Shown here in pieces: positions 1 to 64,000 of a stretch of DNA of 64,000 nt. The stretch is from contig JAKQUO010000045.1 in assembly GCA_029569255.1 (NCBI GenBank), forward strand, positions 1 through 64,000, given 5' to 3'. How positions within the stretch are numbered: position 1 is the first letter of the stretch; the number at the start of each line of letters is the position of its first letter. This DNA comes from Acidobacteriota bacterium (GTDB lineage Bacteria > Acidobacteriota > Aminicenantia > Aminicenantales > Saccharicenantaceae). The notes under the pieces were generated by a model, which was not told where the DNA came from, did not search any database, and saw nothing but the letters and a program-made list of their open reading frames with translations. Made by a program: the position numbers and the translations under genes.

Positions 1-2
1 CA

Positions 3-140
3 GCAGACCTGATCAGGGCGATCAAAGAATATATCCGTGTTCATAATCGAGAACCAAAACCCTTTGTCTGGGTAAAGAGGGTTGATCAGATTCTATCTAA
101 AATCGCCCATTGTAAACCCGTCATTGAGACACTACACTAG
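3..140 (+). mobile_element. IS630-family transposase, C-terminal end (cut by window edge)
   Basis: Reading frame 3 is open from the window edge and gives 45 residues ending ...ETLH before a TAG stop. The tail contains the segment KPFVWVKRVDQIL, which matches the typical C-terminal end of IS630-family DDE transposases (KPFVWTKTADEIL-like). The fragment is visibly AT-rich while everything after about position 140 is strongly GC-rich, which fits recent acquisition. Whether the transposase is intact cannot be seen. No inverted repeat could be identified in the 59 nt before the next gene. Confidence 0.72.
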
Positions 141-199
141 CGCCGGGGGAGGCTCGGCCGGGCGGCCCGGGCGCCCGTCCGCGCGGACGGGTCCGCGTC

Positions 200-1693
200 T
201 CACGCGGCCGGCTTGGCCGGCTTCCGGCGGAGGAAATAGACCGGGATGCCGAGGAGCACGAGGAGCAGGCCGGGGACCGTGTTCTTCGTCTTGAAGATGA
301 GCAGGTCGACGGCGATGGCCGCGGCGAACAGGATGTAGAGCGCCGGGACGACCGGGTAGCCCCAGGCCTTGTAGGGGCGCTCCCAGTCGGGCCGCTTCCG
401 GCGCAGGACGAAGATCGCCGAGACGACCAGGACGAAGAAGATGAGCACGGCGAAGATGACGTAGTCCAGAAGGTCGCTGTAGGTCCCGCTCAGGCACAGG
501 AGCGAGGCCCAGACGCCCTGGACGACCAGGGCCGTGCCGGGGACGGACTTCCTGTTGAGCGTCCCCGCCGCGCCGAAGAACAGGCCGTCCCTGGCCATGG
601 CGTAATAGACCCGGGCCCCGGAGAGGATCAGGCCGTTGTTGCAGCCGAAGGTCGCGATCATGATCAGGACGGCCATGATGACGGCCGCGGGGGCCCCGAA
701 GATCATCTCGGCCGCGGCGGTCCCGACCCGGTCGAACTGGGCGAACTGGATGCCCCGGCCCACGACGTCGGCCGCGGCCGGGCTGCCTTGGACGGGCAGG
801 ATGGCGACGTAGGCGACGTTGGCCAGGAAATAGAGGAAGATGACGATGGCCGCGCCGAGGACGAGGCTCAGCGGGATGTTCCTCCGGGGGTTCTTGACCT
901 CGCCGGCGATGTAGGTCACGCTGTACCACTCGTCCGCGGCGAAGAGCGACCCGACCATGGCCGCGCCGATGGCCGCCAGGACCATGATGCCCGAGAGGGG
1001 CTCGACCGAGAGGACCTGGCCGTTGGCCATGTGCGTCCAGCTGGACTTCCAGAAGACGGCCCAGTTGGCCTTGATGGCCGCGGCGTTGGCGCCGAAGACG
1101 AAGCCGAGCAGGATGAGGCCGCCGAGCGCGGCCATCTTGGTCACGGTGAAGACGCCCTGGATGGTCTTGCCGGTCCGCACGCCCCGCATGTTGAGCCAGG
1201 TCAGGAGGGCGATGCTGGCGATGGCCAGGGCCTGGGCGGCCGAGATCTTCAGGCCGAGGACCGTGGCCAGGACGTGCGTCTCGCTGAACCAGGGGACGAT
1301 GAGGCCGGTGAACTTGGCGAAGGCCACGGCCACCGCGGCGATCGTCCCGGTCATGATGACGAGGAAGGTCGTCCAGCCGTAGAGGAAGCCGAGGAGGGAG
1401 CCGTAGGCCTCGCGGAGGTAGACGTAGAGGCCGCCGGCGTGGGGCATCATGCCGGCCAGCTCGCCGTAGCTCAGGGCGCCGATGACCGTCAGGGCGCCGG
1501 TGACGAGCCAGACGAGGAGGAGCAGGCCGGGCGAGCCGACGGTGCGGGCGATGTCGGCGCTGACGATGAAGATGCCGGAGCCGATCATGGCCCCCATGAC
1601 GATCATCATGGCGTCGAAGAGGGACATCTCCCGCTTGAAGGCCCGGGCTTCGGCGGCGGGCGCGGGCGCGGGGTCGGGCGCGGGGTCGGTCAT
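200..1693 (-). CDS. APC-family amino acid permease
   Basis: A 497-residue integral membrane protein of about 12 hydrophobic segments, predicted to move amino acids across the inner membrane by ion symport or exchange. The family signature is at the N-terminus: a short charged Pro/Ala-rich cytosolic leader, then [20 protein letters not shown], where the GSGIF unwound-helix motif of TM1 binds the substrate backbone. The basic tail RRKPAKPAA is cytosolic. Its ATG overlaps the TGA of the upstream permease (ATGA at 1690-1693), so the two are translationally coupled and may serve related substrates. Substrate is not predictable from sequence alone. Confidence 0.9.
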
Positions 1694-3141
1694 GCGCGTC
1701 TCCTGAGCTTGCTCTTGCGGATGCCGTAGGTGAAGTAGATGACGAGGCCGATCCCCATCCAGACGAGGAGGCGGATCCAGGTGTCGCGGGGCAGGTTGGC
1801 CATGAGGTAGACGCAGGAGAGGATGCCCAGGACGGGGACGAGCGGGACGAGCGGCGTCCGGAAGGGCCGGGGGATGTCGGGCCGCGTGTAGCGCAGGACG
1901 AGGACGGCGCCGCAGACGATGGCGAAGGCGAAGAGGGTCCCGATCGAGACGAGCTCGCCGACGATGCCCATCGGCAGGAGCGCCGCGGCGACGCCGACGA
2001 CGAGGCCGGTGGCGATCGTCGTGACGTGGGGCGTGCCGTGCCGGGGGTGGACCTTGGCCGCGGCCGCCGGCAGGAGGCCGTCCTTGGCCATGGTGAAGAA
2101 GATCCGCGGCTGGCCGATGAGCTGGACCATCATGACCGACATCAGCCCGACGATGGCCGCGATCTTGACCAGGGGCGAGAGCCAGAAGAGCCTCATGGCG
2201 TCGATGGCCACGGCCACGGGCGCCGGGACGTTGAGCTCGGTGTAGGGCACGACGCCGGTCAGGACGAGCGAGAAGACGATGTAGAGGACGGTGCAGGCGA
2301 ACAGGGACCCGAGGATGCCGATGGGCATGTCGCGCTTGGGATTGCGGGCCTCCTGGGCGGCCGTCGAGACGGCGTCGAAGCCGAGGTAGGCGAAGAACAT
2401 GATCCCGGCCCCGCGGATGATGCCGCTGACGCCGAAGAAGCCGGGCTGGCCCGTGTTCGGGGGGATGAACGGGTGCCACAGGCCGGGCTTGATGAAGAAC
2501 AGGCCGGCCCCGATGAAGACGAGGATGATGCTGATCTTGAGGAAGACGATGACCGAGTTGACGGTGGCCGACTCCTTGATGCCGCGGACGAGGACGTAGG
2601 TGATCAGGGCGATGATCAGGGCGGCCGGCAGGTTGACGACGGCGCCCGTCCTGGACCAGGCGCCGGTCCTGGGATCGAAGGCGAACGGCGCTTCGGCCAG
2701 CGCGGCCGGGACGTGGACGCCGAGCCCCTTGAGGAAGCTGACGACGTAGCCGGACCAGCCGATGGCCACGGTCGTGGCCCCGACCGAGTATTCGAGGATG
2801 AGGTCCCAGCCGATGATCCAGGCGAAGAACTCGCCCAGGGTCGAATAGGCGTAGGTGTAGGCGCTGCCGGCGATGGGGATGAGCGAGGCGAACTCGGCGT
2901 AGCAGAGGCCGGCGAAGGCACAGGTCAGGCCGGCCAGCATGAAGGACAGGGTGACGGCCGGCCCGGCGTACTGGGCCGCGGCGTGGCCGGTGATGACGAA
3001 GATGCCGGCCCCGACGATGGCCCCGACGCCGAGGAAGATGAGGTGCCAGGGGCCGAGGACGCGCTTGAGGCCGGAGGACTCCGAGTCGGCCTCCCGCGTC
3101 AGCTCCTCGAGGCTCTTCGTGGCGAACAGGGGGCTCTTCAT
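1690..3141 (-). CDS. APC-family (cationic amino acid transporter-like) permease
   Basis: A 483-residue inner-membrane transporter. The N-terminal segment [20 protein letters not shown] followed by AGIFVITG is the TM1 substrate motif of the APC superfamily, in the form seen in cationic amino acid transporters (YfnA/CAT type). It is clearly paralogous to the permease at 44688-46109: both share the [20 protein letters not shown]-type segment and a C-terminal [19 protein letters not shown]-like end. First gene of a two-permease operon. A 96-bp palindromic repeat lies directly upstream, so its promoter must lie within or beyond that repeat. Exact substrate unknown. Confidence 0.92.
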
Positions 3142-3165
3142 GAGGCCGACTTATAGCATAGGAGC

Positions 3166-3261
3166 AAGAAGGGGTCAAACCTTTAAAAGTTTAATTTTTC
3201 TCCAATGCACTCCGGAAGCGGCCGAGAAAAAATTTAACTTTTAAAGGTTTGACCCCTTCTT
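3166..3261. repeat. Long palindromic repeat, family A copy 1
   Basis: Two nearly identical arms of about 35 nt, beginning AAGAAGGGGTCAAACCTTTA and ending in its complement, flank a central segment of about 25 nt. Copies 2 and 3 are at 24391-24483 and 61894-61986. The right arm encodes the last residues of the CusA-like protein (KKGSNL) and its TAA stop. The element may also fold as a transcription terminator. MITE- or REP-like by appearance; no associated transposase is in the window. Confidence 0.85.
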
Positions 3262-6200
3262 TTTTCCGAGCCAGCTGTAGAGGACCGGCAGCACCAGGAG
3301 CGTCAGGAGGGTCGAGGAGATCAGGCCGCCGACGACGACCACGGCCAGGGGCCGCTGGATCTCCGAGCCCGGCCCCCGGGCGAACAGGAGCGGGACGAGG
3401 CTGAGCACGGTGATGGTCGCCGTCATGAGGACCGGCCGCAGGCGGTTGAGGCAGCCCTCGACGATGGCCTCCCCGGCCGGCCTCCCCCGCTCCTCGAGCT
3501 GGGTGATGTAGGAGAGGAGGACGATGCCGTTGAGCACGGCGATGCCGAACAGGGCGATGAACCCGACCGAGGCCGGCACGGACAGGTAGAGGCCGGAGAG
3601 CCACAGGGCCAGCACGCCGCCGACCAGGGCGAAGGGCAGGTCGAGGAGGACCAGGAGCGAGGTCCTCAGCGAGCCGAAGGTCAGGAAGAGCAGGGCCAGG
3701 ACGAGCCCGATCGTGACCGGCAGGATGACCGCGAGCCTCTGCATGGCCCGCTGCTGGTTCTCGAACTGGCCGCCCCAGGTCACGAAATAACCCGGCGCGA
3801 GGGCGATGTCGCGGGCGATCGCCCGGCGGGCCTCGGCCACGAAGCCGCCGAGGTCGCGGCCGCTGATGTTGCACTCGACCCCGATGCGGCGCTGGCCGGA
3901 CTCGCGGCTGATCTGGCTCGGGCCCTCGAGCATGGCGATCTCGGCGACCTGGCCCAGCGGGACCCGGGCCCCGCCCGGCGTCCGGACCAGGATCGCGCCG
4001 ATCGTCTCGACGGAGTTCCGCCGCTCCTCGGGGTAGCGGACCTGGAGGTCGAAATAGCGGTCGCCCTCGTAGATCTGCGTCACCGTCTTGCCGCCGACCG
4101 CGGCCTCGACGACGGACTGGACGTCCTCGACGGCCAGGCCGAGGCGGGCGATCCGGGCCCGGTCGGGCCGGACGGTGATGTAGGGCTGCCCGGCCACGCG
4201 CTCGACGTTGATGTCCGTCGCGCCCCCGATCCGGGCCAGGACGGCGGCGATCTCGTCGGCCTTGGCCTTGAGGACGTCGAGGTCCTCGCCGAAGAGCTTG
4301 ACGATCACCTGGGCCCGGGTCCCGGCCACGAGCTCGTCGATGCGGCAGGCGATGGGCTGGCTGAAGGAGAAGGCCATGCCGGGGAAGTCCTCCATGGCCT
4401 CCCGCATCTTGTCCGTCAGCTCCTCCCGGGTCCGGGCCGAGGTCCACTCGCCGCGCGGCTTGAGGACGCCGACGTAGCCGGTCTTCTCGACCCCCCGGGC
4501 CTCGAGGGCGACGCCGGTCTGGCCGGTCTTGCCGACGACCGTCACCAGCTCGGGGAACTCCATCAGGCGCGCCTCGACCTTGCGGCTCATCTCCAACGAC
4601 TCGGCCAGCGAGATGCCCGGCAGGAACTGGATGTCCGTGTCGAGCGCCCCCTCGTCCATGATGGGCATGAACTCGGTCCCCAGCCGGGGGATGAGGGCCG
4701 CCGTCCCGGCCAGGAGGGCCAGGGCGGCCAGGACGACGACCGCCTTCCGCCGCAGGCCCCACCGCAGCACCGGCAGGTAGGCCTTGCGCGCCCCCTCGAC
4801 GAGGAAGCTCGTCTTGTCGCCCTGGGGCTTGAGCAGGAAGTGGCAGAAGGCCGGTATGGCCGCGAGCGAGAGCAGCAGCGAGGCCAGCAGGGCGATGATG
4901 TGGGTGAAGGCCAGGGGCATGAACATCTTGCCCTCCATCCCCTGGAGGGAGAGTATGGGGATGAAGGTCAGGGCGATGATGAGCTCGCCGAAGATCGACG
5001 GCTTGCGGACCTCGAGGATGGCCGCCAGGACCGTCTCGAACCGGCGGGCGCCGGCCCCCCGCTCCGAGAGGTGCCGCTGGACGTTCTCCACCTGGATGAT
5101 GGTCGCGTCGATGATCATGCCGATCGAGATGGCCAGGCCGCCGAGCGACATGAGGTTGGCCGACAGGCCCGAGGCCCGCATCATGACGAAGGTGAACAGG
5201 ACCGACAGCGGCAGGGCCAGCAGGACGATGAAGGCGCCCCGGAAGCTGCGCAGGAAGACGAGGAGGATGACGACGACGAGGAGGGAGCCGATGAGCAGGG
5301 CCTCGGTGACCGTGTGGATGGCCCGGCCGATGATGTCCGAGCGCTGGTAGAAGGGCTCGACGCGCAGGCCGAACGGCAGCACGCCCGAGGCGTTGACCTC
5401 CGCCACCCGGGCCTGGACGGCCCGGACGACCTGGCGGCCGTTGGCGCCGCGGAGCATCATGGCCACGCCGCCGACGACCTCGCCGCGGCCGTCCTTGACC
5501 GCGCCGCCCTGGCGGACGGCCTGGCCGGCCTCGACGACGGCGACGTCGCGGACGAGGACAGGCGTCCCCCGCTCCGTCTTCAGGGCCACGGCGCCGATGT
5601 CGTCGGCGGTCTGGAGCAGGCCGACGCCGCGGACGAGGTACTGGCGCTCGCCCCGCTCGAGGATGTTGCCCCCGACGTTGAGGTTGTTCCGGCGCAGGGC
5701 CTCGCCGATGTCGCCGAGGGTCAGGTCGTAGGCCGCCAGCCGGTCCGGGTCCGCCGTGACGTGGAACTGGCGGATGTAGCCGCCGAAGGAGTTGACCTCG
5801 TTGACCCCCGGGACGGCCTTGAGCAGGGGCGACAGGATCCAGTCCTGGGCCGTCCGGACCTGGGTCAGGAACTCGATCTCGCTCATGCCGGCCGGGCGCT
5901 CGCCGGCCAGCGTGTACTGGTAGATCTCGCCCATGGCCGTCGAGACCGGGCCCATGGAGATGGCCGTCCCCTCGGGGACGCGCTCCCGGGCCTCGATCAG
6001 CCGCTCCAGGACGAGCTGGCGGGCGAAGTAGATGTCGGCGCCGTCCTCGAAGACGACCGTGACCACGGACAGCCCGGCCTTGGAGACCGAGCGGACCTGG
6101 TCGAGCCGCGGCAGGCCGCGCATGGCCGTCTCGACCGGGAAGGTGACGAAGCGCTCGACCTCGGGCGGCGACAGGCCCGGGGAGGTCGAGACGACCTCGA

Positions 6201-6345
6201 CCTGGATGTTGGTCACGTCGGGGAAGGCGTCGATGGGGATGCGCATGACCGCCCAGACGCCGAAGCCGACGAGGAGGAGGACGCCGAAGAGAGCGACGGC
6301 CCGCTTCCGCAGCGAGGCCTCGATGAGGCGATCAACGATGCCCAT
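3241..6345 (-). CDS. CusA/CzcA-family heavy-metal RND efflux pump
   Basis: At 1034 residues this has the full length of heavy-metal-efflux RND pumps, the inner-membrane proton-driven component of a tripartite exporter. The N-terminus LIEASLRKRAVALFGVLLLV and the PIDAFPDVTNIQVEV strand are typical of the family. In TM4, about residue 410, IGMIIDATIIQVEN keeps the conserved Asp and Glu. It resembles CusA (monovalent Cu/Ag) more than CzcA, which has an extra Asp there, so copper or silver is the better guess. It overlaps the adaptor gene by 14 nt. The last six residues and stop codon come from a palindromic repeat. Confidence 0.93.
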   Translation of the reverse strand: MGIVDRLIEASLRKRAVALFGVLLLVGFGVWAVMRIPIDAFPDVTNIQVEVVSTSPGLSPPEVERFVTFPVETAMRGLPRLDQVRSVSKAGLSVVTVVFEDGADIYFARQLVLERLIEARERVPEGTAISMGPVSTAMGEIYQYTLAGERPAGMSEIEFLTQVRTAQDWILSPLLKAVPGVNEVNSFGGYIRQFHVTADPDRLAAYDLTLGDIGEALRRNNLNVGGNILERGERQYLVRGVGLLQTADDIGAVALKTERGTPVLVRDVAVVEAGQAVRQGGAVKDGRGEVVGGVAMMLRGANGRQVVRAVQARVAEVNASGVLPFGLRVEPFYQRSDIIGRAIHTVTEALLIGSLLVVVILLVFLRSFRGAFIVLLALPLSVLFTFVMMRASGLSANLMSLGGLAISIGMIIDATIIQVENVQRHLSERGAGARRFETVLAAILEVRKPSIFGELIIALTFIPILSLQGMEGKMFMPLAFTHIIALLASLLLSLAAIPAFCHFLLKPQGDKTSFLVEGARKAYLPVLRWGLRRKAVVVLAALALLAGTAALIPRLGTEFMPIMDEGALDTDIQFLPGISLAESLEMSRKVEARLMEFPELVTVVGKTGQTGVALEARGVEKTGYVGVLKPRGEWTSARTREELTDKMREAMEDFPGMAFSFSQPIACRIDELVAGTRAQVIVKLFGEDLDVLKAKADEIAAVLARIGGATDINVERVAGQPYITVRPDRARIARLGLAVEDVQSVVEAAVGGKTVTQIYEGDRYFDLQVRYPEERRNSVETIGAILVRTPGGARVPLGQVAEIAMLEGPSQISRESGQRRIGVECNISGRDLGGFVAEARRAIARDIALAPGYFVTWGGQFENQQRAMQRLAVILPVTIGLVLALLFLTFGSLRTSLLVLLDLPFALVGGVLALWLSGLYLSVPASVGFIALFGIAVLNGIVLLSYITQLEERGRPAGEAIVEGCLNRLRPVLMTATITVLSLVPLLFARGPGSEIQRPLAVVVVGGLISSTLLTLLVLPVLYSWLGKKKGSNL

Positions 6346-7465
6346 GCTCGTCCTCCAGGCCGCCCTTGCGGATCTCCGACCTGAGGAGGAAGGCGCCCGA
6401 GGTGACCACGGCCTCGCCTTCGGCCAGGCCGTCGAGGACCTCGACCAGGCCGTCGAACCTCTCGCCGGTCCTGACCGCGCGGCGGGCGAAGGTCCTCTCC
6501 CCCGTCCTGGCGAAGACGATGAGGCTGCCCTCGTCGTCCTGGACGGACTCCTCGGGGACGACGAGCGCCGGCCTCTCCGAGCCCGTTCGGACCGAGGCGT
6601 CGATGTACATGCCCGCCTTCAGCCGCCCGCCGGGGTTCGGGACCTCGACCCGGCCCTCGACCGTCCGAGTCGCGGCGTCCAGGACGTCGCCGACGAGGAC
6701 GAGCCGGCCGCGGAACGTCTCGCCGGGATAGGCCTGGGTCCGCAGGACGACCTCGGCGCCCGGCGCGACGGCGCCCAGGTCCCGCTCGCGGATCTGCAGG
6801 CGGGCCCACAGGACCGACGGGTCGGCCAGGCGGAAGAGGCTGGCCCCGAGCTCGACGGCGTCACCGGCGAAGACGCCGCTCTCGACGACCGTCCCGCCGA
6901 GGGGCGCCCGGACGGGGAGGAGGGTCCGGGGCTCCGCCGGGGCGTCGAGGGCGGCGATGTCGCCGTCCGTGAGGCCCATGATCGCCAGGCGCTCGCGGGC
7001 GCCGTTCAGGACGGCCCGGGCCGGGGCCTCCTCGGCGGCGTCGCCGGCGTGGCGCCTGACCCGGGCCCCGGCCTGGAGGTACTCCGCCTGGAGGGTCAGG
7101 TAGCCGGGGCTGTAGAGCTCGGCCAGGACCTGGCCTTCCCGGACCCGGTCGCCTACCACGGCCGCCACGCGCTCGAGGCGGCCGGCCGTCCGGGCCGTGA
7201 CATGGACGACCCGGCGGGCGTTCCACTCGAGCTCGCCCGGGGCGTCGAACCGCCGGGCCACCGGCCGGAACGCGGCCGTCGCGGTCCGGATGTCGGCCGC
7301 GGCCACGGCCGCGGGGGTCAGGGTGACGGACGTCGGAACGCCCCGGTCTTCTTGGCCGTGCTCGTCGGCGTGGGCGGCCGCGGGAGGGGTGTTGGGGCGG
7401 CAGCCGGCCAGGACGACCGTCAGGGCGAGGGCGGCCGCGGGGACATATCGAAAGGGCGTCTTCAT
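6332..7465 (-). CDS. CusB/CzcB-type RND periplasmic adaptor lipoprotein
   Basis: A 377-residue membrane-fusion protein linking the RND pump to the outer-membrane channel. The signal sequence ends in the lipobox LAGC (Cys22), so it is probably a lipoprotein. A barrel-sandwich half-motif (AGRLERVAAVVGDRVREGQ), an alpha-hairpin, and a second lipoyl-like half (APLGGTVVESGVFAGDAVE) follow in order. I chose the ATG at 7465 because GGAGAG lies just upstream; a 4-codon longer start at 7477 overlaps the previous stop. A His-rich stretch (AAAHADEHGQ) just after the Cys could bind metal. Same operon as the neighbouring pump and TolC-like gene. Confidence 0.9.
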   Translation of the reverse strand: MKTPFRYVPAAALALTVVLAGCRPNTPPAAAHADEHGQEDRGVPTSVTLTPAAVAAADIRTATAAFRPVARRFDAPGELEWNARRVVHVTARTAGRLERVAAVVGDRVREGQVLAELYSPGYLTLQAEYLQAGARVRRHAGDAAEEAPARAVLNGARERLAIMGLTDGDIAALDAPAEPRTLLPVRAPLGGTVVESGVFAGDAVELGASLFRLADPSVLWARLQIRERDLGAVAPGAEVVLRTQAYPGETFRGRLVLVGDVLDAATRTVEGRVEVPNPGGRLKAGMYIDASVRTGSERPALVVPEESVQDDEGSLIVFARTGERTFARRAVRTGERFDGLVEVLDGLAEGEAVVTSGAFLLRSEIRKGGLEDEHGHR

Positions 7466-7476
7466 GGCTCTCTCCA

Positions 7477-8718
7477 TCAGTCGGCGGTTTCGCCGGCGAC
7501 CTCGAGGTCGGCCAGGGCGAGGTTGTAGAGGTAGAGGGCGCGCAGGCGCTCGACCTGGGCCAGGACGAAGGTCCGGTGGAGGTCGAGCAGGCCGAGCGTT
7601 TCGGTCTTGCCGTAGCGGAAGTAGTCGAGCTCGATGGCCAGCTCGTCCTCGAGCTCCCGGAGCAGGCTCTTCTCGTAGACCATGACCTGGGCCTCGGCCG
7701 ACTTGGCCGCGGCGAAGGCCGTCTCGACGGCCGTCCGGACGCGCCGCTCAAGGGCCGCGGCGGCCTGGCGGCCGGCCTCGGCCTCCGCCGTCGCCTCCAG
7801 GACCAGGCCCCTGTTCCGGCCGGGGCGGAGGAAAGGCATGGTCAGGCCGAACGTGACGCCCCAGCCGTTCGGGCGCACGCTCGGCAGGAGGAAGCCGGCC
7901 ACGAAGTCGGGCCGGCGCCCGAGCCCGGCCAGCGCGACGGCCGAGTCCGCCTGGGCGTTCCGGAGCCGGGCCAGCCGGAACGAGGGCAGGCTCTCCCGGG
8001 CCCTCTCCGCGAGGGCCGCCGCGTCCGCCTCGATGGGGGCGAACGGCAGGGGCGTCGTCAGGGCCGGGGTTTCGCCGGGGGGAAGGCCCAGGAGCCCGGC
8101 CAGGGCCAGCTCGGCCGCCCGCCTCTCCCGGGACTGGTCGAGGACCTGGTTGCGGAGGCGGGCCTTCTCGGCCCGGGCCCGCAGCACGTCGGCGTAGGCG
8201 GCCGCGCCCGTCCGGTACTTCGCCTGGAGGTCCTCCGCCAGGACGTCGAGCCGGGCCGAGGAGCGCTCGAGCGCCTCGACGGCGCCGCGGGCGAAGACCG
8301 CGGCCCAATAAGCCCGTTTGACCTCGGCCGCGAGGAGGAGGCGGACCCGGTCGAGCTCGGCTTGGGCCATGTCCTCGCCCCGGCGGCCCATCTCCGACCG
8401 CAGGGCCCGCTTGCCGGGATACTCGAAGACCTGTTCGAGGCCGAGGTGGACCTCGACCTCGTCGCCCTCCTTTCCGAGGCCGGGGAGGGGCAGGCCTTCG
8501 AGGCCGGCGTCGAGCGCGGGCTCGGGGCGGGAACGGAGCTGGAGCGTCCGGCCGCGGGAGGCTTCGACCCGGGCCTGGGCGGCCAGGACCTCCGGGCTGC
8601 GGGCCAGGGCCAGGTCCACGGCCCGGTCGAGCGAGAGGCCGGGGTTGTCGGCCGAAAGCGCCGGGGCGGCGAGCGCCGCCGCCAGTGCGGCGCACAAGAC
8701 GATGCGACATCGCGGCAT
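7477..8718 (-). CDS. TolC-like outer membrane efflux channel
   Basis: 413 residues with a cleavable signal peptide (ends near APALSA) and two outer-membrane-factor repeats. The first begins LSLDRAVDLALARSPEVLAA, the usual opening of the OEP domain, and the protein is largely alpha-helical with an Arg/Ala-rich heptad pattern. This is the outer-membrane and periplasmic tunnel of the RND system; its place in the operon assigns it to the adjacent CusA/CusB pair. A strong Shine-Dalgarno (AAGGAGG) precedes the ATG. Specific for metal export by context only. Confidence 0.88.
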   Translation of the reverse strand: MPRCRIVLCAALAAALAAPALSADNPGLSLDRAVDLALARSPEVLAAQARVEASRGRTLQLRSRPEPALDAGLEGLPLPGLGKEGDEVEVHLGLEQVFEYPGKRALRSEMGRRGEDMAQAELDRVRLLLAAEVKRAYWAAVFARGAVEALERSSARLDVLAEDLQAKYRTGAAAYADVLRARAEKARLRNQVLDQSRERRAAELALAGLLGLPPGETPALTTPLPFAPIEADAAALAERARESLPSFRLARLRNAQADSAVALAGLGRRPDFVAGFLLPSVRPNGWGVTFGLTMPFLRPGRNRGLVLEATAEAEAGRQAAAALERRVRTAVETAFAAAKSAEAQVMVYEKSLLRELEDELAIELDYFRYGKTETLGLLDLHRTFVLAQVERLRALYLYNLALADLEVAGETAD

Positions 8719-8762
8719 GGGGTCCTCCTTTTCGGGGCGTCGCGGGGAAACCGGCGAAAAGC

Positions 8763-9068
8763 TCAGACGGGGAGGGCTTGGGGCGGGCGGGCGATGTCGG
8801 CGCCGAAGAGGACCGAGGCGACGGCTTCGTTCTCGGGGACGGCCAAGACCTCGAAGTCGAGCGGGCCGGAGAGGATATCCGGCTCCGGGCTGAACAGCGA
8901 GGCCCAGAAGCAAAGGCAGACCGAGGCGCCGGCGTGATGGTCGTGGACGTGGCCGACGCGTCCGCCTCGGGTCGGGCAGTGGACGGGGCAGTGGTCCTCG
9001 GCGTAGTAGAAGTGGACCATGCCGAGCAGGAACGCGGCGGCCAGTCCGAGAACGGCGGCGCGCCTCAT
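8763..9068 (-). CDS. Small exported His/Cys-rich protein, first gene of metal-efflux operon
   Basis: 101 residues. An N-terminal hydrophobic segment (AAVLGLAAAFLLGMVHFYY) is a signal peptide or membrane anchor. It is followed by DHCPVHCP and HVHDHHAGASVCLC, a concentrated set of His and Cys that could bind soft metals. No family is recognised with certainty; short proteins of this kind often precede Cus/Czc-type RND genes. It starts 45 nt before the TolC-like gene and reads in the same direction, so it probably belongs to the operon. A metal-sensing or chaperone role is inference. Confidence 0.65.
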   Translation of the reverse strand: MRRAAVLGLAAAFLLGMVHFYYAEDHCPVHCPTRGGRVGHVHDHHAGASVCLCFWASLFSPEPDILSGPLDFEVLAVPENEAVASVLFGADIARPPQALPV

Positions 9069-9111
9069 GTCCCGGCGATTATCCCAGATAAGGGGCGAGA
9101 GGTCAACAGCA

Positions 9112-9141
9112 TTGACAGCGCTTCGACCTCGCGCATAGAAT
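9112..9141 (+). promoter_or_regulatory. Sigma-70-type promoter of ispH
   Basis: TTGACA at 9112-9117 and TAGAAT at 9136-9141 with an 18-nt spacer, ending 25 nt before the ispH ATG. It lies in the 97-nt gap between the divergent metal-efflux operon and ispH. Confidence 0.65.
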
Positions 9142-9165
9142 GCCGGACGGGCGGCGCGAACGGCC

Positions 9166-10041
9166 ATGAAGATCGTCCTCTCGGAGACCCTGAGCTACTG
9201 CTTCGGCGTCCGCAAGACCCTCGAGACGACCGCCCGCCTCCTGGCCGACCGCCCGGACCGGACCTACTGCATGCTCGGCGACATCGTCCACAACGAGCAC
9301 GTCATCGAAGGCCTCAAGGCCAAGGGCCTGCGCGTCGTCCAGGCCCTGGACGAGGTCCCCCCCGGCGGCGTCGTCATCCTCCAGAGCCACGGCTCGGCCC
9401 GGGACCGCTACCGCGAGCTCGAGCGCCGCGGCCTCGAGTACATCGACGCCACCTGCCCCATGGTCAAGATCATCCACGAGCGCATCCGCGCCGTCGAGCG
9501 CGAGGGCCGCACGCCCGTCGTCATCGGCCAGGCCGGGCACGAGGAGGTCCGGGGCATCGTCGGCCAGGTCGCCCGGGCCATCGTGGTCAAGTCCCCGGAC
9601 GAGGTCGAGCCGGAGCTCTTCGCCGGCGTCCGCCGGGCCGGGATCGTGGCCCAATCGACGTTCGTCGAGGCCGAGGCCCGCCGCATCGTCGAGCGCGTCC
9701 GCGCCCTCGTCCCCGACACGGTCTTCCACGACACGATCTGCCGGCCGACCAAGACGCGCCAGCGCGAGGTCGAGGCCCACACGCCCGGCGCCGACTGGGT
9801 CGTCGTCATCGGCTCGCGCCACAGCGCCAACACCCGCCACCTGTTCAACATCGCCCGGGCCCTCAACCCCCGGACCCACCTCATCGACCGGCCGGAAGGC
9901 GTCGACGACATCGCCATCCCGGCCGACGCCACCGTGTTCATCGCCTCGGGGGCCTCGACGCCCGGCGAGCTCATCGACGAGGTCGTCCGCAGGCTCGAGG
10001 CCCGGGGGGGAGCGTCGGGGCGAAAGGACGGCCGCCCATGA
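9166..10041 (+). CDS. ispH: 4-hydroxy-3-methylbut-2-enyl diphosphate reductase
   Basis: 291 residues. IspH (LytB) is the iron-sulfur enzyme that makes IPP and DMAPP in the last step of the MEP pathway. The three cluster-binding cysteines are present as Cys12 (SYCFGV), Cys97 (ATCPMV) and Cys192 (TICRPT). So are the substrate-binding VHNEHV, QSHGSA, QAGHEEV and SANTRHL stretches and the C-terminal SGASTP. The ATGA overlap with the following prenyl synthase couples precursor supply to chain elongation. Length is a little short of the E. coli enzyme (316), as in many bacteria. Confidence 0.96.
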   Translation: MKIVLSETLSYCFGVRKTLETTARLLADRPDRTYCMLGDIVHNEHVIEGLKAKGLRVVQALDEVPPGGVVILQSHGSARDRYRELERRGLEYIDATCPMVKIIHERIRAVEREGRTPVVIGQAGHEEVRGIVGQVARAIVVKSPDEVEPELFAGVRRAGIVAQSTFVEAEARRIVERVRALVPDTVFHDTICRPTKTRQREVEAHTPGADWVVVIGSRHSANTRHLFNIARALNPRTHLIDRPEGVDDIAIPADATVFIASGASTPGELIDEVVRRLEARGGASGRKDGRP

Positions 10042-11105
10042 CCTTCGAGGCCTATTTCGGACGGACGGCCGTCCGGCTGCGGCGGGACCTGGGGCGCTTC
10101 CTGGCCTCCAAGCGGCCGGCCTACGAGGCCCTCGGGCCCTGGGGCCGCGACGTCCTCCGCCGCCTGGAGTCGTTCACCCGGAAAGGCAAGCTGGTCCGCG
10201 GCGGCCTCGTCTCGCTCGGCTACGAGATGGCCGGGGGCCGGGGCCCCTCCGCCGCGGCGGTCCGGGCGGGCACGGCCATCGAGCTCGTCCAGTCGGGCCT
10301 GCTCATCCACGACGACATCATGGACCGAGACGAGCGGCGGCGCGGCGCCCCGTCCATGCACGTCCAGTACGCCCGCCTGGCCAAGGATCCCGGCGGGCCC
10401 GGCGCGGCCCTCTTCGGGGCCAACATGGCCGTCTGCGCCGGCGAGATCGCGATCTTCCTCGGCTTCGAGGCCATGGCCGGACTCGCCGGCCCGGCGGGCC
10501 GCGCGGCGGCCGCCCAGAGGCTCTTCGCCGCCGAATTCGGCTTGGTCGGCCTCGGCCAGATGCGCGACATCGAGGCCGGCGGCTCCGGGCGCCGGCCCTC
10601 GGAGCGGGCCGTCCTCGAGACCTACCGGTTCAAGACGGCCCGCTATTCCTACGCCCTGCCCTTGGCCATGGGCTGGGTCCTGGGCGGCGGGCGCCGCGGG
10701 ACGCTCCCCGCCCTCGACCGCCTGGGCGAGGGCCTCGGCCTCATCTTCCAGATCAAGGACGACGAGCTGGGCCTTTTCGGGAGCCCCCGGGACACCGGCA
10801 AGCCGGTCGGCTCCGACATCCGCCAGGGGAAAAAGACCCTCTACGCCCTCCGCCTGCTCGCCCGGGCGTCCGGGCCCGACCGGGACCGCCTCGAGAGGAC
10901 CCTGGGGCGGCCGGACGCGCCGGAGGCGGACATCCTCTACGTCCGGGGCCTGGCCGAGCGCCTGGGCGTCCGGGAAGAGGTCAACCGGGTCATGGCCTCC
11001 CTGGGCCGGCGGGCCGGGGCGGCCGTGGCCGCGCTGCCCGTCGCGGCCCGGCACCGGGAGATCCTGCAAAGCCTTTTGCGGCAAGGGCTTAGCCGCAGGC
11101 GCTAG
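10038..11105 (+). CDS. Polyprenyl diphosphate synthase family protein
   Basis: 355 residues of the trans-isoprenyl diphosphate synthase fold, which condenses IPP with an allylic diphosphate. The first Asp-rich motif is intact (HDDIMDRDERRRG, about residues 91-103) and is followed by an Arg pair. The second motif reads KDDELGLFG (about 241), DDxxG rather than DDxxD, a variant seen in some family members. GKPVGSDIRQGKKTLY matches the conserved K-S-D-x-x-x-G-K-x-T segment. Product chain length (FPP, GGPP or longer) cannot be read reliably. Starts inside the ispH stop codon. Confidence 0.9.
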   Translation: MTFEAYFGRTAVRLRRDLGRFLASKRPAYEALGPWGRDVLRRLESFTRKGKLVRGGLVSLGYEMAGGRGPSAAAVRAGTAIELVQSGLLIHDDIMDRDERRRGAPSMHVQYARLAKDPGGPGAALFGANMAVCAGEIAIFLGFEAMAGLAGPAGRAAAAQRLFAAEFGLVGLGQMRDIEAGGSGRRPSERAVLETYRFKTARYSYALPLAMGWVLGGGRRGTLPALDRLGEGLGLIFQIKDDELGLFGSPRDTGKPVGSDIRQGKKTLYALRLLARASGPDRDRLERTLGRPDAPEADILYVRGLAERLGVREEVNRVMASLGRRAGAAVAALPVAARHREILQSLLRQGLSRRR

Positions 11106-11127
11106 GACCGCTCCCGCGGCGCCGAGG

Positions 11128-11166
11128 GGTGAGATATCACCGCGCGAATCACCTCTTGGGGTGATT
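11128..11166. repeat. Two tandem hairpins between prenyl synthase and PilZ gene
   Basis: GGTGA-GATA-TCACC at 11128-11141, then AATCACC-TCTTGG-GGTGATT at 11147-11166. Both stems use the same GGTGA/TCACC core in opposite order. No T-run follows, so a terminator role is uncertain. Confidence 0.5.
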
Positions 11167-11233
11167 GACGCGAGACTCGCCCGAGACGAAAATCGTCGCG
11201 CCAACCAACGTTAGCCTCGCGGAGGATGCGGTC

Positions 11234-11614
11234 ATGGACAATCGCAAGGACAAGCGCTTCATGGAGAGGAACAGCGTCCTCATCAAGTCGACTTCGGAGA
11301 ACAGCGAGGCTTTCTACGGTCACGGCATCAACGCCCACACCCACGACATCTCCCTCTCCGGGGCCCGGATCTGCACGCCGCACTTCTTCCCCGTCGGCAG
11401 CGTCGTCCGCATCGTCATCGACCTCGAGAGGACGCGCCAGTCCATCAAGGTCGACGGCGAGATCAAGTGGACCAAGAAGTGCGAGGAGGACGACGACCTG
11501 TTCGAGAGCGGCGTCGAGTTCCTCCACAGCATCTCCCAGACGCTGCTGTCGCTGATCAAGCACCTCTACGCGGAGCGGAACGGAGGGGGCATCCCCGCCT
11601 CCGTGTCCCACTGA
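11234..11614 (+). CDS. PilZ-domain protein (c-di-GMP receptor type)
   Basis: 126 residues, essentially a single PilZ domain. Both c-di-GMP-binding motifs are visible: RFMER (RxxxR) at residues 7-11 and DISLSGARI (the D/N-x-S-x-x-G motif) about 40 residues later. The rest is a six-stranded barrel pattern with a C-terminal helix. The ATG at 11234 has GGAGG 8 nt upstream, so an upstream extension is unlikely. No cyclase, phosphodiesterase or motility gene is nearby, so the regulated process is unknown. Confidence 0.87.
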   Translation: MDNRKDKRFMERNSVLIKSTSENSEAFYGHGINAHTHDISLSGARICTPHFFPVGSVVRIVIDLERTRQSIKVDGEIKWTKKCEEDDDLFESGVEFLHSISQTLLSLIKHLYAERNGGGIPASVSH

Positions 11615-11729
11615 GCGGGCCCCGGCCCGTTCCCGGCCCCCTTCCGGCCCCCGACGGTCAGGCCGCCGCGCACCGCCTCGGAACCCGCCGTCCCCCGGCT
11701 GTCCCGCCGCCGGGGCGGGGCGCGCAACG

Positions 11730-12635
11730 CTACTTGGCGATCGGGACGGCCGTCTTGGGGTCGCGGACGGCCTTCCACTTGACGGGCGCGGCCTTGGGCC
11801 TGTCGGCGGGACGGACCGTGCCCTCGATGGCGTCGCCCCGGACCGTCCCCTCGTAGAGGAAGGAGGCCATCTTCCCGTCGGCCTCGGTGTCCAGCTTGAA
11901 CGAGATCCTGTCGCCCGCGAGGACGACGTCTTTCACGGCCGCGAGCCACGTCCCCTCCGTCCCCGACGCGGACACGGACTGGAACTCCTGGACGGCCTGG
12001 ACGGTGAAGTGCCGTTTCCCGGCGCCGTCGGGGAGGTCCCACTCCCAGCGCCCGCTGACGTTGGCCGGGACGACCCAGAAATGGACGTCGCGCCGGTCGC
12101 CGTAGCTCGTCTCGACGAGCGAGGTCTTGTCGGGCCGCCACTCGCCCATGTCGAAGCTGTGGGAGACGAGGCGGGTGCCCGGCCTGAGCTCGGAAAGCAG
12201 CTTCGGCCGCAGCCTCAGGTTGACCGAGGTCAGGAGGTACATGGTCACGACGGTCGCGTCATGGAAGTCGGCCTCGAAAAGGTCCTGCTGGATGAACTTG
12301 ACCTTGCCCTCGAGGCCGGCCTGGACGGCGTTCTCCTCGCTCTCCTGGATGCGCACGGGATCGATGTCGATCCCCAGGGCCTTGACGCCGTATCTCTTGG
12401 CCGCGGCGATGACGATGCGGCCGTCGCCGCAGCCGAGGTCGTAGAGGACGTCGCCGGGCTTGAGGCCGGCCAGGCGCAGCATCTCGTCGACGACCTCCGG
12501 GGGCGTCGGCACGAAGGGGACGTCGAAGCCGCGGTACTGGTTCCAGTTCAGGCTCAGGTCCTGGGCCGGCGCCGCCGCGGCGAGGGCCAGCAGGGCGGCC
12601 GAGGCGAACGCGGGGAGGAATAGCGCTTTCTTCAT
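11730..12635 (-). CDS. Predicted exported class I SAM-dependent methyltransferase-like protein
   Basis: 301 residues. A clear signal peptide (MKKALFLPAFASAALLALAA, ending near APAQ) precedes a Rossmann methyltransferase domain. Motif I is VLYDLGCGDGRIVI, with an acidic loop after beta-2 (LGIDIDPVRI) and a VTMYLLTSVN post-I region. The last 100 residues form a beta-rich domain (WEWDLPDGAGKR... to SFLYEGTVRGD). SAM is not normally found in the periplasm, so the active compartment is a puzzle. The start was chosen for the GAGGAGG Shine-Dalgarno. Substrate unknown. Confidence 0.82.
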   Translation of the reverse strand: MKKALFLPAFASAALLALAAAAPAQDLSLNWNQYRGFDVPFVPTPPEVVDEMLRLAGLKPGDVLYDLGCGDGRIVIAAAKRYGVKALGIDIDPVRIQESEENAVQAGLEGKVKFIQQDLFEADFHDATVVTMYLLTSVNLRLRPKLLSELRPGTRLVSHSFDMGEWRPDKTSLVETSYGDRRDVHFWVVPANVSGRWEWDLPDGAGKRHFTVQAVQEFQSVSASGTEGTWLAAVKDVVLAGDRISFKLDTEADGKMASFLYEGTVRGDAIEGTVRPADRPKAAPVKWKAVRDPKTAVPIAK

Positions 12636-12820
12636 CACCGACCTCCTCGGGAAGGATGCGTCCGGGACGGGAGCGCCCGGGAATAGGAACGATGATAGCC
12701 CCCGGCCGGAGGGCTGTCAAACGGAACGGCCGGGCGGTCGGGCCGGGCGCCCCCTCGGGCCTGGACCTGACCGTCGAAGAGGGCGGCGACCGGAGGGAAA
12801 AAGGCGCCGGGTCCCGCGGG

Positions 12821-14281
12821 CTAGTTCTTGGCCTGGGTCAGGACGACCTCGACCCGGCGGTTCTTGGCCCGGTTGGCCTCGGTGTCGTTCGGGGCGACCG
12901 GGTTCTCCGGGCCGAAGCCGCGGTACTTCATCCGGTCGTTGGAGATGCCCTGGGCCAGCAGGAACTCGTAGACCGCCCGGGCCCGCTCCATGGACAGCCT
13001 CATGTTGATCTCGAGCGAGCCGGTCGAGTCGGTGTAGCCCTCGATGCTCAGGTTCATCTGGGAAAAGGCCATGAGGATGCCGGCCAGCTTGGCCACGGAG
13101 ATCAGGGAGGCCGGCTTGAGGGTCGCCTGGCCGGTGTCGAAAAGGATGCCGGACAGGCTGACGACGACGCCGCGGGCCGACTCGGTCGTCTCGGCGACCG
13201 ACGACAGGGCCCCCTTGAGCCGGCCGGCCAGCTCGTCGCGCTCCCTTTTGATGGCCTCGCGGTCGGCGGCGACCCGGTCCCGCTCCGCGGCCACGGCGTC
13301 GCGCTCGGCGGCGATGGCGTTCCTCTCGGCGGTCAGCTTCTCGGTCAGCCTGGCCAGGTCGGCCGTTTCGCCGGCCAGCGCCTGGCGCTGGACTTCGACC
13401 TCCTTGAGCTGCCGGGCGATCCGCGCCGACTCGCTTTCGGCCGAGACGGCCCGCTCCTCGAGGGCGGCCCGCTCGGCCAGGCGCCGGGCCTCGGCTTCCT
13501 CGGCGGCCTTCGCTTCCTGGGCCTTGAGCATCTCCTTGATGGCCTGGGAGGCGAGCTGGGCGGCGGCCCTGGCGCGGTCGGCCATGAGGCTCTTGTTGCC
13601 CTTGGCCGCCATGGCCTCGCCGAAGGCGATCTTGGCGCCGTCGACGGCCTTGGGGTTGACCGAGGCCGCGCCGAGCTTCTCGGCCATCTCGATGGCCTTG
13701 GCCGCCTGGCGGACGGCCGCCGGGGTGCTGTCGTTGTACTGGATCGTGGCGATCGACTCGAGGGCCGGCTTGGCGGCGCCGGAGAAGTCCTTGAAAGCGA
13801 AGGGCGTATATTGGACGTTCGGCGCTCTCGTCTGGCCCGAGGCGAAGAGGACGACGTCGGTCGGACGGTTGACCGTGGAGAAGGGCTCCGCCGTGACCAT
13901 GAGGGCGAAGATCTTCCGGCCGAGGAAATACTGCTGGGTCCCCGAGGCGTTCTTCTTGTCGACGGCGACCTCGCCGAGGTTCTCGACCGACCCGTCCAGG
14001 GTCACGGACCAGAGGACGTAGGCCGCGATGTCGCCGGCGAAGAGGACGGCCGGCTCCATCTTCTGGAACGCCAGCTTGACCGAGAACTGGCCCTTGTCGG
14101 CGGTGACGGAGGCCTGCATGGAGGCGTTCTTGGGCGCCCGGTTGGTCTTGTTGAAGCGGATGGCGACGGAGGCCCCCTCCTTGAGCGACATGGCGTTCAG
14201 TTGGACCTCGGCCGCCGCGGCGACGACGGGGGCGGCCAGCAGGATGACCAGGGTCAGGACGGCGATGCGATTTCTGGACAT
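12821..14281 (-). CDS. OmpA-family protein with long coiled-coil
   Basis: 486 residues: signal peptide (ends near VAAAAE), an N-terminal domain of about 220 residues of unknown fold, an Ala/Glu/Arg-rich coiled coil of about 130 residues (EERAVSAESESARIARQLKE and following), and a C-terminal OmpA domain. The last binds peptidoglycan: LSGILFDTGQATLKPASL, GYTDSTGSLEINMRLSMERA and NRRVEVVLTQ are its standard motifs. Probably a periplasmic tether or spacer between outer membrane and cell wall. GAGGAGG precedes the ATG. No operon partner. Confidence 0.9.
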   Translation of the reverse strand: MSRNRIAVLTLVILLAAPVVAAAAEVQLNAMSLKEGASVAIRFNKTNRAPKNASMQASVTADKGQFSVKLAFQKMEPAVLFAGDIAAYVLWSVTLDGSVENLGEVAVDKKNASGTQQYFLGRKIFALMVTAEPFSTVNRPTDVVLFASGQTRAPNVQYTPFAFKDFSGAAKPALESIATIQYNDSTPAAVRQAAKAIEMAEKLGAASVNPKAVDGAKIAFGEAMAAKGNKSLMADRARAAAQLASQAIKEMLKAQEAKAAEEAEARRLAERAALEERAVSAESESARIARQLKEVEVQRQALAGETADLARLTEKLTAERNAIAAERDAVAAERDRVAADREAIKRERDELAGRLKGALSSVAETTESARGVVVSLSGILFDTGQATLKPASLISVAKLAGILMAFSQMNLSIEGYTDSTGSLEINMRLSMERARAVYEFLLAQGISNDRMKYRGFGPENPVAPNDTEANRAKNRRVEVVLTQAKN

Positions 14282-14488
14282 GGGACCTCCTCGAGTCAAG
14301 GCGCTCAGTGATTTAGTCGTTTTCCCCAACACGATGTCCGGCCCCCCCGGCTCCGCGGGGCCCCGCTCCCCCGCCGGACGGGCCGAGCGAAGGATACCAT
14401 CGCGCGGGGCCCAGGTCAATCGGGCGGCGTCGGGGGGATTTCCCCCCGGCGCGTGTCCCCGCCTTCGTCGCTCCGGCCGGTTCTCGTG

Positions 14489-14494
14489 TATAAT
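14489..14494 (+). promoter_or_regulatory. -10 hexamer TATAAT upstream of small exported protein
   Basis: A perfect TATAAT lies 41 nt before the GTG start at 14536. No convincing -35 element is visible at 17 nt. The rest of the 254-nt gap (14282-14535) shows nothing recognisable. Confidence 0.5.
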
Positions 14495-14535
14495 CGAAGC
14501 TCCGATCTTTCCAGGATCTATCCAAAGGAGGCGCC

Positions 14536-14979
14536 GTGACCACGAAAAAAAGGAGAGGGGCGTCGTTCCTCGCGGGGACGGCCCTGGTTTTGGCCCTGTC
14601 GGCGGCCGGCGCCGCCCAGGCGCAGAAGTACGACGCCCTGCTCGGGACTTGGGACGTCAAGACCGAGGAGGGCGGCCGGACGCTCGTCTTCGAGTTCATG
14701 CTGAAGGACGGCAAGCTCGCCGGAAAATACACCGGGGCCTCGGGGACCGCGGACATGACCGACCTCACCTTCGAGGACAACACGGTCAAGTTCAACGTGA
14801 CCGTGGGCAACGGCATGGTCATCACCTTCTCGGCCATCGTGGCCGAGGGCGGCCTCTCGGGGACGCTGTCGCTTCAGTTCGGAGACGCCGAGTTCACGGG
14901 GACGAAGCGGAAGCGGCCGGAGCTGGTGCCGGTGGAGGGAATCGAACCCACACGCCCATTGCTGGGCACAGGATTTTGA
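14536..14979 (+). CDS. Small exported protein, 3' end running into antisense tRNA-Leu
   Basis: 147 residues. GTG start with AAAGGAGG upstream; signal peptide FLAGTALVLALSAAGAAQA; then a compact beta-strand domain (LLGTWDVKTEEGGRTLVFEF onward) of the kind found in small lipocalin-like secreted proteins. No named family is recognised. The natural domain seems to end near GTKRKRP. The last 17 residues (VEGIEPT and beyond) are translated from the complementary strand of tRNA-Leu, and the stop codon lies inside the tRNA. The gene has probably lost its own stop and borrowed one from the tRNA. Confidence 0.72.
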   Translation: MTTKKRRGASFLAGTALVLALSAAGAAQAQKYDALLGTWDVKTEEGGRTLVFEFMLKDGKLAGKYTGASGTADMTDLTFEDNTVKFNVTVGNGMVITFSAIVAEGGLSGTLSLQFGDAEFTGTKRKRPELVPVEGIEPTRPLLGTGF

Positions 14980-15012
14980 GTCCCGCGCGTCTGCCTGTTC
15001 CGCCACACCGGC
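14924..15012 (-). tRNA. tRNA-Leu (CAA)
   Basis: Read on the minus strand: a perfect 7-bp acceptor stem (GCCGGTG/CACCGGC), discriminator A and encoded CCA, a long variable arm typical of Leu, and the T-loop GGTTCGATTCC. The anticodon loop CTCAAAA gives anticodon CAA for UUG codons. 89 nt including CCA. Its 3' half overlaps the end of the protein gene on the opposite strand. Confidence 0.95.
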
Positions 15013-15055
15013 GCGGCCCGATAACTATAGGGGAAAAGAAGGCCCGGTTCAAGAA

Positions 15056-15085
15056 GGGGGACGCGCACGAGGCGTACATGTCCCC
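15056..15085. repeat. Short palindromic repeat, family B copy 1
   Basis: GGGGGACGCGCAC-GAGGC-GTACATGTCCCC, an imperfect inverted repeat related to the copies at 15713, 21912 and 48251. It sits 25 nt before the trmH start, just ahead of that gene's -10 hexamer. Confidence 0.75.
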
Positions 15086-15097
15086 TCTCCTTTGTGC

Positions 15098-15103
15098 TAT
15101 AGT
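15098..15103 (+). promoter_or_regulatory. -10 hexamer directly before trmH start
   Basis: TATAGT ends 6 nt before the ATG at 15110, so transcription would begin at or next to the A of the start codon. There is no Shine-Dalgarno sequence, suggesting a leaderless mRNA. Confidence 0.5.
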
Positions 15104-15109
15104 CTGGCC

Positions 15110-15703
15110 ATGCCGACACCGGAGAGGATCGAGAAGGTCCGCGGCGTCCTGGCCCGCCGTCAGGCCGACCTGCGGGTCGTCCTGGAGAACGTGACCCTCG
15201 CCCACAACGCCAGCGCGGTCATGCGGACGTGCGACGCCGCCGGCGTCCTCAAGCTCGACCTCGTCGGCCCGAACCCCGAGGTCCTGCGGCCCAACAAGGC
15301 CATCTCGACCCGGGCCGACAAGTGGCTCGAGATCGCCGTCCACGCCGACCCGGCCGCCTGCCTGGGGCCCTTGAAGAAAGCGGGCTTCGAGGTCCTGGCC
15401 GCGCACCTCCGCCGGGATTCGGTCCCTTACACGGACATCGACTTCGCCAGGCCCGTCGCCCTCCTCTTCGGCAGCGAATCCGAGGGCGTCTCCGCGGAGG
15501 CCCTGGCCCTCGCCGACAAGGTCGTCGGCATCCCCATGCTGGGCATGGTCCAGAGCCTCAACCTGTCCGTGTCGGTCGCCGTCATCCTCTACGAGGCGCT
15601 GCGGCAGCGGACGCTCAAGGGCTACGGCGAACGGTCGCGCCTGCCGGCCGCGGAGAGCGAGCGGCTCCAGGCGAAGTGGCTGGGGCTCGGCGAAGAGCCG
15701 TAA
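15110..15703 (+). CDS. trmH: tRNA (guanosine-18-2'-O)-methyltransferase, SpoU family
   Basis: 197 residues of the SPOUT (knotted) methyltransferase family, transferring a methyl group from SAM to the 2'-OH of G18 in tRNA. The three motifs are all present: NASAVMRTCDAAGV (motif 1, with the catalytic Arg), VALLFGSESEGVS (motif 2) and IPMLGMVQSLNLSVSVAVIL (motif 3, the knot). Its start MPTPERIEKVRGVLARRQ resembles TrmH N-termini rather than RlmB, which has an extra L30-like domain. The neighbouring tRNA-Leu gene is on the other strand. Confidence 0.92.
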   Translation: MPTPERIEKVRGVLARRQADLRVVLENVTLAHNASAVMRTCDAAGVLKLDLVGPNPEVLRPNKAISTRADKWLEIAVHADPAACLGPLKKAGFEVLAAHLRRDSVPYTDIDFARPVALLFGSESEGVSAEALALADKVVGIPMLGMVQSLNLSVSVAVILYEALRQRTLKGYGERSRLPAAESERLQAKWLGLGEEP

Positions 15704-15712
15704 GAAAGAAAA

Positions 15713-15743
15713 GGGGACACGTACTGAAGCAGCACATGTCCCC
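15713..15743. repeat. Short palindromic repeat, family B copy 2
   Basis: GGGGACACGTACT-GAAGC-AGCACATGTCCCC lies between the converging stops of trmH and the PDZ protein gene, where it could also end transcription from either side. Confidence 0.8.
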
Positions 15744-15770
15744 TGAGAGAAAAGACCCGGAGCAGGTCTC

Positions 15771-17381
15771 TCAGATCCTGCGCAATCCGCCCCGGAGGCT
15801 CAGGCCCCTCACGGCCTGCCGGAAATCGTCGGAGCCCCAGTTCCTGAGCTCGTCCCGGAAGGCGTCCGTGTAGCCGCGCCAGCCTTCCAGGAAGTCCCGC
15901 AGGCCCTCGGAGCCGGACGCGGCGCCGCTCTCCTCCTCGGCCACCTCGACCTCCGCGGTCATGGGCTTCTTGTTCCGGACGAACTCGATCTTGACCTTGG
16001 CGCCCTTCTCCTTGGCTTGGACGAGGTCGATGAGCTCGTCCACGGTCTCGACCGCCCGGCCGTCGACGCGGACGATGACGTCGCCGACCTTCATCTTGGC
16101 CTTCTCCGCGGGGCCGCCCTCGGTCAGCCTGGCGACGAGGAGGCCCGTCCCCTCCTTGACCCCGAAGTGCTCGGCCAGCTCGGCGTTGAGGGCGTTGCAG
16201 TAGACGCCGATGTACCGGCGCGATTCGAAAACCGTCCCCGGCGTCGCCGGCCTCGGGGCGGCCTCTCTCGGGGCCCGCCCCGGCGTCGCCGGCCTCGGAG
16301 CGGCGGGCGGAGCCTCCCTGTCCGGGCCGAACAGGCGCGGAAAGCTGGCGGCCATTTCCCGGCGCGCCTCGTCCTCGGCGTACTCGCCGAGCTTGGCCTT
16401 GACCTCCAGGGGCTTGCCGTCCCGCTCGATGGTCAGGGTGACGTCCTGCCCGGGCTTCCGCTTGCGGATCTCGGCCGCCAGGGCGTCGCGGCCGGGGATG
16501 TCGCGGCCGTCGATCTTGAGGAGGACGTCGCCCTCGCGGAGCTTGGCCAGCTCGGCCGGGCTGGCGCGATTGACCGAGGCGACCACGGTCCGGCCGTCCT
16601 CGTCCTGGCCGATGCTGACGCCCAGCCAGCCCCGCTCGACCTTGCCCTTGTCCTTGATCTGGCCCGCGACGTCCTGGACGACGTCGATGGGCACGGCCAG
16701 GGCCATGCCGGACGAGGGCGCCTCGGCCCGGTTGCTGAGGACCAGCCCGGACCCGGCCCGCTCGCGGTCGCGGTACTGGAAGACGACCGGGCGCTCCTCC
16801 ATGTAGATGCCGCGGAGGAGCCCGACCATGCGTCCGTTCCCGTCGACGACCGGCCCGCCGCTCGAGCCGGGCGTGACCCAGACGTTGAGGCGGAGCCTGT
16901 CGGCGGCGACGGAGCTGACGATGCCCTGGGTCACGGCCGCGGTGCGCTCGGGCGAGACCCCGACGACGGCGATCCAGGACCCCGGGGCGAGGTCGGCCGG
17001 CTTGGCCGCGGCGAGCGCCGGCAGCCCGGGGTCCTTGGCCTTGAGCAGCGCGACCTGGGTCTCCGTGTCGAAGCCCAGGAACGCGGCCTCGACCTTCTTC
17101 CCGTCCGAGGCCGTCAGCATGATCTTCTCGTCGCGCGGCAGGACCAGGGCCGACGTGACGACGTAGCCGCCCTTCTCGATGACGACGCCGGTGGCCACCA
17201 CATGGAGGCCGCGGCGATTGACCTCGACGCGGACGACCGAGGGATAGACCCGCTTGGCGATGCCGGCGATGTCGGGCTCGGCGCCGATACTCCGGCCGCC
17301 GGACGCCGCGGCCCCGAGCGACGGGGCCAGGACGGCCAGGCAGGCCATGACCGCGAGGGCCGGTTTGATCTTCCTGTTCAT
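15771..17381 (-). CDS. HtrA/DegP-like PDZ protein lacking catalytic His and Asp
   Basis: 536 residues: signal peptide (ends near LGAAAS), a trypsin-like fold of about 200 residues, one PDZ domain (RGWLGVSIGQDEDGRTVVAS), a Pro/Ala linker, and a second PDZ (YIGVYCNALNAELAEHFGVK to VEFVRNKKP-like end). It has the DegP plan, but the catalytic His motif TNNHVV reads TSALVL (residues 76-81, Leu79 for His). The Asp position reads DTETQVALLK (Gln109 for Asp); only the serine motif GSSGGP (Ser174) remains. It should therefore be proteolytically dead and act as a sensor, chaperone or adaptor. It lies 15 nt downstream of the sigma/membrane-protein pair. Confidence 0.87.
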   Translation of the reverse strand: MNRKIKPALAVMACLAVLAPSLGAAASGGRSIGAEPDIAGIAKRVYPSVVRVEVNRRGLHVVATGVVIEKGGYVVTSALVLPRDEKIMLTASDGKKVEAAFLGFDTETQVALLKAKDPGLPALAAAKPADLAPGSWIAVVGVSPERTAAVTQGIVSSVAADRLRLNVWVTPGSSGGPVVDGNGRMVGLLRGIYMEERPVVFQYRDRERAGSGLVLSNRAEAPSSGMALAVPIDVVQDVAGQIKDKGKVERGWLGVSIGQDEDGRTVVASVNRASPAELAKLREGDVLLKIDGRDIPGRDALAAEIRKRKPGQDVTLTIERDGKPLEVKAKLGEYAEDEARREMAASFPRLFGPDREAPPAAPRPATPGRAPREAAPRPATPGTVFESRRYIGVYCNALNAELAEHFGVKEGTGLLVARLTEGGPAEKAKMKVGDVIVRVDGRAVETVDELIDLVQAKEKGAKVKIEFVRNKKPMTAEVEVAEEESGAASGSEGLRDFLEGWRGYTDAFRDELRNWGSDDFRQAVRGLSLRGGLRRI

Positions 17382-17396
17382 GGCGCTTCCATCCTC

Positions 17397-17792
17397 CTAA
17401 TAAATGATCTCCGAAGATCTCGATTCGGAGACCTGCTCCAGTATGTAAACCGTGCGGGGTTGGGATTGGACATCGCGGAACTCGGACGTGTAGTCCACGG
17501 CCTCGTAGACGGGCAGGACGCGCGGCGGCGCCCAGCGGTCCGGAACGGCCGACAGGGCCCGGCGCTCGGCGGTGGTCAGGACGGTCTCCGGCCGCCGGGA
17601 CGCCGGGGCGAAGACCAGGAACCCGACGAGGAGCAGGGCGGCCGACCCGGCGAACGCGAAGCGGTAGGCCGTCGCCCGGCGGGCCCGGGCCCGCTTCTGG
17701 CGCGCCTCCGGCAGTCTGCTCAGGACCGTCCGCTCGAAGCCCTCGGGGGCCCGGACGCGGGTCATTCCGGCGAGTCGTTCACGCCCTTCCAT
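17397..17792 (-). CDS. Single-span membrane protein coupled to ECF sigma gene (candidate anti-sigma)
   Basis: 131 residues: an N-terminal cytosolic segment with a basic patch (LPEARQKRARARRATAYRF), one membrane helix (AFAGSAALLLVGFLVFA), and an extracytoplasmic tail with no known motif. It overlaps the sigma gene by 14 nt, the usual sign of translational coupling of a sigma/anti-sigma pair, and precedes the PDZ protein. It has no HxxxCxxC zinc motif, unlike the partner in the right-hand module. Anti-sigma role is inferred from topology and position only. Confidence 0.68.
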   Translation of the reverse strand: MEGRERLAGMTRVRAPEGFERTVLSRLPEARQKRARARRATAYRFAFAGSAALLLVGFLVFAPASRRPETVLTTAERRALSAVPDRWAPPRVLPVYEAVDYTSEFRDVQSQPRTVYILEQVSESRSSEIIY

Positions 17793-18363
17793 GTTCCCTC
17801 ACCTCGTTCTCGGCCGCGAAAGAGCCGCCCTCGCGGGCCTTTTCGAGCTTGCGCCGGAGCTGCTCCCGGCCCCGGCTGATCCGGGCCTTGACCGTCCCGA
17901 CGGGCCGCTTGATGATCCGGGCGATCTCCTCCTGGGAGAAGCCCTCCATGTCCTTGAGGACGACCGGGACGCGGTAGCGGGGGTGGAGCTCGTCCAGGGC
18001 CTCGTGGAGATTGCGGACCAGGCCGGGGTCGGCCGGGTCGTCGGAGTAGGCCCCGCTCGAGAAGCTGTTGGGGATGTCCTCGAGAGAGACCGTGGCCATC
18101 CGCCTCGACCGCCGGCACTCGGTCTTGGCCAGGTTCGAGGCGATGGCGTAGATCCAGGACGAGAGCGGGGCGATGGGGCGGTAGCGGCCGGCCTTGAAAT
18201 AGACCCGGAGGAAGGTCTCCTGGGCCAGGTCGACGGCCTTCTGGTAGTCGCCCGAGAACTGATAGAGATAATTCACGATCCTGTCCTTGTAGAGGCCCAT
18301 GATCTGGGCGAACGCCTCCTCGTCGCCGTCCTGGACGCGCCGGATAAGCCCTTGTTCGTCCAT
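17779..18363 (-). CDS. ECF-type RNA polymerase sigma factor (left module)
   Basis: 194 residues. Region 2 begins AFAQIMGLYKDRIVNYLYQF and includes the core-binding DLAQETFLRVYFKAGRYRP and the -10-reading WIYAIASNLAKTECRRSRR. Region 4 is a helix-turn-helix, YRVPVVLKDMEGFSQEEIAR then PVGTVKARISRGREQLRRKL. It directs transcription of an extracytoplasmic-stress regulon. It is divergent from a second ECF gene 392 nt away. A weak TGTAACTT element (minus strand, 18397-18404) resembles the -35 of ECF promoters, but no clear -10 partner is seen. Confidence 0.92.
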   Translation of the reverse strand: MDEQGLIRRVQDGDEEAFAQIMGLYKDRIVNYLYQFSGDYQKAVDLAQETFLRVYFKAGRYRPIAPLSSWIYAIASNLAKTECRRSRRMATVSLEDIPNSFSSGAYSDDPADPGLVRNLHEALDELHPRYRVPVVLKDMEGFSQEEIARIIKRPVGTVKARISRGREQLRRKLEKAREGGSFAAENEVREHGRA

Positions 18364-18536
18364 CTCTCGACCTCTACAACCTCGATTTCCCCGAGAAAGT
18401 TACATTGCCGGCCTTCTTCATTATATCAGGTCGGCCCCTTGTTTTCCCGGGGCCGGGCGCTCCGAACGGCGCGGCTCCCCGGGGCCCCGCCGCGGCCGGG
18501 GATCGTCGGAAAGCCGCCTGGCTTGAGGGTGACCCG

Positions 18537-18683
18537 CTCGAGGCGGCGAAGGAGTTCGCCCCGCAGAACCCCATGAGGGAAGGGGGACCCGCGCAGCGGG
18601 GGAAACCGAATAAGAGAGGTTTCCGGGGTGTGGGGGGCCAGGGGCGAATCCCGGGCACAGCCGGAGAGAGGGGCAGTCCTTTG
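18537..18683 (+). ncRNA. Structured RNA element, copy 1 (unassigned)
   Basis: In the 392-nt gap between the divergent sigma genes (18364-18755). Helices visible on the plus strand: GCGAA-GGAG-TTCGC (18546-18559); CCCGC-GCA-GCGGG (18588-18600); GGAAACC-10 nt-GGTTTCC (18601-18624); GCCAGGG-GCGAAT-CCCGGGC (18637-18656, one A-G mismatch). The same order, spacing and loop sizes recur at 28352-28504 with compensatory base changes. Not identified; fragments such as GGGGACCC and GGGGCGAATC recall c-di-AMP (ydaO) riboswitch cores, but the layout does not match. Could be a leader, a stand-alone RNA, or part of a mobile element. Confidence 0.65.
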
Positions 18684-18722
18684 TTTTTAGGGCGGTTTTG
18701 TTGGAAAATGGCCCCCGGGAAT

Positions 18723-18750
18723 GGAACTTAATCCCATCCGATTCCGTCAA
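18723..18750 (+). promoter_or_regulatory. ECF (sigma-E-like) promoter before the right-hand sigma gene
   Basis: GGAACTT at 18723-18729, 15-nt spacer, CGTCAA at 18745-18750: both match the classical ECF -35/-10 pair. The predicted start site falls on or next to the GTG start codon at 18756, implying autoregulation and a leaderless transcript. Confidence 0.65.
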
Positions 18751-18755
18751 CCAGG

Positions 18756-19319
18756 GTGAAGTGGGTGGATTTGGAAGCGACCGTCAGGGGCTGCCTGGAA
18801 GGCAGCCCGACCGCTTGGAGAGCCCTGGTGGACGCCTACGCCAGGAGGGTTTTTAACATGGCCTATCAGTTTTGCGGCAGCCGGGAGGAGGCCGAGGACC
18901 TGACCCAGGAGGTCTTCCTCAAGCTCCACGGCGCCCTGCCGAAATACGACTTCGGCAAGAGCTTCACGGCCTGGCTCCTGACGCTGGCCAAGAACCACCT
19001 CATCGACGAGTACCGCCGGACCAAGTGGGAGAAGGCGAACCGCGACGATTTCGACGAACGGGTCCTCTCCCAGGCCGTCGCGGACGGCCCGGAGGCCCGG
19101 CTCGCGGCCAAGGAGACGAAAGAGCTCGTCTGGGAGGGGCTCGGCCTTCTGCCGGCGGACATGCGGATGGTCGTCATCCTGAGGGACCTGCAGGGCAGGA
19201 GCTACGAGGAGGTCGCCGAGGTCCTCGGCCTGCCCCTGGGCACGGTCAAGTCGCGCGTCAACCGGGCGCGGCTGGCCCTGGCCCGGGTCCTGAGGGAACG
19301 ACGGGGAGGCCTGACATGA
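18756..19319 (+). CDS. ECF-type RNA polymerase sigma factor (right module)
   Basis: 187 residues with sigma regions 2 and 4 only. Region 2 runs ALVDAYARRVFNMAYQFCGS, then EEAEDLTQEVFLKLHGALPK and the -10 recognition helix FTAWLLTLAKNHLIDEYRRT. Region 4 is MVVILRDLQGRSYEEVAEVL then LPLGTVKSRVNRARLALARV. The GTG start is preceded by an ECF promoter rather than a Shine-Dalgarno. ATGA overlap with the zinc-finger anti-sigma gene. First gene of a five-gene operon of membrane and surface proteins (18756-21904), probably its own target. Confidence 0.93.
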   Translation: MKWVDLEATVRGCLEGSPTAWRALVDAYARRVFNMAYQFCGSREEAEDLTQEVFLKLHGALPKYDFGKSFTAWLLTLAKNHLIDEYRRTKWEKANRDDFDERVLSQAVADGPEARLAAKETKELVWEGLGLLPADMRMVVILRDLQGRSYEEVAEVLGLPLGTVKSRVNRARLALARVLRERRGGLT

Positions 19320-19834
19320 CGGCCTGCCAGCGGAACGAAGAGCTCCTGTCGGCCTATCTCGAGGGAGAGCTGGGAGAGGCCGGGAGGGCCGAGGTGGAGG
19401 CCCACCTCGCCGCGTGCCGGGAGTGCGCCGGGCTGGCCGCCCTGATGAAAGAGGGGATGGCCGCCGCGGCCGACTTCCCCGAGGCCGAGCCTTCGGCCGG
19501 GCTCATGGCCCGGCTGTACGCCATCCCGGAGGCGGGGCGCGAGAGGAAACGGATCTTCCGGCCGGCCTTCGGCTGGCTCGCCCGGCCGGCCCTCCAGCCC
19601 GTTTACGCCGCGGTCGCCGGGTTCCTCGTCGTCCTCTCGTTCGTCCTCTTCCATCCGGAGGGACGGGGCATCCGGAAGGCCGTCGACGTCGGGTTCCACA
19701 GGGGCGTCGGGGCGGTCGAGAAGCTCTACGCCGAGGCCGGCGGGATCAAGGGCGAGATCAACGCCGTCTCGGCCGGCGTGGTCAAGACACTCAGCTCCCT
19801 GGGCCTGTTCCAGGGTGACTCGAAGAAGCAATGA
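19316..19834 (+). CDS. Zinc-finger (ZAS-type) anti-sigma factor
   Basis: 172 residues. The N-terminal domain carries MTACQRNEELLSAYLEGEL and the zinc motif HLAACREC (HxxxCxxC) at about residues 29-36, the hallmark of ZAS anti-sigma factors that hold an ECF sigma factor at the membrane. One transmembrane helix follows (VYAAVAGFLVVLSFVLF), then a periplasmic tail of about 60 residues without a known fold. Overlaps the sigma gene by 4 nt. Release of sigma by zinc loss (redox) or by regulated proteolysis are the usual options; the window does not say which. Confidence 0.88.
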   Translation: MTACQRNEELLSAYLEGELGEAGRAEVEAHLAACRECAGLAALMKEGMAAAADFPEAEPSAGLMARLYAIPEAGRERKRIFRPAFGWLARPALQPVYAAVAGFLVVLSFVLFHPEGRGIRKAVDVGFHRGVGAVEKLYAEAGGIKGEINAVSAGVVKTLSSLGLFQGDSKKQ

Positions 19835-19857
19835 CGTCTCGGACGGAGGTCTGACAC

Positions 19858-20352
19858 ATGGACGAAAAAACAGTCGTTCCGCAGCGGCCGGTGAAGTCGC
19901 CCGGCCTGGCCGGCTTCCTGTCGGCCATCCTGCCCTTCGGGGCGGGCGCCCTCTACAACGAGCAGAGGAACAAGGCGTTGACCCAGTTCTTCATCTTCGC
20001 CGGGCTTGTCTACGCGCTGAGCCGGGGCGGGAACGGCGTCGTCTTCGGGCTGGCTCTCGCGGCGTTCTATTTCTACCAGATCTTCGACAACGTCCAGGCG
20101 GCCCGGGCGCTCAACGCGGCCGGCGCCGGGCGGGGGCCCGCGGCCGGCGCCGCGACGGAGCCCCCCGGCGACGCGCCGACGGGCTCGATCTTCTGGGGCC
20201 TCTTCCTCATCGTGCTCGGCATCGTGCTCGTCCTGGCCAACTTCGAGGCCATCCCCTACAAGGCGCTGTTCGATCTCTGGCCGGTCGCGGTCATCGTCAT
20301 CGGGCTCAAGCTCGTGTTCGAGGCCCGGCCCAAATCCAAGGTCAACCGATAA
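19858..20352 (+). CDS. Multi-pass membrane protein with LiaI/DUF5668-like C-terminal region
   Basis: 164 residues. The N-terminal half (PGLAGFLSAILPFGAGALYN, then FFIFAGLVYAL and VVFGLALAAFYFYQIFDNVQ) resembles TM2-type membrane proteins. After a Gly/Ala/Pro linker, the C-terminal half (FWGLFLIVLGIVLVLANFEA to FDLWPVAVIVIGLKLVF) has the hydrophobic pattern of the LiaI/LiaF transmembrane region. About five helices in all. Third gene of the ECF operon. A role in envelope-stress response is inferred from this family and the setting. Confidence 0.72.
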   Translation: MDEKTVVPQRPVKSPGLAGFLSAILPFGAGALYNEQRNKALTQFFIFAGLVYALSRGGNGVVFGLALAAFYFYQIFDNVQAARALNAAGAGRGPAAGAATEPPGDAPTGSIFWGLFLIVLGIVLVLANFEAIPYKALFDLWPVAVIVIGLKLVFEARPKSKVNR

Positions 20353-20364
20353 CGGAGGTCCGTC

Positions 20365-20589
20365 ATGGCGGAACACGCAAGAGGCCATTCCCTCGTCTGG
20401 GGCGTCATCCTCATCGTCGTCGGCGCCCTTTTCCTCCTCGACCAGCTCAACGTCGATGTCTGGGACGCCGTCTGGCGCTTCTGGCCGGTCATCCTGATCG
20501 TCTGGGGCGCCAACAAGCTCTGGCTCGGCCTCAAGGAGCGGAGCGGGGGCTCCGCCGGGCCGGGCCCGGACAAGGGCCATGAGAATTAG
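20365..20589 (+). CDS. Small LiaI/LiaF-type transmembrane protein
   Basis: 74 residues with two membrane helices, SLVWGVILIVVGALFLLDQL and FWPVILIVWGANKLWLGL, separated by NVDVWDAVWR. It is close in sequence to the C-terminal half of the preceding protein, so the two arose by duplication or fusion. GGAGG is just upstream of the ATG. Overlaps the DUF4097 gene by 11 nt. Function unknown; sits in the envelope-stress operon. Confidence 0.75.
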   Translation: MAEHARGHSLVWGVILIVVGALFLLDQLNVDVWDAVWRFWPVILIVWGANKLWLGLKERSGGSAGPGPDKGHEN

Positions 20590-21904
20590 GGAGCTCCTCC
20601 TCGTCGCCGTCCTCGTGCTGGCCGGGTTCGTCCTCTTCCAGTTCCAGACCGGACGGTGGGACATCGGCGGCGACTGGAGCCGTGGCTGGCCGGACGGTTT
20701 CGGGGCCTTCGGCCGCGAGGCCTCGGCCGAGGAGACGCGGACGCTCGAGGCGCCCCTGCCGGCCGCGATCGAGATCGAGAACGGCCGCGGCCGGGTCGAG
20801 GTCCGCGGGGCGGACCAGGAGGCGGTCCGGCTGACGTTCAGGAAGACCGCCTGGCGGCGGACGGAGGAGGAGGCCCGGGAGATCGCCGGCCGGCTCGGGT
20901 ACACGGTGACCAAGGGCGCCGACACGCTGGCGCTGGCCGCGAACCGGGACGAGTTCGCCCGGCAGGGCTTCGAGACCTCCTTCATCCTGACCGTGCCTCG
21001 GGGGATGAGCGTCCGAGTCGGCAACAGCCACGGCGCCGTCCGCGTCGACGGCGTCGCGGCGGCGGCGGTCCGCAACAGCCACGGCGAGGTCTTCGTCACC
21101 GACGTCCGGGGCGACTGCGGCATCGAGACGAGCCACGAGGACGTCGAGGTCCGGCGGGTCGCCGGCGAGTGCCGGGTCACGAACCGGCACGGCGACGTCC
21201 GCGCCGATTCGGTCGGCGGCGACCTCCGGATCGAGACGAGCTACGGCGGGGTCGGTGTCGAGGACTGCGGCGGGAAGGCCGACGTCCGCGGCCCGAACGT
21301 GGCCGTCGAGGCGCGGCGGGTCGCCGGCGCCGTGACCGTGGACACGTCTTACCGGAAGGTCCATCTCGCCGACGTCGGTCCGGCCGAAGTGACGTCCAAG
21401 CACGCGGCCGTGACCGCCGAGGACGTCCGGGGCGACCTCAAGGTCCGGACGAGCTACGGGCCGGTCCAGGCGGCGCGGGTCCGGGGGCGCCTCATCGTCG
21501 GGGGGGCGAACGCGGCCGTGACCGCCGACGGGGTCGGCGGGGACAGGATCGACGTCAAGACCTCGTACGCGAAGGTCTCGCTGGCCGGCTTCTCGGCCGA
21601 GGTCGCCGTCGCCAACAGGAACGGCGCCGTCAGCCTCGTCCCGCTCGACCTCAGGCGCGGCCTGAGCGTCCGCAACGAATACGGCGAGGTCCGGCTGGCC
21701 TGGCCCGACGGCGAGACGGCCCGGGTGGAGGCCCAGGCGAGGGGCGGCGAGGTCCGCTGGGGGCTCGCGGAGAGGCCCGACGTCGAACGGACCAACGGCG
21801 TGTCCGTGCTCAAAGCCTTCTCGGCCCACGCCGCGGCGCCGCTCGTCTTTCTGTCGACGACCTACGCCGACATCCGCGTCGAGCCCGCCCCCCGCCGATT
21901 TTAG
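20579..21904 (+). CDS. DUF4097-type repetitive beta-sheet surface protein
   Basis: 441 residues: an N-terminal signal anchor (ELLLVAVLVLAGFVLFQF), a short linker, then repeats of about 20 residues of the type VRNSHGEVFVTDVRGDCGIE / IETSYGGVGVEDCGGKADVR / VRTSYGPVQAARVRGRLIVG, at least nine times. This is the pattern of DUF4097 (adhesin-like, right-handed beta-helix). The repeats alternate SHG, SYG and NAA turns. Last gene of the ECF operon. Probably an exported or surface-anchored protein of the envelope; role unproven. A palindromic repeat follows the stop at 21904. Confidence 0.82.
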   Translation: MRIRELLLVAVLVLAGFVLFQFQTGRWDIGGDWSRGWPDGFGAFGREASAEETRTLEAPLPAAIEIENGRGRVEVRGADQEAVRLTFRKTAWRRTEEEAREIAGRLGYTVTKGADTLALAANRDEFARQGFETSFILTVPRGMSVRVGNSHGAVRVDGVAAAAVRNSHGEVFVTDVRGDCGIETSHEDVEVRRVAGECRVTNRHGDVRADSVGGDLRIETSYGGVGVEDCGGKADVRGPNVAVEARRVAGAVTVDTSYRKVHLADVGPAEVTSKHAAVTAEDVRGDLKVRTSYGPVQAARVRGRLIVGGANAAVTADGVGGDRIDVKTSYAKVSLAGFSAEVAVANRNGAVSLVPLDLRRGLSVRNEYGEVRLAWPDGETARVEAQARGGEVRWGLAERPDVERTNGVSVLKAFSAHAAAPLVFLSTTYADIRVEPAPRRF

Positions 21905-21911
21905 CACTAAA

Positions 21912-21954
21912 GGGGACACACACCGTGTGTGTCCCCTTAGCCGTCCCCTTAGCC
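21912..21954. repeat. Short palindromic repeat, family B copy 3, with tandem 12-mer
   Basis: Perfect 12-bp arms GGGGACACACAC / GTGTGTGTCCCC around one base (21912-21936). The right edge continues into two copies of GTCCCCTTAGCC (21931-21942 and 21943-21954). The second copy contains the stop codon of the minus-strand gene that ends at 21949. Lies between two convergent genes. Confidence 0.82.
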
Positions 21955-22848
21955 GTGCTTGGATTTGCAGGCGTGGATGCGCTGGGCGATGACCCCGTTG
22001 ACCTTGATGTTGAAGTACGAGATCAGGTTGGTCACGTCCTTCTTGTACTTGGTGACGTAGCGGACGAAGTCCGAGCGCTCCTTGTAGCGCAGGAGCGTCT
22101 CGAACTCGGCCACGGTGTCGTGGAGCTCGATGACGTAGTGGTTGATCGTCCGGTACTGGGCGTTGATCTCGATGAGGTCCTTGCCGGCGAGCTTGCCGAA
22201 ATCGAGGTGCGGCGGCAGGCTCTGGAGGATGAGCAGGCTTTCGTTGTGGAGCTCGCTGACCGACTCGCCGATCTCCTGGAAATAGGAGCCGAAGTCCTGG
22301 GCCTTGCGCAGCTTGGCCCCGGCCCGCTCGGACAGCCGCTCGAACTGGGCCTTGAGGGAGACGATGGGGTCCTTGAGCCCGAAATACTTGCGGCCGGAGT
22401 TGAACAGGTCGATGAAGTCGCGGCCGATGTAGATCTTGTCCTCGTACCGGGTCAGGAGCTCCTTGGGCTCGTGGGTGTAGAACTTGATCTCGAAGCGCCG
22501 GCCCTCGGAGTCGCGCTCGCGGAGACGGGCCAGGACGAGGCCGCTGTTCTGTTCGATGAAGTAGCTGCTGACGTCCACGAGGACGGAGTACTCGGCCAGG
22601 TTCTGGACGATGGCCTCCTTGAGGTAGTCGAGGAGGCGCTCGCCGCGGGCGACGAACTCCGTCATGGCCGCGTCGGGCGCCGGGTTGAGGACCGAGTAGC
22701 TCGGCGAGAGGAGGTAGAGGACGGGGCCGCAGCCGAGCTCGAGGTGGAGGCTCTTGAGGACGCTCTGGTAGAGGTCGTCGAGAAGGATCGGCTTGAGCGG
22801 CGGGAGACCGGCCGGGTCCAGCTTGGACAGCTCTTCGACTTCGTTCAT
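21949..22848 (-). CDS. Conserved-looking protein of unknown function
   Basis: 299 residues, soluble, no signal peptide or membrane helix. I do not recognise a family. The N-terminal half is mixed alpha/beta (LLDDLYQSVLKSLHLELGCG, VLYLLSPSYSVLNPAPDAAM, VLVDVSSYFIEQNSGLVLAR). The C-terminal half is long helices rich in Lys, Glu and aromatic residues (LISYFNIKVNGVIAQRIHAC). Helical segments could form a dimer or partner-binding coil. Its codon use matches the neighbours and the start has an upstream AGAGGA, so it is a real gene. Stop codon lies in a repeat. Monocistronic by appearance. Confidence 0.75.
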   Translation of the reverse strand: MNEVEELSKLDPAGLPPLKPILLDDLYQSVLKSLHLELGCGPVLYLLSPSYSVLNPAPDAAMTEFVARGERLLDYLKEAIVQNLAEYSVLVDVSSYFIEQNSGLVLARLRERDSEGRRFEIKFYTHEPKELLTRYEDKIYIGRDFIDLFNSGRKYFGLKDPIVSLKAQFERLSERAGAKLRKAQDFGSYFQEIGESVSELHNESLLILQSLPPHLDFGKLAGKDLIEINAQYRTINHYVIELHDTVAEFETLLRYKERSDFVRYVTKYKKDVTNLISYFNIKVNGVIAQRIHACKSKHG

Positions 22849-22901
22849 GGCGTCCTCTGTTGTCCCTTCGGGCCCGAGTGTAGCCCCGGGCCGGGGAAAT
22901 G

Positions 22902-23729
22902 TCAACGGGAGGAGGGCGGGGCGCCGGAGGGGGGCGCCCCGGGAGTGCGGAAGGTCCAGTCGTCGGAGGCGTATTTCGAGGCGGCCAGGGCCCGGACGGC
23001 CTCCTTTTCGGCCGGGGCGAGGTCGTAGCGCTCGAAGACGGCGCCGAAAACGTCGGCGAAGCCCTGGACGAGGGGGCCGACGGCCGCGTCGAAGTCGACG
23101 GGGCGGCCGAGCGCCTCGGAGAGCGAGGTCATGCCGAAGCTCTCCGCGGTCTCGCCGGGACGGGAGACGGCGGCGAGCAGGGCGTCGTCCTTCTCGAGGA
23201 GGATGGAGCCGTGCTGGAGGAAGAGCGGCCCGGTCCGCTTCTGGGCGCTGCCGACGATCTTGCGGCCGCCGGTCTCGATCTCGTCGCGGGCGGCGAAGGC
23301 GAAGCAGGGCATCGTCCCCTTGGCGTAGGACGGGGGCGCGGAGTCGGCGAGGCGGGCGGCGAGGCCCAGGCGCTCGAGCCCCCTGAGGAGGGCCCGGGAG
23401 ATGAGCCGGTAGGACTCCCGGAGCGCGCCGGTGAAGACCGAGACGTCGGCCGAGGCGACCGAGTAGGTGACCTCGCGGTCGTGGAGGACGAGCTTGCCGC
23501 CGGTCATGCGCCGGACGATGTCGATGCCGTTGGCGGCGCAGAAGCCGGCGTCGACGACCCTGGCGGCGTCCTGGCCGAAGCCGAGCGAGGCCGTCGGCCG
23601 CAGCCACTGGTAGAAGCGGAGGAAGGTCCGGCCGGACGAGGCGGCCAGGCCGAAGAGGCGCTCGTCGACGGCCATGTTCAGGGCTCCGGCCAGCGGCTCG
23701 GGTTCGACGATCAGGGACCACGTCTTCAT
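22902..23729 (-). CDS. Lipoate-protein ligase A / octanoyltransferase (LipM-like)
   Basis: 275 residues of the BPL/LplA/LipB fold that attaches lipoate or octanoate to carrier-protein lysines. RRMTGGKLVLHDREVTYSV is the conserved nucleotide/acyl-binding segment (RR-x-x-G-G-x-x-x-x-H). GGRKIVGSAQKR with FLQHGSILL holds the catalytic Lys and following loop. A Cys in MPCFAFAARDEIE falls where LipM-type octanoyltransferases keep their catalytic cysteine, so an acyl-transferase rather than an ATP-dependent ligase is possible. Lies between an unknown gene and tRNA-Gly. Confidence 0.88.
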   Translation of the reverse strand: MKTWSLIVEPEPLAGALNMAVDERLFGLAASSGRTFLRFYQWLRPTASLGFGQDAARVVDAGFCAANGIDIVRRMTGGKLVLHDREVTYSVASADVSVFTGALRESYRLISRALLRGLERLGLAARLADSAPPSYAKGTMPCFAFAARDEIETGGRKIVGSAQKRTGPLFLQHGSILLEKDDALLAAVSRPGETAESFGMTSLSEALGRPVDFDAAVGPLVQGFADVFGAVFERYDLAPAEKEAVRALAASKYASDDWTFRTPGAPPSGAPPSSR

Positions 23730-23769
23730 GGCGCCTGGACGGGGCCGGCCCCCCGCCGGAGATGGGAAA

Positions 23770-23844
23770 TGGAGCGGGCAATGGGACTCGAACCCACAAC
23801 ACCCGGCTTGGGAAGCCGGTACTCTACCATTGAGCTATGCCCGC
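23770..23844 (-). tRNA. tRNA-Gly (CCC)
   Basis: Minus strand: acceptor stem GCGGGCA/TGCCCGC, discriminator T and encoded CCA, D-arm AGCTCAATGGTAGAGT, anticodon stem CCGGC/GCCGG with loop TTCCCAA (anticodon CCC, reading GGG), T-loop GGTTCGAGTCC. Confidence 0.95.
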
Positions 23845-23955
23845 TCACCGGCCCGGGATTTTATCACATTCTCCGGCCGATGCCAAACGGGCCTTGGGGC
23901 CCATGACGGAGGGCGGGCCCGGCCCCGCCCTGTCCCGGGCGGTCCAGGGCGGTCG

Positions 23956-23984
23956 TTGACAGGCCGGACGAGCGCCCCTATAAT
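23956..23984 (+). promoter_or_regulatory. Consensus sigma-70 promoter of bactofilin gene
   Basis: TTGACA at 23956-23961 and TATAAT at 23979-23984 with exactly 17 nt between them; the start codon is 31 nt further on, behind GGAGGAG. One of the best promoter matches in the window. Confidence 0.8.
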
Positions 23985-24015
23985 CCGAAGGGAACGCCGC
24001 GGAGGAGATGCGCCG

Positions 24016-24390
24016 ATGCCCCCCGACACCCACAACCCGTCACCGTCCCCGGATCCCGGCCGTCCCGCGTCCCCCGGAGTCACCCGGCTGGGCTCGACGG
24101 CCGTCCTCACGGGGGACATCGAGACCCATGAAGACATGCTCATCGAGGGCCGCGTCCAGGGCAAGATCACGGTCCCCTCGGGGACGTTGACCGTGGCCAA
24201 GGGGGCCAGGGTCGAAGCCGAGGTCCGGGTCCGCTCGTTCGTCCTCCACGGCGAGCTCAAGGGAACGGTCCGGGCCGGCGAGAGGGCCCTGATCTCGGAG
24301 ACGGCCGAGATGACCGGCGACGTCGTCACCCCCAAGATCACCATCGCCAACGGCGCCCGCTTCACCGGCGGCATCCGCATGAAGGAATAA
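24016..24390 (+). CDS. Bactofilin (polymer-forming cytoskeletal protein)
   Basis: 124 residues. A disordered Pro/Ser-rich N-terminus of about 25 residues is followed by a bactofilin beta-helix: TAVLTGDIETHEDMLIEGRV, then GKITVPSGTLTVAKGARVEA, VLHGELKGTVRAGERALISE and a C-terminal GDVVTPKITIANGARFTGGI. Bactofilins polymerise without nucleotide and scaffold cell-shape or envelope enzymes at the membrane. A family-A repeat begins immediately after the stop. No shape gene adjoins it. Confidence 0.92.
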   Translation: MPPDTHNPSPSPDPGRPASPGVTRLGSTAVLTGDIETHEDMLIEGRVQGKITVPSGTLTVAKGARVEAEVRVRSFVLHGELKGTVRAGERALISETAEMTGDVVTPKITIANGARFTGGIRMKE

Positions 24391-24483
24391 GACGGGGTCA
24401 AACCTTTAATTCTTTAATTTTTACTGGAGCCTATCGAGAGGCAAACAAGGGAAATTAAAGAATTAAAGGTTTGACCCCTTCTT
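24391..24483. repeat. Long palindromic repeat, family A copy 2
   Basis: Arms GACGGGGTCAAACCTTTAAT and its near-complement ending in CCCCTTCTTG enclose about 30 nt. It starts one base after the bactofilin TAA and ends 21 nt before uvrB, filling the whole gap. Unlike copies 1 and 3 it does not provide a stop codon on the plus strand. Confidence 0.85.
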
Positions 24484-24504
24484 GATCGGACGCGACGGCG
24501 CTGC

Positions 24505-26499
<1,995 letters not shown>

Positions 26500-26550
26500 T
26501 CGCGCGGGCCTTCCCAAGTCCTTGAAAATCAAGGGTTCGAGGGGGATAAT

Positions 26551-28344
26551 GTGGAGGTCATGTCGGACATCGAGCGGCTCCGGGCGCGGGCGGCCGAGCT
26601 GCCGGCCAAGCCGGGCATCTACTTCTTCAAGAGCGCCTCGGGCGAGGTCGTCTACATCGGCAAGGCCCGCTCGCTCCGCGACCGCGTCCGGTCCTATTTC
26701 CTGGCCAACCCCGACATCAAGGTCCGCCACATCCTCCGCGAGACGGCCGACATCGACTGCATCCTGACCGGTTCGGAGAAGGAAGCCGCCTTCCTCGAGA
26801 ACAACTACGTCCAACAGCACCAGCCCCGCTTCAACCTCCGGCTCAAGGACGACAAGAGCTTCCCCTACCTCAAGCTCACGGTCGGCGAGACCTGGCCGGG
26901 CGTCTATTTCAGCCGCAAGGTCGATCCGGACGGCGCCCGCTACTTCGGGCCCTTCTCGCCGGCCGGCCGGGCCCGCTCCTCCATCCACCTCGTCAACAAG
27001 CACTTCCGCGTCCGCGGCTGCGAGAACTCCGTCTTCCGCGGCCGCAAGCGCCCCTGCCTCGAGTACGAGCTCGGGCTCTGCTCGGCGCCCTGTGTCGGCC
27101 TCGTTTCCGAGGCCGACTACCGGGAGAGCGTGGACAACGCCTGCCTCTTCCTCGAAGGGCGCCTGCCCGAGCTGGCCCGGACGCTCCGGGCGCGTATGGA
27201 GCTCGCGGCCGAGAGCGAGAAGTTCGAGGAGGCCGCCCGCTGGCGCGACACCCTGCGCACGATCGAGGACATCCGCGACCGGCCCAGCGCGATCTCGACC
27301 TCGCTCGAGGACCAGGACGTCGTCGGCCTGGCCCGCGAGGGCGGCCGCGCCGCCGCCTACGTCTTCTTCATGCGCCGGGGCAAGATCCGCAACTCGGCGG
27401 CCCGCCTGCTGGACGTCCCCCCCGGGGCCCCGGACGCCGAGGTCCTGGCCGCCTTCCTGGCCGATTTCTACAAGAACCGGGAGGCCCCGCCCCGGATCCT
27501 CCTGCCCGCCTCGCCGGCCCTCCCCTCCGGCCCGCGGACGCTCCCCGGCCGGGCCAAGGTCCGCCTTCTCGCTCCCCGCGGCGGCAAGGACCGCAGGCTC
27601 GTCGACATGGCCGGGCGCAACGCCGAGGCCTTCCTCCGCCGCCAGGCCGGCGGCGAAGGATCGCCCCTGGAATCGCTCCAGGCCGCCCTCGGCCTTCCCG
27701 CCCTCCCCCGCACCATCGAGGGCTTCGACATCTCCAACACCGGCGGCCGGGAATCGGTCGGATCGCTGGTCGTCTTCCGCGACGGCCGGCCCGACAAGGA
27801 CAGCTACCGCCGCTTTCTCGTCCGGACGGTCGAGGGCCCGAACGACGTCGCCAGCCTCGGGGAGGTCATCACCCGGCGCTACCGCCATCTCCCCGCCGAC
27901 AAGGCGAGCCGGCCCGACCTGGTCATGGTCGACGGCGGCAAGCCCCAGCTCGGGGCCGCGGAGAAGGCCCTGGCCGCGCTCGGCCTCTCCGAACTCCCGC
28001 TTGTCTCCATCGCCAAGAAGGAAGAGATCCTTTTCACGCCCGGCCATCGCGAAGGCCTCCGCCTCGACCGGACCTCCCCCGCCCTCAGGCTGGTCCAGGC
28101 CGTCCGCGACGAGACCCACCGGTTCGCCATCGCCCTCCACCGCGGCCGCCGCGAGAAACGGAGCTTCGCCTCGCTCCTCGACGGCATCCCCGGCCTCGGC
28201 CCCAAGAAGAGGTCAGCTCTCCTCGCCCGCTACGGCGGGATCGACGCCATCCGGAGCGCACCCCGGCCGGAGCTTGACGCGCTCGTCGGAAAGGCCGTGG
28301 CCGGCCTGGTCCTTGACCGGCTTAGAGCAGAAAGCGATTCTTGA
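26551..28344 (+). CDS. uvrC: Excinuclease ABC subunit C
   Basis: 597 residues. UvrC makes both incisions around a lesion bound by UvrB. Order of domains: GIY-YIG nuclease (KPGIYFFKSASGEVVYIGKA, residues about 15-35), Cys-rich centre (CLEYELGLCSAPCVG), UVR motif near 210-240, RNase H-like nuclease (TIEGFDISNTGGRESVGSLV and DLVMVDGGKPQLGAAEKALA), and C-terminal helix-hairpin-helices (GIPGLGPKKRSALLARYG). The GTG at 26551 follows GAGGGGG; an ATG three codons later is possible. Co-oriented with uvrB. Confidence 0.96.
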   Translation: MEVMSDIERLRARAAELPAKPGIYFFKSASGEVVYIGKARSLRDRVRSYFLANPDIKVRHILRETADIDCILTGSEKEAAFLENNYVQQHQPRFNLRLKDDKSFPYLKLTVGETWPGVYFSRKVDPDGARYFGPFSPAGRARSSIHLVNKHFRVRGCENSVFRGRKRPCLEYELGLCSAPCVGLVSEADYRESVDNACLFLEGRLPELARTLRARMELAAESEKFEEAARWRDTLRTIEDIRDRPSAISTSLEDQDVVGLAREGGRAAAYVFFMRRGKIRNSAARLLDVPPGAPDAEVLAAFLADFYKNREAPPRILLPASPALPSGPRTLPGRAKVRLLAPRGGKDRRLVDMAGRNAEAFLRRQAGGEGSPLESLQAALGLPALPRTIEGFDISNTGGRESVGSLVVFRDGRPDKDSYRRFLVRTVEGPNDVASLGEVITRRYRHLPADKASRPDLVMVDGGKPQLGAAEKALAALGLSELPLVSIAKKEEILFTPGHREGLRLDRTSPALRLVQAVRDETHRFAIALHRGRREKRSFASLLDGIPGLGPKKRSALLARYGGIDAIRSAPRPELDALVGKAVAGLVLDRLRAESDS

Positions 28345-28351
28345 GCGGCCC

Positions 28352-28504
28352 GGATCCTCTCAAGGCTGCGAGGGAACTTGCCTCGAAGATCCCCGTTGCT
28401 GGAGGAGGGGACCCGCGGAGCGGGGGGGGAACCGTGCGTAACTGGTTCCCCGGGGGACCGGGGAGCTAGAGGCAATTCTCGAGCAAAGCCGCAGGAGAGG
28501 ATCC
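28352..28504 (+). ncRNA. Structured RNA element, copy 2 (unassigned)
   Basis: Between convergent uvrC and feoB. Perfect outer helix GGATCCTCTC (28352-28361) / GAGAGGATCC (28495-28504). Inside: GCGAG-GGAA-CTTGC (28368-28381), CCCGC-GGA-GCGGG (28412-28424), GGGGAACC-10 nt-GGTTCCCC (28426-28451), GCTAGAG-GCAATT-CTCGAGC (28465-28484, one A-G mismatch). Each helix has a counterpart in copy 1 (18537-18683) with covarying bases. No plus-strand gene lies downstream, so a simple riboswitch is unlikely here. Confidence 0.65.
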
Positions 28505-28531
28505 TGCCGTGTTCGGAAAAACGACGGCTTT

Positions 28532-30463
28532 CTAAAGAACGAGGCGGACGGCCCAGCTCAGGGCCAGGGCCACCCCGACGCTCAGCCCGGCCGAGACGAA
28601 GGCCCACTTCTTCCCGATCTCCTTCCACAGGACGGCGAAGGTGGACAGGCACGGGATGAAGAAGCTGATGAAGACGGTGAAGACGACGAGCTGCTCCCGG
28701 GTTATGACCGACATGATGCTGTGGTAATCGACGCCGAGCGCCTGGAGCATCATGATGAGCGACAGCTCCTTGCGCAGGAAGCCGAAGACGAGCGTCACCC
28801 CGAGCTCGCGCGGCAGCCCCAGCCCCTTGACCACGAGCGGGGCCAGGACGCCGTTGATCCAGCGGTCGGCCCGGACGTAGCTCAGCAGGCTCAGGACGAG
28901 GCTCCCCCCGATGAGGATGGGCCAGGCGAAGCGGATGAACGAATGGACCTGGAGCCAGGTCTTGCGCAGGATGGCCCCGGCCCGGGGCGCCTTGAGCGAC
29001 GGGATCTCCAGGATGAGGCCCGGCGACGGCTCCTTGAGGAACCGGCTGAGGGCCCAGCCGACGACGGCGACGACCAGGATGTTGGCGGCGTAGAAGCCCA
29101 TGGCCCAGAGGGGCCCGAGATAGAAGGCCACCAGGGCCAGGACGATGGTCGTCCTGGCCGAGCAGGGGATGAACGGGATGAGGACCGAGGTCAGGACCCG
29201 GTCCCGGTGGGACTCGAGCGTGCGCGTGGCCATGATGGCCGGCACGTTGCACCCGAACCCGAGGACGAAGGGCGAGATCGACTTGCCGTGCAGACCGATC
29301 CGGTGCATGAAGGCGTCGAGGAGGAAGCCGGCCCGGGCGAGATAGCCGAAGTCCTCGAGCGCCGACATGAGGAACAGGAGCGGCAGGAAATAGGGCAGGA
29401 CGATGGCCACGCCTCCCCCGATCCCCTGGAGGAGCCCTTCGGCGAGGTGGAACACGAGCCCGGAGCCGAGCCGGGCCGCCAGGGCCGCCCTGAGCTTGAT
29501 GAACGGGCCGAGCAGGAGCGACTCGAGCGGGCTGCCGACCTTGAAGATGACGGTGAAGAAGGCCAGGAACACGGCCGCCAGGATGACGTAGCCCAGGACG
29601 GGGTGCATGAGGACGGCGTCCAGCCTCTTGTCCCAGGTCATGCGCCGGCCGCGGAGGACGCGGCTGGTGTCCTCGAAGAGCTTCATGGCCTGGTGGTGCC
29701 GCTCGGCCGAGACGACCTCGTAGGCCGGCGCGCCGCGGCGCTCCTCGAGCTCCCGGAGGACGCGGTCCACGTCGGCCTTGAGGCCCGGCTCGACCTGGCC
29801 GAGGAAATCGCCGCAGGCGTGCCCGGCCGTCTCGACGAGCTTGACGGCCGTGAAGCGGGCGTTGGAGACGACCGGGAAGCCCGGCGGCAGCGACCGCTCG
29901 AGCCCGGCGATCCGGTCCTCGACGTCGGCCGAGAACGGGAGCGGCCGCGGGCGGCCGCCCCGGTCCAGGACCTCGAAGACGCGGTCCAGCAGCTCCTTGA
30001 CGCCGCGGCCGTGGGCGGCGATGGTCGGCACGACCGGGACGCCGAGGAGCCGCCCGAGCGCGGCCGCGTCGGTCCGGACGCCCTTGCGCTCGGCCACGTC
30101 GGTCATGTTCAGGGCGACGACCAGGGGGTAGCCGAGCTCGACCAGCTCCAGGGTCAGCTCCAGGCCGCGGCTGAGGGTCGAGGCGTCGACGACGTTGACG
30201 ACCAGGTCCGGCCGCTCGTCGAAGAGATGGGTCAGGACGACCTGCTCGGCGGGGTCGGTCGTGCAGAGCGAGTAGGCGCCCGGCAGGTCGACGATGTCGA
30301 GCAGGCGGCCCTCGATGTTGACCCGGCTGTGGGTGTGCTTGATGGAGGTGCCGGGGAAGTTCGAGGTCTCCGCCTTGGGCCCGGCGATGGAGTTGAACAG
30401 GGTGCTCTTGCCGCTGTTGGGCTGGCCGATGAAGACGACCGACGGGGCGTCAGGACGGTTCAT
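28532..30463 (-). CDS. feoB: Ferrous iron transport protein B
   Basis: 643 residues. FeoB is the inner-membrane Fe(II) transporter with an N-terminal G-domain. G1 is IGQPNSGKST (residues 12-21), G2 ETSNFPGTSIK, G3 DIVDLPGAYSL, G4 NMTD. A helical GDI-like segment follows, then the Gate regions with core motifs FGYLARAGFLLDAFMHRIGL and LGFGCNVPAIMATRTLE, where the Cys faces the pore. Length is shorter than E. coli FeoB (773) but normal for single-Gate-pair anaerobe proteins. Starts within feoA (14-nt overlap). Confidence 0.95.
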   Translation of the reverse strand: MNRPDAPSVVFIGQPNSGKSTLFNSIAGPKAETSNFPGTSIKHTHSRVNIEGRLLDIVDLPGAYSLCTTDPAEQVVLTHLFDERPDLVVNVVDASTLSRGLELTLELVELGYPLVVALNMTDVAERKGVRTDAAALGRLLGVPVVPTIAAHGRGVKELLDRVFEVLDRGGRPRPLPFSADVEDRIAGLERSLPPGFPVVSNARFTAVKLVETAGHACGDFLGQVEPGLKADVDRVLRELEERRGAPAYEVVSAERHHQAMKLFEDTSRVLRGRRMTWDKRLDAVLMHPVLGYVILAAVFLAFFTVIFKVGSPLESLLLGPFIKLRAALAARLGSGLVFHLAEGLLQGIGGGVAIVLPYFLPLLFLMSALEDFGYLARAGFLLDAFMHRIGLHGKSISPFVLGFGCNVPAIMATRTLESHRDRVLTSVLIPFIPCSARTTIVLALVAFYLGPLWAMGFYAANILVVAVVGWALSRFLKEPSPGLILEIPSLKAPRAGAILRKTWLQVHSFIRFAWPILIGGSLVLSLLSYVRADRWINGVLAPLVVKGLGLPRELGVTLVFGFLRKELSLIMMLQALGVDYHSIMSVITREQLVVFTVFISFFIPCLSTFAVLWKEIGKKWAFVSAGLSVGVALALSWAVRLVL

Positions 30464-30692
30464 GGGCGGGCTCGACGAGGACCTTCTGGGCGACCCCGCG
30501 GCCCAGGGCGACGGTCGTGTCCGAGCCGCGGTTCCGGACCAGGAGCGGGCCCCGGAGGATGGCCTTGCCGTCGAGCGCGACGATATCGCCCTTGTGGAAG
30601 CCGAGGGACATGAGGCGGCGCCGGGCGCCCTCGCCGCCGGCGAGATCGACGATGCGGAGGGGAACGTTGGCGGGGGCGTCGAGCAGGGTCAT
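30450..30692 (-). CDS. feoA: Ferrous iron transport protein A
   Basis: 80 residues with an SH3-like barrel: VPLRIVDLAGGEGARRRLMS, then LGFHKGDIVALDGKAI and GPLLVRNRGSDTTVALGRGVAQKV. FeoA is a small cytosolic partner of FeoB needed for Fe(II) uptake. The gene overlaps feoB by 14 nt. No Fur-box-like sequence is visible in the 59 nt upstream, in contrast to the fur operon at 54504. Confidence 0.92.
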   Translation of the reverse strand: MTLLDAPANVPLRIVDLAGGEGARRRLMSLGFHKGDIVALDGKAILRGPLLVRNRGSDTTVALGRGVAQKVLVEPAHEPS

Positions 30693-30751
30693 GGTCGTGC
30701 CAGCAGTCTAGTTTAGCCGATTTCCCCCGCGAATCAAGGGGGGCGCGGAAT

Positions 30752-31582
30752 TCAGTAGAGGACCTTGGTCTCGCCCTCGGCGGCGATGCGCTTGTCCATC
30801 CAGGCGACGATCAGGTCGCGCCGGGCCATGGTCGCGGCGAGCTCCTCGTCGGTCAGGTATTCGCCCACGACCGTCCGGAGCGTCTCCGGCGTCAGGGCCT
30901 TGATGGCCTCGAACAGGGCCCGGGGCATCGTGGCCATGATGAAGTTCGGCCCCTCCTTGAACTTCTCGTCGTAGATCAGCCGGGTCGTGAACTTCTTGGT
31001 CGTCCGGAAGGACCGCGAGTGATCGATGAGGATTATCCGCCAGTCCTCCGTGATCAGGTAGTTCCGCTGGTGGCGGTCCTCGTTGGAGATGAGGTTGTCC
31101 AAGGCCCGCTGGATGTGAAGGGCCCGGGTGAAATACATGTTCTTGATCCCGGGCGGGCTGAGCTTCTTCTTGAGTATGGCTTCCATGTCGAGCCAGGAGT
31201 CGACCCAGAGCTGGCACGAGCCCCGGTCGCCCTGGAACTCCCGCTCGACCGTCACCGGGACCATGTTGATGCCCAGGTAGCGGTTGAGCCGGTAGGCCGC
31301 GATCTCGCCCTTCCAGGTCTCCTTGTAGCCGCCGACGCGCTCGCCGATGGCGTTCTTCCAGAGGGCCTTCCGCTGGACGCCGTCCTTCTCGAGGGTCAGC
31401 GCGTAGGGCTGGGTGACGCCCTCGGACGCCGGCATCCGGACGCTCTTGACGATCTGGGCCGTCTTGAGGAAATCCTCCCACTTGTCGTACTCGGCCTGCT
31501 CGGCCTCCGTGAACTGGGCCGGGAGCGAGGTCCCGAACCCCAGGCAAACGACCGCCGCGAAGACTCTCAGGGCTTTTTTCAT
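30752..31582 (-). CDS. Exported protein with atypical (PI3/4-kinase- or FAM20-like) kinase motifs
   Basis: 276 residues. The signal peptide (MKKALRVFAAVVCLGFGTSL, then PAQ) indicates export. The rest has every landmark of a kinase of the PI3/4-kinase-HipA-FAM20 group: Lys76 in ALWKNA, Glu93 in WKGEIAAYRLNRYLG, the catalytic NEDRHQRN (Asp169, Asn174) and the metal-binding IILIDHSRSF (Asp187). GGGAGG lies 8 nt before the ATG. A kinase outside the cytosol would need an ATP supply or another donor, so substrate and cofactor are open. Stands alone between feoA and secA. Confidence 0.75.
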   Translation of the reverse strand: MKKALRVFAAVVCLGFGTSLPAQFTEAEQAEYDKWEDFLKTAQIVKSVRMPASEGVTQPYALTLEKDGVQRKALWKNAIGERVGGYKETWKGEIAAYRLNRYLGINMVPVTVEREFQGDRGSCQLWVDSWLDMEAILKKKLSPPGIKNMYFTRALHIQRALDNLISNEDRHQRNYLITEDWRIILIDHSRSFRTTKKFTTRLIYDEKFKEGPNFIMATMPRALFEAIKALTPETLRTVVGEYLTDEELAATMARRDLIVAWMDKRIAAEGETKVLY

Positions 31583-31677
31583 GATCTGACCCTCCCCCAT
31601 ACCGGAGCGCTTTCCGGCCCCGAGTGTAGTCCCGGATCGCCCCGATGTCAACAGGCCCGCCGGAGGCCCCGGTTACA

Positions 31678-31706
31678 TTGACTTCCCGGGGCGATTCTGT
31701 TAATAA
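31678..31706 (+). promoter_or_regulatory. Promoter of secA
   Basis: TTGACT at 31678-31683 and TAATAA at 31701-31706, 17-nt spacer. The start codon at 31714 is 7 nt after the -10, so the mRNA is probably leaderless; no Shine-Dalgarno is seen. Confidence 0.6.
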
Positions 31707-31713
31707 ATGGTGA

Positions 31714-34317
<2,604 letters not shown>

Positions 34318-34339
34318 TCCGTTCCGACGAGGAGGAGCC

Positions 34340-35806
34340 ATGCTCGACGACACCATCCGCGAGGCCCTCACCTTCGACGACGTCCTCATCCTCCCGGCCA
34401 AGTCCGCCGTCATCCCCCAGGACGCTTCCGTCAGGACCCGGCTGAGCCGGAACATCGCCCTCAACATCCCCCTCGTCAGCGCGGCCATGGACACCGTGAC
34501 GACGTCGCGGATGGCCATCGCCCTGGCCCAGCAGGGCGGCATCGGCGTCGTCCACCGCAATCTGTCCATCGAGAGCCAGGCCGAGGAGGTCGACAAGGTC
34601 AAGCGCCACGAGAGCGGCATGGTCGTCGAGCCCATCACCCTCCGGCCCCATGACCGGATCGGCCGGGCCCTCGAGGTCATGAGAGAGCACCACATCTCGG
34701 GCCTGCCGATCACGGACGAGTCGAACAAGCTCGTCGGCATCCTGACCAACCGGGACGTCCGCTTCGAGAGCCGGCTCCACCTGCCCATCGAGAAGGTCAT
34801 GACCCGCAAGCTCGTCACGGTCCCGGTCGGGACCTCGCTCGAGGAGGCGGAGAAGGCCTTCCACGAGCACAAGATCGAGAAGCTCCTCGTCGTCGACGAC
34901 GCCTTCCATCTCAAGGGCCTCATCACCTACAAGGACATCCTCAAGCGCATCCAGTACCCCGACGCGGCCAAGGACGCCCTCGGGCGCCTGCGGGTCGGCG
35001 CCGCTGTCGGGGTCGGCGCGGACGTCCTGGACCGGACCCGGGCCCTGGCGGCGGCCAAGTGCGACGTCGTCGTCGTCGACAACGCCCACGGCCACTCCCA
35101 GCGGGTCCTGGACACGGTCCGGACGCTCAAGAAGGAGTTCCCCGGGCTGGAGGTCGTGGCCGGGAACATCGGCACCGCCCGGGCCGCCGAGGAGCTCATC
35201 GGCCTCGGCGTCGACGCGGTCAAGGTCGGGGTGGGCCCCGGCTCGATCTGCACGACCCGGGTCATCACCGGGGCCGGCATCCCCCAGATCACGGCCATCG
35301 CCGACGTCGCCGGGGTCTGCGGCAAGGCCGGCGTGCCGCTCATCGCCGACGGCGGCATCAAGTATTCCGGCGACGTGGCCAAGGCCGTCGCCGCCGGGGC
35401 CGACTCGGTCATGCTCGGCAACCTCCTGGCCGGGACCGACGAGGCCCCCGGAGAGGTCGTCATGTACCAGGGCCGGGCCTACAAGCGCTACCGGGGCATG
35501 GGCTCCCTCGCGGTCATGAAAGAGGGCAAGAGCGGCGACCGCTACCAGCAGGAGGGCCAGGCCAACGCGGCCAAGCTCGTCCCCGAGGGCATCGAGGGCC
35601 AGGTCCCCTACAAGGGCAGCTCGAGCGTCATCATCCAGATGCTCGTCGGCGGCCTGCGGGCGGGCATGGGCTACGCCGGCTGCCCGACGATCGAGGAGTT
35701 CAAGGCCAAGGCCCGCTTCATCAGGATCACCCAGGCCTCGCTCCGGGAGAGCCACGTCCACAACGTCGTCATCACCCAGGAGGCCCCGAACTACCACCTC
35801 GACTGA
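34340..35806 (+). CDS. guaB: IMP dehydrogenase
   Basis: 488 residues. Converts IMP to XMP with NAD+, the committed step to guanine nucleotides. The catalytic loop [18 protein letters not shown] holds the active-site Cys (near 303), with flap residues [10 protein letters not shown] after it. Two CBS domains are inserted at about 95-205 ([20 protein letters not shown] and [16 protein letters not shown]). GAGGAG is well placed before the ATG. It follows secA after 22 nt, so it may be co-transcribed. Confidence 0.97.
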
Positions 35807-35837
35807 CGGTGCGGCGCGGGCGCGGCCCCGCGCCGGC

Positions 35838-36194
35838 TCAGGCGCCGGGGACGACGCGGTTCCCCTCCCCGCAGAGCACGATCCGCGGCGCGAAGCCCTC
35901 CATCCCGGCCTCGTCCATGTAGCCGTAGGCGGCGACGATGACGACGTCGCCGACCGAGGCCTTGTGCCCGGCCGCGCCGAAGACCTTGACCTCGCCGGAG
36001 CCCTTTGCGCCGCGCAGGACGTAGGTCGAGAAGCGCTCGCCGTTGCTGACGTTCCAGACCTCGACGCGCTCGTGCGGCCTAAGGCCGGCGGCGGCCAGGA
36101 GGTCCTCGTCGAGGGACAGGCTGCCTTCGTAGTCGATGTCGACGTGGGTCACCGTGGCCCGGTGGATCTTGGAGCGGAGGAAAGCTCGGAGCAT
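35838..36194 (-). CDS. panD: Aspartate 1-decarboxylase
   Basis: 118 residues. Makes beta-alanine for pantothenate. The pyruvoyl precursor cleavage site is Gly24-Ser25 in VDIDYEGSLSLDEDLL, with the conserved WNVSNGERFSTYVLRG and AAGHKASVGDVVIVAAYGYM stretches. Last of a compact panB-panC-panD run on the minus strand, 11 nt after panC. Confidence 0.95.
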   Translation of the reverse strand: MLRAFLRSKIHRATVTHVDIDYEGSLSLDEDLLAAAGLRPHERVEVWNVSNGERFSTYVLRGAKGSGEVKVFGAAGHKASVGDVVIVAAYGYMDEAGMEGFAPRIVLCGEGNRVVPGA

Positions 36195-36205
36195 GGCGGG
36201 TCTCC

Positions 36206-37051
36206 TCAGGCGCGCAGGCGGACGTTGTCGATGAGGCGGGTCGGGCCGATGAAGGCGGCCAGGGCGAGGAGGACCTCGCCGCGGACCTCGGCGACGGGCT
36301 CGAGCGTCTCCGGGTCGACGGCCTCGACGTAATCGATCCGGGCCAGCGGCTCGGCTTCGAGGACCGCCCGGACGCCGGCGGCGAGCCGGGCCGCGTCCCT
36401 CTCCCCCGCCGCGACCGCCCGCTCCGCCCAGCGCAGGCCCGTGGACAAGGCCAGGGCGGCCTTCCGCTCCTCCGGGCCGAGGTAGGCGTTGCGGGAGCTC
36501 AGGGCCAGCCCGTCGGGTTCGCGGACGATCGGACAGGTGACGATCTCGACGTCGAGGTCGAGGTCGGCGGCCATGCGGCGGACGATCAGGGCCTGCTGGG
36601 CGTCCTTGGCCCCGAAGAAGGCCAGGTCGGGCCGGACGATCTCGAAGAGCTTGAGAACGACCGTGACCACGCCCCGGAAGTGCCCCGGCCGGGACCGGCC
36701 GCAGAGCCGGTCCTGGAGCCCCGTCACTTCGGCGTAGGTGCGGTAGCCCGGCGGATAGACCTCGGCCGCGGAGGGGTGGAACAGGGCGTCGGCGCCGGCC
36801 CGCTCGAGGACGGCCGTGTCCTTGGCCAGGTCGCGGGGGTATCTCCGGAAATCCTCGTTCGGGCCGAATTGGGCCGGGTTGACGAAGACGCTGACCACGG
36901 TGACGTCGGCCCGGGCCTTGGACTCGCGGACGAGGCTGAGGTGGCCCTCGTGGAGGCAGCCCATGGTCGGGACGAGCCCGATCGTCAGGCCGGACCGGCG
37001 CCGGTCGCGGGCCAGGGCCTTCATCGCGGACAGGCTCCCGACGGCCTCCAT
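36206..37051 (-). CDS. panC: Pantothenate synthetase
   Basis: 281 residues. Joins pantoate and beta-alanine with ATP. The HIGH-like motif is TMGCLHEGHLSLV and the KMSKS-equivalent is IVREPDGLALSSRNAYL; VFVNPAQFGPNEDFRRYPRD and FGAKDAQQALIVRRM are also conserved. The ATG at 37051 overlaps the panB TGA by one base; a GTG one codon earlier is equally possible. Confidence 0.96.
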   Translation of the reverse strand: MEAVGSLSAMKALARDRRRSGLTIGLVPTMGCLHEGHLSLVRESKARADVTVVSVFVNPAQFGPNEDFRRYPRDLAKDTAVLERAGADALFHPSAAEVYPPGYRTYAEVTGLQDRLCGRSRPGHFRGVVTVVLKLFEIVRPDLAFFGAKDAQQALIVRRMAADLDLDVEIVTCPIVREPDGLALSSRNAYLGPEERKAALALSTGLRWAERAVAAGERDAARLAAGVRAVLEAEPLARIDYVEAVDPETLEPVAEVRGEVLLALAAFIGPTRLIDNVRLRA

Positions 37052-37935
37052 CACATCCCCCGGCCCGGCAGGCGCCGGCCGCGCTTCGGCAGGAACTCGG
37101 CGGCGGCATCGGGCTTCATGTGATAGGAGGTCGCGTCGTCGGGGAAACGGCCTTCCCGGACGTCGGCGGCGTAGGCCCGGACGGCCGCGCTCATGATGCC
37201 GTTGACGTCGGCGTAGCGGCGGACGAACTTGGGCGCGTAGCCCGTCGAGAAGCCCATGACGTCGTGGAAGACGAGGACCTGGCCGTCGCAGGCCGGGCCG
37301 GCCCCGATGCCGATGGTCGGGATGCCGACGGTCCGGGTGACCTCCGCGGCCACCTCGACGGGCACGGACTCGAGGACGACGGAGAAGGCCCCGGCCCTCT
37401 CCAGGGCCGCCGCCTCGTCGGCGATGCGCCGGGCCTCGCCGGCCAGCTTGCCCTCGACCTTGAAGCGGCCCAGGCGGTGGATGGACTGGGGCGTCAGGCC
37501 GACGTGGCCCATGACCGGGATCTCGGCCTCGACCATGGCCGCGACGAGCTTCAGCCGCTTCTTCGAGGCGCCCTCGACCTTGACCGCCGCCGCCCCGGCC
37601 TCCTTGAGGAAGCGGGAGGCGTTGCGGATGCTCTCTTCGTCGCCGAGGTGGAACGAGAAATAGGGCATGTCGCCGACGACCAGGGCCCGCCGTACCGCCC
37701 GGGTCACGGCCTTGGTGTGGTGGACCATCTCGTCCATGGTCACGGGCACGGTGTTCTCGTACCCGAGCACGACCATGCCCAGGGAGTCCCCGACCAGGAT
37801 GAGGTCGACCCCGGCCTCGTCGAGGATCCTGGCCGTGGGGTGGTCGTAGGCGGTCAGGCAGACGATCCGGGGCCCGGCGGCCTTGCGGGCCCGCAAGGAA
37901 GGGATGGTGATCTTTCCGCTCGGTGTCTCGGCCAT
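37051..37935 (-). CDS. panB: 3-methyl-2-oxobutanoate hydroxymethyltransferase
   Basis: 294 residues. Transfers a hydroxymethyl group from methylene-tetrahydrofolate to alpha-ketoisovalerate, giving ketopantoate. Metal- and substrate-binding motifs are in place: ILVGDSLGMVVLGYENTVPV, VVGDMPYFSFHLGDEESIRN, VEGASKKRLKLVAAMVEAEI, PVMGHVGLTPQS and GIGAGPACDGQVLVFHDVMG. First pan gene; the kinase-like gene ends... upstream, 49 nt away on the same strand, suggesting one operon. Confidence 0.96.
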   Translation of the reverse strand: MAETPSGKITIPSLRARKAAGPRIVCLTAYDHPTARILDEAGVDLILVGDSLGMVVLGYENTVPVTMDEMVHHTKAVTRAVRRALVVGDMPYFSFHLGDEESIRNASRFLKEAGAAAVKVEGASKKRLKLVAAMVEAEIPVMGHVGLTPQSIHRLGRFKVEGKLAGEARRIADEAAALERAGAFSVVLESVPVEVAAEVTRTVGIPTIGIGAGPACDGQVLVFHDVMGFSTGYAPKFVRRYADVNGIMSAAVRAYAADVREGRFPDDATSYHMKPDAAAEFLPKRGRRLPGRGM

Positions 37936-37984
37936 TGTCCGTCCTTTCTCCCCGTCCCGGCGGGATCGAGGTAAAGTCTCGGGC

Positions 37985-38656
37985 TCAGCCCTTTTTCGTC
38001 CCTTTGCCCCCGTAGCTCTGGGGGACGTAATAGAGGGAACTCTTCTTCATCTCCCGAATCTGATCGACGAGGTCGAGGACGTCCTCCTCGCGGCCGAAAT
38101 CGATGTCGTCGGCCTTGACGACGAGGAGCGGGGCCCCCTGGTAGTTGAAGAAGAAGTAGTCGAAGGCCTCGACGATGTCCTCGAGGTACTTCTCGGAGAT
38201 GTTCTTCTCGACGGAGTCCCCTTCCTTGGCGATGCGCCGGGTCAAGGAGCCCAGCGAGACCTGGAGGTAGATGACGAGGTCCGGCTTGGGGACCCGCTCG
38301 GCGAGGATGCCGTAGATCTTCTCGTAGACGAGCAGCTCGTCGTCCGAGAGCGTCTGGTAGGCGTAGATCTTGTCCTTCTCGAACAGGTAGTCGCAGATGA
38401 TCCGGTCGACGAACAGGTCCCTCTGGAGGAGGCGGACCTGCTGGTTGTAGCGGTTGGCCAGGAAGACGAGCTGGGCCAGGAAGGCCGAGCCCTCCCGCTC
38501 GTTGTAGAAGTCCTTGAGGTAAGGGTTGCCGACGTTGTCGAGGACGACCTTGCCGCCGATCCGCGGGGCCAGGACGTTGGCCAGCTCGGTCTTGCGCGAC
38601 CGGAAGACGCCTTCGACGGCGATGTGCTTGAACGGGATCTCGGGAGCGCTATTCAT
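37985..38656 (-). CDS. Deoxynucleoside-kinase-family protein with altered P-loop
   Basis: 223 residues with the fold pattern of deoxynucleoside kinases: HIAVEGVFRSRKTELANVLA at the N-terminus, FLAQLVFLANRYNQQVRLLQ, a DRIICDYLFEKDKIYAYQTL segment (DR-S-like motif), and the LID-type RRIAKEGDSVEKNI. The P-loop reads GVFRSRKT (residues 16-23) where GxxGxGKS/T is expected: both inner glycines are Arg. The Lys and Thr remain. It is co-oriented with panBCD, which hints at a role other than nucleoside salvage. The start was placed at 38656 behind AGGA. Confidence 0.78.
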   Translation of the reverse strand: MNSAPEIPFKHIAVEGVFRSRKTELANVLAPRIGGKVVLDNVGNPYLKDFYNEREGSAFLAQLVFLANRYNQQVRLLQRDLFVDRIICDYLFEKDKIYAYQTLSDDELLVYEKIYGILAERVPKPDLVIYLQVSLGSLTRRIAKEGDSVEKNISEKYLEDIVEAFDYFFFNYQGAPLLVVKADDIDFGREEDVLDLVDQIREMKKSSLYYVPQSYGGKGTKKG

Positions 38657-38761
38657 GCCCATCCTGGAGGCCGAATAGGTTATAACCGAACTCCGGCGGC
38701 AAGTCAACGGACGGGCCCCCGGCCGGGCCGCCCGCGGCGGCGCCGGGGCGGGGCCCGCGGG

Positions 38762-38971
38762 TCAGGGCTGGGGCCGGGGCGGCGCGCCCTGGGGGATGAC
38801 GATCCAGGCGATGATGTAGAAGAAGAACATGGGGAAGACGGCGGTGACCAGGGCCAGGCCGACCCAGAGCAAGCGGATGATCGAGACGTCGGTGTCGAGG
38901 TATTCGGCCAGGCCGCCGCAGATCCCGGCCAGCATCTTCTGGGACGGCGACCGATAGAGCTTCTTGGCCAT
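38762..38971 (-). CDS. PspC-domain membrane protein
   Basis: 69 residues, a single PspC domain: LYRSPSQKMLAGICGGLAEY (motif R-S-x-x-x-x-x-x-G-V-C-G-G-L-A-x-Y), then DVSIIRLLWVGLALVTAVFP and a membrane helix FFFYIIAWIVIPQG. PspC proteins act in envelope-stress responses at the inner membrane. A TATAAT on the minus strand (39012-39017) could be its -10. Monocistronic. Confidence 0.9.
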   Translation of the reverse strand: MAKKLYRSPSQKMLAGICGGLAEYLDTDVSIIRLLWVGLALVTAVFPMFFFYIIAWIVIPQGAPPRPQP

Positions 38972-39058
38972 GGGACGCTCCTTTTTAGCGGTGGAATGAC
39001 GATCCGCCTTCCATTATACGAGAAACCGCCTCTCCCGGTTCCCCGGCGGGGGACCGCC

Positions 39059-39087
39059 TTGACTAAACGGGGGCTCCCCGTTAGGAT
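39059..39087 (+). promoter_or_regulatory. Promoter of aldehyde oxidoreductase operon
   Basis: TTGACT at 39059-39064, 17-nt spacer, TAGGAT at 39082-39087; the start codon with AAAGGA is 35 nt further. A GGGG-loop-CCCC hairpin lies in the spacer (39070-39079). Confidence 0.6.
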
Positions 39088-39122
39088 TGTGGAGTCGCTA
39101 TCTATCCCGAAAGGACGCCATC

Positions 39123-40961
39123 ATGAACGGATGGACCGGCCGGATCCTGAGGGTCAACCTGACCACGAAGACCCATAGAATAGAGACGTTCTCGGAGGAA
39201 TTCGCCCGGAAATGGATCGGCGGGCGGGGCTTCGCGGCCAAGATCCTCTTCGACGAGCTGGCCCCCGGGGTCGACCCCCTGGGCCCGGACAACAAGTTCA
39301 TCGTCGCCCTCGGCCCCATCGCCGGCATCCCGGCCCCCAACACGGGGAAAGCGGTCGTGGCCGGGAAGTCGCCCAGCACGGGCGGCTACGGCGACGGCAA
39401 CCTGGGCACCCGGGTGGCCGAGCAGCTCCGCAAGGCCGGCTACGACGTCTTGATCGTCGAGGGCCGGGCCGCCGAGCCGACCATGCTCTACATCGAGGAC
39501 GACAAGGTCGAGCACCTGCCGGCCGGCGAGATCTGGGGCCGGGGGACCTACGTCGCCAACGACTGGATCTACGCCAAGTACGGCAAGGGCGCCGGCGTCC
39601 TCAACATCGGCCAGGCCGGCGAGAACCTCGTCCGCTACGCCGTCGTCCGCAGTCTCGAGGGCCGGGCCGGCGGGCGGACCGGCATGGGCGCGGTCATGGG
39701 CTCGAAGCTCCTCAAGGCCATCGTCGTCAAGGGCACCAAGCCCATCCCCCAGGCCGACCCCGCCGGCATGAAGAAGATCGGCTACGAGGACCTCCGCGAG
39801 GTCAACCGCATCGACAAGAAGACCGGCTGGTCGATCCAGAGCACCAACGGCGTCCTGGCCTGGTGCAACGAGGTGGCCGCCCTGCCGGTCCACAACTTCC
39901 GCAAGACGCATCACCCCGACGCCTGGAAGGTCGACGGCGAGCGGCTCAACGACGCCCGCATCGCCACCTACGGCTGCCCCAATTGCACCATGCGCTGCGG
40001 CATCACCATCCACGACGACGAGGGCCGCGAATCGGAGCTCGACTACGAGAACGTCGCCCTGCTCGGCCCGAACCTGGACATCTTCGACCTGGCCCCGATG
40101 GCCTCCCTCAATTATCTCTGCGACGACTACGGCGTCGACACCATGTCGGGCGGCTGCGTCATGAGCTTCTACGCCGACGCCGTCGAGAACGGCGCCGCGC
40201 CGGGCGACATCCGCTTCGGCGACGCCGAGGGCTTCAAGAAGCTCCTGACGGCGATCGCCCTGCGGCAGACCAAGATCGGGGACCTCCTGGCCGAGGGCTC
40301 CATGCGGGCCGCCCGCGCCTTCGGCCGCGGCTCGATCGACTACGCCATGCAGGTCAAGGGCCTCGAGGTGGCCGCCTACAACTGCAAGTTCATCCCGGGC
40401 ATGGCCCTGGCCTTCGGGGTCAGCCCCATCGGGGCCCATCACAAGGAGTCCTGGGTCATCACCTTCGAGCTCAAGCAGTCCGCGCGCGAGTCCTACGGCC
40501 CGGAGAAGGCCCGGAAGGTCATCGAGCTCCAGAGGATCCGCGGCGGCCTGTTCGAATTCATCGTCTCCTGCCGCTTCCCCTGGGTCGAGAACGGCTGGCC
40601 CCTCGAGCACTATCCCAAGTACTTCAAGCTCGTCAGCGGCCTCGACTGGTCCCTCGACGATTTCTGGACGGTCGCCGACCGGATCTACAGCGTGATCAAG
40701 CTCTTCTGGCTCCGGGAGTTCCCGCAGACCGACCGCAGGCTCGACTATCCGCCGGCCGTCTGGTTCGACCCCGCCAACGCCGACACCGAGGGCCCCATCG
40801 CCGGCCAGCACCTCGAATACGACAAGTACGACGGGCTCCTCCAGCACTACTACGACCAGCGCGGCTACGACCGGCGCGGCATCCCGACCAAGGCCACGCT
40901 CGAAAGGCTGGGCCTGGCCGGGGAAGGCCGGGCCGCCGAGGCGTACGGGAAGCTCACATGA
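39123..40961 (+). CDS. Tungsten-type aldehyde:ferredoxin oxidoreductase
   Basis: 612 residues, the family length. It oxidises aldehydes to acids (or reduces acids) with ferredoxin. The N-terminal pterin domain starts MNGWTGRILRVNLTTKTHRI. Cluster ligands CPNCTMRC (Cys285, 288, 292) and a distant Cys near 482 (SCRFPW) match the spacing of the Pyrococcus enzyme (288, 291, 295, 494). The cofactor-binding GGRTGMGAVMGSKLLKAIVV and DYGVDTMSGGCVMSFY segments are conserved. ATGA overlap with a MoaD-like gene. Substrate range not predictable. Confidence 0.94.
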   Translation: MNGWTGRILRVNLTTKTHRIETFSEEFARKWIGGRGFAAKILFDELAPGVDPLGPDNKFIVALGPIAGIPAPNTGKAVVAGKSPSTGGYGDGNLGTRVAEQLRKAGYDVLIVEGRAAEPTMLYIEDDKVEHLPAGEIWGRGTYVANDWIYAKYGKGAGVLNIGQAGENLVRYAVVRSLEGRAGGRTGMGAVMGSKLLKAIVVKGTKPIPQADPAGMKKIGYEDLREVNRIDKKTGWSIQSTNGVLAWCNEVAALPVHNFRKTHHPDAWKVDGERLNDARIATYGCPNCTMRCGITIHDDEGRESELDYENVALLGPNLDIFDLAPMASLNYLCDDYGVDTMSGGCVMSFYADAVENGAAPGDIRFGDAEGFKKLLTAIALRQTKIGDLLAEGSMRAARAFGRGSIDYAMQVKGLEVAAYNCKFIPGMALAFGVSPIGAHHKESWVITFELKQSARESYGPEKARKVIELQRIRGGLFEFIVSCRFPWVENGWPLEHYPKYFKLVSGLDWSLDDFWTVADRIYSVIKLFWLREFPQTDRRLDYPPAVWFDPANADTEGPIAGQHLEYDKYDGLLQHYYDQRGYDRRGIPTKATLERLGLAGEGRAAEAYGKLT

Positions 40962-41185
40962 GGGTCACGGTCAAGCTGATCGGGCCGTTCGTCCAGCTCT
41001 TCGGCTTCAGCGAGAAGGCCCTGGACGTGCCGGAGGGGACGACCGCCGACGGCCTCATCGGGCTGGCCGGCGTCGACCGGTCCCGGCCCAAGATCGTCAC
41101 CCGCAACGGCCGGGCGGTCGCGCCGGACGAGGCCCTGGCCGACGGCGACCGGGTCGCCGTCTCGCCGATCTATTCCGGCGGCTGA
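40958..41185 (+). CDS. MoaD/ThiS-family sulfur carrier
   Basis: 75 residues with a beta-grasp pattern ending in the diagnostic Gly-Gly (SPIYSGG). Such proteins carry sulfur as a C-terminal thiocarboxylate for molybdopterin or thiamine synthesis. Coupled to the aldehyde oxidoreductase by ATGA, so it probably serves the tungstopterin of that enzyme. The ThiF-like gene 280 nt away on the other strand is the likely activating enzyme. Confidence 0.88.
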   Translation: MRVTVKLIGPFVQLFGFSEKALDVPEGTTADGLIGLAGVDRSRPKIVTRNGRAVAPDEALADGDRVAVSPIYSGG

Positions 41186-41201
41186 ACGCCTCCGCCGGAG
41201 C

Positions 41202-41483
41202 TCAGCGGTAGAGGCAGAGGTAGGCGGCGTCGGCCTCGACACGGAGCTGGAACTTCTGTCCGGCCCCGACCGTGAAGCTCTCGCCCGCCCGGAAGGTCTT
41301 CCAGGCCCCGCTCCCCGGCAACTTGACCGTGAGGGCGCCGCTGACCACGGTCATGATCTCGACCGTCGACGTCCCGAACTCGTAATCGCCGGGGGCCATG
41401 ACCCCGACCGTCGCCGGCCCCTCGGGCGTCGCGAACGCCAGCGACTTCACCTGGCCGTCGAAATACTCATTGACCTTGAACAT
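41202..41483 (-). CDS. ppnP: Pyrimidine/purine nucleoside phosphorylase
   Basis: 93 residues, a single small cupin of the DUF1255/PpnP (YaiE) family that cleaves nucleosides with phosphate. [40 protein letters not shown] and [20 protein letters not shown] are the family's signature stretches. Its start lies within the ThiF-like gene (17-nt overlap). Why a nucleoside phosphorylase is coupled to pterin-cofactor genes is not obvious. Confidence 0.9.
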
Positions 41484-42126
41484 GTCGGCCTCCCATTTTG
41501 ACCAGGAGCTCGACGACGAGGTTGGCCTGCATGGCCGCGACCAGGGCCACCCGGGGCGCCATGGGGCTGATCCCCTTCGGGCATTGGCTCGACTCGTCGC
41601 CGCAGATGTAGAGACGGCCCAGCCGGCGCGAGCGGATCCTCCTGTTGGCTCCGTAGCCGGCCAAGCCCGAGGCCGCGACGACCGGCCGGGCGGGGAACTT
41701 GGCCAGGGATGTCTCGATCAGCATCTCCTTGGCCCCGGCCCGGTCGAAGGCCTCGACCAGGACGTCGACCCGGGCGAAGATCGCGGCCGCGTTCTTCCGG
41801 GTGACGCGGACGTCGTGGACCTCGTAGATCGAGTAGGGATTGATCGCCAGGAGGTTCTGCCGCAGGGCCTCGACCTTGCGCTCGCCGACCTGGCCCAGGA
41901 AGTAATGCTGGCGGTTGAGGTTGGACGGTTCGACGCGGTCGAAATCGGCGATGACCAGCCGTCCCACCCCCGCCCGGGCCAGGAACACGGCCACGTTGGA
42001 CCCCAGCCCGCCGGCCCCGGCGATGCCGACCGAGCCCCGCCGCAGGGCCTCCAGGACGACGGGGTCCCGGCGGGCGAAATACTCCCGGGCGAAAGCGACC
42101 GTGCCCGCCCTCGGCGGCGGTCTCAT
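41467..42126 (-). CDS. ThiF/MoeB-family adenylyltransferase (family 2, short form)
   Basis: 219 residues. An E1-like enzyme that adenylates the C-terminal glycine of a MoaD/ThiS protein. ATP-binding [20 protein letters not shown] (residues 34-53), the D-x-D-x-V-E-x-S-N-L-N-R-Q core ([18 protein letters not shown]) and a C-terminal [12 protein letters not shown] pair are present. The short length fits the thiF family-2 subgroup. The setting suggests it charges the MoaD-like protein next door. ATGA overlap with mobB. Confidence 0.88.
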
Positions 42127-42800
42127 GGCGCCCGTCGAGGCCCGGCCGATGGGCCCTCCCGGTCGATGACCAGGCTGACCCTCTTCGGCTCGGGATCGAC
42201 GCCGCTCAGCGACGCGACCATCGCCAGGACGGTCTTCTCGATGAACCCCTGGACGAAGGCATTGAGGTTGACCTCCCGGCCGTCCACTTCGAGCCTGATG
42301 TCCGCCATGGGCGCCTCCTCGAGGGAGAGAATGAGGTCGCAGAGCGGCCCGACGTCGTCGGGCCCGAAGGCGGGGACCGGGACGCCGCCGGGCCGGGGGC
42401 CGTCCGTGACGACGGCCAGGAGCTCCTCCGGCCGGCAGGCCGGCGTCTCGGACACGCCGGACCTGAGCGCCTCGATCTTGGGCACTCCCGAAGCGCCCTT
42501 CCCGCCTTCGATGAGGACGACGTCGGCTTCGGGGAAGAGACGGGCGGCCAGCGCCGGGGCTTCGGCGGTCCCGGCCCGCCGCAGGGCCGCCCAGCCCTCC
42601 GGCGAGACCATGGCCACGCCGTCCGCGCCGGCCCGGTCGAAATCGTGCGTGTCCTTGCCCTCCATGTCCAGCGTGAAGCCGTGGGGACAGCGCTTGACCG
42701 CGGCCACCCGCAGGCCCCGGCCCTTGAGCTCCCCGATGAGCCGGACGACGAGCCGCGTCTTCCCGGCCCCGGAAAAGCCGACGACGGCGACCGTCCTCAT
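42123..42800 (-). CDS. MobB-like molybdopterin-guanine dinucleotide adaptor, extended
   Basis: 225 residues. Walker A GFSGAGKTRLVVRLIGELKG (residues 8-27), VAAVKRCPHGFTLDMEGKDT with the D-x-x-R/D-x-x-x-A-G-A segment, and ADVVLIEGGKGASGVPKIEA identify a MobB GTPase-like protein that assists nucleotide attachment to molybdopterin. About 60 extra C-terminal residues (MADIRLEVDGREVNLNAFVQ and on) look like a separate small domain. First gene of mobB-thiF-ppnP. Confidence 0.87.
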   Translation of the reverse strand: MRTVAVVGFSGAGKTRLVVRLIGELKGRGLRVAAVKRCPHGFTLDMEGKDTHDFDRAGADGVAMVSPEGWAALRRAGTAEAPALAARLFPEADVVLIEGGKGASGVPKIEALRSGVSETPACRPEELLAVVTDGPRPGGVPVPAFGPDDVGPLCDLILSLEEAPMADIRLEVDGREVNLNAFVQGFIEKTVLAMVASLSGVDPEPKRVSLVIDREGPSAGPRRAP

Positions 42801-42842
42801 CGCTTACTGATTAGCACACGGCCTCCGCCAAGTCAAAAAGGG

Positions 42843-44483
42843 CTACCGCCAGACGACCTTCATGTTCTCCGGGCCGCGCGTCTTGACCTCGGGATGGAGG
42901 TCGAGCGCGAGCAGGGCCGGCTTGTCGCCGATGTCCTTGGCCACCCGGTAAATGAGCTCGCTGACCTTCTCCATCTTGACGTAATCGACCTTGGCCGCGA
43001 CGTCCCCCTCCTGATGGTAGTCGTCCGTCGTGCCGCAGAAGAACCACACCCCGGGGATGCCGTAGCGGATGTAGGGGTACTGGTCGCTGCGGAAGAAGAA
43101 GCGGTCCGGGTGCCCGGGGCTCTCGTAGACGTAGTCGAGGGCCAGGCCCGGGCCGGGCTTCTCGTTCATGGCCTTGATGCTGGCGTCGAGCTCCGAGCTG
43201 AGCTTGTTCGAGCCGATGAGGTGGAGGTGGCCGGTGGCGTTTCGCGAGATCATGTCGAGATTGAGGTTGGCGCTGATCTTCCCGACCGGCACGGGGCAGT
43301 GCTGGACGAAATAATAGGAGCCGACGAGGCCCCGCTCCTCGGCCGTGTTCCAGACGAAGATGACCGACCGCTTCGGCCGGTCGATGAGCAGGGCCTCGGC
43401 GATCTCGAACATGCCGACGACGCCGGAGATGTTGTCGTCGGCGCCCGGGTAGACGCGGCCTTCGCGGGACGGATTGTGGTCGTGGTGGGAGGTGATGGTC
43501 AGATACTCGCCCTTGAGGACCGGGTCCGCGCCTTCGAGGTAAGCCACGACGTTGTGGGACCGGTCCATCCGCCTGGCCGCGGCGACCTCGATCTCGAGCG
43601 TCCGGCCGGCCAGCGCCCGGCCCGGGACGCGTTTCCCGGCCCGGACGTCCGCGAACATGCGGAGGAGATCGTCCTTGCCGCAGCCGAGGAGGGCGGCCCC
43701 GGCGTCGTGGCGGACCTCGATCTGGAGGAAGGGTCCGGCCGCCGGCCGGGGCGGGGCCGTCCCGGGCCCGGGCCCGGGTCCCATCCCCAGAACGACGTCG
43801 GGGAAGCGGAGCCGCACGGGCAGGTCGAAGGGCAGGCCCAGATCGGCCAGTCGGGCTTCCCGCTCCTCGCTGACGATCACGACCACGGCCGCGGCGCCGC
43901 GCTCCCTCAGGGCCCCGGCCCGGCCCATGAAGAGGCGGCGGTTCTCGGAGGGCCTGAGCGGGTGGTCGCCGTTGATCGTCGCATCCAGGATGACGGCGAC
44001 GCGGCCCTTGAGGTCGAGGCCCGCGAGGTCGTCCCAGCCGAGGTCGGGGGCGCTGATCCCGAAGCCGAGGAAGACGAGCCCGCCCTTGGCCCGGCCCTCG
44101 CCGAAGACCCGGCCGACCGTCGCGTCGGCGGGAAAGGTCAGGATCCGTTCGCCCGAGGCCGTGGTCAGCCGGAGCCGCGAGGTCGCCGTCGCGACGGCGG
44201 CGACCTCGACCGGGACCTCCTGGAAATAGGAGCCGTCGGGCATGAGCGGCTCGAGGCCGATCCGCTCGGCCGTCATGGCGATGTACCTGGAAGCGATGTC
44301 GAGCTCGGGGGACGGCGTGCTCCGGCCCCGGAACTCCGGCGAGCTGAGGAACTCGAGGTGGAATCTCATGTCCTCGGGGCGGATCGAGCCCAGGGCCCGG
44401 GACGACGCGTCGCCGGCGCAGCCGGAAAGGGCCAGGATCAAGCCGACCGCGAGCAGCGGGGCCGCGTTCCGAACGGATCTCAT
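42843..44483 (-). CDS. M28-family zinc metallopeptidase, lipoprotein, with PA domain
   Basis: 546 residues. Lipobox LALSGCAG places it in the envelope. A protease-associated domain (DLKGRVAVILDATINGD... region) interrupts the catalytic part. Zinc ligands of M28 peptidases are visible: SHHDHNP, YPGADDNISGVVG, TAEERGLVGSYYF (catalytic Glu pair), NLDMISR, and a late DDYHQEGD. It should trim N-terminal residues from peptides outside the cytoplasm, feeding the amino-acid permease downstream at 44688. AAGGAGG precedes the ATG. Confidence 0.9.
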   Translation of the reverse strand: MRSVRNAAPLLAVGLILALSGCAGDASSRALGSIRPEDMRFHLEFLSSPEFRGRSTPSPELDIASRYIAMTAERIGLEPLMPDGSYFQEVPVEVAAVATATSRLRLTTASGERILTFPADATVGRVFGEGRAKGGLVFLGFGISAPDLGWDDLAGLDLKGRVAVILDATINGDHPLRPSENRRLFMGRAGALRERGAAAVVVIVSEEREARLADLGLPFDLPVRLRFPDVVLGMGPGPGPGTAPPRPAAGPFLQIEVRHDAGAALLGCGKDDLLRMFADVRAGKRVPGRALAGRTLEIEVAAARRMDRSHNVVAYLEGADPVLKGEYLTITSHHDHNPSREGRVYPGADDNISGVVGMFEIAEALLIDRPKRSVIFVWNTAEERGLVGSYYFVQHCPVPVGKISANLNLDMISRNATGHLHLIGSNKLSSELDASIKAMNEKPGPGLALDYVYESPGHPDRFFFRSDQYPYIRYGIPGVWFFCGTTDDYHQEGDVAAKVDYVKMEKVSELIYRVAKDIGDKPALLALDLHPEVKTRGPENMKVVWR

Positions 44484-44625
44484 GGTCGCCTCCTTGGTCG
44501 CGAACGTCGAGGCCCTTAGGTACCCCAATCCCCCCCGGATTGTCAAACGCATTTCCCGTTCCCGTGGCCCGCGGCCCCAAGCGCCCGGCGGCGAAACAGG
44601 CCGAGCCGCCGCCCGAATGGGCGAA

Positions 44626-44654
44626 TTGAGTTCGGCGCCGCCGTGTTCTATAAT
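44626..44654 (+). promoter_or_regulatory. Promoter of third APC permease
   Basis: TTGAGT at 44626-44631, 17-nt spacer, TATAAT at 44649-44654, 33 nt before the ATG at 44688. Confidence 0.7.
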
Positions 44655-44687
44655 CCCCGCCTGTAACGCCCGGAAGCGAGGTCGCGC

Positions 44688-46109
44688 ATGAGCAGCATCT
44701 GGAAGACCAAGACGCCGAGCCAGATCGCCGACGCCGCGGAGCACACCCAGCTCAAGAAGAACCTGACCGCCTTCGACCTGGCCGCCCTGGGCATCGGCTC
44801 CGTCGTCGGGACGGGCATCTTCGTGGCCACGGGAAAGGGGGCGCACCTGGCGGGCCCCGGCGTTCTCCTCTCCTTCATCATCGCCGCGTTCACCTGCGGC
44901 TTCTGCGCCCTGACCTACTCGGAGCTGGCCTGCATGTTCCCCGTCGCCGGCAGCACCTACACCTACTCCTATGTCGCCTTCGGCGAGGTCATCGCCTGGA
45001 TCATCGGCTGGGACCTGATGCTCGAATACCTCGTTTCGGCGAGCGCCGTGGCCTCGGGCTGGTCGACGACCTTCATCGGCCTGATCCAGAGCGCCGGGGT
45101 CAAGCTGCCGAAGGCTCTCCTCACGCCCCTCATCACTCTCGACGCCGAAGGCCGGATCGTCCGCGGCGGGATCATCGACGTGCCGGCCGTCGTCATCACT
45201 CTGCTCATCACCTGGGTCCTCTACATCGGCATCCGCGAGAGCGCCCGGATCAACAACATCATCGTCGGCGTCAAAGTGGCGGTGATCCTGCTGTTCGTCT
45301 TCCTCGGCGTCCGCCACGTCAGCCTGGCCAACCTCAAGCCCCTGATGCCCTTCGGCTGGAAGGGCGTCATGGCCGGGGCGGCCATCATCTTCTTCGCCTA
45401 CATCGGCTTCGACGCCGTCTCGACGGCGGCCGAGGAGACCAAGAACCCGAAGCGGGACGTTCCTCTCGGCCTGATGCTCTGCCTCGGCGTCGTCATCGTC
45501 CTCTACGTCGCCGTCGCCTTCGTCCTGACGGGCATCGTGCCCTACAAGCAGATCGACGTCGGAAACGCCCTACCCGCGGCCCTGGCCGGCATCGGCATCC
45601 GCTGGGGCGGGGCGCTCGTCGCCACCGGGGCCATCGTCGGCATGGTCTCGACGCTCCTGGTCACGCTCTACGGCCAGATCCGCATCTTCATGGTCATGTC
45701 CCGGGACGGCCTGCTCCCCCCGGCCTTCGCCAAGATCCACCCCAGGCACCGGACCCCCCACCTCTGCACCTGGATCACGGGGATCGCCACGGCCCTCATC
45801 GCCGGCTCGTTCAACCTTGATATCATCATCGAAATGTGCAACATCGGCACGCTCTTCGCCTTCATCCTGGTGTCGGTCGGCGTCATCGTGCTGCGGAAGA
45901 CCAGGCCCGAAGTCGAGAGGAAATTCAAGACGCCGGGCGTCCCGTTCACTCCGCTCGTCACGATCGCCTTCTGTTTTTACCTGATGGCCAGCCTGATGAA
46001 GGTGACATGGCTCCGCTTCGGCGGCTGGCTCGTGATCGGGCTCGTCATCTACTTTGTCTACGGCGTCAGGCACAGCAAGCTTCAAAAGGCGGCCCAAGAG
46101 GGCCGTTGA
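44688..46109 (+). CDS. APC-family (cationic amino acid transporter-like) permease
   Basis: 473 residues with about 12 membrane helices. TM1 reads LTAFDLAALGIGSVVGTGIF, with the GTGIF substrate motif; [20 protein letters not shown] is the conserved TM6-7 segment of CAT-type transporters. It is a close paralogue of the protein encoded at 1690-3141. Divergent from the M28 peptidase, so a peptide-to-amino-acid uptake pair is a reasonable guess. Substrate not predictable. Confidence 0.92.
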   Translation: MSSIWKTKTPSQIADAAEHTQLKKNLTAFDLAALGIGSVVGTGIFVATGKGAHLAGPGVLLSFIIAAFTCGFCALTYSELACMFPVAGSTYTYSYVAFGEVIAWIIGWDLMLEYLVSASAVASGWSTTFIGLIQSAGVKLPKALLTPLITLDAEGRIVRGGIIDVPAVVITLLITWVLYIGIRESARINNIIVGVKVAVILLFVFLGVRHVSLANLKPLMPFGWKGVMAGAAIIFFAYIGFDAVSTAAEETKNPKRDVPLGLMLCLGVVIVLYVAVAFVLTGIVPYKQIDVGNALPAALAGIGIRWGGALVATGAIVGMVSTLLVTLYGQIRIFMVMSRDGLLPPAFAKIHPRHRTPHLCTWITGIATALIAGSFNLDIIIEMCNIGTLFAFILVSVGVIVLRKTRPEVERKFKTPGVPFTPLVTIAFCFYLMASLMKVTWLRFGGWLVIGLVIYFVYGVRHSKLQKAAQEGR

Positions 46110-46134
46110 CAGGCCCCGCGGCCTCTGCTATTCT
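46106..46134 (+). promoter_or_regulatory. Promoter of TonB receptor overlapping the permease stop codon
   Basis: TTGACA at 46106-46111 contains the TGA of the permease gene (46107-46109); 17 nt later comes TATTCT (46129-46134). It would give a 5' leader of roughly 105 nt. Confidence 0.65.
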
Positions 46135-46139
46135 GCCGC

Positions 46140-46228
46140 TTCACTCCGAGTCGGAGGCGCTAACGCCTTATCCGGCCAGGCCCTCCGGCCGTCAGGGATG
46201 AGCGGGAAACGGCTCATCCTTCCATCGC
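46140..46228 (+). promoter_or_regulatory. Hairpin-rich 5' leader of TonB receptor
   Basis: Successive helices: TCCGAGTCGGA, GGCGCTAACGCC, GGCC...GGCC, and GGATGAGC-GGGAAACG-GCTCATCC, ending before the AAAAGGAG ribosome site. The arrangement suggests an RNA leader, but no known riboswitch class is recognised. Confidence 0.4.
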
Positions 46229-46243
46229 GAAAAGGAGAATCAC

Positions 46244-48202
46244 ATGACGCCATCCCCGCGCTCCAATCCCCTGTCAGGCCTCGCCGTCCTCGGCCTGCTG
46301 GGCCTGGCCCTCGTCCTCGCGCCGGCCCTGGCTCAGGTGAAGGCTGAAGACGACAAGGCCAAGGCCGAGCAGGACAAGCCCGTCCGGATCACCGAGGAGA
46401 TCCAGGTCGTCGGCAAGGCCCCCAAGGACGTCCCCCTGGCCACCGTCACGACCGTCGTGGCCGCGGACATCGGCAAGCTCAAGCCCCGCGACCTTTCCGA
46501 CGTCGTCAAGTACGTCCCCGGCGCCCTGGTCACGTTCGGCGACAAGGACACCTACTCCCTCAAGCTCCGCGGCATCGGCTCCAACCGCATCGCTCTCCTC
46601 GTCGACGGCGTGCCGGTCTACGAGCCCTACTTCTCGACCTTCGACCTCAAGACGGTCTCGGCCGGCGGCATCGACACGCTGCAGGTGACCAAGGGCCCGT
46701 CCTCCGTCCTTTACGGCCCCAACACCCTCGGCGGCCTGGTCAACGTCATCACCCGGCGGCCGTCCGACCGCCCCTACCTCTCGCTGACGGGCAGCACCGG
46801 CGACAAGGCCACGTTCGGCGCCGGGGCCGACGGCTCCTGCTCCTGGCGGAGGTTCTCGCTCGCGGCCAGCGCCCTCTACCAGTCCTCCGACGGGTTCGCC
46901 TTTCCCGATCCCGCGAGCGGCGATCGGACGTCGCGGGCCAACGGGGACTTCGAGCGCCTCAACCTCAGCGGCAAGCTCTACTACACGCCGTCGGACCGGA
47001 CCGAGATCATGGTCAGCGCCGCGACCTACCGGTCCGCCTACGGCATGCCCCCGGCCCTGTCCGTCCAGCGGGCCCGGTACTGGCGGTTCCCGAAGTGGGA
47101 CCGCTCGAGCCTGAGCGCCGGCGGCTTCACCTCGCTCGGCGGCGACGCCGTCCTGCGCTTCCGCGGCTTCTACGTCAACTACTACAACAAGCTCGACTGG
47201 TTCAACGACCCGGCCATGACCGTCATCAACTCGGTCAGCGTCTACGACAATTCGTCCTACGGCGGATTCGCCCTGGCCGAGACGCCCGTCGGCGGCCGGA
47301 ACACGCTCAAGGCCAGCCTGCTCTACCAGAGGGACATCGTCCGCCAGCAGGACAACGTCGGCCTGCCCTGGGAACATTACAACCAGGGGACGGTCTCGGC
47401 CGGGGTCGAGGACGAGCTCCGGCTGTCCGGGATGTGGAAGGTCATCGGCGGCCTGAGCCTCGACTACATCGACAAGTTCCGGGGCGGCGAGAACAACACC
47501 TCGGTCAATCCCCTCATCGGCGTCAAGCTCACGCCCTCCGAGGCCCTCGACTTCCACGTCTCCTTCGCCCGCAAGTCGCGCTTCCCCTCGATGCGCGCCC
47601 TCTACTCGTCGAGCTCGGGCAACCCGGACCTGCTGGCCGAGTCGGGCACCAGCCTGGAGTTCGCGGCGACCTGGAGCGGCCCGGTCTATCTGACCGGGAC
47701 CGTCTTCCTCAACCGCTTCCGCGACTTCATCGACACCGTCGTTCTCCCGGGCGGCATCCGGCAGTACCTCAACATCGGCCGGGCCCACATCCACGGCTTC
47801 GAGGTCCAGGCCCAGAAGAAGCTCGGCTGGCTCGAGGCCACGGTCAACTACACCTTCCTCGACCCCCGGAACGACACCGACGACCGGCCCCTCGACGCCC
47901 AGTCCAAGAGCAACCTCAACTTCGACGTCTCGGTCCTGCCGGCCAAGGGCCTGAGGGCCGGGGTCTACGGCCTGATGGGCTCGAGGTCGTGGTGGTGGAA
48001 CACCCGGACCAGCCCGGCCTCGCTGCTGACGATCCCCGCCTACTTCAACCTGGACGGCATCGTCAGCTTCGAGCTCCGGGACCGCTATCAGGTCTTCGTC
48101 AAGCTCGGCAACGTCTTCGACCGCTACTTCTACACCGAGCCGGGGTTCCCCTGGCGCGGGCGGTACTTCGAGGTGGGACTGCGGCTCGACCTCTTGAAGT
48201 GA
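46244..48202 (+). CDS. TonB-dependent outer membrane receptor
   Basis: 652 residues. Signal peptide (LVLAPALA), a TonB-box-like ITEEIQVVGKAP, then the plug domain (DLSDVVKYVPGALVTFG, SLKLRGIGSNRIALLVDGVP, VTKGPSSVLYGPNTLGGLVN) and a 22-strand barrel ending in YFEVGLRLDLLK. Takes up scarce nutrients such as metal complexes or cobalamin using TonB energy. No TonB-ExbBD in the window. The substrate is unknown; the plug resembles the cobalamin/siderophore receptor group. Confidence 0.92.
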   Translation: MTPSPRSNPLSGLAVLGLLGLALVLAPALAQVKAEDDKAKAEQDKPVRITEEIQVVGKAPKDVPLATVTTVVAADIGKLKPRDLSDVVKYVPGALVTFGDKDTYSLKLRGIGSNRIALLVDGVPVYEPYFSTFDLKTVSAGGIDTLQVTKGPSSVLYGPNTLGGLVNVITRRPSDRPYLSLTGSTGDKATFGAGADGSCSWRRFSLAASALYQSSDGFAFPDPASGDRTSRANGDFERLNLSGKLYYTPSDRTEIMVSAATYRSAYGMPPALSVQRARYWRFPKWDRSSLSAGGFTSLGGDAVLRFRGFYVNYYNKLDWFNDPAMTVINSVSVYDNSSYGGFALAETPVGGRNTLKASLLYQRDIVRQQDNVGLPWEHYNQGTVSAGVEDELRLSGMWKVIGGLSLDYIDKFRGGENNTSVNPLIGVKLTPSEALDFHVSFARKSRFPSMRALYSSSSGNPDLLAESGTSLEFAATWSGPVYLTGTVFLNRFRDFIDTVVLPGGIRQYLNIGRAHIHGFEVQAQKKLGWLEATVNYTFLDPRNDTDDRPLDAQSKSNLNFDVSVLPAKGLRAGVYGLMGSRSWWWNTRTSPASLLTIPAYFNLDGIVSFELRDRYQVFVKLGNVFDRYFYTEPGFPWRGRYFEVGLRLDLLK

Positions 48203-48250
48203 GGGTGCTCTCCCGGCTCCGGGCTCCCCTGGCGAGACGGCGGGCGGGAG

Positions 48251-48282
48251 GGGGACATGTACCGCCTCGGTTACGTGTCCCC
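48251..48282. repeat. Short palindromic repeat, family B copy 4
   Basis: GGGGACATGTACC-GCCTC-GGTTACGTGTCCCC followed by GTTTT, between the convergent TonB-receptor and HD-protein genes. The closest match to the family consensus GGGGACATGTACC. Confidence 0.82.
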
Positions 48283-48291
48283 GTTTTGGAT

Positions 48292-48861
48292 CTAGAGCCC
48301 GAGCTCGGCGTCTATCCCCTGCATGGCCGAGATGGCGATCGAGAGGAACTCGTCCAGCTCGAGGCCGAGGTGGCGCGACTCCTCGATCTCCTCGCGGCGG
48401 GCCCCCCGGGCGAAGCTCTTCTCCTTGTAGCGGCGCTTGAGGAACTCCAGGTCGATCGCCTTGAGCTTCTTTTCCGGGTGCATCAGGGCCGCGGAGATGA
48501 TCAGGCCGGTCAGCGGATCGACGGAGCTGATGGCCCAGTCCATGGGCGACTCGCAGGGGACCTTGCCGGCATGGGCCCGGACGGCGTGGATGACGGCCTC
48601 GTCGATGCCCTTGTCCCTCAGGACCTTGACCGTCTCGGTGGTGTGGAGCTCGGGGCTCATCCCCGTCATCTCGTAGTCGAGGTCGTGGAGGATGCCGGCC
48701 AGGCCCCACGGCTCGGGGTCGTGGCCGAGACGGACGGCCAAGCCCCGCATGCAGGCCTCGACGGCCAGGCTGTGCTTGACGAGGTTCTTGTTCTTCAGAT
48801 GGCTCTGGAGCAGGGCCAGAGCTTCGTCGCGGGTCACGGGCGGACTCGGCCGGCCGCTCAC
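48292..48861 (-). CDS. HD-domain hydrolase family protein
   Basis: 189 residues. HD metal ligands: His30 (NLVKHSLAVE), His59-Asp60 (GILHDLDYE) and a later AHAGKVPCESPMDWAISSVD segment with its Asp. Domains of this type hydrolyse phosphate esters such as nucleotides. The GTG at 48861 overlaps the previous stop (GTGA), which decided the start; a second GTG eight codons later is possible. End of the long minus-strand operon. Substrate unknown. Confidence 0.82.
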   Translation of the reverse strand: MSGRPSPPVTRDEALALLQSHLKNKNLVKHSLAVEACMRGLAVRLGHDPEPWGLAGILHDLDYEMTGMSPELHTTETVKVLRDKGIDEAVIHAVRAHAGKVPCESPMDWAISSVDPLTGLIISAALMHPEKKLKAIDLEFLKRRYKEKSFARGARREEIEESRHLGLELDEFLSIAISAMQGIDAELGL

Positions 48862-49427
48862 CAGCGGCGCCAGGGGCAGTAGAGGCCCCGCCCCACGCCG
48901 GGCCCGTAGCCGCGTCCGTAACGCGGATTCCGGCCGAAGCCCGCGCCGGGCCCCCAGCCGTAGCCCGGGCCGCGGCCGACGCCCGCTCTCAGGCCCCAGC
49001 GCGGCGCCCGGCCATAGCCCGCTCCAGGCCCCCAGCCGAGCCCGAGGCCGCCGTAGCGGTCGAAGAGGACCTTCTGGTCGTCGGTCAGGACGGCCCGGAC
49101 CTTGGAGAGATGGTCCTCCCACTTCTTGTCCATCTCGGCCTCGAGCGCCTCGATCTCCTTGAGCTTGGCGTCCCGGTTCTGGCCTTTGCGGTACAGGGCC
49201 TCGAGCTCGAGGTCGAGCCGGTTCCATTTCATCTCCAGAGGCAGAAGCTCCTCCCGGAAGGCCAGCCGGACCTTGTCGATCCGGTCGAGCTGCTCGTCGG
49301 TCAGGCCCAGGGCCCCGGCGGTCCCCCTCCAGGGGCGCGGGGCCTGGGCGGCCGCCGGCGGCGCCAGCAGGGCGAACAGGACAAGGACGGCCGCCGACGT
49401 GACGACCGCGTCGCGCAATGTTCTCAT
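48858..49427 (-). CDS. Spy/CpxP-like periplasmic protein with Gly/Arg/Tyr-rich tail
   Basis: 189 residues: signal peptide (LLAPPAAAQA), a helical region with two LTDEQ/LTDDQ motifs typical of Spy/CpxP and zinc-resistance proteins, then about 60 residues of low complexity such as GYGRAPRWGLRAGVGRGPGY. GAGGAGG precedes the ATG. Periplasmic chaperone or metal-stress role by family. The glycine-rich tail recalls the DUF5320 protein of the same operon. Confidence 0.82.
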   Translation of the reverse strand: MRTLRDAVVTSAAVLVLFALLAPPAAAQAPRPWRGTAGALGLTDEQLDRIDKVRLAFREELLPLEMKWNRLDLELEALYRKGQNRDAKLKEIEALEAEMDKKWEDHLSKVRAVLTDDQKVLFDRYGGLGLGWGPGAGYGRAPRWGLRAGVGRGPGYGWGPGAGFGRNPRYGRGYGPGVGRGLYCPWRRW

Positions 49428-49446
49428 GATTTCCTCCTCGTCAGGT

Positions 49447-49929
49447 CTATCCCATTTTACGATATTTTCTCTTCCAGGGCGAACCCCGGTGGGCCAGGTG
49501 GTCGGCCAGGGCGAGCCGGAGCGTCTCGGCGGCCAGCTCGGCGCAGTGGACATCGGACTTGGGCAGCCCGCCCAGGAGCTCGAGGATGCCCCGCGCGCCG
49601 ACCGCGCCGAGGGCGTCGACGAAGCTCCGGCCCTTGGCCAGCCAGGTGGCCGCGCTGCCGCAGACGATCGTCGTCCCGCAGCCGTCCGTCCGGAAGCCGC
49701 AGTCCGCGACGACATCCCCGTCCATGCGGACGGTCATCTCCATGGTGTCTCCGCAGGGGCCCTGGAGCCGGGCGTAGCCGTCGGCCCCCTCGACGAGCCC
49801 GAGGTTGCGGGGGTGTTTCCAGTGGTCGAGCACCGTCGGCCCGTAGATCTCGAGGACCTGGCGCTCCATCTCCTCCCGGAGCTCCCGGGCCTCCTCCTCC
49901 GGCGTCCCGTCCCGGTCTTCGTCGCTCAC
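49447..49929 (-). CDS. NifU/IscU-like iron-sulfur cluster scaffold
   Basis: 160 residues. A NifU N-terminal domain: YGPTVLDHWKHPRNLGLVEG, then three conserved Cys at 59 (GPCGDTME), 84 (DGCGTTIV) and 129 (DVHCAELA), plus extra Cys77 and Cys90. These positions bind the nascent [2Fe-2S]/[4Fe-4S] cluster. The GTG at 49929 overlaps the upstream stop. No cysteine desulfurase gene is in the window, so sulfur must come from elsewhere. Part of the fur-led operon. Confidence 0.88.
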   Translation of the reverse strand: MSDEDRDGTPEEEARELREEMERQVLEIYGPTVLDHWKHPRNLGLVEGADGYARLQGPCGDTMEMTVRMDGDVVADCGFRTDGCGTTIVCGSAATWLAKGRSFVDALGAVGARGILELLGGLPKSDVHCAELAAETLRLALADHLAHRGSPWKRKYRKMG

Positions 49930-50798
49930 GCCAGATGCTCCCGGACGCGGTCCCACAATCTTCGGACGCCTCGCGCCGCCGGCCCCTCCGAGGCCTCGAC
50001 CAAGGGAACGCCCCGGGCGACCGATCCCAAGACGGCCTCGTCGAAGGGGATCTTGCCGACGACGGGGATCCCCTGCCCGGCGCTCCAGGCCTCGATCCGC
50101 TCCGAGTTCCCCGGGTTGATGTCGAACTTGTTGACGGCGCACGCGGCCCGGACCTTGAAATGGCGGGCCAGGCCGGCGATCCTCTCCAGGTCGTGAACGC
50201 CGGAGGGCGTCGGCTCGGTCACGATCAGGGCCAGGTCCGTCCCCGCGAGAGAGGCGATGACCGGGCAGCCGATGCCCGGCGCGCCGTCCATGAGCAGGAA
50301 GGCGCGGCCCTCGCGCTCGCCGATCTCGCGGGCCTTCTTCCGGACCTCGGTGACGAGCTTGCCGGAGTTCTCCTGGGCGACGCCCAGGCGGGCGTGGACG
50401 AACGGCCCGAACCGCGTCCTCGAGACGAACCACTCGCCGGAGACGCACGGCTCCATCAGAATGGCCGACGCCGGGCAGACGCGGGCGCAGAGGCCGCAGC
50501 CCTCGCAGGCCAGGGGATCGACGCGGGCGATCCCGTCGCCGTCCTCGGAGACGGCGTCGAAACGGCAGACGGGGCGGCAGCGGCCGCAGGCCGTGCAGCC
50601 GCGTGCTTCGACCCGGGCCTTGGACCCGCCGACGAACTCGTGCCGCTCCAGGACCTCGGGGCGGAGGAGCAGGTGGAGGTTCGAGGCGTCGACGTCGACG
50701 TCGGCCAGGACGGCGTTCCCGGCCAGCGCGGCGAAGGAGGCCGTGACGACGGTCTTGCTCGTCCCGCCCTTGCCGCTGACGACGACCAGCTGCTTCAT
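49926..50798 (-). CDS. MinD-type ATPase with inserted 2[4Fe-4S] ferredoxin domain (altered P-loop)
   Basis: 290 residues. A deviant Walker A ATPase of the Mrp/MinD group carrying a bacterial ferredoxin insert with Cys68-71-74-78 and Cys98-101-104-108, enough for two [4Fe-4S] clusters. The P-loop reads SGKGGTSKT (residues 8-16): Ser14 replaces the usual Gly before the invariant Lys. FLLMDGAPGIGCPVIASLAG is the Walker B/switch region. Pairs with the next protein upstream, which keeps the normal P-loop. ATGA overlap with it. Confidence 0.9.
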   Translation of the reverse strand: MKQLVVVSGKGGTSKTVVTASFAALAGNAVLADVDVDASNLHLLLRPEVLERHEFVGGSKARVEARGCTACGRCRPVCRFDAVSEDGDGIARVDPLACEGCGLCARVCPASAILMEPCVSGEWFVSRTRFGPFVHARLGVAQENSGKLVTEVRKKAREIGEREGRAFLLMDGAPGIGCPVIASLAGTDLALIVTEPTPSGVHDLERIAGLARHFKVRAACAVNKFDINPGNSERIEAWSAGQGIPVVGKIPFDEAVLGSVARGVPLVEASEGPAARGVRRLWDRVREHLA

Positions 50799-51655
50799 GG
50801 GATCTCCGCCCGGATCGCCTCGTACAGGGCCTGGAATTTCGCGCTCCAGCCCGGGTCGAGGCCGAGAAGGGTGTCGCCCCGCGAGTAGGCCTCCGCGATC
50901 CGCCGGTCGAAGGGAATGGCCGCCAGGACAGGGACGTTCTCTCCGGCGGCGAAGGCCCGGATCCGGGCGTCCCCGTCCCCTCCGTCCGCCCGGTTGATCA
51001 GGATGCCCCGCGGCAGGCCGAGCGCCTCGGCCGCTCCGGCGGCCAGCTCGAGATCGTGGAGCCCGAAGGGGGTCGGCTCGGTGACGAGAAGGGCGAAGTC
51101 GCTGCCCCGCATCGACTCCACGGCCGGGCAGCTCGTGCCCGGCGGGGCGTCTATGACGGCCGTCAAGTCCGGGTCCCGCTTCTCTTTCACGGCCTTGATC
51201 AGGGGCGGCGAAATGGCCTGCCCGACGTCGAGCCGGCCCTGCAGGAAACGGATGGCCCCGGCCCGCCCGGATTCGACGACGCCGATCCTCTTGGGGACCT
51301 CCCGGATCGCCCGGCGGGGGCAGAGGAGGGCGCAGGCGCCGCAGCCGTGACAGAGCTCGCTGAAGACGAGGACGGCCTGGGGCACGACGGCCAGGGCGTT
51401 GTAGGCGCAGACCCGGGCGCAGATCCCGCAACGGTCGCAGCGGCTGTCGTCGATCTCCGGGACGAGGATGGCGACCTCCTCGCTCGCCTCGATCCGCGGC
51501 TTCAGGAAGAACCGGGAGTTGGGCCCCTCGACGTCGCAGTCCAGGAATTGGATCGGCCGGCCGGCGCTCAGGGCCAGGGCCAGGTTGACGGCGACGGTCG
51601 TCTTCCCGGTGCCGCCCTTGCCCGAGGCGACCGCGACGGTCGGTTCCGCGGGCAT
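50795..51655 (-). CDS. MinD-type ATPase with inserted 2[4Fe-4S] ferredoxin domain
   Basis: 286 residues with a standard P-loop SGKGGTGKTTVAVNLA (residues 11-26), ferredoxin ligands Cys73-76-79-83 and Cys102-105-108-112, and switch region VIDAPPGTSCPAVESMRGSD. Homologous along its length to the protein at 49926-50798. Such pairs occur in orp and NifX-type clusters of anaerobes and are thought to load or transfer metal clusters. Same operon as fur and mrp. Confidence 0.92.
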   Translation of the reverse strand: MPAEPTVAVASGKGGTGKTTVAVNLALALSAGRPIQFLDCDVEGPNSRFFLKPRIEASEEVAILVPEIDDSRCDRCGICARVCAYNALAVVPQAVLVFSELCHGCGACALLCPRRAIREVPKRIGVVESGRAGAIRFLQGRLDVGQAISPPLIKAVKEKRDPDLTAVIDAPPGTSCPAVESMRGSDFALLVTEPTPFGLHDLELAAGAAEALGLPRGILINRADGGDGDARIRAFAAGENVPVLAAIPFDRRIAEAYSRGDTLLGLDPGWSAKFQALYEAIRAEIP

Positions 51656-51656
51656 C

Positions 51657-52100
51657 TCAGTTGTAGGCCTCCATGACGGCCCGGTCCTCTTCCATGAGGT
51701 CGCCGGCGAGCTCGGCCATCCTCATCGTCTCCCAGAACGGGAGCTTCCTGTGGACCTCCAGGTACTTGAGGGGGATGGGATGGGTGCCGACGACGACGGG
51801 CAGCCCGTAGCGCGTCTCGATGAACTCCTTGAACTGGCGGATGCGCGGGCAGGGCGGGTAGCCGACGACGAGCCCGGTGGCCAGGTGGATGACCTCGGCC
51901 CCGTTCTTCTTCATCTCCTCGGGCACGTACTCGACGTTGCCTCCCGGGCAGCCGCCGCAGTAGGAGTAGCCGACGACCTCGACCGGCTCTCCCTTGGGGT
52001 AGCGGGCGAAGCCGCCGACGCGCTCCCGGACCGCCCGGAGGCACTTCCCTCCGCCGCAGGCCTGATAGCGCCCGCAGATGATGATGCCGATCTTCTTCAT
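51657..52100 (-). CDS. CGGC-domain protein
   Basis: 147 residues. The N-terminal IGIIICGRYQACGGGKCLRA supplies Cys9, 15 and 20, and VVGYSYCGGCPGGNVEYVPE carries the CGGC motif that names the domain. HLATGLVVGYPPCPRIRQFK adds another Cys. These are probable metal- or cluster-binding proteins of strict anaerobes, function unproven. AGGAGG at 6 nt supports the ATG at 52100. Second-to-third position in the fur operon, next to mrp. Confidence 0.87.
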   Translation of the reverse strand: MKKIGIIICGRYQACGGGKCLRAVRERVGGFARYPKGEPVEVVGYSYCGGCPGGNVEYVPEEMKKNGAEVIHLATGLVVGYPPCPRIRQFKEFIETRYGLPVVVGTHPIPLKYLEVHRKLPFWETMRMAELAGDLMEEDRAVMEAYN

Positions 52101-52121
52101 GCGCACCTCCTGTGACTCCGG

Positions 52122-52925
52122 TCAGGATACGCCTCTGGCGACGATCTTGTCCACGATCTCCGCAAAGGCCCGGGTCGCGGCCGAGCCGTCCGCGCCGGCG
52201 ACGAAGGGACGGCCGGCGTCGCCCGAGGCGACGATCCGGGGGTCCAGGGGGATCCGGCCGAGGAACGGGACGCCCATTTCGCGGGCGGCCTGCTCGCCGC
52301 CGCCGGCCTTGAACAGATCGCTGCTCTTCCCGCAGTGGGGGCAGGCGAACCCGCTCATGTTCTCGACGATCCCCAGGACCTCGAGGCCGAGCCGCCGGGC
52401 GAAGGTCACGGCCTTCCGCGAGTCGAGGACGGACACCTCCTGCGGCGTCGTGACGACGACCGCCGCCGTCGCCGGGATGAGCTGGGCCACGGACAGAGGC
52501 TCGTCCCCCGTCCCCGGCGGCGAATCGACGACCAGCCAGTCGAGGTCCCCCCAGTCGACGTCGGCCATGAACTGCTCGATGACCTTCATCTTCATGGGGC
52601 CGCGCCAGATGATGGGGTCGTCCGGTGCCTCGGCGACCAGGGACATGGAGACGAGGCCCAGGTTCTCCAGGACCCGGACGGGACGGATGCCCTCGTCGGA
52701 GCCCTCGAGCCGGCGGCCTTCGACGCCCAGCATCTTGGCCAGGTCGGGGCCGTGGATGTCGACGTCCAGGGCCCCGACCCGCAGGCCCCGGTCGGCCAGC
52801 GAACGGGCCAGGTTGGCGGCCACGGTGCTCTTGCCCACGCCGCCCTTGCCGCTGAAGACGAGCAGCCGGTTCTTGATCCGGGCCAGGCGCCCGGCGATCT
52901 TCGCGTTCTCCGGGTGGAGCGCCAT
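52122..52925 (-). CDS. Mrp/NBP35-family iron-sulfur carrier ATPase
   Basis: 267 residues. Deviant Walker [21 protein letters not shown] (residues 24-43), Walker B/switch [17 protein letters not shown], and the cluster-binding CPHCG motif near residue 205. Mrp/ApbC proteins carry [4Fe-4S] clusters to target enzymes. It lacks the N-terminal DUF59 domain of longer Mrp proteins. 21 nt separate it from the CGGC gene. Confidence 0.92.
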
Positions 52926-52928
52926 GGA

Positions 52929-53648
52929 TCAGCCCTGTTTCAGGGCTTCGAGGGCCTGGCGGACGGTGCAGCCCTCGACGCCGATCACCCGGACACCCGC
53001 CGCGTCGAGGACCCGGGCGGCGTTGGGGCCGACCTGCCCCGTCAGGAGCGCCGCGGGCCGCCTGGCGGCGACGAGCTGGGCCGACTGGATGCCGGCGCCG
53101 TGCGCGGCGTCCGACCGCCGGTTCTCGACCGCTTCGAACGCGCCCGTCGAGGGATCGACGAACAGGAAATACGGGGCCCGGCCGAAATGGGGGTCGAGCT
53201 CGGCGTCGAGGTCCCGGCCCTTGGCCGAGACCGCGATCGGGCCCGGGCCGAGAGGACGGGCTCCGGGAACGGGCGCCGCCTCGCGCTCGTTCCGGCAGGG
53301 GCCCTCGTGACGGTGGCCATTGTGATCGCAGAGGTCCCGGCCCGGCTCCAGGGCGCCCCGGATGAAACGGTCGATGACCTCGTCCACGGGGCCCTCGACA
53401 CCGATGATCGTCTCGATGCCGTTCTCGGCGAACAGGCCCTGGGCCCGCGGCCCCATGCCGCCGGCGATGACGGTCGTCACGCCCCGCTCGCCGAGGTAGG
53501 CGGGCAGGAAGCCCGGAGAGTGGCCGGGATTCGGGATCTCCCGGCGCTCGACGACCTTCCCGTCCTCGACGTCGACGAGCGTGTATGAAGGGCACCGCCC
53601 GAAGTGGGCGGAGACGGACCCCCCGTCCGTTGAGATGGCGATCCTCAT
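52929..53648 (-). CDS. Tandem NifX/NifB-type cofactor-binding protein
   Basis: 239 residues made of two dinitrogenase-cofactor-binding (NifX/NifY/NafY) domains. Domain 1 starts MRIAISTDGGSVSAHFGRCP and contains IAGGMGPRAQGLFAENGIET; domain 2 starts RDLDAELDPHFGRAPYFLFV and contains LLTGQVGPNAARVLDAAGVR. The linker CDHNGHRHEGPCRN (residues 107-120) offers two Cys and three His. The orange protein ORP, which holds a Mo-Cu cluster, belongs to the same family. ATGA overlap with the DUF5320 gene. Confidence 0.9.
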   Translation of the reverse strand: MRIAISTDGGSVSAHFGRCPSYTLVDVEDGKVVERREIPNPGHSPGFLPAYLGERGVTTVIAGGMGPRAQGLFAENGIETIIGVEGPVDEVIDRFIRGALEPGRDLCDHNGHRHEGPCRNEREAAPVPGARPLGPGPIAVSAKGRDLDAELDPHFGRAPYFLFVDPSTGAFEAVENRRSDAAHGAGIQSAQLVAARRPAALLTGQVGPNAARVLDAAGVRVIGVEGCTVRQALEALKQG

Positions 53649-54022
53649 GGAGTCTCCTTCTTCAGCTCGTCGAGCCGTTCGCGTATCCGGGCGAGCTCGG
53701 CCTCGAGGAACTTGGCCTCATCGGCGAGCGCGGCCTCCTCGTCGACCGGAGGGACGGCGCCGGCCCCCGCCGGATAGCCGTAGGGCGCGACCGGCGGACA
53801 GGGATAGCCCCAGGCGCCCCAAGCGCCGGGATGGCGGAAGCGGCGACCCCGGCCCATTCCCGGTCCGCGGCCGAAGCCGAAGCCCCGGCCGAATCCCCGG
53901 CCGAAACCCATTCCGGGCCCGGGGTACAGGTAACCCGGGGCCGGATGACCCGCGCAGTAGCCGAATCCGCGGCCGGTCCGCGGCCCGGCGCCCCAAGGTC
54001 CCGTGCGATCTCCTGCTGGCAT
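53645..54022 (-). CDS. DUF5320-type glycine-rich protein
   Basis: 125 residues. The N-terminus MPAGDRTGPWGAGPRTGRGF is the usual opening of DUF5320 proteins. The centre is a Phe/Gly/Arg repeat (GFGRGFGRGFGFGRGPGMGR) and the C-terminus a coiled coil (EEAALADEAKFLEAELARIR, then ERLDELKKE). Such proteins accompany NifX-type genes in anaerobes; function unknown. Second gene of the fur operon. Confidence 0.87.
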   Translation of the reverse strand: MPAGDRTGPWGAGPRTGRGFGYCAGHPAPGYLYPGPGMGFGRGFGRGFGFGRGPGMGRGRRFRHPGAWGAWGYPCPPVAPYGYPAGAGAVPPVDEEAALADEAKFLEAELARIRERLDELKKETP

Positions 54023-54057
54023 GAAGATATCTCCTTTCTTTTATCGTTATGTCCGTC

Positions 54058-54504
54058 CTATCTGCACTTTTCGCACAGCCCCAGGAACTCGATGCTGTGG
54101 TCCTGGATGACGAAGTTGTATTTCTTGGCCAGGGCGTCCTCGGTCTTTTTCACGAGCTCGAGCTCTTCCCGGACGAAATCGCGGTAATCGACGATCAGGC
54201 CGCAGCGGCTGCAAATGAGGTGATGATGGTGGTCTTGCTGATCGACGCTCCGGAGCTGGTAGCGGCCCTGGCCGTCGCTCGAAGTGACCTTCTGAACGAT
54301 GCCCAGGCGGTGGAGAAGCTCCAAGGTGCGATAGACGGTGGCCAGCCCGAGGCCGGGAAAGGTGGGTTGGAGCGAGAGATAGATATCCTTGGCGCTGAGG
54401 TGGCCGCGGGTCCGGCCGAGCAGGTCGAGGATGGACTCGCGGGGCGCCGTCCAGCGGCAGGCGTTCGCCCGGAACCGGCGGCGCCACTGGTGTCTACCGT
54501 ACAT
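54058..54504 (-). CDS. fur: Fur-family metalloregulator
   Basis: 148 residues. The winged helix contains YLSLQPTFPGLGLATVYRTL, the recognition helix of Fur/PerR proteins. The dimer domain has the His cluster DQQDHHHHLICSRCGLIVDY and a C-terminal CEKC, giving the two CxxC pairs of a structural zinc site. It heads the Fe-S/Mo-cofactor operon and has a Fur box 22 nt ahead of its start, so iron-dependent autorepression is likely. PerR or Zur specificity cannot be excluded from sequence alone; the box favours Fur. Confidence 0.92.
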   Translation of the reverse strand: MYGRHQWRRRFRANACRWTAPRESILDLLGRTRGHLSAKDIYLSLQPTFPGLGLATVYRTLELLHRLGIVQKVTSSDGQGRYQLRSVDQQDHHHHLICSRCGLIVDYRDFVREELELVKKTEDALAKKYNFVIQDHSIEFLGLCEKCR

Positions 54505-54526
54505 GAGGGGTCTCCGCGCTATTAAT

Positions 54527-54545
54527 GATAACCATTATCATTATC
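54527..54545 (-). promoter_or_regulatory. Fur box upstream of fur operon
   Basis: On the minus strand GATAATGATAATGGTTATC matches the classical 19-bp Fur box GATAATGATAATCATTATC at 17 of 19 positions. It stands out as an AT-rich island in GC-rich sequence. It lies 22 nt before the fur start, where bound repressor would block transcription of the whole operon. Confidence 0.87.
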
Positions 54546-54670
54546 AATATAGACCGCAAAAGCCGTTTTGTCAAGGGCCGAGCGAACATTTCCGGTCTTT
54601 CTCCCCTCTCCGGGAGACCGGTCCGAGGCGGCGCCCCGCCGCGACGCGGGGTCGAAGGCGGCCGGGTTCT

Positions 54671-55543
54671 TTATCGGGGCCTGAGGAAGACGAGGCGCTG
54701 CCGGCCTGTCTCGGCGTCCTCGACGAAGAGGACGACATGCGGCGGCGACCAGACGGCGCCGGCGGCGAGCGGGCCGCCGGCCCGGAACCGGCCGACCTGT
54801 TTGCCGGTCCTCATCTCCAAGGCCGTCACGTCGGGGGAGGCCGACGAGACGAGGACGAGCGGACCGGCGGCGGCGAGCGGGTAGATGATCCGCGAGGGGA
54901 CGCTTTCCCAGTCCAGGATCGAGCCGCCCCGCGCGGCCAGGAAATAGACGACGCTGTCGGAGGCCGGGACGGCGGCCGTGCCGTCTTTGACGACGGCCGG
55001 GTGGAGGGGCGCGCCCTGGAGCCGGCGCGACCAGGCGGTCTTGCCGGTCGCGGCTTTGAGGCAATAGAACATGCCTTTCTCGGTGCCGAAGTAGATACGG
55101 CCCGACGCGACGGCCGGGCCGGCGGCGATCGGCGCGGCGGCGGCGAATTCCCATGTCATCTTGCCTTCGGCGCCGAAGGCCCGCAGGCGGTCGCCCTCGA
55201 CCCGGAGGAGCGGCGTTTCCGGCCCTGTCCGGACGGCCCCGCCGCCGGCCGGAGCGGGCTTGAGGGTTGCCTCCGCCTCCGCCGGGCCCGGGCGGCGCCA
55301 AAGGACAGCCTGTGAGGGGGCCTCGACCGCCGTGAGGAAACCGTCGTCCGTGGCGAAGGTCACGACCCCGTTGCGGGCCCGGGGCTGGCCGACGACGCGG
55401 CCCTCGATCTCGAGCGCCCCCACCTCGACAAGGGGGAAGCGCAGCGGGAACGGATCGACCAGGGGCTGGCGGGCCGGACCGGCGCAGGCGGACAGGACCG
55501 CGGTCGCCGCGATGATCGTGACGTACTTGCCGAGCCCGTTCAT
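54671..55543 (-). CDS. PQQ-type beta-propeller repeat lipoprotein
   Basis: 290 residues. Lipobox VLSACAG. Repeating blades (GRVVGQPRARNGVVTFATDD, AVASGRIYFGTEKGMFYCLK then AATGKTAWSRRL, and VTALEMRTGKQVGRFRAGGP) follow the PQQ/BamB-like propeller pattern. Fewer blades are visible than in BamB and the protein is about 100 residues shorter, so a different scaffold role is likely. Single gene; the 127 nt between it and fur hold nothing beyond the Fur box and promoter. Confidence 0.8.
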   Translation of the reverse strand: MNGLGKYVTIIAATAVLSACAGPARQPLVDPFPLRFPLVEVGALEIEGRVVGQPRARNGVVTFATDDGFLTAVEAPSQAVLWRRPGPAEAEATLKPAPAGGGAVRTGPETPLLRVEGDRLRAFGAEGKMTWEFAAAAPIAAGPAVASGRIYFGTEKGMFYCLKAATGKTAWSRRLQGAPLHPAVVKDGTAAVPASDSVVYFLAARGGSILDWESVPSRIIYPLAAAGPLVLVSSASPDVTALEMRTGKQVGRFRAGGPLAAGAVWSPPHVVLFVEDAETGRQRLVFLRPR

Positions 55544-55754
55544 GGCGCCGGTATTATATTACAGGACTCTCGAAAAGCCCCTGAACGTCACCGCCAAGGC
55601 GAGGCGTTCCCGGAAGAGCCGGCCCCCGGCCGAGAAGCCCGGGAAGAGGGTCGGTCCGAACTCGCCGGGGCCCTGTCCCCCCGGGACGGCCCCGCCGACA
55701 GGCCTTTTTGCGCCGCCGCGCGTTTGCTGGTATCATCCCGGCTGAGAGCCGGGC

Positions 55755-55952
55755 ATGGTCAACTACATCCTCCTGTACAAGATCCGCCGCATCGTCAAGA
55801 AGATCCTCAAGGACAAGATCGCCGACGACGAGATCTCCACGACGCCGAAGTCGTGCATCGGCTGCCTGGCCGACGACATCGGCTGGGAGATCTATTACCT
55901 GCTGAAAGAGCGCGAGGACAAGGACGCGCCCCGGCCGCCCGCCGAGGGCTGA
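55755..55952 (+). CDS. Small protein of unknown function with CxxC
   Basis: 65 residues: a basic amphipathic start (YILLYKIRRIVKKILKDKIA), then TPKSCIGCLADDIGWEIYYL with a CxxC pair, and an acidic tail. No family recognised. A TATCAT -10-like hexamer lies upstream (about 55731). The open frame, codon use and conserved-looking CxxC make it likely real. It converges on rarA with 3 nt between the stops. Confidence 0.6.
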   Translation: MVNYILLYKIRRIVKKILKDKIADDEISTTPKSCIGCLADDIGWEIYYLLKEREDKDAPRPPAEG

Positions 55953-55955
55953 CCC

Positions 55956-57353
55956 CTAGGGCTTCTTCGCCGTTTCCCGCTCATCGCCCGCTTCCGGGAC
56001 GCCGCCCCCCGCCTTCCCGACGCCCTTCCCTTCCCGTATCCGCGCCTTGAGCCCCTCCCACCATTCGATGCGCTTGCGCATCTCCTTCTCGAAGCCGAGG
56101 TTCCCCGGCTCGTAGTACCGCCGGCCCCGCAGCCGCTCCGGCATGGTCTCCAAGTCCGTCGTGGCCGAGGCGCTGTCGTGGGCGTATCGGTAGTCCCGGC
56201 CGTAGCCGACCTCCTTCATCAGCGCGGTCACGGCGTTGCGGATGCTGAGCGGCACGGGCTCGTGGGGGCTCCGCTCGACCTCTCTCTGGACGGCGCCGTA
56301 GGCCGCGTAGATCCGGTTGCTCTTGGGCGCGGCGGCGAGATAGACGCAGGCCTCGACGAGGGCCAGCTCGCCCTCGGGCGAGCCCAGGAAATCGTAGGCC
56401 TCCTTGGCGTGGAGGGTCAGGGCGAGGGCCTGCGGGTCGGCCAGGCCGACGTCCTCGGAGGCGAAGCGGACCATGCGCCGGGCCACGTAGAGCGGGTCCT
56501 CGCCCGCGGCCAGCATCCGGACGAGCCAATAGAGCGCGGCGTCGACGTCGCTGTTGCGCAGGCTCTTGTGCAGGGCCGAGATGAGGTTGAAGTGCTCTTC
56601 GCCCGACTTGTCGTAGAAGAGCGTCCGCTTCTGGAGGGCCTCCTGGACGTTCTCCATGGTGACGGTCTCGGTCCGGGCCAGGCCGGCCGCGATCTCCAGC
56701 GTGTTCAGGGCCCGGCGGGCGTCTCCGTTGGCGAAGTCGACGAGCATGTCGAGCGCGGCCGGGTCGATCGCGAGGCCCGCCGTCCCGAGACCGTTCTCCT
56801 TGTCCTCCAGGGCGTCGCGGATGATCCTGCCGAGGGCCTCCCGGTCGAGGTCCTTGAGGACGAGGACCCGGGTCCTCGACAGGAGCGGGGCGATGACCTC
56901 GAAGGACGGGTTCTCGGTCGTCGAGCCGAAGAGGACGATGTCGCCCTTCTCGACGTAGGGCAGGAAGGCCGCCTGCTGGGCCTTGTTGAAGCGGTGGATC
57001 TCGTCGACGAACAGGACCATGGGCTTGCCGAAGAGCCTCTTCTGCTGCTCGGCCCGGGCCATGAACTCCTTGACCTCTTTGATCCCCGAGAGGACGGCGC
57101 TGAAGAGCTCGAAGGGCAGGTCGAAGCGGCGGGCCAGCATCATGCCCAGGGTCGTCTTGCCCGACCCCGGCGGGCCCCAGAAGATGATGGAGACGAGGCG
57201 TCCCGACTCGATGAGCTCGGAGAGGAGCTTGCCCTTTCCGAGGAGGTGGTCCTGGCCGTAGACGCGGTCGAAGGTCCGGGGGCGCATCCGCTCGGCGAGC
57301 GGCGTGTGCGTCCCCGGAGCCCGGTCCTTGTTCACGGCCTCGGGGGGCGGCAT
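55956..57353 (-). CDS. rarA: Replication-associated recombination protein A (MgsA)
   Basis: 465 residues, AAA+ clamp-loader-like ATPase acting at stalled forks. Walker A IFWGPPGSGKTTLGMMLARR (about residues 57-76), Walker B VLFVDEIHRFNKAQQAAFLP, sensor 1 LFGSTTENPSFEVIAPLLSR, and the C-terminal tetramer domain (YWLVRMLAAGEDPLYVARRM, then RRYYEPGNLGFEKEMRKRIE) are all in order. A Gly/Lys/Glu-rich tail of about 25 residues is extra. Confidence 0.95.
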   Translation of the reverse strand: MPPPEAVNKDRAPGTHTPLAERMRPRTFDRVYGQDHLLGKGKLLSELIESGRLVSIIFWGPPGSGKTTLGMMLARRFDLPFELFSAVLSGIKEVKEFMARAEQQKRLFGKPMVLFVDEIHRFNKAQQAAFLPYVEKGDIVLFGSTTENPSFEVIAPLLSRTRVLVLKDLDREALGRIIRDALEDKENGLGTAGLAIDPAALDMLVDFANGDARRALNTLEIAAGLARTETVTMENVQEALQKRTLFYDKSGEEHFNLISALHKSLRNSDVDAALYWLVRMLAAGEDPLYVARRMVRFASEDVGLADPQALALTLHAKEAYDFLGSPEGELALVEACVYLAAAPKSNRIYAAYGAVQREVERSPHEPVPLSIRNAVTALMKEVGYGRDYRYAHDSASATTDLETMPERLRGRRYYEPGNLGFEKEMRKRIEWWEGLKARIREGKGVGKAGGGVPEAGDERETAKKP

Positions 57354-57472
57354 CGCGGCCGGATTATATCATATTCCGGCCTCCGTCCCGGCCCGCCCCG
57401 GCCCCCGTGAGGGCGCCCGCGCGCGCCTTGACCGGGATGGCCGAACATGCTAACGTTGGCCCTCGGCATCCG

Positions 57473-57871
57473 ATGAGCAAGAACGCCTCCCCGCCCAACC
57501 CCCTCAAGGACGAGAAGCCGAAGGACAAGCTCGTCTTCAAGGTCGACGAGGTCTGCCGCTTGACGGGCGTCGACGCGGCCACCCTGGCCGCCTGGGAGGA
57601 GGACTTCCCCTTCTTGAGCGCGGGGCTGACGGGAAGCGGCGAGAAGTTCTTCCGGCGGCAGGACGTGGCCGTGATCGGCCGCATCCGGGAGCTGGCCGCG
57701 TCGAACACGCTGACCAAGGCCGGCATCAAGAGGCGGGTCGAGGAGGAGTTCGGCCTGGCGCCGGCCCATGCGGTCCCGCCCGAGAAGCTCCGCAAGGCCC
57801 TGAGCAACGTCCGCGACGAGCTCCAGGAGATCGTCTCCTCGCTCGGCGGCGGCCGCAAGAAGCGGGCCTGA
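57473..57871 (+). CDS. MerR-type helix-turn-helix protein
   Basis: 132 residues. After a Lys/Pro-rich start, FKVDEVCRLTGVDAATLAAW has the MerR DNA-binding pattern, followed by wing KFFRRQDVAVIGRIRELAAS and TKAGIKRRVEEEFG. A short C-terminal coil (RKALSNVRDELQEIVSSLGG) may dimerise; no effector domain is seen. A TTGACC-17-TAACGT promoter (57428-57456) precedes it. Target unknown. Confidence 0.82.
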   Translation: MSKNASPPNPLKDEKPKDKLVFKVDEVCRLTGVDAATLAAWEEDFPFLSAGLTGSGEKFFRRQDVAVIGRIRELAASNTLTKAGIKRRVEEEFGLAPAHAVPPEKLRKALSNVRDELQEIVSSLGGGRKKRA

Positions 57872-57945
57872 GGCCCTCCCGGCCTGAACCGTTCGCGCAT
57901 CGAGCCGGTCCTTGGGTCCGAGGATGAATCGGGCCCGGTTTCTGT

Positions 57946-57951
57946 TATAAT
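57946..57951 (+). promoter_or_regulatory. -10 hexamer of tRNA-Pro
   Basis: TATAAT, 14 nt before the first base of tRNA-Pro; no clear -35 match. Confidence 0.5.
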
Positions 57952-57965
57952 GGTTGGCCCTGGTC

Positions 57966-58042
57966 CGGGACGTGGCGCAGCCTGGTAGCGCACATGCTTG
58001 GGGTGCATGGGGTCGGCGGTTCGAATCCGCCCGTCCCGACCA
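57966..58042 (+). tRNA. tRNA-Pro (GGG)
   Basis: Acceptor stem CGGGACG/CGTCCCG, discriminator A, encoded CCA, D-arm TGGCGCAGCCTGGTAGCGCA, anticodon loop TTGGGGT (anticodon GGG, reading CCC/CCU), T-loop GGTTCGAATCC. 77 nt. Confidence 0.96.
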
Positions 58043-58097
58043 TCTCATCCCCCGATCGAAACGCTCCGGTACGGACCGGAGCGCCAGGAGAGTGGAC

Positions 58098-58451
58098 ATG
58101 ACGGTGATGAAGAGAGACAAGAGCGCGGAAGACCTGAAGGCCCGGGCCGTCGCCCTCGCCGGGCTGGTCGCCTATCAGGACGGCGCCGTCGTCAGCCGCG
58201 AGGTCGTCAGCCAGCCGACGGGCACGGTGACGGCCTTCGCCTTCGACGCGGGCGAGCAGCTCAGCGAGCACACGGCCCCCTTCGACGCCATGGTCATCGA
58301 CCTCGACGGCGAGGCCGACGTCACGATCGGCGGCCGGAGCAACCGGCTCAAGCCGGGCGAGATGATCATCATGCCGGCCGCGGTGCCGCACGCCCTGAAG
58401 GCGGTCACGCGGTTCAAAATGCTCCTGGTGATGATCAAGAAGCCGGCGTGA
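58098..58451 (+). CDS. Cupin-domain protein
   Basis: 117 residues, one cupin barrel. Motif 1 is FDAGEQLSEHTAPFDAMVID and motif 2 LKPGEMIIMPAAVPHALKAV, with His and Glu positions able to hold a metal. AGGAGA before the ATG fixes the start. The GTGA overlap with surE suggests a shared role, but none is known. Small cupins of this type are often of unknown function. Confidence 0.85.
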   Translation: MTVMKRDKSAEDLKARAVALAGLVAYQDGAVVSREVVSQPTGTVTAFAFDAGEQLSEHTAPFDAMVIDLDGEADVTIGGRSNRLKPGEMIIMPAAVPHALKAVTRFKMLLVMIKKPA

Positions 58452-59248
58452 AGACCCCCGCGAGGGCCGCGGCGGAGCGGCGCCCGGTCATCCTGCTGAC
58501 CAACGACGACGGCTTTTTCCGCGAGACGATCCTGGCCCTGTTCCGGGCCCTCCGCCCGCTCGGCACGACCTACGTCGTGGCCCCGGACCGGGAGCGGAGC
58601 GGCTGCTCCCTGTCCGTCACTCTGCGCCGGCCCTTGCGGGCCCAGCTCGTCAGGCCGCGGGTCTGGGCCGTCGAGGGCACGCCGGTCGACTGCGTCTACT
58701 TCGCCCTCCAGAAGTTCCTGCCGCGGCGCCCCGACCTCATCGTCTCGGGCATGAACCCCGGCCCGAACCTGGGCCAGCAGGACATCAACTACTCGGGCAC
58801 GGTGGCCGGGGCCATCCAGGGGACGTTCCACGGCATCCCCTCGATCGCGGTCTCGCTCCTGGCCGACGCCAAGGGCCGCTTCGACCTGGGCCACGCCGCC
58901 GGCGTCGTCCGGGCCATCGCCGCCGACGTCCTGGCGAACGGCCTGCCCGCGGGGACGGCCCTCAACGTCAACATCCCGCCGCCGCCCGTCCAGGGCGTCA
59001 AGGTCACGCGCCTGGGCTGGAAGTTCTACGACCCGGAGATCATCGAGAAGCTCGACCCGCGCCACTCGTCGTACTACTGGATCGGGACGGGGACGCCGCG
59101 CCGGGTCGGCGACGCGGGGACGGACGTCGTGGCCGCCCATGCCGGCTACATCTCGCTGACGCCCCTGCACACCGACATGACCGCCCCCCGCGCGCTGCGC
59201 GCGGCGGGTCTGCGCCGGCTCGCCCGCGCCCTCGCCGCCTCGGATTAG
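58448..59248 (+). CDS. surE: 5'/3'-nucleotidase SurE
   Basis: 266 residues. Metal-dependent survival-protein phosphatase. Asp20-Asp21 in ILLTNDDGFF, Ser in DRERSGCSLSVTLRRPL, and SGMNPGPNLGQQDINYSGTV (with the catalytic Asn) are the family motifs. GTG start overlaps the cupin stop. Its TAG shares bases with the TAA of the convergent DedA gene. Confidence 0.94.
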   Translation: MKTPARAAAERRPVILLTNDDGFFRETILALFRALRPLGTTYVVAPDRERSGCSLSVTLRRPLRAQLVRPRVWAVEGTPVDCVYFALQKFLPRRPDLIVSGMNPGPNLGQQDINYSGTVAGAIQGTFHGIPSIAVSLLADAKGRFDLGHAAGVVRAIAADVLANGLPAGTALNVNIPPPPVQGVKVTRLGWKFYDPEIIEKLDPRHSSYYWIGTGTPRRVGDAGTDVVAAHAGYISLTPLHTDMTAPRALRAAGLRRLARALAASD

Positions 59249-59883
59249 CGCCTCCGGCGGCGGCGGACGCATTCGACCGCCATCGGCGCCGTCGAGACGG
59301 CGACGATGGCGACGATGGCCAGGGAATAGTTGTTCTTGATCAGGGGGATGTTGCCGAAGAAGAAGCCCGCTCCCGTGAGCAGCGCGACCCAGGCGATCCC
59401 GCCGGCGACGTTGAAGGTCAGGAAGCGTCCGTAGGACATCCGGCCCACCCCGGCGACGAGCGGCGCGAACGAGCGGACGATGGGCACGAACCGGGCGATG
59501 ACGATGGTCTTGCCGCCGTGCCTCTCGTAGAAGGCGTGGGTGCGGTCGAGGTATTCCCTCTTGAAGAAGCGGGCGTCCTCCTTGCTGAAGACCTTCGGGC
59601 CGAGGCGATGGCCGATCCAGTAGTTGACGGTGTCGCCGATGATGGCCGCCGCCGAGAGGAGGAGGAGCAGGACGCGGATGTCCAGGGCCTCGAGCGCGGC
59701 GAAGGTCCCGGCCGCGAAGAGCAGCGAATCGCCGGGCAGGAACGGCATGACCACGAATCCCGTCTCGACGAAGATGACGGCGAACAGGACGCCGTAGGTC
59801 CAGGCGCCGCACTGCTGGATGACGGCGCTCAGGTAGCGGTCGAGATGCAGGACGATGTCGGCGATCTTCCCGAGGAGGTCCAT
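59245..59883 (-). CDS. DedA-family membrane protein
   Basis: 212 residues. FVETGFVVMPFLPGDSLLFA and the amphipathic arm with GGKTIVIARFVPIVRSFAPL are the DedA (SNARE-associated) signature; RxxxR near 130 is intact. About five membrane helices. DedA proteins recycle undecaprenyl-phosphate or other lipids and support envelope homeostasis. Stop codons of this gene and surE overlap by 3 bases. Confidence 0.93.
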   Translation of the reverse strand: MDLLGKIADIVLHLDRYLSAVIQQCGAWTYGVLFAVIFVETGFVVMPFLPGDSLLFAAGTFAALEALDIRVLLLLLSAAAIIGDTVNYWIGHRLGPKVFSKEDARFFKREYLDRTHAFYERHGGKTIVIARFVPIVRSFAPLVAGVGRMSYGRFLTFNVAGGIAWVALLTGAGFFFGNIPLIKNNYSLAIVAIVAVSTAPMAVECVRRRRRR

Positions 59884-59967
59884 GGCCCCCTACTATACAG
59901 AGGACATGGGCCGGAATCAATTGCGCGGGAGGGGTGGCGGCGCCCGGCTCCCCCGGACGCCCTGTGG

Positions 59968-59973
59968 TAAGAT
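59968..59973 (+). promoter_or_regulatory. -10 hexamer directly before radical SAM gene
   Basis: TAAGAT ends 6 nt before the GTG at 59980; no Shine-Dalgarno. Consistent with a leaderless transcript; no clear -35. Confidence 0.45.
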
Positions 59974-59979
59974 AGGGCC

Positions 59980-60939
59980 GTGACGCGGAACGGCCGCAAG
60001 ATCGGGCTCGTCGAGAAGGCCCTGGCCCGCCTCTCCCCTCTCGAGACGAGCTGCGCGCTCTGCCCCCGCGACTGCCGGGTCGACCGGACCCGGGCCGCCG
60101 CGGGCGTCTGCCGGACGGGCCGGACGGCTTCGGTCTCGCACGCCCTGCTCCACTTCGGCGAGGAGCCGGTCATCAGCGGACGGAGAGGGTCGGGGACGGT
60201 CTTCTTCACCGGCTGCAACCTCAAGTGCCTGTTCTGCCAGAACTACCAGCTGAGCTGGCTCCTCGAGGGCGAGGCGGCGAGCGACGAGGCCCTGGCCGGC
60301 ATGATGCTCGACCTCCAGGCGAAGGGCGCCCACAACATCAACCTGGTCTCGCCGACCCACGTCGTCCTGCCCGTCCTGCGGGCCCTGCGGCTGGCCCTGG
60401 ACGGGGGGCTCGCGGTCCCTCTCGTCTGGAACTCCAACGGCTACGACAGCCTCGAGGTCGTCCGGGCCCTCGAGGGCATCGTCGACGTCTACCTCCCCGA
60501 CCTGAAGTATCACGCCCCCGCCCTCTCCGGGCGCTACTCGGGCGCGGCCGATTATTTCGAGAAGGCCTCCGAGGCGGTCCGGGAGATGTCCCTCCAGCGG
60601 CCGGTCCTCGACCTCGGCCCGGACGGAACGGCCCGCCGCGGCCTGGTCGTGCGGCACCTCGTCCTGCCCGGCGCGGTCGAGGACACCCTCGCCCTGCTGG
60701 GCTGGATGAAGGAGGCCCTCTCGCCGCACATCGGGCTGAGCCTGATGAGCCAGTACCACCCCTGTTTCAAGGCCCCGGAGGAGGTCCGGAGGCCTGTCTC
60801 CCCCGAAGAATACCGCCGGGCGGCCGACGAGGCCCTGGCTCTCGGTTTCGGCCACCTGTTCCTCCAGCCGGAGCCCTTCCGGCCGGACGAACACCTCGTC
60901 CCGGATTTCCGAAGGGACAAGCCCTTCCGCTGGAAGTGA
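59980..60939 (+). CDS. Radical SAM protein, PflX/COG1313 type
   Basis: 319 residues. The SAM cluster motif is CNLKCLFC (Cys79, 83, 86) in FFTGCNLKCLFCQNYQLS. A second N-terminal cysteine group, CALCPRDCRVDR plus GVCRTG (Cys25, 28, 32, 44), is typical of this pyruvate-formate-lyase-activase-like subfamily. VYLPDLKYHAPALSGRYSGA and VVRHLVLPGAVEDTLALLGW are further conserved pieces. Substrate unproven; no glycyl radical enzyme is nearby. Confidence 0.88.
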   Translation: MTRNGRKIGLVEKALARLSPLETSCALCPRDCRVDRTRAAAGVCRTGRTASVSHALLHFGEEPVISGRRGSGTVFFTGCNLKCLFCQNYQLSWLLEGEAASDEALAGMMLDLQAKGAHNINLVSPTHVVLPVLRALRLALDGGLAVPLVWNSNGYDSLEVVRALEGIVDVYLPDLKYHAPALSGRYSGAADYFEKASEAVREMSLQRPVLDLGPDGTARRGLVVRHLVLPGAVEDTLALLGWMKEALSPHIGLSLMSQYHPCFKAPEEVRRPVSPEEYRRAADEALALGFGHLFLQPEPFRPDEHLVPDFRRDKPFRWK

Positions 60940-60970
60940 CGGCCGACGGCCGGGGGGCTCGGCCTTCCTC

Positions 60971-61828
60971 CTAGGGCAGGCCCGGCGTGGAGGCCTTGGG
61001 CCGGGGCAGCCGCGAGGCGGCGATGCCCAGGGCGGCGGCGACCTCCCGGATCTTCCCCTGCACGGCCGTGACGCCGCGCGGGCCCATGCGCAGGAGCTGC
61101 TTCTGGGCCGCGCTCAGGCCCTCGAGCGCCGGGTCGGTCATGGCGTAGCTCAGGACCTTCTGTTCCAGCCCGACAGGGCCTTCGACGACCGGCGTCCCGA
61201 GGAGCTCGGCCATGGCCCGGACGAGCGTGTCGTCGAAATCGACGCCGGGATAGCCGAGCTCGTCGTAGGCCTCCCGGATGAGCGGCTTGACGGCCCGGTA
61301 AAGGCGGGCGGCCGCGGCCGCGTCCAGGGACCCGGCGGCCCGGACGAGCGGCTCGTAGCGGGCGTAGGAGGCGGGATCGATCGCCGTCCCGGACCTCGAG
61401 CGGGTGGCGCGGAAGGCGCCCTGGGGGGCGAAGAAATCGACGTGCGGCCTCGGGCTGAGCCCGTTGGCCACGTTGTCGACCGCGACGACGAACTTGCGGA
61501 CGAGGTCCTTCGTGAGCAGCCACTTGGCGAAGTCGGGGTCCGCCGACAGGGCCGCCGCGAACTCGCGGACGGCCGCGTCGCTCTCGTCCAGACCGACGGC
61601 CGGGAAGGCCAGCGGCTCGAGGGCCGGGCCGCCGGGCGGCGGTTCCTCCGCGGCCGGCGCCGCGGCCGCGGCGGCCGGCGCCGGTTCCGCCGCGGGCGCC
61701 GCCTTCTTCATGAAAACGAAGTAATAGGCGGCCCCGGCGGCCGCGAGGAGGGCGAGGAGCGCGACGGCCAGCCCCCGGACCTTTCGGGGCTCCTCGGTCG
61801 GTTCCCGGTCGAGATCGAGGTCGTCCAT
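60971..61828 (-). CDS. DUF3014-type anchored protein
   Basis: 285 residues: an acidic cytosolic start, one membrane helix (GLAVALLALLAAAGAAYYFV), an Ala/Pro linker, then the DUF3014 domain (SDAAVREFAAALSADPDFAK, WLLTKDLVRKFVVAVDNVAN, YELGYPGVDFDDTLVRA-like). Periplasmic domain of unknown function found in proteobacteria and acidobacteria. Single gene. Confidence 0.83.
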   Translation of the reverse strand: MDDLDLDREPTEEPRKVRGLAVALLALLAAAGAAYYFVFMKKAAPAAEPAPAAAAAAPAAEEPPPGGPALEPLAFPAVGLDESDAAVREFAAALSADPDFAKWLLTKDLVRKFVVAVDNVANGLSPRPHVDFFAPQGAFRATRSRSGTAIDPASYARYEPLVRAAGSLDAAAAARLYRAVKPLIREAYDELGYPGVDFDDTLVRAMAELLGTPVVEGPVGLEQKVLSYAMTDPALEGLSAAQKQLLRMGPRGVTAVQGKIREVAAALGIAASRLPRPKASTPGLP

Positions 61829-61893
61829 GCCTTTTCTCCCTTCGGAGGCCGCCTCCCATTATACCCCAAACCGGCGGCCGAAGCGTCCGGTTC

Positions 61894-61986
61894 AAGACGG
61901 GGTCAAACCTTTAAAAGTTTGATTTTCTCTTCAGACCGGGGACGGGCCGAGAAGAAAATCGAACTTTTAAAGGGTCGACCCCTCTT
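61894..61986. repeat. Long palindromic repeat, family A copy 3
   Basis: Left arm AAGACGGGGTCAAACCTTTA, right arm ending in GGGTCGACCCCTCTT, about 25-nt centre that shares CCGG...GGGCCGAGA with copy 1. The right arm encodes EGSTL and the stop codon of the ABC-F gene. Confidence 0.85.
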
Positions 61987-63847
61987 CGTCGAGGTCGCGC
62001 ATGCGGGCGTCGAAGCCGGCCTTCCGGGCCTCGTATTCGGCCGTGGTCTTCTCCAGCTCGTCGAGCAGGGCGTCGATCGCCTTCTTCGCCGCATGCATGG
62101 CCTTGGAGACCTCGACGACCCTGGCCCCCTGCCGCCCCTCGGAGGCCTTGACCAGGGCGGCGTTGAGCTCGCGCAGGGACGCTTCGTGCGCTTCGACGCT
62201 CTTCTCGATCCCGGCCAGGCGCGCCTCGAGCGGCCGCAGGGCCCGGGACCGCTCGGCGACGATCTCGGAGCGCAGCCGCCGCAGCTCCTTGGGCGTCCAT
62301 TTCGGCCGCTCCTCCCCCGGCGCGGACGGCGGCGGCCCGGCGGGGACCGGGCCCTGCATGAGCTCGTCCCGCCAGCCGACCTTGTCCAAGAACCTCTGGT
62401 AGCCGCCCTCGTAAACGACGATGTCGTCGTTGTCGAAGACGACCAGCCGGTCGGCCAGGGCGTGGAGGAACATCTCGTTGTGGGTGACCATGACCACGGC
62501 CCCGTCGAAGGCGTCGATGGCCTCGAGCAGGGCGTCGTTCGACTCGATGTCGAGGTGGTTGGTCGGCTCGTCGAGAAGGAGGAGGTTGAGCGGCGCGGCG
62601 ATGAGCCGGCCCAGGAGGACGCGGCTCTTCTCCCCGCCCGACAGGACCTTGATCCGTTTGAGGGCGTCGTCGCCCTCGAACATCATGCCGCCGGCGATGA
62701 ACCGGGCCCGCTTGGGGTCGCCCTCCGGGTCGGCCGAGGCGATCTCGTCGAGGACGGTGTTGCCCTCGGCCAGGGTCGAGATGTGGGTCTGCTCGAAATA
62801 GCCCGGGGCGACCGACTGCGGCATGTCGATCCGGCCCGTCAGCGGCTCGAGGTCGCCGGCCAGGAGGCGGAGGAGCGTCGTCTTGCCCCGGCCGTTCCGG
62901 CCGATGACGAAGACCCGGTCCTTGGCCCCGATGCTGATGGTGAACCGCCGAATGAGCGGCCGGCCGGGCGCGTAGGCGAAGGACAGGTCGCGGACGTCCA
63001 GGGCGTACTTGTGGTGGCCCGCCTTCTCGGCGAAAGCGAACTCCAGGTTCTTGATCTCCTCGAGCTTCTCCCGCTTCTCCATCTTCTCCAGCGACTTGAC
63101 CCGGGACTGGACGAGGCCGCCCAGACGGGCCTTGGCCCGGAACCGGGTGATGAACAGCTCCATCTCCTTCATCTTGCGCTCGTCGTTGACGCGCGTCTTC
63201 TCGTAGATCTCCTCCTCGGCGGCGATCTGCTCGTAGTACTTGCCCGTGTCCCCTTCGACCTTGCGGACCTTGCGCCGGTGGATGCCCAAGACGTGGGTGA
63301 CGACGCTGTCCATGAAGCTGCGGTCGTGGGTGATGAGCATGAGCTCGCCCGTCCAGGCCGTCAGGAACCGCTCCAGCCAGCGGATCGAGGTGATGTCGAG
63401 GTAGTTGCTGGGCTCGTCGAGGAGGAGCATCTGGTAGTCGCCGACCAGGGCCTTGGCCAGGTTGAGGCGGACCTGGTAACCGCCCGAGAGCTCGGACGGC
63501 CTCTTCTCCAGGTCGGCCGCGTCGAAGCCGAGCCCCGACAGGACCTTTTCGACCCGCCAGGCCTCGCTTTCGGCGTCGTGGGGCAGGGCCTTGCATCCCT
63601 CGGCCAGGACGGTCGGCTCGGTGAATCGCACCCGCTGCTCGACGTAGCCGACGCGGTATTTGCGGGGCCTGGTGATCGTGCCCGCGTCGGGCTCCTCCTC
63701 GCCGACGATCATCCGGAACAGGGTCGTCTTGCCGTGGCCGTTGCGGCCGACGACGCCGACCCGTTCGCGGCGGTTGACCTTGAAGGCGATCGAGTCGAAG
63801 AGGGCCTGCTTGCCGTAGCTCTTGGAGAGGTTGTCGACGACGATCAT
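61967..63847 (-). CDS. ABC-F family ATPase
   Basis: 626 residues with two ABC domains and no membrane part. NBD1: GVVGRNGHGKTTLFRMIVGE (Walker A), LSGGYQVRLNLAKALVGDYQ (signature), LLLDEPSNYLD. A charged linker of about 80 residues follows. NBD2: VIGRNGRGKTTLLRLLAGDL, LSGGEKSRVLLGRLIAAPLN, LLLDEPTNHLDIESNDALLE. A C-terminal coiled coil of about 80 residues resembles Uup. ABC-F proteins act on ribosomes. The stop codon comes from a palindromic repeat. Confidence 0.94.
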   Translation of the reverse strand: MIVVDNLSKSYGKQALFDSIAFKVNRRERVGVVGRNGHGKTTLFRMIVGEEEPDAGTITRPRKYRVGYVEQRVRFTEPTVLAEGCKALPHDAESEAWRVEKVLSGLGFDAADLEKRPSELSGGYQVRLNLAKALVGDYQMLLLDEPSNYLDITSIRWLERFLTAWTGELMLITHDRSFMDSVVTHVLGIHRRKVRKVEGDTGKYYEQIAAEEEIYEKTRVNDERKMKEMELFITRFRAKARLGGLVQSRVKSLEKMEKREKLEEIKNLEFAFAEKAGHHKYALDVRDLSFAYAPGRPLIRRFTISIGAKDRVFVIGRNGRGKTTLLRLLAGDLEPLTGRIDMPQSVAPGYFEQTHISTLAEGNTVLDEIASADPEGDPKRARFIAGGMMFEGDDALKRIKVLSGGEKSRVLLGRLIAAPLNLLLLDEPTNHLDIESNDALLEAIDAFDGAVVMVTHNEMFLHALADRLVVFDNDDIVVYEGGYQRFLDKVGWRDELMQGPVPAGPPPSAPGEERPKWTPKELRRLRSEIVAERSRALRPLEARLAGIEKSVEAHEASLRELNAALVKASEGRQGARVVEVSKAMHAAKKAIDALLDELEKTTAEYEARKAGFDARMRDLDEEGSTL

Positions 63848-63912
63848 GGAACGGCGCCTGTCCTGCCGGGATCGACCATTATAGCAGACCGGCCGCGGCG
63901 GCGGCCCGGCGG

Positions 63913-64000
63913 CTACTTGGCGGCGGCCCCCGTCACGACCTTGGTCTTGTGGGCCCCCTTGGTCACGTGGACGCGGTAGCCGTCCTCGCCGGGGAACCAG
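63913..64000 (-). CDS. 3' end of a gene cut by the window edge
   Basis: An open frame from the window edge encodes WFPGEDGYRVHVTKGAHKTK and eight more residues before TAG. Too short to assign. It reads toward the ABC-F gene on the same strand, whose start is 66 nt below. Confidence 0.5.
   Translation of the reverse strand, partial: WFPGEDGYRVHVTKGAHKTKVVTGAAAK

Follow-up and report, generated by a model that had tools for sequence, protein, structure and literature searches.

ISL3 insertion sequences generate an 8-bp, A/T-rich target duplication. MITEs, and MITE-like repeats with conserved RNA folds, are known already. The CIR repeats of Caulobacter and its relatives are MITE-like, intergenic elements of about 110 bp for which phylogenetically conserved RNA folds have been proposed (PMC2229807), and the RUP element of pneumococcus, which is non-autonomous and has TA targets, is ascribed to the transposase that the insertion sequence IS630-Spn1 encodes (PMC2229807).

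The stretch of DNA analysed here (the window) comprises 64,000 nucleotides of a draft genome (2.74 Mb, 62 contigs) from a bacterium of the Aminicenantia. The original prediction, made from the letters alone, described an unassigned structured RNA with covarying helices that was present twice in this window. Both copies lie where they had been placed; they are homologous (mean column identity of 77% in a pairwise alignment), adopt similar structures and fold better than dinucleotide shuffles (z of -2.2 and -3.7). The present analysis indicates that the two are very probably members of a family of non-autonomous DNA transposons (MITEs), a reading based on copy number, dispersal, element ends, 8-bp duplications and the empty uvrC-feoB sites of related genomes. 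The limits of the copies were set by R1, a covariance model built from 20 copies of the host genus, and the relevant features are listed below.

17779-18363, - strand: ECF sigma factor flanking copy 1 (Sigma70_r2, Sigma70_r4_2)
18527-18680, + strand: copy 1, R1 model limits (110.4 bits, E 2.8e-29), ends decayed or variant
18532-18539, + strand: copy 1, 5' arm of P1, partner 18666-18673 (consensus structure mapped onto the sequence)
18551-18562, + strand: copy 1, 5' arm of P3, GGAGTTCGCCCC, partner GGGGCGAATCCC at 18641-18652 (12 of 12 P3 pairs with two-sided change in 57 copies)
18568-18573, + strand: copy 1, 5' arm of P4, partner at about 18631-18636 (97.6% of cells paired in 57 copies)
18588-18600, + strand: copy 1, head hairpin P5, CCCGCgcaGCGGG (5 of 5 pairs with two-sided change in 57 copies)
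18601-18624, + strand: copy 1, head hairpin P6, GGAAACC...GGTTTCC (99.7% of cells paired in 57 copies)
18756-19319, + strand: ECF sigma factor flanking copy 1 (Sigma70_r2, Sigma70_r4_2)
26551-28344, + strand: uvrC, flanking copy 2 (UvrC_RNaseH_dom, GIY-YIG)
28332-28348, + strand: copy 2, probable left inverted-repeat end, decayed (inferred from alignment with intact copies)
28349-28509, + strand: copy 2, R1 model limits (145.4 bits, E 2e-39)
28510-28526, + strand: copy 2, probable right inverted-repeat end, decayed (inferred from alignment with intact copies)
28532-30463, - strand: feoB, flanking copy 2 (FeoB_N, Gate, FeoB_C)

Copy 1 is intergenic between two divergent ECF sigma-factor genes (assigned by Pfam), and copy 2 is located between the convergent uvrC and feoB genes, i.e., between two gene 3' ends. 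The final codons of uvrC and its stop (28342-28344) appear to fall within the probable left end of copy 2 (window 28332-28344), and thus the uvrC C-terminus seems to have been rewritten by the insertion. No clean 8-bp duplication of its own was found at copy 1 or copy 2, and we infer that the window copies are old and have lost their clean ends. Elsewhere in the window, a Moco/tungsten riboswitch (RF01055, 53.6 bits) occupies 46132-46253 on the + strand and overlaps the start of a predicted gene at 46244-48202.

The consensus fold consists of an outer helix, P1, followed by P2, P3 and P4 and then by the head hairpins P5 and P6. P1 encloses the whole fold and, in intact copies, runs on into the inverted-repeat ends, and P3 is the longer helix that holds much of the covariation. 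Among the four hairpins described originally, CCCGC/GCGGG and GGAAACC/GGTTTCC hold, whereas the other two are local alternatives to P3: GCGAA/TTCGC is 93% paired within the genus, and GCCAGGG/CCCGGGC is 76% paired with one pair broken in 15 of 20 copies. The claim of covariation itself was borne out far beyond chance. In the alignment of 20 genus copies, 94.1% of cells are paired and 16 of 41 pairs show two-sided change, a level reached by none of 500 shuffles; in the alignment of 57 copies from three phyla, which was fitted to the model and therefore leans towards structure, the corresponding values are 95.1% and 34 of 41, again unmatched in 500 shuffles. The 57-copy score is 0.518 vs. 0.140 +/- 0.007, and every slid control collapses.

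The most conserved part of the element is the head of about 85 nt (P4 to P6), which contains 32 invariant columns over 50 sequences from three phyla; most letters of the unpaired stretches GTAGCGGA and CCGNCGGGACTGG belong to these columns. It sits on a species-specific stem, and the outer stems reach 25-30 bp and are nearly perfect. The heads of one Elusimicrobia copy and one Yanofskybacteria copy fold with z of about -5, and for the Yanofskybacteria head, energy folding alone recovers P3, P4, P5 and P6 (z -5.2). Rfam scans found no known class for the element, either over the window with curated cut-offs or with both copies at E<=10, where only noise was returned and the nearest riboswitch, SAM-IV, did not reach its cut-off of 38 bits (17 bits). 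A conserved, covarying structure with many homologues and no counterpart among catalogued RNAs is the supported part of the earlier reading.

By contrast, the description of the RNA as present twice needs to be replaced, since the two copies belong to a family that numbers tens of members in each genome. Among 60 relatives searched at the DNA level with copy 2, 22 gave matches, often at several loci. With R1, 18 of 19 selected genomes were positive, and genomes of the host genus carried roughly 10 to 54 copies each; weaker yet clear matches extended across the host order, and 33 of 142 genomes of the class were positive. A second covariance model built from diverse copies, R2, counted about 102 copies in an Elusimicrobia bin (G144), 25 in a Yanofskybacteria bin of 0.7 Mb (G142), 53 in G080 and 42 in G042, so that the number per element-bearing genome ranges roughly from 10 to 102 (host genus, G042, G080 and G144). 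When 84,980 species genomes were scanned for an exact pattern taken from the best-conserved hairpin, the matches listed comprised more than 100 stretches, mostly from Aminicenantes; others listed were from two Elusimicrobia bins, Yanofskybacteria, Woykebacteria and Taylorbacteria. An Actinobacteria contig with the hairpin alone, in a genome that lacks a model match, was treated as chance. In an even sample of the whole host phylum, 12 of 396 genomes were positive, all from the host order, which indicates a patchy distribution. The type-I head was not found in the phages, plasmids and viral contigs searched, and the own-genus pattern occurred in 8 viral contigs with weak and partial model matches.

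Several features of the arrangement of the copies were also observed. Three to four copies stand side by side in tandem arrays at G015:C6:44703-45238 and G018:C16:60749-61242 (another genus of the family), and elsewhere the copies are scattered. Among copies of G080 (L479-L486) and G142 (L467, L470 and L472), inter-copy similarity runs well past the stem on both sides, and the head thus seems to be part of a larger repeat there. In addition, the genome listed as "Clostridiales bacterium A05DMB-I-28" (JARYMI01; loci L128, L147 and L159) appears to be the Aminicenantes genome G042, so that its public label is probably an error.

A complete copy measures about 155-200 bp, with variants of 85-330 bp, and contains no transposase gene. 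Both ends, GGTTCTTCTCCC and GGGAGAAGAACC, are present with at most 3 mismatches per end in 50 of the 120 distinct genus copies. The 8-mers that flank these 50 copies are 59.8% identical, vs. 35.3% for shuffled partners (maximum of 43.8% in 2000); eight is the clear best register, and the duplications are preferentially A/T-rich in the host genus. Exact 8-bp duplications include AAAAAAAT (L305), TTTATTTA (L335) and GAAAAAAA (L066). The same folded head has other ends in Elusimicrobia and Patescibacteria than in Aminicenantes: 20 Elusimicrobia copies have the ends GWAAGGGTTTAGC, and their 8-bp duplications are exact in 13 of 20 and agree at 6 or more of 8 positions in 18 of 20 (89% vs. 36%). Moreover, the gap between uvrC and feoB measures 187 bp in the window genome vs. 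29 bp in G009 and 16 bp in both G011 and G007; at this one locus tested, the site of copy 2 is empty in all three congeners. In G002, a head-less relative of the copy 2 insertion directly follows uvrC and is itself followed by a second element, as judged by eye from the shared flanks. The reading from the letters alone had missed that the sequence is a transposable element, with inverted repeats at its termini and target duplications of 8 bp.

There is also a longer type, of about 300 bp, which has the same ends and outer stems around another inner domain (GGCAGGGAGCGGAG...GCGACCATCAG...CTGGGAAATATC...GATATTTC). It occurs at L343, L344, L345, L347, L354 and L355 (G002, G003, G006 and G012) and at L079-L082 (G009); its inner domain is conserved between species and, in L079, the single copy compared with Rfam, matched no family.

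All 42 copies examined for context are intergenic relative to predicted genes, which were called by a simple script using the codon usage of the window. The 3'-side gene points towards the element in about two thirds of them, and about one third lie between convergent genes, a bias that fits insertions tolerated near gene ends. Neighbour genes and orientations vary from copy to copy. Many copies adjoin terminator T-runs, in line with A/T-rich targets; targeting of terminators in the manner of group IIC introns was considered and rejected, since the copies occur in either orientation and 8-bp A/T-rich targets account for the runs.

With regard to mobility, G080 carries a complete ISL3 insertion sequence (PF01610) with a 433-codon open frame at L362:1466-2810, whose ends, GGATCATCTCCCATTT, agree at 15 of 16 terminal letters with the host-genus form of the element, GGTTCATCTCCCATTT; this match concerns host-genus copies only, in which intact ends have the form GGTTCATCTCCC. 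In the window genome, ISL3 copies lie at contig ends; their own ends, which begin with GGTTCTTC, agree with the element over the first 8 letters only. The near-identity of the G080 ends to those of the element suggests that an ISL3-type transposase is probably the mover in Aminicenantes. No ISL3 gene could be recognized in most element-rich genomes (e.g., G002 and G009, with 7-10 contigs), and none was detected in G144 or G142; IS66, which was sought for the GTAA-type ends, was absent as well. The ISL3 absences are weak evidence, because binned genomes often lose multi-copy insertion sequences and because some G002 contigs break off within elements into which a different insertion sequence has inserted. 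A search for an autonomous copy with the same ends and head found none. Two long-spaced end pairs in G002, considered as a possible autonomous partner, proved to enclose host genes or to belong to a second or neighbouring element, and a 1.7-kb insert in a G011 copy (L342:1416-2837, G011:C2) proved to be an unrelated insertion sequence of the DDE type (DUF772/DDE_Tnp_1_6), with ends GAGGCTGTGTC/GACACAGCCTC, inside the P5 loop of the element, implying that the hairpin is a landing site for another insertion sequence.

In the proposed mechanism, a DDE transposase supplied in trans would bind the ends of the element, excise or copy it and insert it with an 8-bp stagger, and the head would be retained because it is useful to the element itself, whether it acts as folded RNA or as a DNA hairpin that is strand-specific or cruciform. 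Counted against the MITE reading are the ISL3 gaps in element-rich genomes, the failure to find an autonomous copy and the lack of a clean duplication at the window copies, together with the conservation of the head across phyla, which is more than a plain MITE needs.

DNA hairpins and palindrome correction can yield the same covariation as a folded RNA, and compensatory change alone is therefore no proof of RNA function; the source of the covariation could be RNA, a DNA hairpin or palindrome correction. Within the MITE reading, the head may be a true structured RNA (a ribozyme, a transposase-bound RNA or a limiter of damage to host transcripts) that serves as cargo or working part of different MITEs, a view to which we give somewhat less than an even chance. 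It would account for the near-invariance of the unpaired head letters over three phyla, where the stems vary freely with compensation, and for the stable folding of the Elusimicrobia and Yanofskybacteria heads. The fold may instead matter as DNA, as a cruciform or a single-stranded hairpin recognized by transposase or replication machinery, with the long-stem covariation largely due to palindrome correction by template switching; this too is plausible, at a little under even. The long, nearly perfect, species-specific outer stems agree with such a DNA role, as do P5 loops that occur in opposite orientations in related copies (TTCGAGAGAA in L105 and TTCTCTCGAA in L121), which points to template switching inside the hairpin; correction alone, however, leaves the invariance of the unpaired head letters across phyla unexplained. 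The balance of G-U and A-C mismatches, counted in cells that are not independent since the copies are related, differs between helices: in P3, G-U exceeds A-C by 97 to 38 (summed from the table, with one consensus G-U pair left out), as expected with one folded strand and against a DNA fold, whereas the other helices (P1 66:48, P2 10:15, P4 6:10, P5 9:9 and P6 11:4) show near parity or few such cells, unlike a typical RNA and in keeping with DNA. A tRNA control for this balance is not valid, as ARAGORN brackets standard pairs only. Thus, a strand-specific fold is only modestly favoured, mainly for P3, and it is possible that the element acts as RNA, despite the occurrence of copies in both orientations relative to neighbour genes. 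It might further be suggested, tentatively and with the balance on the doubtful side, that the head is a new module of structured RNA (or strand-specific DNA), common to several phyla and able to function with more than a single transposase system. MITEs whose ends are unrelated would have taken it up in Aminicenantes, Elusimicrobia and Patescibacteria, and selection for mobility or harmlessness to the host would maintain it.

Two explanations outside the MITE reading were weighed as well. The GTAG at the base of the head, with which the unpaired part of the head begins, brings to mind REP elements and mobilization by a RAYT (Y1) transposase, and Y1 genes (PF01797) are present in 18 of the 20 genomes searched. 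However, no element lies within about 1.5 kb of any of the 30 Y1 loci, G013 and G020 have Y1 genes yet no model match, and neither 8-bp duplications nor inverted-repeat ends are known as features of REP/RAYT systems, which makes this origin very improbable. The compact, GC-rich, covarying intergenic fold, together with the likeness to ydaO and HEARO proposed in the original prediction, suggested either cis-regulation of the neighbouring genes, for instance by a riboswitch, or a guide RNA of the OMEGA/HEARO kind. Neither likeness survived: ydaO (RF00379) gave no match and copy 2 is not in a 5'-UTR position, HEARO (RF02033) gave no match even at E<=1 across 12 loci with divergent copies, and iscB and tnpB are absent among the genes flanking both window copies (Pfam), as had been noted from the outset. 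Since the copies are dispersed among unrelated neighbours in every orientation, and orthologous sites are empty, such regulatory or guide functions are regarded as extremely unlikely.

MITEs are usually viewed as passive deletion derivatives with a drifting middle, whereas in the present MITE family conservation is highest in the middle. This makes it testable whether an active folded core is needed for the spread of MITEs. It also serves as a warning that strong covariation without an Rfam match, the usual recipe for a new RNA class, can stem from a hairpin-rich transposable element.

Compared with the known systems, the element resembles ISL3 insertion sequences and ISL3-derived MITEs in its ends, GG[A/T]TC[A/T]TCTCCC, which are nearly identical to those of the G080 ISL3, and in its 8-bp A/T-rich duplication; unlike ISL3, it has no transposase inside and has a head conserved across phyla, and the ends of its Elusimicrobia form differ in a genome where no ISL3 gene was detected. 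HEARO/OMEGA RNA (RF02033) is likewise multi-copy, structured and linked to transposons, but the element has no covariance-model match to it and no nuclease gene adjoining the window copies. RUP shares the non-autonomous state and the tie to an insertion-sequence transposase and differs from the present element, which has 8-bp duplications and ISL3-type ends. CIR repeats, likened here by description, are also MITE-like intergenic repeats with a conserved fold, but they have a GANTC site and two arms and are conserved within the alphaproteobacteria, whereas the present element spans three phyla. No description of this element was found in the literature searched, and what appears new, to our knowledge, is a MITE head that is nearly invariant in three phyla while the ends differ.
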